Below, piece after piece: positions 1 through 32,692 of a DNA stretch of 32,692 bases. The position numbers and the translations under genes are program-made. Under the pieces are notes generated by a model. That model did no database searches. It was not told the DNA's origin and worked only from the letters and a program-made list of their open reading frames with translations. Location: positions 1-32,692 of the IMG/VR virus record IMGVR_UViG_3300030098_004030, one strand, 5' to 3'. Origin of the DNA: a virus. Within the stretch, counting starts at the first letter, position 1. Each line of letters opens with the position of its first letter.

Positions 1-212
1 AAATCACCAAACCCTATAGACATGGTGATAGCAAAACATTTACAACTCCGGATGGTCATCTCGGGGTTATCTGTCCAGAGCAAACACAATCCTTATCTGG
101 CAAAGAAATAACTCGTCGTAACAAAATCACGTGTAACACGTGCGGATTATGCGCACGAGGCAACACTCACACAACACGATACCGAGCTATTGGCTTTATA
201 CCTCACAACTAA
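1..212 (+). CDS. 3' end of DUF7227-like Cys-rich protein (5' truncated by window edge)
   Basis: Open from the window edge in the frame starting at base 3, giving 69 codons before TAA. The protein ends with a CNTCGLCARGNTH zinc/metal-type cluster and AIGFIPHN, and matches the C-terminus of the complete gene at 31828-32652 almost residue for residue. The first 79 nt equal the corresponding part of that gene; differences begin after the GVICPE motif. This copy has a short linker (about 12 residues) between CPEQTQ and the Cys cluster, where the other copy has about 47. It is followed directly by the repeated CA-rich leader, a hairpin and the next gene. It is either another allele of the gene at the window end or a tandem paralogue. 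Function is unknown; the family name is recalled from its Cys pattern, not searched. Confidence 0.8.
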   Translation, partial: ITKPYRHGDSKTFTTPDGHLGVICPEQTQSLSGKEITRRNKITCNTCGLCARGNTHTTRYRAIGFIPHN

Positions 213-259
213 CACACAACACAACCCGCCCCCTTTAAAGGGGGTATCAACATAAGGAA
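211..259 (+). promoter_or_regulatory. Early leader module: CA-rich stretch, hairpin, SD
   Basis: Consists of a CA-rich stretch AACACACAACACAAC (211-225), a perfect palindrome CCCCCTTTAAAGGGGG (229-244) and the SD AAGGAA (254-259) eight bases before the ATG at 268. There is no T-run after the stem, so it is a poor intrinsic terminator. It more likely acts on mRNA stability or translation, or as a protein-binding leader. The same order recurs at 881-933 and at the window end. Confidence 0.6.
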
Positions 260-267
260 TAAACACA

Positions 268-879
268 ATGAAAATACTAGTAGCCTGTGAAGAATCCCAA
301 AAGGTAACCTCGGCATTTATCGCGCGCGGTTTTGATGCTACATCTATCGACATACAACCCACTCGTGGGTTGTATCCAGAGAAACATATACAAGGGTGTG
401 CGTTGAAAGAAGCGTACTCTGGTCAATATGATATGATGATTGCATTTCCACCCTGCACTTATCTCTCTAAAGTAGGAGCACCATGGTTAACTCGGCACGG
501 GAAATGTAACCTCGAGCGATACTATAAGGGATTAGACGCTCGAGCTTTTTTTATGGCCCTATACAACGCCCCTATAAAATACAAAGCCATTGAAAATCCC
601 ACACCTTTAAAGGTCTTTAAACTACCTCGGCATACTCAAGCTATTCAGCCGTGGCAACATGGCCATCCGTATACCAAGCGTACTCTTTTATGGCTGCATA
701 ACCTACCCCCTTTAAAAGAGACCTCTATAGTCAAACCTCAAAAGGGATGGTGTGATGCCAAGCGCAACCCTAAATATAGGAGCGAGACATTTACAGGCAT
801 AGCCGAGGCCATGGCTGACCAGTGGACAAAGTGCATCCTGTCCACACGTCCAGAGCAGTTAAAGCTATTCGCTCTTTAG
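268..879 (+). CDS. Minimal cytosine-C5-methyltransferase-like protein
   Basis: 203 aa. The N-terminus (ILVACEESQKVTSAF) resembles the SAM-binding motif I region. It has a catalytic-type PPC at residues 61-63 inside IAFPPCTYLS, an ENP at 109-111, and the QPWQHGHPYTKRTLLWL block at about 127-143 typical of short phage proteins annotated as DNA cytosine methyltransferases. It is much shorter than bacterial C5 methyltransferases (usually over 300 aa) and I see no separate target-recognition domain. It may methylate phage DNA as protection or act on another cytosine-containing substrate; no cognate nuclease lies nearby, so it looks like an orphan. It sits in the early arm after the leader module, with SD AAGGAA eight bases upstream of the ATG. 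The end of the gene overlaps a CGCTCTTTA sequence resembling a boxA element. Confidence 0.75.
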   Translation: MKILVACEESQKVTSAFIARGFDATSIDIQPTRGLYPEKHIQGCALKEAYSGQYDMMIAFPPCTYLSKVGAPWLTRHGKCNLERYYKGLDARAFFMALYNAPIKYKAIENPTPLKVFKLPRHTQAIQPWQHGHPYTKRTLLWLHNLPPLKETSIVKPQKGWCDAKRNPKYRSETFTGIAEAMADQWTKCILSTRPEQLKLFAL

Positions 880-880
880 A

Positions 881-933
881 CACACAACACACAACACAAC
901 GCGCCCCCTATATAGGGGGCTTTGCTATAGGAG
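881..933 (+). promoter_or_regulatory. Early leader module: CA-rich stretch, 18-bp palindrome, SD
   Basis: CACACAACACACAACACAAC at 881-900 is followed by the perfect 18-bp palindrome GCCCCCTATATAGGGGGC (903-920) and the SD AGGAG (929-933), five bases before ATG 939. The layout matches 211-259 though the loop sequence differs (TATATA against TTTAAA), which suggests the stem rather than the exact sequence is kept. Confidence 0.6.
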
Positions 934-938
934 TAACC

Positions 939-1184
939 ATGGATGATTATATCGATGACACACCATACAAAATAACCAACCCACCCAATAACCGTGGCCC
1001 CTATAACCTCATGATATACAACACACTGACAGACAACACGAGCTATTATGGTTTTGTCACTGCTCAAACTATACTCGACAAAGTAGGAAGATATATCATA
1101 GGTCACGACTTTACAGAACCTCGTTTTCATGAGACTATAAGCTATCTGCACCTCGTGATTACAATCGAGAATAGTACTCGCTAA
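939..1184 (+). CDS. Hypothetical early protein, 81 aa
   Basis: Begins MDDYIDDTPYKITNPPN at ATG 939, preceded by a strong SD (AGGAG, spacing five). An upstream in-frame start at 822 would run through the end of the methyltransferase-like gene and the palindrome, so it is not used. The product is small, Tyr/Thr/Ile-rich, with no membrane segment and no domain I recognise. It is the last gene before the terminator at 1206, so it closes this early transcription unit together with the methyltransferase-like gene. Function unknown. Confidence 0.7.
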   Translation: MDDYIDDTPYKITNPPNNRGPYNLMIYNTLTDNTSYYGFVTAQTILDKVGRYIIGHDFTEPRFHETISYLHLVITIENSTR

Positions 1185-1192
1185 TATTTTTT

Positions 1193-1236
1193 TGCTCTTT
1201 ATTTTGGCTCGTCTTTATGGCGAGCCTTTTTTATTT
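1193..1236 (+). terminator. Intrinsic terminator with boxA-like sequence upstream
   Basis: Stem GGCTCG (1206-1211) pairs with CGAGCC (1221-1226) around a 9-nt loop and is followed by a T-rich run (TTTTTTATTTT). This is a good rho-independent terminator for the early genes ending at 1184. The sequence TGCTCTTTA at 1193-1201 just before the stem matches the boxA antitermination consensus; that may be chance. Confidence 0.8.
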
Positions 1237-1242
1237 TCTCTA

Positions 1243-1326
1243 CCCGGGGCATCAAACTCGAGTATCAATCCCCCGGGATTACTCTTGCGCATCCCGGTGG
1301 CGCGCTTGATACCAGCTAGCTGGTAT
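1243..1326. promoter_or_regulatory. GC-rich dyad and perfect 18-bp palindrome
   Basis: CCCGGGG (1243-1249) is the inverted complement of CCCCGGG (1271-1277 area). A TATCAA/TTGATA inverted pair brackets the next 45 bases. ATACCAGCTAGCTGGTAT at 1309-1326 is a perfect 18-bp palindrome. None of this is coding. With the repeat array that follows it forms a 220-bp control region between the terminator at 1206 and the gene at 1460. A dimeric regulator site or part of a replication origin are both possible. Confidence 0.55.
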
Positions 1327-1336
1327 GGACACAGCT

Positions 1337-1472
1337 CACAAGAGATCTACACAAGAGACACAAGAGATCTACACAAGAGACACAAGAGTTATTTTTTTAT
1401 TGACACAAGAGACACAAGAGAGTATTATGTTAGGACTATAACACAACACAAGAGGACACATGGACACAAGAG
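1337..1472 (+). repeat. ACACAAGAG direct-repeat array (iteron/operator-like)
   Basis: Eight exact copies of ACACAAGAG start at 1349, 1358, 1371, 1380, 1403, 1412, 1446 and 1464, with a shortened copy at 1337. Six form three abutting doublets (ACACAAGAGACACAAGAG). An AT-rich stretch (TTATTTTTTTAT, 1389-1400) lies between the second and third doublet. The third doublet fills the spacer of the promoter at 1400-1428, and the last two copies flank the ATG at 1460, one of them contributing its SD (AAGAGG). Confidence 0.85.
1400..1428 (+). promoter_or_regulatory. Sigma-70-type early promoter embedded in repeats
   Basis: TTGACA (1400-1405), a 17-nt spacer, then TATTAT (1423-1428): a near-consensus promoter. 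Transcription would start near 1435 and read into the genes at 1460-4958. The spacer consists almost wholly of one ACACAAGAG doublet, so a protein bound there would directly compete with RNA polymerase. Confidence 0.75.
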
Positions 1473-2053
1473 AAATAAAATCCACTGTACACTACATCAC
1501 AAGACGACCACAAGACGACCACAAGTATTTGTCATATCGATTTACATGGCATGGTGCAGGATACAAAACCAATATAATATTTGGTGCTCGGGTACACGCG
1601 CCATACATATTCAGAGACCCACGTTACAAGCTCGCTGCACACACACACCATACATACACCTGTCGCTATTGTGATTGCAATGGTTATGTATATTCAATGC
1701 GCAAAAACCTCAAGACACCAAAGCTCAGACAACATTGCAAACATGTTGACACAGCCATGGACGATGTCCTTGAACGCATGCGCGCATTTCCCCTAGGTCA
1801 ACCAGACCGTATCACATTAGATGACTACAACAACGCGTTACGCACAGCCCATGATAACTATATGGAGGCTATAGACAGACAAGAGGAGTACCCACACAAA
1901 ACAACCTATGCTGAGTATGCTATGCAGATGCGCACGACATATCACAGGCTACAGATAAAGGTCATGACACACCTATCACGCGAGCCACACCTATATGCAC
2001 ACAGCATCCACTGCACACTCAATAACTATCCCCACATCCAGATGATAAAATAA
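1460..2053 (+). CDS. Hypothetical early protein with Cys cluster, 197 aa
   Basis: First gene after the 1400 promoter. Start ATG 1460 has AAGAGG five bases upstream, formed from the last part of a repeat copy. The middle of the protein has TCRYCDCNGY (about residues 67-76) and QHCKH (about 91-95), a possible zinc-binding knuckle; the C-terminal half is helical and rich in His, Tyr and Arg. Near the 5' end an 11-nt out-of-frame duplication gives TRRPQDDHK. It is translationally coupled to the next gene by a TAATG overlap, which supports its reality. I recognise no family. A DNA-binding early regulator or replication accessory protein is possible from context only. Confidence 0.65.
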   Translation: MDTREIKSTVHYITRRPQDDHKYLSYRFTWHGAGYKTNIIFGARVHAPYIFRDPRYKLAAHTHHTYTCRYCDCNGYVYSMRKNLKTPKLRQHCKHVDTAMDDVLERMRAFPLGQPDRITLDDYNNALRTAHDNYMEAIDRQEEYPHKTTYAEYAMQMRTTYHRLQIKVMTHLSREPHLYAHSIHCTLNNYPHIQMIK

Positions 2054-2217
2054 TGAAATACTATCCCAACATTACACTCGAACAGCTCGAGGCAACACTA
2101 CCCTACAATCGCAAACAGCTTTACCTAGCCATCGAACCATACAAGGATGGCTACCTCGTTTTCTTTTGCCTCAAGGCATGGACACAATACCAAGCACAAA
2201 CCACCCAAGGAGAATAG
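2053..2217 (+). CDS. Small hypothetical protein, 54 aa
   Basis: ATG 2053 overlaps the stop of the previous gene (TAATG). The product begins MKYYPNITLEQLEATLP and ends QAQTTQGE. Its 3' end contains the GGAG that serves as SD for the next gene at 2220, so the three genes are tightly coupled. There is no membrane segment or known motif. Confidence 0.65.
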   Translation: MKYYPNITLEQLEATLPYNRKQLYLAIEPYKDGYLVFFCLKAWTQYQAQTTQGE

Positions 2218-2219
2218 AG

Positions 2220-2435
2220 ATGTCAGATATAAGGAAAGTATGCCTACTAGTGCTCGACTACAATAGAGGCGATCTTGATGCCTATCAATTAATAGAACTC
2301 GCCAGTGATATTCTTAACGAATGTGACATGGGGACTGTAAATGTTATTTGTGGCCTACATGCCTATAGAGGTACGAAGGATGATCTCCTACGAGAATACA
2401 AAAGATTACAACAATCAACTACACGAGGAGAATAG
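2220..2435 (+). CDS. Small hypothetical protein, 71 aa
   Basis: Start taken at ATG 2220 (MSDIRKVCLLVLDYNRGDLD), with GGAG seven bases upstream; the upstream in-frame start at 2166 would run through the previous gene without an SD. Acidic, helical, soluble. It ends two bases before the RHH gene and supplies that gene's SD (GAGGAGAATAG). No domain recognised. Placement among small early genes ahead of the primase-helicase suggests host takeover or a replication role, which is inference only. Confidence 0.7.
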   Translation: MSDIRKVCLLVLDYNRGDLDAYQLIELASDILNECDMGTVNVICGLHAYRGTKDDLLREYKRLQQSTTRGE

Positions 2436-2437
2436 AC

Positions 2438-2644
2438 ATGTCTAAATCAAAATGTTACCCACTACAACTCGACCGTCGAGTCTATGCAGCATTTAAAGCA
2501 ATCGCTCAGATAAAAGGAATCACCATGAAAGAAGCAATACGGGATGCACTCGGTCTGTACATCAGCGATAACATCTACCAGCTCGACATCATCCAAGTTA
2601 ATAAAAATCTACTCGCTGAAGAAAAGAAAACTGCCAGAGATTAA
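2438..2644 (+). CDS. Ribbon-helix-helix (CopG/Arc-type) DNA-binding protein candidate
   Basis: 68 aa. MSKSKCYPLQLDRRVYAAFKAIAQIKGITMKEAIRDALGLYI has the RHH pattern: a short beta strand with alternating residues (YPLQL), helix A (DRRVYAAFKAIAQIKG), a turn, and helix B (TMKEAIRDALGLYI). Such proteins bind DNA as dimers, often at tandem direct or inverted repeats. It lies about 1 kb from the ACACAAGAG array, in the transcript probably driven by the promoter inside that array, so it is a natural candidate for autoregulation. Its stop codon lies in the loop of a 10-bp stem. Assigned by pattern, without a search. Confidence 0.65.
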   Translation: MSKSKCYPLQLDRRVYAAFKAIAQIKGITMKEAIRDALGLYISDNIYQLDIIQVNKNLLAEEKKTARD

Positions 2645-2659
2645 ACATTTCTCTGGCAG
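2631..2659 (+). promoter_or_regulatory. Stem-loop with the RHH stop codon in its loop
   Basis: CTGCCAGAGA (2631-2640) pairs perfectly with TCTCTGGCAG (2650-2659) across a 9-nt loop that contains the TAA of the RHH gene (2642-2644). No T-run follows (CCACACTATTT), so it is not a standard terminator. It may stabilise the upstream mRNA, attenuate reading into the primase-helicase gene, or be a DNA operator. Confidence 0.6.
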
Positions 2660-2702
2660 CCACACTATTTAAACACAACACTTGACAAAGAAGAATAAAA
2701 CA

Positions 2703-4958
2703 ATGACAAGCTTTAACAATATACCACACAAATATATTACTGACCAGAAAATAAAATACACTGAATGGAAATACCCAGCCAGTCTACACCCTGCACCACG
2801 CGGACAATGGGTTAGGTCACAACTCAGTAATGCTAGACACGATACAATGACACCCAGTATTGCTTTTCAAGACGTGCTGATAACCACAGATGCTAGGACA
2901 CAACAACGTGGACAAAAAATATACGAGCTGGGCAAAGAACAATTTCCCCTGTTCGCTCCTGTCACATGGATAAATACTAATGGTCGTCGTATCAAAACCA
3001 ATGTCGAGCAGGTCAATGCACTGGTCTGGGATATAGACGGCATGTTAGCTGAGGATATGCAGGCACTGTTACATGGCATAAAGGACTTATGCCACGTGGC
3101 CTATACCTCTTACTCACACCTATCTGAGTACAAGGGATACCGTCACGCGTGTCGTATCATCGTCGCTATCTCCAGACCTATACTGGCCAGAGAATATCCT
3201 ATCGTCTGGCGAGCTATGAAACGATATATACCTACAGACATACAGACGAAGGACTGTTCCCGTCTATGGTTCTATCCCTCGTCTCTCGATACTCGTAAAC
3301 ACAATGCGTACATTGTATCATCGGATGGTAGCATGTTAGACATAGATGCAATCGTACAGGACAAAGCAAACATGGTACAAATATCGAGCAATCAAATATC
3401 GACAGAGCATAAACAGCAGCAGTTCTTTCCACCACAGCACACCACACCTGCACCCAATAACACTGATCGATATAGATTGATACGCGCTCCACAACACCTA
3501 CCCATCCGCGCTGCTGATGGTGAGATCAAACCTTTCTCATGGTTCATATCACACTGGGAAGACCTACCCAAGCACACCACAGGTAACTATCAATGCTACG
3601 CACGTGGTAGTGGTAGTGTGGGTAGTGCATTTATATCTCGTACCGTGGACATATGGGGTGTAGCTCGCTACAGACTGACAGAGTGTAACTCAAACAAAAC
3701 ACACCTTGATTGTATCAATACTGATGGTGGACTAGAGATTAAATATGGTGACAAAAATGTTAGCTGGTCATACCTCAAATCCGCAGATAACCTCGCTCTT
3801 ATGCTACCTCTTTTTGAGCAGAAATATAACCTCAAGATATGGCAATGCGAGATCAGACAGCAGATCTACATAGGTGATCAGCCATTGACTGACGCGCTCG
3901 AGGTAGACATCATGAATAAACTTAGGGTCGCCTATTTCCCCAGCCAGACATTACAGTTAGCCATGATAAAACAGGCGATACAAATACATGCACACACCAA
4001 TACCCGTAACCCTATTGTCGAGTACCTCAATGGGCTAGTATGGGATGGTAAACCACGCATCAACAATATGCTGATCAAGTACATGAAAGCACCTGACACA
4101 CTGCTATCACGTACCTATTCTCGTAAATGGATGATCAGTGCAGTAGCGCGAGCACTCACACCCGGGTGTGAGGTACACACCATGCTCGTTTTAAAAGCCG
4201 GACAAGGACACGGGAAAGGAACATTTTTTAAAACACTATCTGGTCGCTGCCAATATACCAACTACCCATGGTACAACAGCAGCAAAATAAACATCGGTGA
4301 GAAAGATGGGCGCTCAATCCTACGCACAGCATGGATACACGAGATGGCTGAGCTGGCATCACTAGCCAAAAAAGATGCGAACCTCATAAAAAACTTTCTC
4401 GACGAGGCATTTGATACGTATCGACGCGTGTACACGACACACGAAGTAAAGCTACCTCGCTGTTGTGTATTCGCTGGATCAGCCAATGACGATGATCTAC
4501 AAATATTTAAGGACAAAACCGGATCACGTCGGTACTGGTATCTCGTACTAGACTATATCAAAAACACTATGGCATTTGATGCGGGCGAGCTACTGTACAA
4601 TAGAGACCAGCTATGGGCTGAAGCGGTACACGCGTACAAGAAGAATGGTGAGCAGTGGCATCTAACTAAAGCTGAGGAAGATATGAGAGAGGCATACAAC
4701 AATAGCTACACTATTGAAGGTGTTCATGAGACACTCGTACAGGACTATATTGCAGCGCTCGATGAGGAAGATGTAAAGTTTTTGAATATGCCAGACATGA
4801 TAGCAGAGATCTACGGTAACAATCCCTCTCTCAAACCTGTGAGCAATCCCAACTACTACCCATCACTGCTGCTGAGATATGGTTGTCAGCTCGTCAATGG
4901 TGGTAAGAGATGCCGTCGCCTAAAAAAAAATAAAAGTGGGTGGTGGTCTATCCCCTAG
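2703..4958 (+). CDS. Primase (PrimPol-like) fused to VapE-type superfamily 3-like helicase
   Basis: 751 aa from ATG 2703; a TTG at 2682 would add seven residues but lacks an SD, while ATG 2703 has the same AAGAAGAATAAA-type leader as other early genes. The N-terminal part resembles an archaeo-eukaryotic primase: ALVWDID (about 106-112, metal-binding Asp pair), TSYSHL (135-140), RHACRIIVAISRPI (147-160) and TKDCSRLWFYP (182-192). The C-terminal part is a virulence-associated-E type ATPase: Walker A AGQGHGKGT (499-507), WIHEMAEL (about 544-551), FAGSAN (590-595) and an arginine-finger type TGSRRYW (606-612). It probably unwinds and primes phage DNA at the origin for a host polymerase, as no phage polymerase is present. 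It is the last plus-strand gene before a terminator. Confidence 0.85.
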   Translation: MTSFNNIPHKYITDQKIKYTEWKYPASLHPAPRGQWVRSQLSNARHDTMTPSIAFQDVLITTDARTQQRGQKIYELGKEQFPLFAPVTWINTNGRRIKTNVEQVNALVWDIDGMLAEDMQALLHGIKDLCHVAYTSYSHLSEYKGYRHACRIIVAISRPILAREYPIVWRAMKRYIPTDIQTKDCSRLWFYPSSLDTRKHNAYIVSSDGSMLDIDAIVQDKANMVQISSNQISTEHKQQQFFPPQHTTPAPNNTDRYRLIRAPQHLPIRAADGEIKPFSWFISHWEDLPKHTTGNYQCYARGSGSVGSAFISRTVDIWGVARYRLTECNSNKTHLDCINTDGGLEIKYGDKNVSWSYLKSADNLALMLPLFEQKYNLKIWQCEIRQQIYIGDQPLTDALEVDIMNKLRVAYFPSQTLQLAMIKQAIQIHAHTNTRNPIVEYLNGLVWDGKPRINNMLIKYMKAPDTLLSRTYSRKWMISAVARALTPGCEVHTMLVLKAGQGHGKGTFFKTLSGRCQYTNYPWYNSSKINIGEKDGRSILRTAWIHEMAELASLAKKDANLIKNFLDEAFDTYRRVYTTHEVKLPRCCVFAGSANDDDLQIFKDKTGSRRYWYLVLDYIKNTMAFDAGELLYNRDQLWAEAVHAYKKNGEQWHLTKAEEDMREAYNNSYTIEGVHETLVQDYIAALDEEDVKFLNMPDMIAEIYGNNPSLKPVSNPNYYPSLLLRYGCQLVNGGKRCRRLKKNKSGWWSIP

Positions 4959-4983
4959 GATATTTTATTACTACTGAAGATAG

Positions 4984-5011
4984 CCCGTCCTAGAGACGGG
5001 TTTATTTTTTT
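4984..5011 (+). terminator. Intrinsic terminator between convergent arms
   Basis: CCCGTC (4984-4989), loop CTAGA, GACGGG (4995-5000), then TTTATTTTTTT. It ends the plus-strand transcript of the primase-helicase gene just before the converging minus-strand gene. No matching T-run exists on the other strand. Confidence 0.85.
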
Positions 5012-5013
5012 AA

Positions 5014-5646
5014 CTACACTGGATTTTCTAGGAGGGTATAGCTGTATTTATCACCTAACCCATGGTGATACTGCAGGTGACACAACGATATGAGACGTGC
5101 CCAATCCACAGGTGATCGTATCACCTGACAGCCCGAAGAGTAATACTGTGTGCTGTCCACCAGCTTATAGGGATGGGCACGATGACAGTTTAGACCGAAC
5201 CAACCGGTATCCTCTGAGACATGATCAGAGATACCATCCTCATTATTGTCATGATCAGAGATACCATCCTCATTATTGTCACGATATACTGTGACCACTG
5301 CACCTCGTTGACACAACGCGAGGTATTTCCCACGGTGCATGTCTAGCTTCCACACACCACGATACTGGCCAGCTTTTAAAATAGCCACACCTTTTTTATT
5401 GGTTGGATCGAGATGTTGTTCCATGGATGCATCGGTGGTGCACTCATAGTCCTCCTGTATCCATTGGCCCTGTTCACGATAGATAACATAAAACCGATCA
5501 TCAAACCGACCAGCTATTCTCGATGGACTGCGCACACCAATTAGATTTAAATCATAATCTTGGAGTTTTGTAAATACCGTATAGCCAAGACTACGACAAA
5601 CAGACAAGAGACCGGGTTCTTGTTCGCCCCAATTTTTATAGTTCAT
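5014..5646 (-). CDS. L,D-peptidase (YkuD-like) lysin candidate with internal repeat
   Basis: 210 aa. The conserved core reads LIGVRS (about 35-40), FDDRFYVIY (48-56), ECTTDAS (68-74), AILKAGQY (88-95), HRGKYLALCQRG (104-115), GWFGLNCHRA (148-157) and SSGCQVI (170-176). His155 followed by Ser-Gly-Cys173 is the layout of L,D-transpeptidase/carboxypeptidase catalytic sites (H...SxGC), so cleavage or exchange of peptidoglycan peptides is the likely role. It ends the late arm, downstream of the holin candidate, which fits an endolysin. Residues 123-142 are an exact tandem duplication of DNNEDGISDH (see repeat entry). ATG 5646 overlaps the TGA of the Lys-rich small gene. No signal peptide, so export would need the holin. 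Assignment by motif only. Confidence 0.55.
   Translation of the reverse strand: MNYKNWGEQEPGLLSVCRSLGYTVFTKLQDYDLNLIGVRSPSRIAGRFDDRFYVIYREQGQWIQEDYECTTDASMEQHLDPTNKKGVAILKAGQYRGVWKLDMHRGKYLALCQRGAVVTVYRDNNEDGISDHDNNEDGISDHVSEDTGWFGLNCHRAHPYKLVDSTQYYSSGCQVIRSPVDWARLISLCHLQYHHGLGDKYSYTLLENPV
5221..5280. repeat. Exact 30-bp tandem duplication inside the lysin candidate
   Basis: Bases 5221-5250 and 5251-5280 are identical, encoding DNNEDGISDH twice on the minus strand. The unit resembles an Asp/Asn/Gly calcium-loop motif (DxNxDGxSD). Perfect identity implies a very recent duplication or polymerase slippage, or an assembly artefact. Confidence 0.95.
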
Positions 5647-5771
5647 TTCTTCTTCTTCTTCTTCTTTGCGTAAATCGCAGCCTGTTGTTTCTTAGCCTTC
5701 GCTTTACTCATTGCCTTTTTTGTTTTGGTGTTCTTTACTTTGTATCCACCTTTGACTTTTTTGATAGGCAT
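5643..5771 (-). CDS. Small Lys-rich conserved phage protein, 42 aa
   Basis: MPIKKVKGGYKVKNTKTKKA at the start and QQAAIYAKKKKKKK at the end. It strongly resembles a widespread family of tiny phage proteins beginning MPxKKVKGGY and ending with an AIYAS-type motif; function unknown. ATG 5771 has a strong SD (GAGGGG) six bases upstream. Its 5' half overlaps the end of the XRE-like gene by 68 bp in another frame, and its stop overlaps the lysin start (ATGA). The final seven lysine codons (AAG repeats) probably also serve as the lysin SD. Confidence 0.75.
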   Translation of the reverse strand: MPIKKVKGGYKVKNTKTKKAMSKAKAKKQQAAIYAKKKKKKK

Positions 5772-6006
5772 CTTCGGTCCCCTCGACAAGATATAAAAAT
5801 TCTAACCAGAGCTGTTCATACACTAAACCCTTTTCGTTTGCCAGTGCGCGGAGAAACCACACCATCGATATAATGTTAGGTTGATTCCGACCTTTGCACC
5901 AACAGTACACAGAGTTCGGATGCAACCCAGCAACATTCGATAAACGTTTTATTTCACCATACGATGTATGACGTAACAATAATTGTTTAAGCGGTATTTT
6001 TGGCAT
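5704..6006 (-). CDS. XRE/Cro-type helix-turn-helix regulator candidate
   Basis: 100 aa. IKRLSNVAGLHPNSVYCWCKGRNQPNIISMVWFLRAL (about residues 19-55) matches the XRE helix-turn-helix layout: recognition helix around NSVYCWCKG, followed by the conserved R-x-x-P-x-x-x-x-x-x-x-x-x-L pattern. The C-terminal third is polar and Lys/Gln-rich. The ATG at 6006 directly abuts the TAA of the upstream gene. It is unusual for a repressor-like protein to lie in the lysis end of the late operon; it could act as a late-to-early switch on the operator-rich region at 30.4-31.3 kb, which is inference. Not long enough for a CI-type repressor with a self-cleavage domain. Confidence 0.7.
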   Translation of the reverse strand: MPKIPLKQLLLRHTSYGEIKRLSNVAGLHPNSVYCWCKGRNQPNIISMVWFLRALANEKGLVYEQLWLEFLYLVEGTEDAYQKSQRWIQSKEHQNKKGNE

Positions 6007-6183
6007 TTATTTCGTAAGATCCTCTCCAATGTCATCGGCCAATACACCTAAGACATCTAGTAGATCAGATACAAGTTCAGACTTTTCATCCTGAGTAAAG
6101 CCACCCTGCGCATATCGGACCAACTTACCAATCAACGCAAAGATTTTTACCCATGATGCTGGAGTAAGATTTATCTTTCCCAT
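6007..6183 (-). CDS. Small acidic hypothetical protein, 58 aa
   Basis: MGKINLTPASWVKIFALIGKL ... GGFTQDEKSELVSDLLDVLGVLADDIGEDLTK. ATG 6183 overlaps the TAA of the preceding gene (TAATG), and its own TAA abuts the next ATG, so it is part of a tight cassette. It has an amphipathic N-terminus and an acidic helical C-terminus. Function unknown. Confidence 0.65.
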   Translation of the reverse strand: MGKINLTPASWVKIFALIGKLVRYAQGGFTQDEKSELVSDLLDVLGVLADDIGEDLTK

Positions 6184-6347
6184 TATATATCCTTATATGT
6201 ATACAGTTTCTTTCCACCTACAGATGGTTTTTTCATTCCACCCTTGCGTGGTTTTATTGTGCTGTATGCTTTCTTCTCAGCTTTCTTTTTGCCGTACATG
6301 CTACCTCCGTACTTGTTTGACATATTATTAGCGCAACCACATGACAT
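6183..6347 (-). CDS. Small Lys/Gly-rich hypothetical protein, 54 aa
   Basis: The start is placed at ATG 6347 (MSCGCANNMSNKYGGSMYGKK), with GGAG about five bases upstream. Longer in-frame starts up to 6530 would overlap the preceding gene extensively and have no SD. It is basic, with a CGC motif at the N-terminus and no membrane segment. Similar tiny MSCGC/YGGKM-type basic proteins are common in marine phage genomes; no function known to me. Confidence 0.6.
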   Translation of the reverse strand: MSCGCANNMSNKYGGSMYGKKKAEKKAYSTIKPRKGGMKKPSVGGKKLYTYKDI

Positions 6348-6351
6348 AATA

Positions 6352-6663
6352 CTATCTCCGTGTTCGTTTTTTCGCACTTGGATTCTGTGTTTTTTTGCCC
6401 TTCGGCCAAAGATCTTTGCATGCCCAATGACGAGCAGACAGTTTATCACCAGCACTATCGCAACGATGTCGTGCTCTAAAAGACTTTTTGGCAGAGTCAC
6501 TATAGTTGTGTCCATACCCTTTAGCCCCATATTTAATCAGCTTCTGACGACCAGCTTTGCAACCCAATACAACTTTTTTCTTTTTGCCATACCCAGCTTC
6601 ACCCTTACGTAAAGCTCTAGGACTGTTGCATTTCATTGCTGATTTATTTATAGATTTGGCCAT
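6352..6663 (-). CDS. DUF6321-like basic phage protein, 103 aa
   Basis: MKCNSPRALRKGEAGYGKKKKVVLGC, then KLIKYGAKGYGHNYSDSAKKSFRARHRCDSAGDKLSARHWACKDLWPKGKK. The block SFRARHxCDxAxDKxxARxWxCK (about residues 61-82) is the hallmark I associate with DUF6321 proteins from marine phages and their metagenomes. Cys12, Cys35, Cys68 and Cys82 could bind a metal. Strongly basic, so a nucleic-acid or virion role is plausible. It overlaps the holin-candidate gene by 20 bp. Family recalled, not searched. Confidence 0.65.
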   Translation of the reverse strand: MAKSINKSAMKCNSPRALRKGEAGYGKKKKVVLGCKAGRQKLIKYGAKGYGHNYSDSAKKSFRARHRCDSAGDKLSARHWACKDLWPKGKKTQNPSAKKRTRR

Positions 6664-6877
6664 CCTTTATTTCCTGTATGTCTTGGTGTATACCATCTAG
6701 TTTATCTGATAATTTGTTCATATGCTCTGCATACATAGCACGATCATCATCACAACGTTTCATCATTGTATTGATTTGAGATACATACAGCTGTGATATA
6801 TACCACAATGCAACACATGCCAATACAGTAGCGCCACCCTGACCCAAGATAAGTTCTATTATTTTTTGTCGGTTCAT
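6644..6877 (-). CDS. Holin candidate, single membrane segment plus coiled coil
   Basis: 77 aa. A hydrophobic segment at about residues 14-34 (GGATVLACVALWYISQLYVSQ) is followed by a charged helix with heptad character (MNKLSDKLDGIHQDIQEIKD). Size and topology match BhlA/UviB-type small holins, and it lies in the cassette that ends with the lysin candidate. It is the first gene after the strong terminator at 6887-6925, so it would be expressed by read-through or a promoter I could not identify. SD AGGTGA precedes ATG 6877. A spanin or other small membrane protein is the alternative. Confidence 0.5.
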   Translation of the reverse strand: MNRQKIIELILGQGGATVLACVALWYISQLYVSQINTMMKRCDDDRAMYAEHMNKLSDKLDGIHQDIQEIKDGQIYK

Positions 6878-6886
6878 ACATCACCT

Positions 6887-6925
6887 AAAAAAAGTGCCTG
6901 TTGTATAGAGGATACACAACAGGCA
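6887..6925 (-). terminator. Intrinsic terminator after the tail-fibre genes
   Basis: On the minus strand, TGCCTGTTGT (6916-6925) pairs with ACAACAGGCA (6895-6904) across an 11-nt loop and is followed by a T-run (the A-run 6887-6893 on plus). A 10-bp perfect stem plus seven Ts is strong. It separates the virion operon from the holin/regulator/lysin cassette. Confidence 0.85.
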
Positions 6926-6945
6926 ACAGGAACATAAAGGTAGGA

Positions 6946-7809
6946 TTAAGCCCAGTAGTAAATACGAATGTTTTGAGAGGACGCTGGCGCAGTTCCAAAC
7001 TCAATTCGTGATTTACCACCAGTACCTCCGGTGCGATTCAGCACAAACTGATCAACACCAGATGGAGAAGATTCAACCTGCTCAACAGCAAGACCGTTAC
7101 GGAATACCAAAACAACTTCCCAACCAGCGGGTATTGTCTCTGAGAGATCAAAGTTTGTAGCATTACCGTCTGGAGTAGCACTGTCAACGTTAGGTGCAAA
7201 TGAAACCTTAGCGGGTTCAACTGCTGCTGTTGCAAGCTGCCCAGTATCGATTCCAAGATCAGCTACTTTGAGACCCGTCGCACCTTTAGATAGAGTACTA
7301 CCATCAAGGACAAGAGAGAGATCAGATACAGCAGCAGACCCATTGTAACTGGTCATGGTCATACCACTATTGGCAGCCAATGATAAAGCATTTAGATTTG
7401 CACCAAGAGCCACACCAGATATAGTGGAGTTTGCCAGCTTCGCATTTCCAATTGCAGAGTCAGCAATGTACAGACCATCAGCATCTTTGGTAATAGATCC
7501 ACCTGACTCAGACTTTACTTTGACATCAAGTTTATTAGATGTGAACTGAAGACCCGGGTTTGTAGCAAGATCAGCAGATATAACATTTGATCCATCGATG
7601 GCAATACCGTCACCACCTGTGTAGGTCTCAACCTGTCCATCAACATATGCCTTAATGGCAGCAGCAGAAGCAAGTTTAGATGCGCCCCCAGACAATGAGG
7701 TTTCGATATCAGATGATTTAATTTTTGCATACGCAACGCAACCAGTGGCCAGCTTGTCCTCATTGATAATCGAATCAACAAGCTGATTGGTAACCAATTG
7801 TATAGTCAT
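6946..7809 (-). CDS. Tail-fibre-like virion protein, 287 aa
   Basis: Begins TIQLVTNQLVDSIINEDKLATGCVAYAKIKSSDIETSLSG and continues as repeated short beta-rich units with LADLxIxTGQLATAAVxPAKV and TISGVALGANLNALS patterns, typical of fibrous tail appendages. The C-terminal 80 residues (ATNFDLSETIPAGWEVVLVFRNGLAVEQ ... IRIYYWA) form a probable separate beta domain that also appears in the next-upstream gene. Low in Cys and charged residues. SD AGGAGA precedes ATG 7809 and overlaps the stop region of the upstream gene. Last virion gene before the terminator, a usual position for receptor-binding fibres. Receptor specificity cannot be inferred. Confidence 0.65.
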   Translation of the reverse strand: MTIQLVTNQLVDSIINEDKLATGCVAYAKIKSSDIETSLSGGASKLASAAAIKAYVDGQVETYTGGDGIAIDGSNVISADLATNPGLQFTSNKLDVKVKSESGGSITKDADGLYIADSAIGNAKLANSTISGVALGANLNALSLAANSGMTMTSYNGSAAVSDLSLVLDGSTLSKGATGLKVADLGIDTGQLATAAVEPAKVSFAPNVDSATPDGNATNFDLSETIPAGWEVVLVFRNGLAVEQVESSPSGVDQFVLNRTGGTGGKSRIEFGTAPASSQNIRIYYWA

Positions 7810-7818
7810 TTTATTCTC

Positions 7819-8088
7819 CTATAGAGGTTTATATACTGCAACCAATGTACTTCCATTAGGTGCAATAAACTGTGTTGTAAAGGTTTTGGCATTGACGACA
7901 GTTATTTCCACACCTGTACGTTGCCTCACCCCATTCCAATATATCACGATGCTGGTCGTATCAAAAGCAGAGGCAGTAACGAATGTTTGTGTAACACCAT
8001 TGATTTGTGACGAGACATCTTCTTCTTGCAGACCTGATCCAAACGTACCCTCTGATCCAAACGCATCGACATTAGATGATATGGGCAT
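7819..8088 (-). CDS. Small beta-domain tail appendage protein, 89 aa
   Basis: The start is taken at ATG 8088 (MPISSNVDAFGSEGT), which overlaps the stop of the upstream gene (TGATG) and has a strong SD (GGAGG) five bases before it; an upstream GTG at 8100 is less likely. The body (GVTQTFVTASAFDTTSIVIYWNGVRQ ... FIAPNGSTLVAVYKPL) resembles the C-terminal domain of the neighbouring 287-aa fibre: the same NGV/NGL turn and terminal aromatic strand. Probably a fibre tip or small virion decoration. Confidence 0.6.
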   Translation of the reverse strand: MPISSNVDAFGSEGTFGSGLQEEDVSSQINGVTQTFVTASAFDTTSIVIYWNGVRQRTGVEITVVNAKTFTTQFIAPNGSTLVAVYKPL

Positions 8089-8468
8089 CACACCCTCCAC
8101 GTTATTTTAATCTGACGCACATTAACTGTACCTGTATCAGTCTTTACCCAAACCTTACTGGGCCACGTATCTGCTACATCTATTTCGATTTTAATCACTG
8201 AGCTGGTCTTAGATGGTGTAGTGATACCCAAAGCCAACCCAACCTGAGTATCACCTATTATACATTTATCACCATCTTCATCTTCTGTGACTCGTACTGT
8301 TAACGTGTTTGCTGATACCTTGCTATCACAAAAAATCCATAGAGCAGATAAAGTGCCAGCCAATATAGGCACACTGCGTATTTCTCTAACAGTTGGTTGT
8401 ATCTCAAAGCTGGTCCAGTCCGTATCCACCTCTGCATCAAAGTGCTCTACAATTTTGTAATGTTCCAT
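8088..8468 (-). CDS. Beta-rich virion-associated protein, 126 aa
   Basis: MEHYKIVEHFDAEVDTDWTSFEI ... WVKTDTGTVNVRQIKITWRV: alternating hydrophobic/polar strands and no membrane or catalytic motif, consistent with a small beta-sandwich virion protein. Its ATG overlaps the stop of the 2218-aa gene (TAATG) and its TGA overlaps the next start, so it is co-translated with the fibre genes. Exact location in the particle unknown. Confidence 0.6.
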   Translation of the reverse strand: MEHYKIVEHFDAEVDTDWTSFEIQPTVREIRSVPILAGTLSALWIFCDSKVSANTLTVRVTEDEDGDKCIIGDTQVGLALGITTPSKTSSVIKIEIDVADTWPSKVWVKTDTGTVNVRQIKITWRV

Positions 8469-11400
8469 TAGTTTGCCGATTTCTCTAGATCATTCAGTAA
8501 ACGTAACCCATCCTGTAAATTTCTCATTATTACTCGATCTTTATCTTTTGCCTTTGTAGGTGTAACCAGCCCTAACATATAGAGTCCCCACAATCCTTCG
8601 CGTAACTCAGTGACATCGATATCTACATCAACAGGTAAATCCTTTTGTATGGTAGCACCTTTCAAATACCGTGCTGTTGTAGGTATTGTACGTTGTCCTA
8701 CAGGCTGCTGTTCTCTATAAGGTACAACATATTTAAAGGTAGGAACTTTTGTTCCTCGAGGAGTAGCCAACATCTGAGCTTTGTAATAATCTCTCCAGTT
8801 ACGTGTCATTGCTCCATAGTACGGTGTCTGTTGTAAACCTAACTCTACAGCTAAACTAAACGATGCCATACCAATCAAACGATGTTTAAGGTAACGCATG
8901 TAACCCTTATTACCTGCTGTTCCCTTTCTAAATGTATAGTACTTTCCGGGTTCCCCATCTTTACCCAATGTCATAGGTCGTGCAGGACTAACATAATTCA
9001 TCTCAACCAGATCATACATCTGTATTACCTCATCAAGCATCCCCTGTTGTTCAGCAGCAAAGATTAACTCTGATGGAAACTGACGTATACGTCTACCTCC
9101 TGAAGCTGCGCGTATACGTTCGAACAACGTGTCAAATAAAGGATTAGATTCAGCAGTTTTTAAACCCGATGACAAGATAGCATCAAACAATACATCCTCA
9201 TAAATCATATCCTTTCTGCCTGTGCCTGATATATCAGTGGCTATATTCATTGACAGCAATGCAGATGTACTCATAAGATCAAACATCTGCATCAATGGAT
9301 TAGGTGGACCAGACAAATAAATATCTTTTTTGTCTACCGACCCTGCAAATATATTAAACATACGACCACGTTGATCATCTGTATACCCGACAACATCTTC
9401 AGCCATAGCCTGAGCCAAGCTATTCTGTGCTCTCAATACCCTAGGTGCAGTACCACCACGTGCAAATGAGTTCAATGTTTCAACACCCATTGTACGCATG
9501 AACGCATAGAAGTATATATACCGTGCAATGTACTGTCGTTCAAAGCTACTCAATGAGGTATAGTCCAGCATCGATCTCTTTGCTAGGTCAGCTGCCTGCT
9601 TGACTGTAGCTCCCTCTTTCAAACTCTCTACAAATACAAACTGTCTAAGCTCTGCATCCTGTACCATTGCAATACGAGCCAGATAGTTTGTTTTTGTAGG
9701 GTTCAGTACATCAACAATTTTTGCGGGTACACCCTTCATTGTTCCATCTGGTTTTATTCCTACCAAATCTAAGAGCTCTTTGTACTCTTGGTCATAAAAC
9801 TCTATCGATGATCTACTGTACTGTATACCATAGGTGTCTGTTAAATCTCTCAACTCCTTTGCGGTATAGTTTCGACCTGCATTGCTTTTATTGGCAAAGA
9901 TAATAATCTCATCGTCGGGTGCATGTAGGTAACGAGTACTGTCAAACCACCCCTTATATCCACGATTCTTTACCAACACACGATCAGCCAAGCTGGCCAA
10001 TCCCATACCGGCTGACAGTCCTGTAAACTTTATCGCTTGCTTCAGGTTTGTACCACCATACCCAATAGTCGCACCCCATATTACAGGAGCAGTCAAACGG
10101 TTGAACCCTAGAAAACGTGTAGTCGGAAGCCCAATACCATACAACATATTGGCTGTTGATAGTCGTCGAGCCTGAGATAAAAGGTAATCCGCTGCATACA
10201 ATACATTATATCCTGCACTGGTTACCGGCTGCATCCGTGTAGCCATCTGCTGTAGTCGCTCACTAAATGCTGCCTCTTTAAAACGTGTCATGATTCGCGG
10301 TATAAGATCACTGGTAATGTCACCATACAACAAAGCCATGTTTGTTTTGCCCAAGTAATCAATAGTCGGCTTCATGTTGCGTAGGTTATTGGCCAGTATA
10401 TCCTCACTCAAACCAAAACGACTCATGTAATTGTGTAGGTACATCATCTGTTGACCAAATATGCCTGTGCTTTTACCCTCTGCACTACCTATCATCTGCA
10501 ATAAGTATTCTTTTTGTAGCCGTGTAATAACCTCGGGAAGCTCTTTTATAGCATCATCAAGCAGTTTTTGTGCCTTGACATCGGGAATATCAACGCGTGT
10601 TATTTTATCTTTAAACCTAGCCAATATACGCAGTGATCGATTCTGTATGTTTTCAAACGTATTTGTTTTTAGTATTCCATTATTAACTAGGTTTGTTAAG
10701 TATTGGCTCATGTCCACATTGGTAGATCCATTCTTAACCATCTGTCCTAGGTAGCCATTTAAAAACTTACGTTGCTGATCTCTGCCTGATAGCCTCCAGA
10801 CATCTTTCATTACACCATCAAACAAAATTTCTTTAATGGTATCTAACAATGTATCAACCTGCAACTGGGTCACCTTGCCTTGATTCACAGAGAATCGTAA
10901 CAACATATTTATTTCATTCTCCAGTAGTCCAGACATAGCCTCTACATTCTCTAATCCGGGGGTCCCCTGATTCATACGATTTAGATTTATCAACATGTCA
11001 GGTTGCTCGAGCATAAACTGTTTTATTGCTCGATCTACATTCTGTGTACGTTGTATGTCATTCATCATCTCAATAAGAGGATAATTAAAATCTTCTCCTA
11101 CCAGTCCAGCCCTCAATCCATAAGGCTTTAAATATGGAATCTGAGTTTTGATGTTGTTAATAACTGCTTCAACATTAGCTGGGGTAAATGCCAATACATT
11201 ATCTGGCTCATAAAATGCCTTATTTGTATCCTTACGTATAACATCTCTAAATATATTAGGGTCGATGTCATCAATGTCTCGCAGTGGCTGTACCCACTTT
11301 GTTACAGGTTTCGTAAAGACTTTCTTAATAATGTTTTCCCACAGTTGTGCACGATATATACTGTTGACATACTGCTGCATATTAGCTTCAACATCATCTA

Positions 11401-14400
11401 TGACCGTCATCAAATCATCGTAACTCTCACCTATACCCTGCTGCTTTAAAAAGTCATTGACGTTCTTTCTGCCATACTTTTCGCTTAACTGAGATAGCTT
11501 ACGTTCTCTGGCAAACTGTTTACTTTTACGTTCCTGCTTTGCTTCTTCTCTAGTTACACGTTCAGTTGTAGTAGCCTGCAAACGAGATACTTGATCTTCA
11601 ATTTCATCATTGATACGTAAGATTTCTTCTTGCTTTTTTCTTTTTAAACGATCTAATAATTCATCTGTATCTTTTTTTACACGAGCAATTCTATTACGTA
11701 TTTCTTCTTCTTTAAGATCAATACGTTTCTTTTGTTGAGGTGTAAGATTTCTTCTTGCAAGTTTATCTTGTGCATCTTTAATCAAAGGACCATACTTTTT
11801 ATCTGCCTCTTTTAATTTTTTTTGATAACGATTCTCTATTTTTTGTGCCTGTACATTATATGCACTTTGTAATTTATTGCGTTGCGCTTGTATCTTTTTA
11901 TTTTCAGCTACAAATTTAGAATCTTTAAACTGTAACTTTTCTAATTTTTCATCAAGTTTATCATCGAGCTTATCTAATAGTTTATTCCTGTTTGCCTCTA
12001 AAGTTATTTTTCGATTTTCATATCTACGTTCTATACGTTTTAATTGATTCGATAATAAACTATCTTCTAACTTTTGTACAGATTGTGTACCTTTAGATTG
12101 TGTTTTAGCAATGCGCTCTGCATACAACGTTTCTTTTTTTTGTATTTGTTCAAGTTTATTTTGCTGTATTTTATTTAACTGTTGTCTTTTCTTTTGTGTA
12201 AACTGTTGTAGCTTTTCTTGTTGTTGAGCTTTTAATCCTTCAACTTGTCCTACAGTTTGTTGTCGCAGCTCTGGAGCAACACCCATACGTTGACGGGTAG
12301 CCATATCCTCTGCCCTACCAAGCTGTTGTGCTACATCTAGCTGTACATATTCTTCTATTGTTTTATGGTATGCTTCCACCTTCGCTTGAGGAGTAGCTGC
12401 TTGACGCACCTCATTCTCCAAACGACTACGCACCTGCTTAAACGATGCCTCCTGAGCAATACGTATTTCACTTTGTAGTCTGTATAAAGGTACAGGTAAC
12501 ATCTCCTTAGCAAACATTTTATTGTATACATTAGCTGCAATACCCTGTTTACCACCACGCAATTGCTTTACTGCATTGACCATACCCTGTAGTTGTATAG
12601 CAAAAGACCCACGTTCTTTTGTAGGACCGATTAATGTTGACCGTGCTGCACCTCGAAGTGTGGCCAACTCTCCAGTCAATGTACCAGACTTTAGCTTTAC
12701 ACCATTTAAAAATTGTATACCCAGCTCACCAGAGATAATGTTTTCAAGGGCTTGATACTCAATGCCTGTCAAAGCATCAGTAGCCTTTAGTGCACCCTGA
12801 GCAGCCTGCTCAATCTTAGCCAACAACTGTTGTGGTAACTGCACCCCACTAAACTTTGTGTAGTTTATTAAAGACTCTGCTGCTTTCTTTGTAGGTGTGT
12901 ACCGTAACTCTTTACCAACTACCTGTGCCTGAGTATCAAGTAAACGTGCTTTCTGTTTTTGATGTCGGTTAAAAGCTGGAGTCATGCGACCCGTACTGGT
13001 CTGTACACTCTTTAAAGGTACAGCAACCGTGCCACCAATATCGATAAAGTCATCAGGTATATTCTTTAAAAAGTTATCCCTCAATACAGATGCCACAGCA
13101 TTACGTACAGATTCATACACCACTCGCGGTGACTGTTTTAATAGTGTTGTGCCTACTGTTTTACCTAAACCAGCATCTTCTAAAACCTTTAAACTCTTTC
13201 CTAATCCCTCAAGTTCAAAAGGTTTTAAACCTTCTGTCTGAGATTTTTGTAATAATTGTTTTGTTCGTTGTGCAATTGCCATTAAATTTTTGTCAGGAAC
13301 TATGCCTAAATAATGATCAATTTGGTCAGGAGATATGCCTAAAGAATGATCAACTTGAATAAGATTGATCTTATCCCAATCTATATTACGCAATAAAGCA
13401 CTACGCACACTTCTGTTTATGACATCTGCATCAAACGTAGGTGTTACACCTGTACGAATACTTTTAACTGTATCGTTTGCTATGTCTGTAGATCGACGTA
13501 AAGATGGTATATCTGCATCTATTGCCTTTTCAATTTGATTTACAAATGGGCGTATTTTAACTAGTGCATCATCAACCTTTATACCTTTACCAATAAAGTT
13601 TGTAATAAAAGGAGAGTTCGGTATCTTTATATCAGACAGTTTAATAAATGATTCACCAAGAGATTTCATTTTTTGTATAACAACTTCTAATGCTTTTACA
13701 GACCCATATATATCACCAATCGTTTCTGCTGTCTTAGATCGTAATGTTTGACGAGATAATAAACCGCCCTCCTTTACAATCTCCTTTTCAATTTGTTTTG
13801 CAGATAAACCTTCGTCAACACTCTTCAATGCCTTATCCAGTTCAGCTTTATGTCCATGATAACGTATTGATTCCAATGGCTCAGAGATAAGCTGACCAGC
13901 TTTTTGTAGCTTACCTGACTGGCGAGCTTTACCAGCTACCTGTAAACCTTTACCGACTACACGTGCCACATCTGATGCTACACCCACTGGAGTTATCCGT
14001 ATACCCAACTCAGGCAACAACGATAAACCCATAGACTGATATGTACCCTGCGTTCCAAAACCCAGTAACCCATCATTTTGTGTATCAGCTGGGGCTAACT
14101 GTGCCTGCATCTGCTGAAACACACCCTGCCCTGTAGCTAGGTTTGTAAGAAACTGTCCCATTCCGGGTGCATCTATTTGGGTCTCCTGATACCCAGCCCC
14201 TTTACGCGTACTGGGAGGAGCACCTGTCATGCTGCCTATTAGGTCTTGAGTCTCTTTTACTATGGGTGCAACTGTCGCACTACCACTCATTAGCATGCGG
14301 AAACCCCAACCCAAGTTTGTCTCAGGCATATACCCAGCTTCTTGTATTATGGCATACTGAGGATCTTCTTCAAACTCTTGCTCGAGCTGTGCAATCTCAC

Positions 14401-15124
14401 GAGGTATGTCGTATTTACGTTGCTGTCGTCTGCGCTCTGCCTCCATCATACCACGGGCAGCCTCGGGCGATATACCAGACACACCAGTAAATCCTCTTGG
14501 CCCCTTCAACTCAGTCTCTAATCGTTTATACTCTCGTCGTAACTGTTCTATCTTTTCTTGTTTTGGCCCTGTCTTTATTTTATATTCTGGTGCAAAAGCA
14601 ATCTGTCTCTTAAGAGCCTCAAAAGCAAACTCACTAGGAGTCGCCTTACGTACCTCATTGGTCTGAGAATCAAGTACCAATCCCTTTACTGGGTCCACTA
14701 TTGTTGACAGTCCCCATGATGGTCTACCGCCCGATGTACCGATCTCTCCTGTTTTATATAGCTCTGGCCTAACACGTCTACGTAGCTGCTCTTGTGCTCT
14801 CTCTACGGCTGCTTCATCAAGCGATATAAAACCTTTGGGTTTACCCTGTTGTTCTGCTTTCTGTATCTTTGCTGCTTCTTTATAGACATATGGAGACTCA
14901 CCACGTAAAGCAGTACGCAATTCATATTGAGCCTGACGTTTCTCTTGCTCAGTTACAGGAGTAGCGCGTACCTCTTGATCATACATAAACTGTAGTTTAT
15001 TTTCAAGTTTACCTAGCTTTACCAAATAATCTGCGGATTGTATCTCACCCTTATTAAACTTTTCATTCAGCTTGCGTATATCTTCTTGGAGCTTGAAAAT
15101 ACTTGTCTTAGGTACAGGAGCCAT
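8468..15124 (-). CDS. Giant internal virion / DNA-ejection protein, 2218 aa
   Basis: One uninterrupted frame covers about a fifth of the genome. The N-terminal region is helical (EDIRKLNEKFNKGEIQSADYLVKLGKLENKL). A Lys/Glu/Gln-rich coiled coil spans roughly residues 955-1210. Gly/Ala-rich hydrophobic stretches occur near residues 1675-1715, which could insert in membrane. The region near 1850-1881 (AKRSMLDYTSLSSFERQY...YFYAFMR) resembles the LPD38-type motif of large polyvalent phage proteins. With the two helical genes upstream it forms a T7 gp14-gp15-gp16-like ejection set, though nearly twice the length of T7 gp16. No lysozyme/transglycosylase signature was recognised. Transferred into the host with DNA is the likely role, inferred from context. 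Confidence 0.75.
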   Translation of the reverse strand: MAPVPKTSIFKLQEDIRKLNEKFNKGEIQSADYLVKLGKLENKLQFMYDQEVRATPVTEQEKRQAQYELRTALRGESPYVYKEAAKIQKAEQQGKPKGFISLDEAAVERAQEQLRRRVRPELYKTGEIGTSGGRPSWGLSTIVDPVKGLVLDSQTNEVRKATPSEFAFEALKRQIAFAPEYKIKTGPKQEKIEQLRREYKRLETELKGPRGFTGVSGISPEAARGMMEAERRRQQRKYDIPREIAQLEQEFEEDPQYAIIQEAGYMPETNLGWGFRMLMSGSATVAPIVKETQDLIGSMTGAPPSTRKGAGYQETQIDAPGMGQFLTNLATGQGVFQQMQAQLAPADTQNDGLLGFGTQGTYQSMGLSLLPELGIRITPVGVASDVARVVGKGLQVAGKARQSGKLQKAGQLISEPLESIRYHGHKAELDKALKSVDEGLSAKQIEKEIVKEGGLLSRQTLRSKTAETIGDIYGSVKALEVVIQKMKSLGESFIKLSDIKIPNSPFITNFIGKGIKVDDALVKIRPFVNQIEKAIDADIPSLRRSTDIANDTVKSIRTGVTPTFDADVINRSVRSALLRNIDWDKINLIQVDHSLGISPDQIDHYLGIVPDKNLMAIAQRTKQLLQKSQTEGLKPFELEGLGKSLKVLEDAGLGKTVGTTLLKQSPRVVYESVRNAVASVLRDNFLKNIPDDFIDIGGTVAVPLKSVQTSTGRMTPAFNRHQKQKARLLDTQAQVVGKELRYTPTKKAAESLINYTKFSGVQLPQQLLAKIEQAAQGALKATDALTGIEYQALENIISGELGIQFLNGVKLKSGTLTGELATLRGAARSTLIGPTKERGSFAIQLQGMVNAVKQLRGGKQGIAANVYNKMFAKEMLPVPLYRLQSEIRIAQEASFKQVRSRLENEVRQAATPQAKVEAYHKTIEEYVQLDVAQQLGRAEDMATRQRMGVAPELRQQTVGQVEGLKAQQQEKLQQFTQKKRQQLNKIQQNKLEQIQKKETLYAERIAKTQSKGTQSVQKLEDSLLSNQLKRIERRYENRKITLEANRNKLLDKLDDKLDEKLEKLQFKDSKFVAENKKIQAQRNKLQSAYNVQAQKIENRYQKKLKEADKKYGPLIKDAQDKLARRNLTPQQKKRIDLKEEEIRNRIARVKKDTDELLDRLKRKKQEEILRINDEIEDQVSRLQATTTERVTREEAKQERKSKQFARERKLSQLSEKYGRKNVNDFLKQQGIGESYDDLMTVIDDVEANMQQYVNSIYRAQLWENIIKKVFTKPVTKWVQPLRDIDDIDPNIFRDVIRKDTNKAFYEPDNVLAFTPANVEAVINNIKTQIPYLKPYGLRAGLVGEDFNYPLIEMMNDIQRTQNVDRAIKQFMLEQPDMLINLNRMNQGTPGLENVEAMSGLLENEINMLLRFSVNQGKVTQLQVDTLLDTIKEILFDGVMKDVWRLSGRDQQRKFLNGYLGQMVKNGSTNVDMSQYLTNLVNNGILKTNTFENIQNRSLRILARFKDKITRVDIPDVKAQKLLDDAIKELPEVITRLQKEYLLQMIGSAEGKSTGIFGQQMMYLHNYMSRFGLSEDILANNLRNMKPTIDYLGKTNMALLYGDITSDLIPRIMTRFKEAAFSERLQQMATRMQPVTSAGYNVLYAADYLLSQARRLSTANMLYGIGLPTTRFLGFNRLTAPVIWGATIGYGGTNLKQAIKFTGLSAGMGLASLADRVLVKNRGYKGWFDSTRYLHAPDDEIIIFANKSNAGRNYTAKELRDLTDTYGIQYSRSSIEFYDQEYKELLDLVGIKPDGTMKGVPAKIVDVLNPTKTNYLARIAMVQDAELRQFVFVESLKEGATVKQAADLAKRSMLDYTSLSSFERQYIARYIYFYAFMRTMGVETLNSFARGGTAPRVLRAQNSLAQAMAEDVVGYTDDQRGRMFNIFAGSVDKKDIYLSGPPNPLMQMFDLMSTSALLSMNIATDISGTGRKDMIYEDVLFDAILSSGLKTAESNPLFDTLFERIRAASGGRRIRQFPSELIFAAEQQGMLDEVIQMYDLVEMNYVSPARPMTLGKDGEPGKYYTFRKGTAGNKGYMRYLKHRLIGMASFSLAVELGLQQTPYYGAMTRNWRDYYKAQMLATPRGTKVPTFKYVVPYREQQPVGQRTIPTTARYLKGATIQKDLPVDVDIDVTELREGLWGLYMLGLVTPTKAKDKDRVIMRNLQDGLRLLNDLEKSAN

Positions 15125-15125
15125 G

Positions 15126-16778
15126 TTATTTACCCAGTGCTTTTAATGCCTCAAGATAGTCTACATTAGGACTACCATCTTTTAAGACCAATGGATTTCT
15201 CGATCTTTGTAGTGCCATTGCTCGACTATTAAATGCAGTAACAGCTCGCAATTGTTTCTCCTTATCATCAGGGAAAAAACCATTGATCCTATCAAGGACT
15301 TTATCATAAGACTGGCCATCTTTCAATGCACCCTGAGTAGGATCAAACATCTCTTTGTACAAAGATACCCCTGCTTGTTCTGGCACACCCATATTCTGTA
15401 TGTCCATATCTGTTCGATCAGACATTTTAAACGCATCATTTTCTGTTGCATAAAACCGCTGTGATGAAGCAGGTATATTTACCTGTGGCTTCTTGGCTCC
15501 GGGTTCTAGCAACTCTCCAGCTCTCGCGCGTATTACCTCTGGACTTGCCATGTAAGGAGACATGCGACCAATCTGTTGCCGTTGTCTTAATATCGATAGC
15601 TGTCGTTCCAATGCAGCATCATCAAGCAGTGTGCGCTCCTCAAAGGTTACAGCCAACGGGTCTTTAGGTACAACACGTTTCAGTTCTTCATACGCATCAA
15701 AAGCATCTTGTGATATATCTTTACGTTCCTTCGCATCAATCTCAAAAGGTGTGTCATCTCCTGCATTTAAAGCATCAAAAACATCAGATGCACGACGCAC
15801 TAAATCTTCACTACCTAAATCTTCTACCTTTATTTCTTCTTTAAATACTGGTTTTTTCATTGGTGGCTTCATTCGTATTTTTGTACCACCACCCCTTAAT
15901 AAAGGTTTGTACGCATCATAGTATGCTTTATACTCACGTTCTTTTGCCTGTTTCTTTTGCTCAGCTGTGATGCCTTCAACATCTGACAATCGACCTGTAA
16001 CATTAGCCAAGTCTGTATCTGTTCCACCAAAAACATACTCACGAATAGTTTGTATTGCAGGATCGTCAGGAGCTTTACCTGTAGCTCTAACAAGCTGATC
16101 CATAAACTGATCTCCTACATCCTTTAACCTAATGCGTTCAAGTTCTTTTTGATTGGTTGCTTCAGGAAATGTCGCGTCACTTTTAGTTACTTCTGCCTCA
16201 CGACGAGCTTTATCTAAACCACCATGTAACGTACTATTCTTAGCCATAAACGCAGCATTATATAAATCTGCTTCTGTTACTGTAGGTTTTTGTAATTCCC
16301 CAATCAATCTGGTTTGTACAGCCTCTAGCTCAGAGTTAAAAATCTCCTTGCCTGTCGTTTGTTTATCTGCATAATCGCGTGCATCTCTAACAACCCGCAC
16401 CTGTTGTTGTCTAAACCTGCCTCCTTCTGTTGCACTAATCTGTGCTCTTGCTTTTTCATCACCATACAAACGCATACGATTTGTGTCATCTACACGATTT
16501 TGTTCTTTAATATTATAAAAAGCTCGTTCACTATTTATTTTTGCAAGCTGGAGATTTCCTCTCATTTGTTCGCGACGTATCGATGCAATCTCTTTTTGAT
16601 ATGCTCGCCAAGATTTTTCTTCATCAGCCAATACTTTTATTGCTGCATCACGGGCTGCACTTTCATTCTGAAAACGTGACAAAGCCTCATTATAGGCCAT
16701 CTCCATTGCACTGTTAATGCGTTGTTGATTAGTCTGATAATACATCTGTAGTATTTGTTGTGCTGCTTCAAACGACAT
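15126..16778 (-). CDS. Internal virion protein, helical, 550 aa
   Basis: Almost entirely helical. The N-terminus is Gln/Ala-rich (AAQQILQMYYQTNQQRINSAMEMAYNEAL), then a charged coiled-coil-like section (KEIASIRREQMRGNLQLAKINSERAFYNIKEQNR). No membrane segment. It lies between the 300-aa Ala/Gln-rich protein and the 2218-aa protein, with a one-base gap to the latter, the position of T7 gp15 or equivalent ejection proteins. Function inferred from context and composition only. Confidence 0.65.
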   Translation of the reverse strand: MSFEAAQQILQMYYQTNQQRINSAMEMAYNEALSRFQNESAARDAAIKVLADEEKSWRAYQKEIASIRREQMRGNLQLAKINSERAFYNIKEQNRVDDTNRMRLYGDEKARAQISATEGGRFRQQQVRVVRDARDYADKQTTGKEIFNSELEAVQTRLIGELQKPTVTEADLYNAAFMAKNSTLHGGLDKARREAEVTKSDATFPEATNQKELERIRLKDVGDQFMDQLVRATGKAPDDPAIQTIREYVFGGTDTDLANVTGRLSDVEGITAEQKKQAKEREYKAYYDAYKPLLRGGGTKIRMKPPMKKPVFKEEIKVEDLGSEDLVRRASDVFDALNAGDDTPFEIDAKERKDISQDAFDAYEELKRVVPKDPLAVTFEERTLLDDAALERQLSILRQRQQIGRMSPYMASPEVIRARAGELLEPGAKKPQVNIPASSQRFYATENDAFKMSDRTDMDIQNMGVPEQAGVSLYKEMFDPTQGALKDGQSYDKVLDRINGFFPDDKEKQLRAVTAFNSRAMALQRSRNPLVLKDGSPNVDYLEALKALGK

Positions 16779-16784
16779 AGTAAC

Positions 16785-17687
16785 CTACTGTTGAGGTGGT
16801 TTTTTAGGTGGAAATAAATAATCACGAAGAGCTTTTAAAGCATCAAGAGGAGTCTCAATTGTTTCACCAGTCACAGGATTGTATTGAGTAAATTGTACCG
16901 TCGGAGAACCCGTCTTCCCCCAGTTATCAATAGCCATAACGTAATCAGGTATTCGATTTCTTGTCATACCCTGTACTGCATCAACACCATTCACACCCAA
17001 AGTAGGCTTAGATAAATCCTCTACTGCCTTCATTCCTGCTGAAGCAGCCTCACCTGCCGATGTACTAATGCCCAACATCTTTGCTGCACCTGCTACAGTA
17101 TTCTTTGCTGCACCAGTAAGTTGCGCTTTCTGTTTGTTTAATGATTCATCCATCATAGCTTTTTGTGCTTGCAAACCACCAATCTGACTGGTTGCCTGTC
17201 CCAATCCACCAATCAAAGCCATAGCTGCCTGACGTTCCATAGCCTTACTTTGAAGTTGTTGTTGACGAAGACGATCCATTTCTTCTTGTTGTTGTATAGC
17301 CATTTGAGCATCACGTTGGGCTACAGACTGATCGACCTGTGCGCGTGCTGCCTGTGCTGTCTCCTTTAGTGCCTGCTGCCCTCTGAATGTTTCAGCCTGT
17401 CCTATGTCTGCAATCTGTTGTTGCTGTGCCTGACGGGCTATTGCTTCGCGTTCTGCTGTCTGTACTGGTGACATCGCCTCTGCTCTGAATCGTTCACGTT
17501 CAGCTGCCGTCAACCCTAAAGCGTCCTGCGCTGCGCGTCGTTCAAGTTCTCTCAAACGATCAACCTGATCAGGTGTCAGTTTTAAATCTTGTCCTGCACC
17601 ATACGCACCTACAGCTTGACTGCCAGACTGTAACATCTGACCTATACCGCCTGTCAATAGTGCTAAAGTAAAAGGATCTAAAGCCAT
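16785..17687 (-). CDS. Internal virion protein, Ala/Gln-rich, 300 aa
   Basis: The N-terminus is hydrophobic and Gly-rich (MALDPFTLALLTGGIGQMLQSGSQAVGAYGAG), followed by a long Gln/Ala/Arg helix (about residues 40-160) with another Gly-rich stretch (AAMALIGGLGQATSQIGGLQA). This resembles the small ejection protein of podoviruses (T7 gp14, P22 gp7 class), which often has a membrane-active N-terminus. The C-terminus carries a Pro/Lys tail (PPKKPPQQ). SD GAGG lies upstream of ATG 17687. First of the three-gene ejection set in transcription order. Confidence 0.65.
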   Translation of the reverse strand: MALDPFTLALLTGGIGQMLQSGSQAVGAYGAGQDLKLTPDQVDRLRELERRAAQDALGLTAAERERFRAEAMSPVQTAEREAIARQAQQQQIADIGQAETFRGQQALKETAQAARAQVDQSVAQRDAQMAIQQQEEMDRLRQQQLQSKAMERQAAMALIGGLGQATSQIGGLQAQKAMMDESLNKQKAQLTGAAKNTVAGAAKMLGISTSAGEAASAGMKAVEDLSKPTLGVNGVDAVQGMTRNRIPDYVMAIDNWGKTGSPTVQFTQYNPVTGETIETPLDALKALRDYLFPPKKPPQQ

Positions 17688-17694
17688 GCTAACC

Positions 17695-18360
17695 TCACAT
17701 GTAAAAACATTCTAGTGATACTGCCCATGAAACATTTTGTGTTTGTCCAGCAGTACTTGTAAAACTCAAACCTATATTGTAGCCATGTACAGCACTGGTA
17801 ACATCTGTCAATACTATACCATTGGTTGTCTGAGTACCGTCTATCAATATATTATGAGTACTCGCATTAGGTTGTTCGGCCACCACATGAGGTACACTTG
17901 ACCCTGTTATAGCCTTGTTGTTTAAGGATGCCCTCAGTATTGTCTCTCCATCTGTACCATCATTGTCTCGTACACTCTGATGCACCATAGACCACTGAAA
18001 AAATAATGTACATGGGCGCAGTATATCAAAGGTGATGTTGGTATAGGTTACAAAAACTCTAGGAGGATCAACTGTAAATCCCTGTCTGTTACTAATCCAT
18101 CGACTACAATACGATAAGTTCTGCTGTATTGCTCCATTGTAACGACCACCAAACACACCTGATACATTCACAGCCAAGTTCTGTATTGAATCGTACCGGC
18201 CCTGCATTATATGATGGGTGTCTACCCAAGGGTTTGCCAACTGTATATCTGATGCTGTCAACTCCTGTTGCTTAGATAACATCGCATCAAGGTTACTACG
18301 TACATCTGCTGCATCTAGCTTCTCACCTGTAGTCCATGTTTTAGGGAATGATATACTCAT
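17695..18360 (-). CDS. Tail appendage-like protein A, 221 aa
   Basis: Opens with SISFPKTWTTGEKLDAADVRSNLDAML, an N-terminal pattern (hydrophobic strand, TxGxKLxAxDVxxNLDAM) typical of phage tail or head-fibre proteins that dock on the particle. The rest is beta-rich with many Asn/Thr/Ser. ATG 18360 overlaps the stop of the previous gene (ATGA). One of three successive genes with similar N-terminal architecture. Could be a fibre, collar or head-decoration appendage. Confidence 0.6.
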   Translation of the reverse strand: MSISFPKTWTTGEKLDAADVRSNLDAMLSKQQELTASDIQLANPWVDTHHIMQGRYDSIQNLAVNVSGVFGGRYNGAIQQNLSYCSRWISNRQGFTVDPPRVFVTYTNITFDILRPCTLFFQWSMVHQSVRDNDGTDGETILRASLNNKAITGSSVPHVVAEQPNASTHNILIDGTQTTNGIVLTDVTSAVHGYNIGLSFTSTAGQTQNVSWAVSLECFYM

Positions 18361-19187
18361 TGTTCTCTCATTACTAAATATGTAACGTAGCTTTTATTTA
18401 TTGTTGTGTTCTGTGTACCAGAGCTCACAGTCTTTAAAGCCCAAGCATTACCCTGCACAAATCCTGCTGTGGTAACATACCTCTGTGATAATAAACCACG
18501 GCATTGTAGTCGCAATCCATATATTGTTATATCACTCGATGGTGCATACCACCAACACCCATATGCTGTTCTGTGAGGGGGTGTGTCTATTGTTGTACTG
18601 CTACTGTGTTCTCGTACAAACGCATGATTGTATATTGTACACCCATACGCATATTGAGTAGGATTCCCCCATACACTGGGAGACCCGGGAGAAGCACCAT
18701 CTATAGGTACATCAAAATCGTTTTGATTCTCCACAGCTTCCCATGCACCACCAGACGAGAGTTGGTACTCTAGCCATACTGCCCAGACACAACCATTGTT
18801 TGTCGTACTGTTTACTGGCGCATTAGATGATACCGTATTCTCAAAATCAAACTGCCAATACACACGTATTATATTTCCCGTCACAACGGGTTGTACCACT
18901 GTCCATTCCTGTACCGTTACAGCAGCATCAAAAGGAGGAGAGCTAGCTGTATTGGCATTGACAGTCACAGGTGTTGTATACTCATTACTGGCTGCAGCAA
19001 CAAGGATAATCCCACTTTTACCGTGACCACTGTTCAAACTAAAGACAGGTTGATCTAAACCCTCATTACGTACATTCTCGCCATCCAACTCAAAGGCATT
19101 GTTGACATCTGTAAACATCTGATTTAAATCTGTACTGGTTAGCTTATCCCCTCGAGTAGGAGGATTACTATTGGTTATTCGACTCAT
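18357..19187 (-). CDS. Tail appendage-like protein B, 276 aa
   Basis: The start is taken at ATG 19187, which overlaps the stop of the preceding gene (ATGA); a GTG at 19193 adds two residues. Begins MSRITNSNPPTRGDKLTSTDLNQMFTDVNNAFE, again the GDKLTxxDLNxMF docking-type pattern. The beta-rich body is Trp/Tyr/Asn-rich (VYWQFDFENTV, VWAVWLEYQLSSGG, GCWWYAPSSDITIYGLRLQCRG), suggesting a jelly-roll or carbohydrate-contacting fold. No catalytic motif seen. Confidence 0.6.
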   Translation of the reverse strand: MSRITNSNPPTRGDKLTSTDLNQMFTDVNNAFELDGENVRNEGLDQPVFSLNSGHGKSGIILVAAASNEYTTPVTVNANTASSPPFDAAVTVQEWTVVQPVVTGNIIRVYWQFDFENTVSSNAPVNSTTNNGCVWAVWLEYQLSSGGAWEAVENQNDFDVPIDGASPGSPSVWGNPTQYAYGCTIYNHAFVREHSSSTTIDTPPHRTAYGCWWYAPSSDITIYGLRLQCRGLLSQRYVTTAGFVQGNAWALKTVSSGTQNTTINKSYVTYLVMREQ

Positions 19188-19792
19188 CTCCACCTACCTA
19201 TAAATAAATGCTGCATCGATAACAACTGAAAGAGACAACGTGTACCATCCCCATCATTAAAGGCTGCATTGCGCACCTGTACACGTATCGTATTAGGGCT
19301 GGCAGTAACAGGCAAATCACACAACAACCTAAATGTTACTGTAGGTACAGGGATCTTATACGCATGGGCTACCTCAACACCATCGAACAATAACCTTATT
19401 GTACAATACTTAGGGTTATCACCTGAGTAGTATGTATAGTTATATACATGACTAGAAAACTCCCAGTGCAACATACCATTCTTTAAACCATCGATGGTAA
19501 ACTCGTCTACAGTAACCCAACCACCACCATACGTATTGTATGTCGGTCCGCGAAAATCATCTGTTACTGTGGTTGTATCCTCCAGCTCAGTAACATCACC
19601 ACGACGATACAATAACATTTTATGAAACGCACGATCTTGTAGGGCATCTTCATCGATAACTTCTGATGGAGTAATGGTACGATCAATACCTCCATTAAGG
19701 GTTGACTTGTACGCATTGTAGCCTTTGGTAAACTGTTTATAGTCTACTATGGCATTGTCCCTAGGATATGCTTCTGTCCATTTCTTACTCAT
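19184..19792 (-). CDS. Tail appendage-like protein C, 202 aa
   Basis: MSKKWTEAYPRDNAIVDYKQFTKGYNAYKSTLNGGIDRTITPSEVIDEDALQDRAFHKMLL, then a beta-rich domain (GGWVTVDEFTIDGLKNGMLHWEFSSHVYNYTYYSG). ATGA overlap with the nozzle gene upstream and with protein B downstream implies coupled translation and probably assembly of the three proteins at the tail. The first segment, with no strong hydrophobicity, may wrap on the nozzle. No homologue recognised. Confidence 0.6.
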   Translation of the reverse strand: MSKKWTEAYPRDNAIVDYKQFTKGYNAYKSTLNGGIDRTITPSEVIDEDALQDRAFHKMLLYRRGDVTELEDTTTVTDDFRGPTYNTYGGGWVTVDEFTIDGLKNGMLHWEFSSHVYNYTYYSGDNPKYCTIRLLFDGVEVAHAYKIPVPTVTFRLLCDLPVTASPNTIRVQVRNAAFNDGDGTRCLFQLLSMQHLFIGRWR

Positions 19793-21891
19793 AGTCGTTT
19801 ACCCTTTATTACCCTCATGCCTGATGCAGTAAAGTCTATGGCAAACCCTATGATATGCACGTCTGCATTGGTCTGTATGCGCCATTGAAAGTGCCCACAT
19901 GCCTTGCTGTGTACATCATACCGTATTGTTGTTACCAGTGGTTCTTCCCAGTATTTATCTGCATCAAGATAAACCTTATCATACACATTCTGATCGAGAA
20001 AATCTGCACGTTGCTGTACCAATGCTGTTGTTGTTTCTGCATTGTTATACTGAAAATCCATATAGTAATCCAATGCGATGTCTTGATCTCCACCTGTGGC
20101 CACAAAGAGGTACACATGGTGTATCTTCTTTTTGAGACTTGAATCACCCATATCTAGCCATGCACTGCGCATAGTACTTGTGAAGGCAGGATTATCAGCA
20201 ATGCTATCTCCAGACTTATTTTGTCCGGCAGCACGACGAGCAGACAAAACCATAATACCATGTTCATCATTACTGCTGGGTGCAGCATCAGCCATACCAA
20301 AAAGGACATCACCTTGAGCATTGACTATAAGCTGGCCTGCTGGAATCTCTTCTCTGATAGACCAGACATTTTTATCTGTATGCAATACCAATGCAAAATT
20401 ATTTACTGGGCTTCCATCAACAGGAAAATGTACAATGTATTCTCGACGTTTCCGCGAATATACCGCACTGGCTTTTACAAAAGCATCTTTGTTTATACGA
20501 GCAAACGTATCATGTAGGTGTGGAGTAATGAGCTGTACAGTAGGACTGGAGCTATATTCAGCATTTATATTTACAGCATACACACCATCATAAGATAAAA
20601 AGATCACACCTAGTGTGGGAACATGCACAATGGTATTGGTAGCCAATGTACCTACATGTTGTGTCAAAGGAAATGCAGCAAACGTAGGAAAGTCTCCACG
20701 TATAACATCGATGCTATACTCACGAAACACCAATAGATTATTAAAAAAGCTATACAGTCCTGTTATACCACCACCCTGTCTATGGCTCAGCAATATAAAA
20801 CTCAATGCACCATATTGATCTGGTTTGGTAGGATTGGAATAATACAATACCAAATCATTGTCTCTACCACCATCAATAAATAGACAGTCCTTGTATACAC
20901 CAATATACCTAGCACCCAGCGCAGGAAAGAGTGTGGAGTCCACCATCATAGGTGCTTGAGATCCCAATGAACTATCGGATACATCATCGATAAATACATC
21001 ATCACCATTATTGGGCACATCTGCTACGTAGTAATATGTATCTCCATCAAACTCTGCATCATCACTAAAGTTTTTGGTACGGTATATTCTGCGCGATACA
21101 ATATCATTATTGCCTGTAGGTATGTCGAGCACTATTGCATACCGATACTCAGCTACAGGTGTTGTCCATTCCACGGTATTACTGGCATCTGATAAAGGAC
21201 TTTCAGCACCTGCTGTATTGATAAAAGACATCTTATATCTATACTTGTTTTTCTTATCGTCAAGTGCAATACCCAAACCTTTGTTCTTATAGTCTGTGCT
21301 CACAGCTGGGGTATAGGCATCTCCTACAAATACCAATGATGCAAAATCCCCTGATGCTGACGTTGCAGTAGGATCAGTCTCTACATTCCATGCCACTGGA
21401 GCAGGGGGTAACTGATCAAACCCTAAAGGATACTCGATCAAATAGTTTGTTGTGTATGCTGTACATGGCCACAAATGACTTTTGCTAGGCTTGTCATATC
21501 CATTTACATAAATAACAAACCGCCCAAACTGTACATACTGTGTACCCAGCTCAGAGGTATTGGGTACAGTTCTGCCTGTTGACAGTTCATTTTTCTTAGG
21601 ACTACCATCAAAGTCATTGAGCTGGTATAGTGTACCGTTCTGCTCAAACAGTATACAGTCTTGTGCACCTTGATGACGTTGTACATAAAACAAACTATCT
21701 ACCTTTTGTGTAAGAAAAGGAGTCCAGTCATTTGCAGGATAGTTATATTTTTCATACCCAAAATGATTATCCCAGCCCCCTGTATACGTATTGATCTGCC
21801 AGTTCGTAAGCTCGAGCAGAGTGTCATTAGGCTGGGGAAAGTTTTGGAACAGACCTTTTAATTGTTTTACTTGTACATTCGTATCATTCAT
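19789..21891 (-). CDS. Tail nozzle / tail tubular protein B-like, 700 aa
   Basis: A large beta-rich protein with propeller-like repeats (DSLFYVQRHQG, CILFEQNGTLYQLNDFDG, FGRFVIYVNGYDKPSK, GVYKDCLFIDGGRDNDLVLYYSNPTKPDQYG, LLVFREYSIDVIRGDFP, GVIFLSYDGVYAVN). Blade-like units with N-x-L/V-x-x-x-D/S-x-G turns fit the T7 gp12/P22 gp10 nozzle family. It directly follows the adaptor gene (ATGA overlap), the conserved neighbourhood of that pair in podoviruses. Role: extends the tail tube from the adaptor and anchors appendages. Confidence 0.75.
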   Translation of the reverse strand: MNDTNVQVKQLKGLFQNFPQPNDTLLELTNWQINTYTGGWDNHFGYEKYNYPANDWTPFLTQKVDSLFYVQRHQGAQDCILFEQNGTLYQLNDFDGSPKKNELSTGRTVPNTSELGTQYVQFGRFVIYVNGYDKPSKSHLWPCTAYTTNYLIEYPLGFDQLPPAPVAWNVETDPTATSASGDFASLVFVGDAYTPAVSTDYKNKGLGIALDDKKNKYRYKMSFINTAGAESPLSDASNTVEWTTPVAEYRYAIVLDIPTGNNDIVSRRIYRTKNFSDDAEFDGDTYYYVADVPNNGDDVFIDDVSDSSLGSQAPMMVDSTLFPALGARYIGVYKDCLFIDGGRDNDLVLYYSNPTKPDQYGALSFILLSHRQGGGITGLYSFFNNLLVFREYSIDVIRGDFPTFAAFPLTQHVGTLATNTIVHVPTLGVIFLSYDGVYAVNINAEYSSSPTVQLITPHLHDTFARINKDAFVKASAVYSRKRREYIVHFPVDGSPVNNFALVLHTDKNVWSIREEIPAGQLIVNAQGDVLFGMADAAPSSNDEHGIMVLSARRAAGQNKSGDSIADNPAFTSTMRSAWLDMGDSSLKKKIHHVYLFVATGGDQDIALDYYMDFQYNNAETTTALVQQRADFLDQNVYDKVYLDADKYWEEPLVTTIRYDVHSKACGHFQWRIQTNADVHIIGFAIDFTASGMRVIKGKRL

Positions 21892-23195
21892 GGGATTCTG
21901 CGCAATGGTGTAAACATGGGTACAGTATCAACACCGCTCTCCTTCATAAAGCCTTTGATAAAACGACGTGGTTTCTGAGTCAAGAAGCGTTCTTCCATCT
22001 TTATTATCTCATCCATATATTTCTTTCGATATATACCACCCAAAGATAAGTTGTCATGTTTATTCAGTATGTCCCACAAACAGGCATAAGCTAAACATAT
22101 ATGATGACTCTGAGGTAACTGAGGTGTATCGGTATCTTCCACCAATCGTGGTGGTCTATAAATATATCGTAAAGACAATTCAAAATCTTCATTCTGTCTA
22201 GGATAAAGTCTCAGCTGTTGTCTATATCCCTCGGGGTATCCAAACTGACTGTTGCTTAGTACAAATGTACCATTCGCAAATTCTGTCTCTGTAAACTCTA
22301 CAAACTGTGTACTCGCATACTCAGGATCTACTTTATTGATTTCATACACACCTTTAAACTTAGGTGCATCGCTGTCATCAACAATATATACACGACGAGC
22401 ATACGGTTTATTATCGGGTAAAGCCGCATAAGTTATCTGCAACACTTGATTGTCGGCCAGCTCAATAGGAGAAGAAAATGGAGATAAACCAGACTCAACC
22501 TCACTGGCTACCCCATTCTTTTCCCACTTTAAATATGTCTGAGCGCATCGTACAGTACGCACACCCTTACCTGCTGTACTTGTTGATACTGCAACAGTAG
22601 GAGGCACGGGAGGAGCAGTCAACATAAAGTCGTCTTGTATCACCCAGTAGTTAGGTATATTTACTTCATCAAGAGGCATGTTGTAATACTCATCCTCAAA
22701 ACGTGTCATGGGTATATACCGACCCACCTGTGTAGGTGCAATGGTCAAAGACCGACGACCCACCTGTAATAAAGCTACACAGTCTACAGGCATACGTATA
22801 AATCTATTCTTGAATCGTATAGACTGTGAGCCAGAATACGATACATTTCCTTCTACAAAACATTCATTTAGATTACCCGGAGCATTGTACAAAACCTCAT
22901 ACTCTACTCCTTCGATCTCAACGATGTTGCCTTCAGCCCAAGCAGGTAAACCCAATGTTGCATACAAAGTAGTTAGCTTTGTTGACATATTGTACGTTGC
23001 TGTAGCTGATACGGTCTGATCTTCATATACCTCTACCTTTACTTCCTTCTGTGCAAAGGTAAACTCTTTTGAGCTGAACAACATACGGTAGTAATGATTG
23101 ATAATGTTGTCTACCTGTTTGTTGTAATCAACATTAGCCGATGGGTCATAGTCTATGACATTGGCAATATATTCTCGTATGTCCTTGAGGTTCAT
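21888..23195 (-). CDS. Head-to-tail adaptor / tail tubular protein A-like, 435 aa
   Basis: The N-terminal helix set (MNLKDIREYIANVIDYDPSANVDYNKQVDNIINHYYRML) and C-terminal region (QLPQSHHICLAYACLWDILNKHDNLSLGGIYRKKYMDEIIKMEERF) are the helical bundle halves of gp11/gp4-type adaptors. The central beta region (about residues 180-320) includes an apparent Ig/fibronectin-like insertion (YLKWEKNGVASEVESGLSPFSSPIELADNQVLQITY), making it about twice the length of T7 gp11. It bridges portal and nozzle. A weak GGTG SD precedes ATG 23195; the terminator for the capsid genes lies just upstream, so part of its expression depends on read-through. Confidence 0.75.
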   Translation of the reverse strand: MNLKDIREYIANVIDYDPSANVDYNKQVDNIINHYYRMLFSSKEFTFAQKEVKVEVYEDQTVSATATYNMSTKLTTLYATLGLPAWAEGNIVEIEGVEYEVLYNAPGNLNECFVEGNVSYSGSQSIRFKNRFIRMPVDCVALLQVGRRSLTIAPTQVGRYIPMTRFEDEYYNMPLDEVNIPNYWVIQDDFMLTAPPVPPTVAVSTSTAGKGVRTVRCAQTYLKWEKNGVASEVESGLSPFSSPIELADNQVLQITYAALPDNKPYARRVYIVDDSDAPKFKGVYEINKVDPEYASTQFVEFTETEFANGTFVLSNSQFGYPEGYRQQLRLYPRQNEDFELSLRYIYRPPRLVEDTDTPQLPQSHHICLAYACLWDILNKHDNLSLGGIYRKKYMDEIIKMEERFLTQKPRRFIKGFMKESGVDTVPMFTPLRRIP

Positions 23196-23205
23196 ATCAC
23201 ACCAT

Positions 23206-23242
23206 AAAAAAAATGGTTGGGCATATTATAATACACCCAACC
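23206..23242 (-). terminator. Intrinsic terminator after capsid/decoration genes
   Basis: On the minus strand GGTTGGG (23236-23242) pairs with CCCAACC (23215-23221) across a 14-nt AT-rich loop, then a run of Ts (A-run 23206-23213 on plus). It would reduce transcription from the capsid genes into the tail genes, a common way to set high capsid dosage. Confidence 0.8.
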
Positions 23243-23261
23243 TGTTGGAGATTGTTAGTCT

Positions 23262-23759
23262 TTAGAACTGAGGTAATACATAAACATTAGCAACATTACC
23301 TGATTCAGCAGATACAGCCCAAGCAACAATGTGTGCTTGTTGTACAACTGTTCCTGCTGTAGTTCCAGTTCCATCGCCTAGATCTGTTCTAAACTCTGGA
23401 GCTTTCTCAGCACGTCCAGCAGTAGATGATGCAACCAAACGATCAGATTGAGCGATACCACTATCAACATTCGCTGAACAAATACCTCTAATGCAGATTC
23501 GTATATTACCATCTATTGATGCTGATTCTAAAGCTACACCAATACCTAAGTTAGATATGGCTGTTGCAGTTAGTTTTTTAACATACAATACTTTGTCAGA
23601 ATCATCGGATTGATTTAAATCGAGGGTTACAAAGTCCCCTGCTACGATTGCTTCTGCCGCAATAAATACCTCTTCAATTCGACGGTTAGACGCATCAACT
23701 GAAGAACCAGTTGTATCTGCCGCTTTATCAAGACGTTGTAATAAGTTTTGTGAAGCCAT
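23262..23759 (-). CDS. Capsid decoration / head fibre-like protein, 165 aa
   Basis: Pattern AIVAGDFVTLDLNQSD ... NLGIGVALESASIDGNIRICIRGICSANVDSGIAQSDRLVASSTAGRAEKAPE resembles DUF2190-type and lambda gpD-like decoration proteins: AGDxV, IGVALESAxxDGxIxIxIxG, GIxxxDxLVxSxxAGRA. The N-terminus (MASQNLLQRLDKAADTTGSS) is a short helix. It sits immediately after the major capsid gene with SD AGGAGA and before a terminator. Expected to cap or stabilise the capsid lattice. Confidence 0.7.
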   Translation of the reverse strand: MASQNLLQRLDKAADTTGSSVDASNRRIEEVFIAAEAIVAGDFVTLDLNQSDDSDKVLYVKKLTATAISNLGIGVALESASIDGNIRICIRGICSANVDSGIAQSDRLVASSTAGRAEKAPEFRTDLGDGTGTTAGTVVQQAHIVAWAVSAESGNVANVYVLPQF

Positions 23760-23768
23760 TGTTATCTC

Positions 23769-24911
23769 CTATGGAATTTCTGTTGCAAAAGCGTTTACAA
23801 GGATTCCATGACCACTCAGGTTTGCAGTAGCCAACTGAGTACGGGTCATAATGTTTGCAGCCATAGCAGCATAACCACTAATGCGTTCAAACTCGCCCAT
23901 CTCAAAATAGGCATCCTTATCAAAATATAATGATAACAATTTGCTGTTTAAAAACATTGCATCAATAGTACCATTGTTCTCACTATCTGTCTGATAATCA
24001 CCTGTAGATGAACCAAATGTAATAGCAGTTGTACCATCCATCTTTAAAGCTGCACCAGTGTTACTAACATCAAAGTCAGCAGCAACCCAAGTAGCACCCA
24101 AGTTAGGTTCAACATATACACGAGCACCATTGAACATGAGTCCCATCTTACCGGCCATGTCACGTTCATCTTGTATAGATGTGTAACGTTCCTGAGCAAA
24201 GAGACTGTTCTTGTAAAGCTCATAGCATCGTGGTGACATAAGAATAATGTCAACCTCACCTTCGGGTGCATATACCTGTGTATCAATGTACAGCTTACTC
24301 ATAGCTCGGAACAAACGTGTAGCATGATCGGTTACAGATGGAAATGCAGAAGGACAATCGATGTATTGATTTTGGAATGTAGACTTGTATGTATTACGAG
24401 ACAATCCACCTACTGTACCTGTTGTCTGTGATCCAAAAGGTTGTAGTGCAAACCAACCCTCAGCATCAGAAGGATGTAGGGTTTCCAGTTCAGACAGTAC
24501 AGTTGAATCGTTCGCAACAACTTGCTTACAGAACTCACGTTGAAGCATACCCATTACTGACTTGAGTCGTGCTTCTGCAATGTTAATCACTGCACGGTCA
24601 CCTTTATTAGAAAGCTGTTCTTTCTCGGTAATAACAACAGGAGCAACAAAGTCACACCAGTTGTACTCGGTCTGACGAAGGGGATCTTTAACCGCAAGGT
24701 TTACTGATTCGTATCCGCTGGACAACTGAGTAATCATTGAGTGCTCAGTCATGATTGCAGGACAGTTTACTTTTTGTCCACCATCAGACTCTATTACAGC
24801 TCCGTGTGAGCGAATAGCATCCAACAGGGGAATGTTTTTAAATGTATTATCAACTTCACGATCTTTCAGGATACGCAGGGTTGATGCAAGAATATCTGGT
24901 TGTATAGCCAT
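23769..24911 (-). CDS. Major capsid protein (HK97 fold likely), 380 aa
   Basis: 380 aa following the scaffold gene and followed by a decoration gene, the standard capsid position. Features: N-terminal helix (AIQPDILASTLRILKDREVDNTF), P-loop-like EVDIILMSPRCYELYKNSL (about residues 218-236), then GLMFNGARVYVEPNLGATWV and a C-terminal LNSKLLSLYFDKDAYFEMGEFERISGYAAMAANIMTRTQLATANLSGHGILVNAF, as in the A-domain of P22/podovirus-type HK97-fold capsids. No delta-domain protease cleavage gene is seen; a separate scaffold is used. SD GAGA precedes ATG 24911. Confidence 0.85.
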   Translation of the reverse strand: MAIQPDILASTLRILKDREVDNTFKNIPLLDAIRSHGAVIESDGGQKVNCPAIMTEHSMITQLSSGYESVNLAVKDPLRQTEYNWCDFVAPVVITEKEQLSNKGDRAVINIAEARLKSVMGMLQREFCKQVVANDSTVLSELETLHPSDAEGWFALQPFGSQTTGTVGGLSRNTYKSTFQNQYIDCPSAFPSVTDHATRLFRAMSKLYIDTQVYAPEGEVDIILMSPRCYELYKNSLFAQERYTSIQDERDMAGKMGLMFNGARVYVEPNLGATWVAADFDVSNTGAALKMDGTTAITFGSSTGDYQTDSENNGTIDAMFLNSKLLSLYFDKDAYFEMGEFERISGYAAMAANIMTRTQLATANLSGHGILVNAFATEIP

Positions 24912-25021
24912 TAGTATCTCTAGTTTAGGGTTTCTTTATTGCCTCGTATCCTGATGGGGGAGTAAGCATTAACGTATCCAATTGGGTTTAATACTTATGC
25001 AATATAAATTGTTATATACGA
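24912..25021 (-). promoter_or_regulatory. 110-bp gap ahead of the capsid gene, possible promoter
   Basis: This is the largest gap within the virion operon upstream of the terminator at 6887. On the minus strand it contains AT-rich DNA with weak -10 options (for example TATTAA with an ATAACA box 16 bases upstream) and a GGATACG direct repeat. I cannot define a promoter with confidence; position and the downstream terminator suggest a separate capsid transcript. Confidence 0.25.
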
Positions 25022-25876
25022 TTATTTCTTTTGTTTCAACAAGTGTGCATATAAATCATGCGCTCTCATAGATGTTGCACCTTTTGGCACAGTTATTCCT
25101 TTGTGCTGACCAATCCCAACTTTTAATCCCGATGCCTTAGCAGCCTTATTAAAAGCCAGTTGTTGCAGCTGTGCTCTTTCCGCAGTCTCATGACTACGTC
25201 TACCACGTACAATCCAATACGCATCCTGTAATGACAAACCTTCATTGCTCTCTAATGTTTGTCGTACCTCTGTACGAAGGGCATCATCTGTCTTTAACTC
25301 CGGGTGCTGTGTCATAAAAGACTGTATTTTGGTCTGTGCCTGATGTCGCATCTGCTGTTCAGCCATAGGTTGTAACACTGCCTGTAGTTTCTCAGCCACC
25401 ATTTTATTAACATATCGCTGAAATGAATCATTATCAAAAGGATCAAACTCGCCCGCATCTGCTTCTGCCGCTTCTTTGATTGCTTTAAATGCTGCATTGT
25501 CTTGGAGGTTAGCCTGTAAAGCCTGTAGCTCTTGACGTTGTTGATCAAGTTCTTTGCGTTGATTGGCTAACTCTTGTGTTTTGCGAGTATAGTCTGCTCT
25601 AAGCTGGCGCATAGCACGTTGACTATTTTCGTCTGCCTGTTCAAAAAGACTATCCCATGATTCACCCTCACGTAATTTTTCTTTTGGTGGTGGTGGTGTA
25701 CCATTCTTTTGTGCTTCATATTCAGCCAACAGTGCATCTACACGTTGGTCGTATTCATCTTTATAGTTATCAATAGATGGAGTTCCCTCTGCAGAGACTT
25801 CTGTGTTTTCGGCAGTTGTCTCTGTAGGGGTTTCTGTTGATAGGTTAGCTGTTGTTCCTGTATCTTCTTCTGACAT
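25022..25876 (-). CDS. Scaffold protein, 284 aa
   Basis: Acidic Thr/Glu-rich N-terminus (MSEEDTGTTANLSTETPTETT), a long coiled coil at about residues 80-130 (RQLRADYTRKTQELANQRKELDQQRQELQALQANLQD), and a short basic C-terminal tail (HDLYAHLLKQKK) that could contact the capsid. This composition and its position between portal and capsid genes is typical of podovirus scaffolding proteins, which guide procapsid assembly and leave before DNA packaging. SD GAGG precedes ATG 25876. Confidence 0.8.
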   Translation of the reverse strand: MSEEDTGTTANLSTETPTETTAENTEVSAEGTPSIDNYKDEYDQRVDALLAEYEAQKNGTPPPPKEKLREGESWDSLFEQADENSQRAMRQLRADYTRKTQELANQRKELDQQRQELQALQANLQDNAAFKAIKEAAEADAGEFDPFDNDSFQRYVNKMVAEKLQAVLQPMAEQQMRHQAQTKIQSFMTQHPELKTDDALRTEVRQTLESNEGLSLQDAYWIVRGRRSHETAERAQLQQLAFNKAAKASGLKVGIGQHKGITVPKGATSMRAHDLYAHLLKQKK

Positions 25877-25877
25877 G

Positions 25878-26363
25878 TTACCTCATTCTGCTGGCAAATA
25901 GTTCTTCATCTGACATGGCTACATCACCTTCTGGTGTTACCTCTTCGGTTACTTCTGCTTCCATTTCCATAGGTGCGGCAGCCTGTGATAAATAATCTTT
26001 AAACTCTTTACTGTCACTCAGTCTTTTAATCATAGCAGCCAGACGAGCAATGTCCTGATCGGTGGCCAAATCAGATAACATCATATCAATAGGCATTTGT
26101 GCATCACTGGCAATCTGCATAATCGCCATTAAAGCCTGCATAAAGTCTGGTGCAAATGTAGTCTGATCTTCTGTAAAATCTGGTATAGGTGTTTGTTCAC
26201 CCAACATAGTCAAAATCTTATTGACCTCTTTGGTTAAAGCATTAAGAGCGCGAGCAGAAAACTGTCCTTGAGGTGTAGCAATCTGCATACCTTGTGCTTG
26301 AGCTTGATCCATACCCGCACCAATCTCTTGTGCCTGCATCATTAAATCTTGAGGAATAGACAT
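25878..26363 (-). CDS. Hypothetical virion assembly protein, 161 aa
   Basis: Met/Gln/Ala-rich and helical (MSIPQDLMMQAQEIGAGMDQAQAQGMQ ... MLSDLATDQDIARLAAMIKRLSDSKEFKDYLSQ) with an acidic C-terminus (EMEAEVTEEVTPEGD). It lies between portal and scaffold, a place often occupied by a small uncharacterised assembly factor in marine podoviruses. It could be a second scaffold-like protein or a portal-associated chaperone. SD AGGAGA precedes ATG 26363. Confidence 0.6.
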   Translation of the reverse strand: MSIPQDLMMQAQEIGAGMDQAQAQGMQIATPQGQFSARALNALTKEVNKILTMLGEQTPIPDFTEDQTTFAPDFMQALMAIMQIASDAQMPIDMMLSDLATDQDIARLAAMIKRLSDSKEFKDYLSQAAAPMEMEAEVTEEVTPEGDVAMSDEELFASRMR

Positions 26364-26371
26364 GTTGTCTC

Positions 26372-28051
26372 CTATAAAAGTTGTGCAACTTGTTGTGGAG
26401 ATCCCGGGACCCCTTGTTCTATTGTTGCTGTTGGTGAAGGTTGGGCTTGTGGTTGGGCCATAGCCTGTGCCCCTTCAATAGTGGGTTCTAAAAAATCTTC
26501 TGGTAAATCCAGCTTACGTACAAGTTCTTCCAATAGCTTCTGCTGTGGGACCCCCAAACCTTGTAGGGTCTGAATCGCCATCATAAAGTCTTGTTTCTTT
26601 ACCGCTTCGCTTACAGGTGTAGCACCCGCATCAAGCGCAAAGAAGCTAAAGTCTGCATCAAGATCTGCGCTGCGTACAACCTCAGTCTTGTTGTTTAGCA
26701 CAATAACCTCTGGAGTATCCTGTAAAAATATCTTCATCATTGAGATGTACACCATCGATACATGCTCAATCATAGCATCACGTTCTCTAGCCAGTCGGCC
26801 AATCTCTGATGATGAATAACTGGCCAGAGCAGTAATCTCTGTAGCAGTAGCCCGAGTAGCTTCTCCACGAGTAAATGGAGCCATGACTGATCCGCGTTGG
26901 AAATCATCATTCACCTGTCTAATATATGTTTCAAGTTCAGCAGGTACAGGAGTATGGGGAACAGACTGTATCGAGCCTGCAATAGATTGAGATGGAGATA
27001 ACTCTGCTTCAATGTACTCTCCATCTGCACCCATAGCCAGCTTGGCCATATCTTCATCACTATACACACCTTTCTTCACAATCCATTGTCGTGCAGCTCT
27101 GCGTACCATAGTGGACTGATATGTACGCACGATGTTTGTTTCTTCAACCTGTGAGTATACCCGTCTCAATGCACTATACCCACGCATAGGTACATCAGGC
27201 TGACGTGAAAAGAACAACGGTACAATAGGAGCAATCGGATTATCGGCAGCATCAGTAAAGGGTATCTGATCAAACCGTTCTGTGTTGTCCTTGTCAATCT
27301 CTATATCAATACCATCATACAACCATTTTTGACCATTCTGATAATCTGGTGACCATACATACATTTTGTTTTCTTTCAAATCGTAATACTCAACAACCTG
27401 TATATATTCAAATGGTGAATCTTCTGTATCTCCACTCTTGTTAACCTGTGAAAGATTCACACCCATATAACTATGCAACCCATCATCTTCATGTTCATAG
27501 TCTAGGAAACGTACAAGCTGGTGCGATGAATACTGTTTGTTCCCATACTTTTGTTTTGCTTCGTCGACAGTGATATGGTAACGATGGGCTACATACTTTT
27601 GCTGTGACCATGACGGGGCATCGGTATCCACAATAATGTCCCAGCAAGGAACAGCAGACACACCTACACGTTTAAATGGATCAGGGTGCTGTGTGGCATA
27701 CAGTTTAATAAATGCACATGGATATATCAAAGCCAACCGTGAGACATCTTCAACCTGTGTACGGATATGAGATAAAAAGGCATTGCTCATAGCCTGTGCC
27801 TTATGGGGATCTCCACGACCACGCACATCACCTTTGACAATCACAGCTGGGTTACGACTATACAAGGATGCAATATACCCCTCAATATACTCGTATGCCC
27901 GTGTTGTCTCAATCAACACTTGGTCAGGCGCATAGTCACTGTCCCAATACCTAGTCATATATGCAGCACGTAACTTACGCAGTTCTTTCTTTTGCTTGTC
28001 CCAGTACTGCTCATGCCTTCTAAATAAGGCTTCTGCTATCTTCGCTTTCAT
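26372..28051 (-). CDS. Portal protein, 559 aa
   Basis: Directly downstream of the large terminase (ATGA overlap). Contains YAPDQVLIETTRAYEYIEGYIASLYSRNPAVIVKG, typical of the wing region, LRRVYSQVEETNIVRTYQS (central helix), PFTRGEATRATATEITALASYSSSEIGRLARERDAMIEHV (crown/barrel helices) and a Gln/Pro-rich C-terminal tail (AMAQPQAQPSPTATIEQG). Length and order fit podovirus portals (dodecameric entry for DNA). It anchors the packaging motor and later the adaptor. Confident from context and composition. Confidence 0.85.
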   Translation of the reverse strand: MKAKIAEALFRRHEQYWDKQKKELRKLRAAYMTRYWDSDYAPDQVLIETTRAYEYIEGYIASLYSRNPAVIVKGDVRGRGDPHKAQAMSNAFLSHIRTQVEDVSRLALIYPCAFIKLYATQHPDPFKRVGVSAVPCWDIIVDTDAPSWSQQKYVAHRYHITVDEAKQKYGNKQYSSHQLVRFLDYEHEDDGLHSYMGVNLSQVNKSGDTEDSPFEYIQVVEYYDLKENKMYVWSPDYQNGQKWLYDGIDIEIDKDNTERFDQIPFTDAADNPIAPIVPLFFSRQPDVPMRGYSALRRVYSQVEETNIVRTYQSTMVRRAARQWIVKKGVYSDEDMAKLAMGADGEYIEAELSPSQSIAGSIQSVPHTPVPAELETYIRQVNDDFQRGSVMAPFTRGEATRATATEITALASYSSSEIGRLARERDAMIEHVSMVYISMMKIFLQDTPEVIVLNNKTEVVRSADLDADFSFFALDAGATPVSEAVKKQDFMMAIQTLQGLGVPQQKLLEELVRKLDLPEDFLEPTIEGAQAMAQPQAQPSPTATIEQGVPGSPQQVAQLL

Positions 28052-29586
28052 TCTGCCACCTTATAGGGTAATCTGTGTGACCGTATTCTTTTGGCTCGAC
28101 TACGACTAATTAATCGGTCCATCAAACCTTGCTTGGCTCTACTCACAACATACTGTGGTATATCTACCGAACAACGATATGCTAAAGCCAATGAATCCGA
28201 CAGGTCATCATGTAACCCTGCTGGAGCTTCAGGTGCAACTTTAAATATAGTCATTGACCGTAACTCCATCAACGTTGTAATGCACAAACGACTGATCATA
28301 TTTTGACTAATCATCTCTCTCAAAATCTCATAGGCTTCTATCTTAGACTTACTAGACGTAATCCAATCCTTACCTTTCTCACTATACCACAGGTTTGCAT
28401 AACCCCAATCACGCAACTTTTGTAACACTACATGTCCATGGTTATTACTCTCACACAATATCATGGCATCATTATATTTCTGCGCAACCATCAACACCTT
28501 TTGTGCAAACTCCACAGGACTAATCTTATTGTACCTGTACTGATACGCTACCTCTCTGGAGGAAAGAGATACCACAGCAATAGTGCTATAATCACCACCC
28601 ACCCCAGCAGCAGGATCCACTCCCATTGCGTATACATCATCGCTATATACCTCCTCATACTCACGGTCATTCCCTTGGAAATGTATCGGTTCAATAAGGT
28701 CTAAAGCAAACGGATCAAAGTATGCAGCTGACCCAAATGCAAACGCATCCTCAATCGATGCAGGATACTCACGTCTGAACTTGTCAATACCCACAGTGGC
28801 AATCTGCTCACGTCTCCACTGTATCTGCTCGGGTTCCAAATTATAAGCCGCAATTAGCTTCTCTTCCTCTGGACTGTACACTATATCGTCAGGTGCTGCA
28901 ATACGATAATGTTGATGTTGCCACCACCAAAACGTCACCAGTGTCCACCCATTATCCGGTGCATCACTACACAACTGGTGAAACTTATCACCCACCGTAT
29001 TCGGTGTACTCTCTATTACAATCTGGCCCGTACCTACTGTAGCCGATACCTGAGCAAGTACCTCTTCCTGATCGGGATAGAAAGCAAACTCCGATAGGTG
29101 CGCACTGTTTAAAGTGAAGGAACGAGTACCTCCACTTGACCTAGCTGTGTACGAAGATAAACCTGCACCCGTGTCATCAAATGCTAAGTCTGTCGTATTA
29201 TCCACACTACATGTACGTTTTAAAATGTCTGGTAAACCATGCAAGAAGTTATTGTCCATCTTACGCAAATGTTTGGCCGACCTGTCATGAAACGACAATA
29301 CACCATATCGAATCGGATTCTTAGATACATATGTCTGCCAAAACGCATACGCACGTAACAACGTACTCACACCTATCTGACGAGGCTTTATCACGATAAT
29401 CTTCTTCTTCTGCTGAAGTATAGCCAACAACTCCTCTTGCTCTGGATACAACGTAAAAGGTTTGTATGCACCCGTATACTTGTCCTGCACCTGCAACAAC
29501 TTAAAGAACTTTACCGGATCAGCAAGTATCTTACCCAGCTTGGCTCTGTGTTGAATAGGTATTGTATAGGGTACATGTATTGTCAT
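28048..29586 (-). CDS. terL: Terminase large subunit
   Basis: 512 aa. The ATPase domain has a Walker A-type KPRQIGVST (67-75), Walker B-like SAHLSEFAF (161-169) with catalytic Glu166, and a coupling motif VIESTPN (190-196). The nuclease domain has an RNase-H-type acidic triad: GVDPAAG (Asp324), CESNNHG (Glu379) and HDDLSDS (Asp460/461/464). It powers DNA translocation through the portal and cuts the concatemer. ATGA overlaps with TerS upstream and portal downstream show tight coupling. The packaging type (cos, pac or terminal repeats) cannot be fixed from the sequence alone. Confidence 0.92.
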   Translation of the reverse strand: MTIHVPYTIPIQHRAKLGKILADPVKFFKLLQVQDKYTGAYKPFTLYPEQEELLAILQQKKKIIVIKPRQIGVSTLLRAYAFWQTYVSKNPIRYGVLSFHDRSAKHLRKMDNNFLHGLPDILKRTCSVDNTTDLAFDDTGAGLSSYTARSSGGTRSFTLNSAHLSEFAFYPDQEEVLAQVSATVGTGQIVIESTPNTVGDKFHQLCSDAPDNGWTLVTFWWWQHQHYRIAAPDDIVYSPEEEKLIAAYNLEPEQIQWRREQIATVGIDKFRREYPASIEDAFAFGSAAYFDPFALDLIEPIHFQGNDREYEEVYSDDVYAMGVDPAAGVGGDYSTIAVVSLSSREVAYQYRYNKISPVEFAQKVLMVAQKYNDAMILCESNNHGHVVLQKLRDWGYANLWYSEKGKDWITSSKSKIEAYEILREMISQNMISRLCITTLMELRSMTIFKVAPEAPAGLHDDLSDSLALAYRCSVDIPQYVVSRAKQGLMDRLISRSRAKRIRSHRLPYKVAE

Positions 29587-29960
29587 TTCTCGTCAACCAA
29601 CCTAAGTATCGTGGCCATATCCGTACCAGAACTGTTTTTATCAGACTTGGTTATCTTACGTCTAAACGTGTCCACTACATATTTTGCAGCATTAACCTTC
29701 GCTGATTCATTGGTCCCATTCTTCATTATCTTATGCAATGTTATATATGCCTGATCCAACAGCTCACGTTCCTTGCCTTCCTGATCTTCCAAAGGAATCG
29801 CACAGCTCTCAACCAGCTTCTTAAACTCTGGCTTGTGCTTCCAACTAATCAACGTCTGACGAGCTATACCAATCTCTTTACATATCTCATTCATACGTAA
29901 CGCACCCTGAGCCAGTAACTTTGCCGCTATACGATGCTTGTCTGTTATTCTCATAGCCAT
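29583..29960 (-). CDS. terS: Terminase small subunit
   Basis: 125 aa with an N-terminal helix-turn-helix (ALRMNEICKEIGIARQTLISWKHKPEF, about residues 20-46) of the type seen in phage small terminases, followed by a helical oligomerisation region (LLDQAYITLHKIMKNGTNESAKVNAAKYVVDTF). It recognises the packaging site and regulates TerL, which follows with an ATGA overlap. ATG 29960 has AGGTGA upstream; an alternative ATG two codons in is possible. The gene overlaps the end of the RusA-like gene by 10 bp. Confidence 0.8.
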   Translation of the reverse strand: MAMRITDKHRIAAKLLAQGALRMNEICKEIGIARQTLISWKHKPEFKKLVESCAIPLEDQEGKERELLDQAYITLHKIMKNGTNESAKVNAAKYVVDTFRRKITKSDKNSSGTDMATILRLVDEK

Positions 29961-30418
29961 AATCTATTCACCTGTAACATTGTCTTGGGGGTCTGATAAT
30001 CTGCACAATACCATTTCTGTGCAAGTATCTCTACCACCATACTATCATCTTCCCATAACCCTGCCTCATTACACGCATCCAATAATAACTTTACATAGTT
30101 ATCTACGTCTGGCTTGGTCGTCTTTAATACCGCATCACCACTACCCAACCTCTTAGGACGAGCTATGTAAAACTTGCAATACACAGCTACAGCACATTTC
30201 TTTTTATTTTCTTCTTTTTTTATCTTATATCGCTTCTGCAATAAGATTCTCTCCGCTATATCTTTTGTCGCTTCCCTTGTTTTTTTAGGGGTGTACGCAT
30301 ACGACTTTCCCTTTACACTCCTAAACTTGGGCCGACCCTTAGCCACCGGATCAATATGAAATACAAATGTCTGTACATCTACATCTATTGTAATTTTTTT
30401 GTCTGATTCTTCTTGCAC
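29951..30418 (-). CDS. rusA: RusA-like Holliday-junction resolvase
   Basis: 155 aa starting at GTG 30418, with AGGGA about five bases upstream and no nearby in-frame ATG. It has the RusA pattern: VAKGRPKFR near the N-terminus (25-33), TKPDVDNYVKLLLDA (101-115) and LWEDDSMVVE (121-130). Asp104, Asp106 and Asp125 occupy the spacing of the RusA catalytic triad, with Lys110 matching its essential lysine. It probably resolves branched replication or recombination intermediates before packaging, consistent with its place ahead of the terminase. First gene of the minus-strand arm, next to the operator-rich region, so it likely marks the start of the late transcript. Confidence 0.85.
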   Translation of the reverse strand: MQEESDKKITIDVDVQTFVFHIDPVAKGRPKFRSVKGKSYAYTPKKTREATKDIAERILLQKRYKIKKEENKKKCAVAVYCKFYIARPKRLGSGDAVLKTTKPDVDNYVKLLLDACNEAGLWEDDSMVVEILAQKWYCADYQTPKTMLQVNRLWL

Positions 30419-30549
30419 CTTATGTCCCTATAATGATACTACATTAGTAATACATAATATACATGTACACAAATGACTATGCCAAATACTATCACAACAT
30501 ACCCTATAAAGGCTAAATCTAAAAAAGTCATCCGTATAAATTTGTGGCT

Positions 30550-30667
30550 CCCCAAAAATGAACACTGTTCGGTTTTGGGGGGGGTACTGTACGTTTGTTC
30601 AGGGCAGAATACAAGAGAGAGGACATGTATTGACCTCCCCCAAAGACCGAACAGTGTTCATTTTGGG
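30550..30667. repeat. Pair of inverted, individually palindromic 31-34 bp elements
   Basis: The element at 30550-30580 is nearly palindromic: CCCCAAAA and TTTTGGGG arms flank a perfect GAACACTGTTC centre (30560-30570). The element at 30634-30667 is its near-identical inverted copy, with the centre GAACAGTGTTC at 30649-30659. About 50 bases separate them, so the pair can fold as one long hairpin or two separate ones. Confidence 0.85.
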
Positions 30668-31245
30668 ATGCTTGTTCAGTACTGCACATCCGTACAGTAC
30701 CCGAACACCGTTCACTTACTGAATACATGTTCAGCACTGAACAAGTGTGCAGTATCCGAACACCGTTAGCTCTACCGAACACCGTTCACTGAACACTGTA
30801 AACTTGAATGAACACCGTTCAGCGTAGCGAACCACTGAACACCTGTACAGTATACACCAAGTAAACACTGTTCACTTGCCAATAAAAGACCTGACATAAT
30901 ATGGCCCGTTTTAGCTGGCGCCACTGAACACCTATACAGTGCGAATATAGAGCTATCATAATCCTGTTTTGAGCTACGACCGGATAGTAAGAGCGCACAA
31001 CGAGTGTAGTTATTGGATGTTCACGTGTTAGCACCTATCGCATCCTCTACGATATAAACGACGTTACATACAAATTATCCTTTCAACGTCGTTCAGAATC
31101 AAAAGTTTTATGAAAACTTGACACTTGAACACTTGAACAATCAGTATTCTAGACTATCGCATAAATGTTTTAACTGTTCAAGACTGTTCAAGTTCTGTGT
31201 AAAATACCATGAACACTTGAACACACGATGTTTATGGTGTGAACA
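30560..31245. repeat. Cluster of GAACA/TGTTC half-sites and GAACACCGTTC boxes
   Basis: Counted by eye: GAACA at about 15 positions (30560, 30649, 30703, 30739, 30758, 30777, 30791, 30810, 30837, 30926, 31127, 31135, 31211, 31219, 31241) and TGTTC at about nine. GAACACCGTTC occurs exactly at 30703, 30777 and 30810, with close variants at 30758, 30791, 30837, 30863 and 30926. Around 31118-31225 the half-sites become direct (GAACACTTGAAC; TGTTCAAGACTGTTCAAG). Confidence 0.85.
31057..31093. repeat. 9-bp inverted repeat
   Basis: AACGACGTT (31057-31065) and AACGTCGTT (31085-31093) are perfect inverted complements separated by 19 bases. It lies in the quieter middle part of the control region between the two half-site clusters. 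Confidence 0.7.
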
Positions 31246-31289
31246 CTATCGCCATATCAAACTATTTTGATAATAAATAAACTTTTATA

Positions 31290-31319
31290 TTGACAACATA
31301 ATTATCACTACGGTAAGTA
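31290..31319 (+). promoter_or_regulatory. Early promoter candidate
   Basis: Consensus TTGACA at 31290-31295 followed, 18 bases on, by TAAGTA (31314-31319), a weak -10. Upstream DNA is AT-rich (TTGATAATAAATAAACTTTTATA). Predicted start is near 31325, exactly where the CA-rich leader begins, as at the 1400 promoter. It would drive the genes from 31360 onward. Confidence 0.55.
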
Positions 31320-31324
31320 TGATT

Positions 31325-31353
31325 ACACACAACACAACAACATTGCAAAGGAG
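31325..31353 (+). promoter_or_regulatory. Early leader: CA-rich stretch plus strong SD
   Basis: ACACACAACACAACAAC (31325-31341) followed by AAAGGAG (31347-31353), seven bases before ATG 31360. No hairpin here, which suggests the CA-rich part is the constant element. Confidence 0.6.
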
Positions 31354-31359
31354 TTACAA

Positions 31360-31605
31360 ATGCAATACCTACTCGAACTTCTGATATCGCTTGAGATAGT
31401 GATGTCGAGTATGTCTCTTTATGATATTTGTGAGACTATCGATAACCTCGCTCTACTTGTATCTCGTGGATACAACCCACTCTTTGAGGATATACACAGC
31501 ATAGTAGATATGTATCTCGAACACTCGCCATCCTATGATGACGACCAATTCGTATTAGATATACTTGATTGTCTCATTACAGCATTACACGACAGCGAGG
31601 TATAG
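31360..31605 (+). CDS. Hypothetical early protein, 81 aa, acidic
   Basis: MQYLLELLISLEIVMSSMSLYDICETIDNLALLVSRGYNPLFEDIHSIVDMYLEHSPSYDDDQFVLDILDCLITALHDSEV. Helical, acidic, with no true membrane segment. It is the first early gene after the 31290 promoter and has the strongest SD of this arm, so it is likely among the first proteins made. Small acidic early proteins often bind and inhibit host enzymes, but no homology supports that here. Separated by two bases from the next gene. Confidence 0.7.
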   Translation: MQYLLELLISLEIVMSSMSLYDICETIDNLALLVSRGYNPLFEDIHSIVDMYLEHSPSYDDDQFVLDILDCLITALHDSEV

Positions 31606-31607
31606 AT

Positions 31608-31826
31608 ATGAAAATATCAGCGTATGAAAATAGACTCGGCTATGCAATATCTCGTCTTGACGAGGTAATAGCACACCCATTTACATCTACCTATGAAGAC
31701 ATCATAAACGCATGCCACACTATAGCTCGTACTTTTGACGTACATATAGACGACTTGATTATCTATTATCATGACCACTACAGCCCCTTTAAACTATCAC
31801 ACACACAACACAACACAGAGGAATAA
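31608..31826 (+). CDS. Hypothetical early protein, 72 aa
   Basis: The start is taken at ATG 31608 (MKISAYENRLGYAISRLDEVIAHPF), preceded by GAGG inside the end of the previous gene; an earlier in-frame ATG at 31569 overlaps that gene. Helical, His-rich C-terminus (HTQHNTEE) that is encoded by the CA-rich leader motif of the next gene, so the coding sequence here is constrained by that element. Function unknown. Confidence 0.7.
   Translation: MKISAYENRLGYAISRLDEVIAHPFTSTYEDIINACHTIARTFDVHIDDLIIYYHDHYSPFKLSHTQHNTEE
31798..31826 (+). promoter_or_regulatory. Leader motif embedded in coding sequence
   Basis: A run of ACACACAACACAACACA (within 31798-31817) followed by GAGGAA and then ATG 31828. 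Here the motif overlaps the 3' end of the 72-aa gene, and is kept despite being coding. Confidence 0.55.
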
Positions 31827-31827
31827 A

Positions 31828-32652
31828 ATGATTGGAATACTCGTACAAAGCACAACCCGAAACAAAAAAACTGGTAACATACCTACTGTTATCGTAGGAC
31901 AAAACCAAAAGGATATCGTCTCATCCTGTCAACAATCAGGATGCGTTCTACTCAGTGAACAGCTCGGTGGTAGTGGCATGTATAAAGACCTCGGTTTAAA
32001 ACCATGTTATGCCCATAAGTCTCACGTCTCGTGGGGTACAAAATCAATCTTTCGAGCTATTGAAAGAGGCACAAAAACCCTTGAGGATTACAGTATAAAA
32101 GAAGGCTTCCGCATGGCATCACGTCACGCGAAATATTTCCGATTATCATCCATTGGAGATTGTTCAGTACTTGACCCGTCCATTATTGATGAGCTACTAT
32201 CCGAAGCAAAACGATACCAGCTTACACCACTGGGTTACACTGCTAACCCAGAGGCTACCCATTTACAAAATATCGTTTTATTGTCGTGTCCTACCATGGC
32301 ACGCGCGGATGCTGCTATCAAAGATGGATGGCGAGTTGCTGTCCAAATCACCAAACCCTATAGACATGGTGATAGCAAAACATTTACAACTCCGGATGGT
32401 CATCTCGGGGTTATCTGTCCCGAGCAAACTCAAGCTATAAAATACAAGGCTATAGACGAGAGGAATAAAGCAGTGCTCTTACTATTACTCGCCATAGCAT
32501 CCAATGAAGGCTTTATATTTACGGTATCCTATTCTGGCCAGAATAAACCCAGCGCGCGCAAAAAAATCACGTGTAACACGTGCGGACTCTGCGCACGAGG
32601 CAACACCCACAAAACAAAATATAAAGCTATTGGCTTTATACCTCACAACTAA
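31828..32652 (+). CDS. DUF7227-like Cys-rich protein with an insertion, 274 aa
   Basis: Start ATG 31828 with GAGGAA upstream; an ATG at 31771 lies inside the previous gene and is rejected. Cysteines: C34-x4-C39, C60 in CYAH, C154 in SCP, C197 in ICPEQ, and C249-x2-C252-x2-C255 in TCNTCGLCA near the end. This layout matches phage DUF7227-type proteins and suggests a metal or Fe-S site; function unknown. Between ICPEQTQ and the final Cys cluster this copy carries about 47 residues, including hydrophobic AVLLLLLAIA, where the copy at base 1 has about 12. Early gene, followed by the leader-hairpin module. Confidence 0.75.
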   Translation: MIGILVQSTTRNKKTGNIPTVIVGQNQKDIVSSCQQSGCVLLSEQLGGSGMYKDLGLKPCYAHKSHVSWGTKSIFRAIERGTKTLEDYSIKEGFRMASRHAKYFRLSSIGDCSVLDPSIIDELLSEAKRYQLTPLGYTANPEATHLQNIVLLSCPTMARADAAIKDGWRVAVQITKPYRHGDSKTFTTPDGHLGVICPEQTQAIKYKAIDERNKAVLLLLLAIASNEGFIFTVSYSGQNKPSARKKITCNTCGLCARGNTHKTKYKAIGFIPHN

Positions 32653-32684
32653 CACACAACACAACCCGCCCCCTTTAAAGGGGG
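32651..32684 (+). promoter_or_regulatory. Leader module cut by the window edge
   Basis: AACACACAACACAAC (32651-32665) and the palindrome CCCCCTTTAAAGGGGG (32669-32684) are identical to 211-244. The sequence after the palindrome (CTTCACTA) differs from that after 244 (TATCAACATAAGG) and looks more like the one after 920 (CTTTGCTATAGGAG). Confidence 0.6.
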
Positions 32685-32692
32685 CTTCACTA

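Follow-up and report, generated by a model that had tools for sequence, protein, structure and literature searches.

A direct-repeat array over an internal early promoter of a phage looks like an operator rather than a replication start point

We analyzed a 32,692-base stretch of viral DNA (the window) in which the terminase, portal-like, major head, and internal-virion-like genes lie on the minus strand and the early genes on the plus strand. The second early operon runs in the order p197, p54, p71, a ribbon-helix-helix (RHH)-like protein, and a VapE-type primase-helicase. The features at the head of this operon, and its genes, are:

1206–1226, plus strand: intrinsic terminator after the MTase/p120 gene group (8-pair stem, 6 GC, then TTTTTTATTT)
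1243–1277: GC-rich dyad with 10-bp arms (1243–1252 and 1268–1277), 9/10 paired
1309–1326: perfect 18-bp palindrome, ATACCAGCTAGCTGGTAT
1337–1344, plus strand: repeat copy 1, CACAAGAG, with a T before it
1350–1366, plus strand: doublet A, CACAAGAGaCACAAGAG
1372–1388, plus strand: doublet B, CACAAGAGaCACAAGAG, in a 22-bp duplication with copy 1 and doublet A
1389–1403: AT-rich stretch, read from the sequence, from doublet B to doublet C and into the −35
1400–1428, plus strand: sigma70-type promoter, TTGACA-17-TATTAT, by consensus match only
1404–1420, plus strand: doublet C, in the promoter
1447–1454, plus strand: repeat copy 8, in the leader
1460–2053, plus strand: p197, the leading operon gene, for a SWIM-like protein with CxC...CxH
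1465–1472, plus strand: repeat copy 9, in p197 codons 2–5
1498–1525, plus strand: decayed 11-bp tandem copies, CACAAGACGAC x2.5, in the p197 gene
2053–2217, plus strand: p54, no PHROG match
2220–2435, plus strand: p71, no PHROG match
2438–2644, plus strand: 68-aa RHH-like protein, leading candidate for the array binder
2703–4958, plus strand: VapE-type primase-helicase (PF05272, E 4.4e-59; phrog_256)

The original prediction described eight exact 9-mers between 1337 and 1472, six of them as three tandem doublets, and we recovered this arrangement far above shuffled expectation. The 9-mer ACACAAGAG starts on the plus strand at 1349, 1358, 1371, 1380, 1403, 1412, 1446, and 1464, and the only copy outside the array lies at 25571 on the minus strand; these nine matches in the window compare with 0.30 expected, and none of 100 shuffles reached nine. 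A further copy of the 8-mer CACAAGAG at 1337 completes the eight 9-mers, and this 8-mer, with nine exact copies between 1337 and 1472, all on the plus strand, is the true repeat unit. It was the top 8-mer in 1185–1530 (n = 9), the highest count over 1000 dinucleotide shuffles being five. As in a direct-repeat operator, several copies of a short non-palindromic unit thus stand on one strand.

The nine copy starts are spaced 13, 9, 13, 9, 23, 9, 34, and 18 bp apart, the six doublet copies being paired at 9 bp. Further spacings of 33 and then 11 bp lead on to two decayed CACAAGAC copies (1498 and 1509) inside the p197 gene; since 11 bp is not a multiple of three, peptide repeats do not explain this tandem. 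Five of the nine array copies are accounted for by an exact 22-bp tandem duplication (1337–1358 and 1359–1380), so the number of independent copies is below nine. Doublet C and the last two copies sit in unrelated surroundings, and outside the 22-bp duplication the 8-mer stays constant while the linkers vary (ATCTA, TTATTTTTTTATTGA, the −10 plus leader, and GACACATGGA). With the decayed copies included, there are 11 copy starts, and modulo 10.5 they all cluster in a 5-bp range. The p-values for this helical phasing (0.008 against random gaps of 9–34 bp, 0.015 with the best period chosen, and 0.04 without the three duplicated copies) are rough because the array copies are not independent.

The array overlaps the operon promoter, recognized by its consensus match. 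With the −35 TTGACA at 1400–1405, a 17-bp spacer, and the −10 TATTAT at 1423–1428, it is the sole 11/12 sigma70-like match on the plus strand of the window (one other lies on the minus strand; 0.55 expected per strand). Doublet C takes in the final two −35 bases together with 15 of the 17 spacer bases, in agreement with the earlier claim that one doublet fills the spacer of a near-consensus promoter, and copy 8 with the next G forms a Shine-Dalgarno-like AAGAGG. The terminator upstream makes a new promoter likely at this place; with the preceding genes closed in this way, the array wraps the promoter of the second early operon. The palindrome and the GC-rich dyad predicted near the array were both present; DNA folding of 1236–1335 gave z = −2.0, with 8 of 200 shuffles folding equally well. 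A search for RNA families and tRNAs found none.

We reasoned that the array is probably a multi-site operator of the 1400–1428 promoter, whichever protein binds it. In favor of this, the repeats lie over the −35, the spacer, the leader, and the beginning of the operon, two of whose products are putative DNA-binding proteins; as predicted, the primase-helicase and RHH-like genes (at 2703 and 2438) lie downstream on the same strand, ∼1.2 and ∼1 kb away. The promoter would drive the whole second early operon (p197, p54, p71, the RHH-like protein, and the primase-helicase). A small phage DNA-binding protein would take the 8-bp units as neighboring dimers on the doublets and spread by contacts between neighbors to close the promoter. 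With doublet C and the flanking sites filled, the −35, the spacer, the start region, and the ribosome site would be covered, and sigma70 polymerase would be shut out. The effect of binding would presumably be repressive.

The RHH-like protein is the leading candidate for this binder, an assignment that we hold tentatively and at somewhat less than even chances. Made by the same operon, it would place the replication proteins under feedback control, and feedback repression is the most economical account of the locus. Its predicted structure (mean pLDDT 78) begins with a strand-like N-terminal segment followed by two helices; a third helix is modeled poorly. Foldseek gave no match at E ≤ 0.001, and RHH proteins fill its top rows, the PDB entry for pRN1 ORF56 being among the fold matches. 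In a second structural alignment, RHH-type repressors and antitoxins led, PutA, CopG, and Arc among them, with Z values reaching 5.5; values of about 5 are weak and common by the alignment tool's own note. Of 12 homologues scanned, two matched Pfam RHH_1, the better one at E 9e-4. Against the assignment stand this weak Z, the lack of a Foldseek match at that cut-off, and the Pfam scan of the window protein, which gave no RHH match (best DUF6290, E 0.008, below cut-off).

The nearest known systems share parts of this arrangement. The RHH protein omega of pSM19035 binds sites of 7–10 consecutive non-palindromic 7-bp repeats that overlap promoters (PMC9499535). Short multi-copy repeats over promoters and an RHH or RHH-like protein are common to both; here, however, the units are 8 bp long and stand mostly in 9-bp-spaced pairs with gaps, whereas the omega heptads are consecutive, a difference that counts against the operator reading, and we found no ParA partner. 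ParR of ParMRC systems, also an RHH-type protein, has its direct repeats in parC upstream of parM, with units of 8 to 20 bp, 8 and 11 bp included; one title in the reference list of that paper speaks of ten direct repeats on the two sides of a plasmid R1 promoter (PMC9426499). Direct repeats upstream of an operon are again the likeness, but here no ParM-like gene was seen and the repeats run into the coding start. In pRN1, the small repressor gene orf56 is cotranscribed with the replication protein gene orf904 (PMC4234260), much as a small putative regulator gene is joined to a replication gene here. Unlike the phage operon, in which three other genes precede, pRN1 is an archaeal plasmid, and the portion of that account used here notes no repeat array.

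We then considered p197, or another factor, as the binder of the same operator in place of the RHH-like protein, which we regard as unlikely. The array overlaps the start of p197, which carries a CxCxnCxH (SWIM) motif, and CxC...CxH open reading frames (ORFs) recur on the plus strand in the early regions of 12 out of 15 relatives (those of G003–G005, relatives being given as G numbers, are near-identical). The pattern also turned up in four minus-strand ORFs (G003–G006), which we took as chance. A p197 homology search gave 0 of 22 records; looser matching found a homologue in G001 (E 8e-5), the only one from the alignment search, and another was recognized in G007 by reading the sequence. G007 is also the only relative with a tract similar to the array. 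However, the SWIM assignment rests on pattern and is weak: no Pfam SWIM profile matched p197, and of five other CxC...CxH proteins scanned, one matched, below cut-off (a G012 ORF, 17.0 bits versus 19.6). The p197 model, moreover, has a mean pLDDT of 61 and found no structural match at E ≤ 0.001. Separately, p100 (5704–6006, minus strand), matched in most relatives, looked like a helix-turn-helix (HTH) protein by eye and was set aside when Pfam and PHROGs gave no HTH match.

Alignment of the array in related phages had been proposed as a check for a conserved repeat number, and at the distances covered here the array was not conserved. A helicase search found 19 loci, highly syntenic and with 44%–59% identity in the best segment; the closest early regions compared have only about 50% helicase identity over length. 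Fourteen of these loci carry the RHH-like gene, and the other five begin inside the helicase gene. The syntenic relatives with RHH-like and helicase genes lack the array, save for a weakly similar tract in G007. No CACAAGAG cluster occurred in 26 records (scattered copies in 19, at most five per record). Likewise, 14 of 15 relatives' early regions had no ACAAGA-type cluster, some of these regions being partial, and G007 was the exception. Its tract ends at the contig end, and its alignment score to the array was reached by 11 of 500 shuffles, as compared with 31 of 500 for the G001 region. With one end of the G007 contig inside the tract and the other in the TGAACA region described below, its length suggests that about 3 kb may be missing and that the array may continue there. 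Among relatives whose sequence extends over this place, an ORF listing showed no noncoding gap comparable to 1185–1459 before the helicase operon; the gap in G001 is short and, by eye, contains GATTTT repeats and a hairpin resembling a terminator.

A terminase search for closer relatives returned two 93% fragments (L155 and L171) with no CACAAGAG cluster; by length and content, they appear not to reach the place of the array. The same query found no relative among host or prophage sequences in genome contigs, and the phage-record collection searched contained nothing close to this virus group. Exact ACACAAGAGACACAAGAG in viral contigs L021–L023 was set aside as unrelated, since these contigs matched none of the 35 window proteins compared and, at the three sites inspected, held at most two or three units. 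The CACAAGAGNCACAAGAG hits in 105 stretches, mostly single matches, were look-alikes. Eight other viral contigs (L085, L090, L096, L108, L120, L130, L134, and L143) carry long 9-bp ACAAGAGT[CTA] arrays. In the six of the eight that were checked, the array lies in a stop-free frame of 118–210 codons that would read as D/N/Y-S-C or T-R-V peptide repeats, and we take these arrays as probable coding repeats, unrelated to ours.

A conserved protein beside an array that is not conserved would need a changing site, which counts against the RHH-like protein as the binder. The predicted RHH strand residues do differ in the alignment of relatives, which would fit a lineage-specific site: the candidate reading residues, which we assign by analogy with Arc, are C/P/Q in the window, N/P/A in G007, C/P/T in G009, T/P/S in G012, V/P/K in G003, and A/M/R in G011.

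The array might also be a by-product of local tandem duplication in A/C-rich leader tracts (CACAACACAACA), with no binding role, which we consider rather improbable. Such leaders precede many start codons in the window and its relatives, the G007 tract is a simple ACAAGA-type sequence before a start codon, and part of the array is a single 22-bp duplication. On the other hand, most copies lie upstream of or within the promoter, outside the leader; exact 8-mers recur against several unlike backgrounds; and the copies are helically phased.

The original prediction allowed for iterons or operators. The operator half gained support from the position over the promoter, the terminator upstream, and the two putative DNA-binding proteins in the operon; the origin half did not. 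As an iteron-type origin, the array would be bound by an initiator (the primase-helicase or p197), the AT-rich stretch would open, and replication would start, transcription control being a by-product. The 22-bp repeat unit, the adjoining AT-rich stretch and dyads, and the VapE-type primase-helicase in the operon are consistent with such a role. P4 alpha and SaPI Rep reportedly bind iterons at their origins, likewise short iterons near a primase-helicase gene, but the array here is not common to the relatives, and the repeats shared across the group are those at 30.5–31.3 kb. Cumulative GC skew fell steadily, with no turning point and hence no predicted minimum at the array, and DnaA-like boxes were not enriched (39 found versus 54.9 expected), so that an origin dependent on DnaA is not supported. 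Neither signal need be seen in a phage replicon that is self-sufficient. However, syntenic relatives whose helicases are 44%–59% identical did not retain the repeats alongside this putative cognate initiator, apart from the weak G007 tract; such a loss was one of the refuting conditions named in the original prediction. We therefore judge an origin at the array improbable.

GC skew is negative nearly throughout the window, whatever the gene direction, which may reflect unidirectional replication or a strand-specific bias. The window ends (1–250 and 32344–32692) are near-duplicates of the p293 gene end, diverged in the middle; either a tandem paralogue or a circular genome that has strain variants is suggested by this.

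The repeat region shared by the group lies between the RusA gene (minus strand) and the first early gene, ∼3 kb from the array if the genome is circular:

30501–31359: conserved divergent noncoding region with TGAACA/GAACNNNGTTC repeats, candidate origin or main early control region

It holds 19 TGAACA sites within 30.47–31.36 kb (95th-percentile shuffle maximum, 6) and, within 30,501–31,300, eight GAACNNNGTTC sites when one mismatch is allowed (in shuffles, 0.34 on average and never more than 3). GAACA-type words exceeded the shuffle limit in 6 of the 10 divergent regions compared (the window, G001, G002, G004, G006, and G011); they were not enriched in G012, G013, and G017, and G014 had marginal 7-mers only. 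The window region and its five enriched equivalents are dense in half-sites (TGAACA), palindromes (GAACNNNGTTC), and direct repeats (TTGAACACTTGAACA), and are candidates for an origin or for early/late control. The region is a better candidate for an origin or early control than the array is.

An element consisting of AAAAAGTCATCCAGATATTTTT with G and C runs aligned, with varying degrees of change, in 8 of 16 early regions scanned; in the other eight the place was not covered or the script did not pick it up. In the window (about 30500–30595) and seven relatives, it adjoins the RusA/terminase genes, and it occurs in varied form even where TGAACA arrays are missing (G012, G013, and G017). It could be a packaging or origin element.

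Binding of the RHH-like protein to the TGAACA sites was set aside, as these sites persist in several lineages while the predicted strand residues change, which suggests that the protein reads something else. In the G011 divergent region, ATCTAC/GTAGAT words occur in six copies, at the shuffle limit, and G002 looked similar by eye; these two relatives have one predicted RHH strand (KAYMLRMD), and the words might be their RHH site.

Although direct repeats around a promoter with an RHH-like gene resemble parC-ParR and omega-parS, a ParMRC- or ParABS-type centromere is scarcely credible, given no ParM/ParA-like match among the window proteins scanned (a subset of ORFs) and a genome that looks viral, with its own head and packaging genes and no plasmid-maintenance gene seen.

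Overall, the array appears to be a new case of a familiar type of switch rather than a replication start point, and the search for the origin is redirected to the conserved repeat region elsewhere in the genome. It is conceivable, but unlikely, that such a switch over the replication operon is re-invented in each lineage, with a conserved RHH-like repressor changing its reading residues while a new array grows over a new internal promoter. If so, the replication genes would gain a feedback loop of their own, akin to copy-number control and distinct from the conserved TGAACA control or origin region. On the operator reading, this locus would be a small system, open to experiment, in which direct repeats govern the replication operon of a phage whose group has no near counterpart among the phage records searched.

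Follow-up and report, generated by a model that had tools for sequence, protein, structure and literature searches.

The non-coding region between the divergent late and early gene arms of this phage carries a dense field of GAACA/TGTTC half-sites. Our preferred reading, to which we assign a probability of about 0.65, is that this field is composite: its direct repeats (block B) would form a P4/SaPI-type origin for a VapE-type primase-helicase, the dyads of a first class (type I) would be extra sites for this initiator, and those of a second class (type II) would be operators of the late promoter. The window, i.e., the whole stretch of DNA that was analyzed, comprises the 32,692 bases of one virus record.

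Genome Map and Gene Arms

According to the ORF list and protein searches, the late arm lies on the minus strand and runs from rusA (30418) via terS and terL to the portal gene. The early arm lies on the plus strand; it extends from 31360 to the right end and resumes at the left end, continuing as far as VapE (2682-4958). Because the window ends overlap imperfectly, a circular map is probable. At positions 1-250 and 32345-32692, the end of a single early gene is present in variant copies, which suggests a circular map closed by strain variants. A cos site at the GC-rich block was considered and rejected: the contig ends of two close relatives (L008 and L009) differ by 38 bases, and therefore there is no fixed end. 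GC skew along the window gave no origin signal and kept one sign around most of the genome. An Rfam search for an RNA element returned no match near its gathering score. A search of bacterial genomes with the capsid protein, aimed at the host, gave no match. The regions and genes on which the analysis centers are as follows (strand is given where one applies).

30419-31359: non-coding region separating the divergent late (rusA, minus) and early (plus) arms, from the ORF list; 941 bases with 24 GAACA sites
2682-4958, plus strand: VapE-like primase-helicase, the proposed initiator; C-terminal residues ~650-758 predicted to be winged-helix-like
2438-2644, plus strand: RHH-like small protein with a weak DUF6290 match, candidate regulator
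5704-6006, minus strand: HTH-like protein (HTH by eye, no Pfam match), candidate regulator, kept in all relatives compared

Half-Site Density and Arrangement

A sequence-only reading of this DNA had claimed about two dozen half-sites where one or two would be expected by chance. This was confirmed: there are 24 within 30560-31245 (686 bases), against 1.37 per 686 bases in the remainder of the window. The enrichment check against shuffled sequence, which that reading had proposed, gave the same picture, since the intergenic region (941 bases), after each of 1000 dinucleotide shuffles, contained 2.99 sites on average and never more than 9. The most clustered 6-mer of the window is TGAACA (19 in 700 bases). 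The order that had been described is also correct, with 11-bp palindromes (30560-30873) followed by direct repeats toward the early promoter (31127-31223). Three further features were found beyond that description, namely a class of 18-bp dyads, a 31-bp imperfect inverted repeat and a repeat-free stretch (30946-31110) that divides block A from block B.

Block A (30552-30945, GC 0.46) is on the late side and holds inverted dyads of both types. Type I is the 11-bp palindrome GAACA-N-TGTTC, present in five exact copies and one with a single mismatch. Type II is a separate 18-bp dyad, ACTGWACANNTGTWCAGT, of which all six copies in the window are located within 30586-30940.

30525-30557, minus strand: conserved box AAAAGTCATCC..ATATTTTTTGGGG..CCCC, candidate late promoter region
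30552-30667: 31-bp imperfect inverted repeat; its arms, 30552-30582 and 30637-30667, each contain a type I dyad
30560-30570: type I dyad GAACACTGTTC
30586-30603: type II dyad ACTGTACGTTTGTTCAGG
30649-30659: type I dyad GAACAGTGTTC
30681-30698: type II dyad ACTGCACATCCGTACAGT
30703-30713: type I dyad GAACACCGTTC
30718-30735: type II dyad ACTGAATACATGTTCAGC
30736-30753: type II dyad ACTGAACAAGTGTGCAGT
30777-30787: type I dyad GAACACCGTTC
30810-30820: type I dyad GAACACCGTTC
30834-30851: type II dyad ACTGAACACCTGTACAGT
30863-30873: type I dyad AAACACTGTTC, one mismatch
30923-30940: type II dyad ACTGAACACCTATACAGT

By the fit of its dyads, block A is best read as an operator block. The conserved box beside it, about 110 bases from rusA and common to the window and 11 relatives in an alignment, may be the late promoter.

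In block B, on the early side, TGAACA comes as a forward pair, a reverse pair, a second forward pair and one additional site, with a direct period of 8-10 bp. It is AT-rich (GC 0.34), as is the adjoining stretch 31251-31359 (GC 0.28; window 0.417).

31118-31245: block B, AT-rich direct-repeat array (iterons), proposed origin core
31127-31139, plus strand: forward iteron pair GAACACTTGAACA, 8-bp period (sites 31127/31135)
31175-31189, minus strand: reverse iteron pair TGTTCAAGACTGTTC, 10-bp period (sites 31175/31185)
31211-31223, plus strand: forward iteron pair GAACACTTGAACA, 8-bp period (sites 31211/31219)
31241-31245: additional single iteron site
31290-31295, plus strand: TTGACA, located where AT content is highest and presumed from the sequence to belong to the first early promoter; a similar TTGACA occurs in relatives

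Three hallmarks of an iteron origin are thus found: short direct and inverted repeats clustered far above chance, an AT-rich melting region by or between iteron sets, and an SF3-type initiator helicase encoded on the same element. A fourth, which applies to SaPI/PICI only, is an origin that immediately follows the initiator gene on its 3' side. In this phage, the 55-base gap 3' of that gene is devoid of repeats, and around the circle the field is found about 4 kb upstream of the gene.

Conservation and Class Switch among Relatives

Relatives were taken from IMG/VR (TerL 70-93% identical, initiator 44-50%), and the two-block layout is conserved among them. A search for the same boxes in relatives, also proposed at the outset, had a divided outcome: in one set, the GAACA field recurs in the corresponding position (G001, G009, G010, L041/L042 and L043/L021), but a second clade (G003, G004, L013, L018 and L020) has none, its early-side direct repeats reading GTAACA and GACAACA. 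Every phage that has a complete GAACA field also has type I dyads, and the GTAACA class lacks them altogether, while type II dyads are found across both classes and are retained in most members of the GTAACA clade. Type II is therefore a separate class, and the presence of type I tracks the word used on the early side. Because type I shares its core with block B, and is found only where block B uses GAACA, these dyads are probably further sites for the initiator that reads block B. The type II dyads probably serve as operators for a conserved regulator other than the initiator. Two proteins that are retained in the relatives compared are candidates for it, one HTH-like (5704-6006) and one RHH-like (2438-2644).

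The C-terminal domain of the initiator also differs by clade (YYP-D-LL, RLD and KACRR, plus an insertion in the second clade). The switch of the repeat word is not independent evidence because it follows phylogeny. In L010, P4-like iterons are present and type I dyads are absent; the initiator gene is off its contig.

Additional dyads in block A are lineage-specific: TGACA-N3-TGTCA in L043 (50-160), CTAC-N6-GTAG in L063 (G010) and a TTGCA-rich set in L041 (540-680). Block A therefore turns over quickly. At about 1440-1600 of L020, and at the same place in G003, G004, L013 and L018, there is a conserved stretch between the blocks with hairpin potential (GTCCC...GGGAC, GATATAGC...GCTATATC); it could encode a small RNA of the GTAACA clade. 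In G001 (L007, 3240-4640), two extra genes lie between the field and rusA, and one has a PP-loop-like SGGYDST motif as in QueC. A possible role of these genes is 7-deazaguanine DNA modification, judging from the motif. When viral contigs were searched for the pattern ACTTGAACACTTGAACA, the matches were mostly unrelated, this phage family excepted.

The half-sites had been likened to LexA-type boxes with a different spacing. This holds for type I, which is GAAC-N3-GTTC, but some relatives do show the N4 spacing (exact matches number five in G010, two in L043 and two in L021). The Gram-positive LexA (Cheo) box, GAAC-N4-GTTC, is similar in its GAAC/GTTC dyads and in the N4 spacing of some type II copies in relatives. 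It differs from type I in spacing and from type II in the ACT/AGT flanks, and the field of the window has no exact GAAC-N4-GTTC. An E. coli-type LexA box was rejected, as the type II arms usually read CTGA/TCAG rather than CTGT/ACAG. Nothing was found that links the sites of the field to a LexA protein.

The Proposed Initiator and Comparison with P4 and SaPI/PICI Origins

The proposed initiator has a VapE-like domain (E=4e-59) and matches PHROG helicase/primase families. A model of its C-terminal domain is winged-helix-like (pLDDT 79); many of its fold matches are winged-helix domains, all of them weak (E above 0.2). The full-length model (pLDDT 57) was too poor for use. A profile comparison with P4 alpha detected no sequence similarity, C-terminus included, and a PDB sequence search with the C-terminal profile gave nothing useful.

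In the P4 record, the annotated ori type 1 repeat reads TGTTCACC, with direct pairs 9-11 bp apart in both orientations. The early-side array of L010 shares 25 identical nucleotides with the P4 origin (AGGTGAACAGAGGTGAACAGTAAAA). The sequence GGTGAACAGNGGTGAACAG is present in at least 120 viral stretches, and a P4 alpha homolog was found in 115 of 120 among the matches listed. One more of the listed stretches, L169, codes for a VapE initiator and has a TGTTCACC field within about 0.6 kb on its 3' side.

Repeats 3' of vapE were then sought in 18 loci (17 annotated phages and satellites, plus L169). Ten of the 18 have a significant iteron array there, each with its own word (top 6-mers GTCAAC, GGGACA, CGTCCC, CTGTCC, GTAACA, ATGGTA, ACTACA, CGGTAG and CTGCAA, and ACAGAT for the TGTTCACC field of L169); at the remaining eight, the site that was inspected showed no significant array. 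Where VapE phages have an array, it mostly follows the initiator gene immediately on the 3' side. The word of LfeSau, GTAACA, is the block B word of the G003-type relatives. This type of iteron is associated with such initiators.

Block B resembles P4 ori/crr and its alpha protein in the TGTTCA core, the direct pairs about 9-11 bp apart, the presence of both orientations, the AT-rich setting and an SF3-type helicase as initiator. It differs in that alpha has a Zn-ribbon/Toprim/D5 architecture with a Pox_D5-type C-terminus, whereas the initiator is VapE-like here; no separate crr was identified in this phage, and the repeats in the window do not generally carry the GGTG flank seen in P4. The P4 ori, in contrast to those of SaPI/PICI, does not immediately follow the initiator gene. 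With SaPI/PICI, the phage shares short element-specific iterons, nearby AT-rich DNA and an SF3-type initiator with its C-terminus as the presumptive reader; the C-terminal domain of SaPI Rep and Cch2 recognizes iterons (PMC7581432). PICI origins consist of an AT-rich region flanked by two iteron sets (PMC6092414). Unlike the SaPI/PICI origin, which is directly 3' of the initiator gene, the field occupies the space that separates divergent arms and is intermingled with dyads that resemble operators.

Weighing of the Readings

We counted in favor of the origin reading that fields stay in the same place even though the initiators are only 44-50% identical, and that core and spacing are those of the P4 repeat. 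Counted against it were the position away from the 3' side of the initiator gene, the lack of C-terminal similarity to P4 alpha, the weak fold matches, the 8 of 18 loci without an array, the situation in L010, the missing GC-skew signal and a competing array at 1337-1519. Block B is most likely a replication origin, with the C-terminal domain of the initiator as its probable reader.

The whole field might instead be a transcriptional operator array, at which a cooperative repressor or activator (HTH-like, RHH or of an unrecognized kind) switches between the early and late promoters, the origin being elsewhere. The field does separate divergent arms and reaches both presumed promoters, its dyads are typical of dimeric regulators, type II is limited to this region and conserved in both clades, and small DNA-binding-type proteins are kept in all relatives. 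We nevertheless consider this unlikely: the direct-repeat block corresponds to P4 origin iterons, down to the identical stretch in one relative, a direct spacing of 8 to 11 bp is unusual for a single rigid dimer, and comparable arrays accompany VapE/alpha initiators in unrelated phages. The earlier proposal of a multi-site regulatory or origin region is supported, and the comparison divides it into a direct-repeat block (origin) and a dyad block (operators).

The competing array is significant in its own right (CACAAG occurs 12 times, shuffle maximum 4).

1337-1519: CACAAGAG direct-repeat array upstream of the e6-RHH-VapE genes, over a promoter-like TTGACA-17-TATTAT

It is possibly the operator of the RHH protein or, alternatively, an iteron site. 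If it were the origin of replication, the GAACA field would be regulatory only. The array is closer to the initiator gene than the field is, and a similar CTTGTC array exists in G002. However, it overlies a promoter-like sequence, is unrelated to the P4 word and was absent in scans of G001, G009, G010, L041 and L043, while the intergenic array stays in place in all relatives. An origin at this site thus appears decidedly improbable.

Partition sites bound by RHH proteins also show arrays of short direct and inverted repeats, and an RHH-like gene is present. The field had been called partition-like; as a partition site, it would be centromere-like. This idea found no support: the proteins searched included no ParA/ParB-like one, no partition system came to light, and the gene set is that of a virion-building phage without signs of plasmid maintenance. 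We regard it as very remote.

Proposed Mechanism and Implications

Under the composite reading, the C-terminal domain of the VapE-type primase-helicase, predicted to be winged-helix-like, would bind the block B repeats as iterons. The SF3 helicase would assemble there and the AT-rich DNA would be melted, upon which the N-terminal primase-like part of the initiator would prime synthesis, as for P4 alpha and SaPI Rep. A different, conserved regulator would act through the type II dyads on the adjacent late promoter. It is tempting to speculate that the initiator alone recognizes the early-side iterons as well as the type I dyads at the late promoter, so that replication is coupled to the early-late switch and the origin has moved away from the initiator gene; we consider this possible but doubtful.

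The P4/SaPI iteron origin is a known kind, of which this would be a new case, combined with an operator block. An uncultured phage group thereby gains a specific, testable origin and a named probable initiator. Its relatives form a natural series, in which GAACA changes to GTAACA alongside a change in the initiator C-terminus, and which is useful for deriving rules of DNA choice. For metagenomic phages in general, a cheap way to find origins would be to search for clustered words in the vicinity of genes for VapE-type initiators or of divergent promoters.
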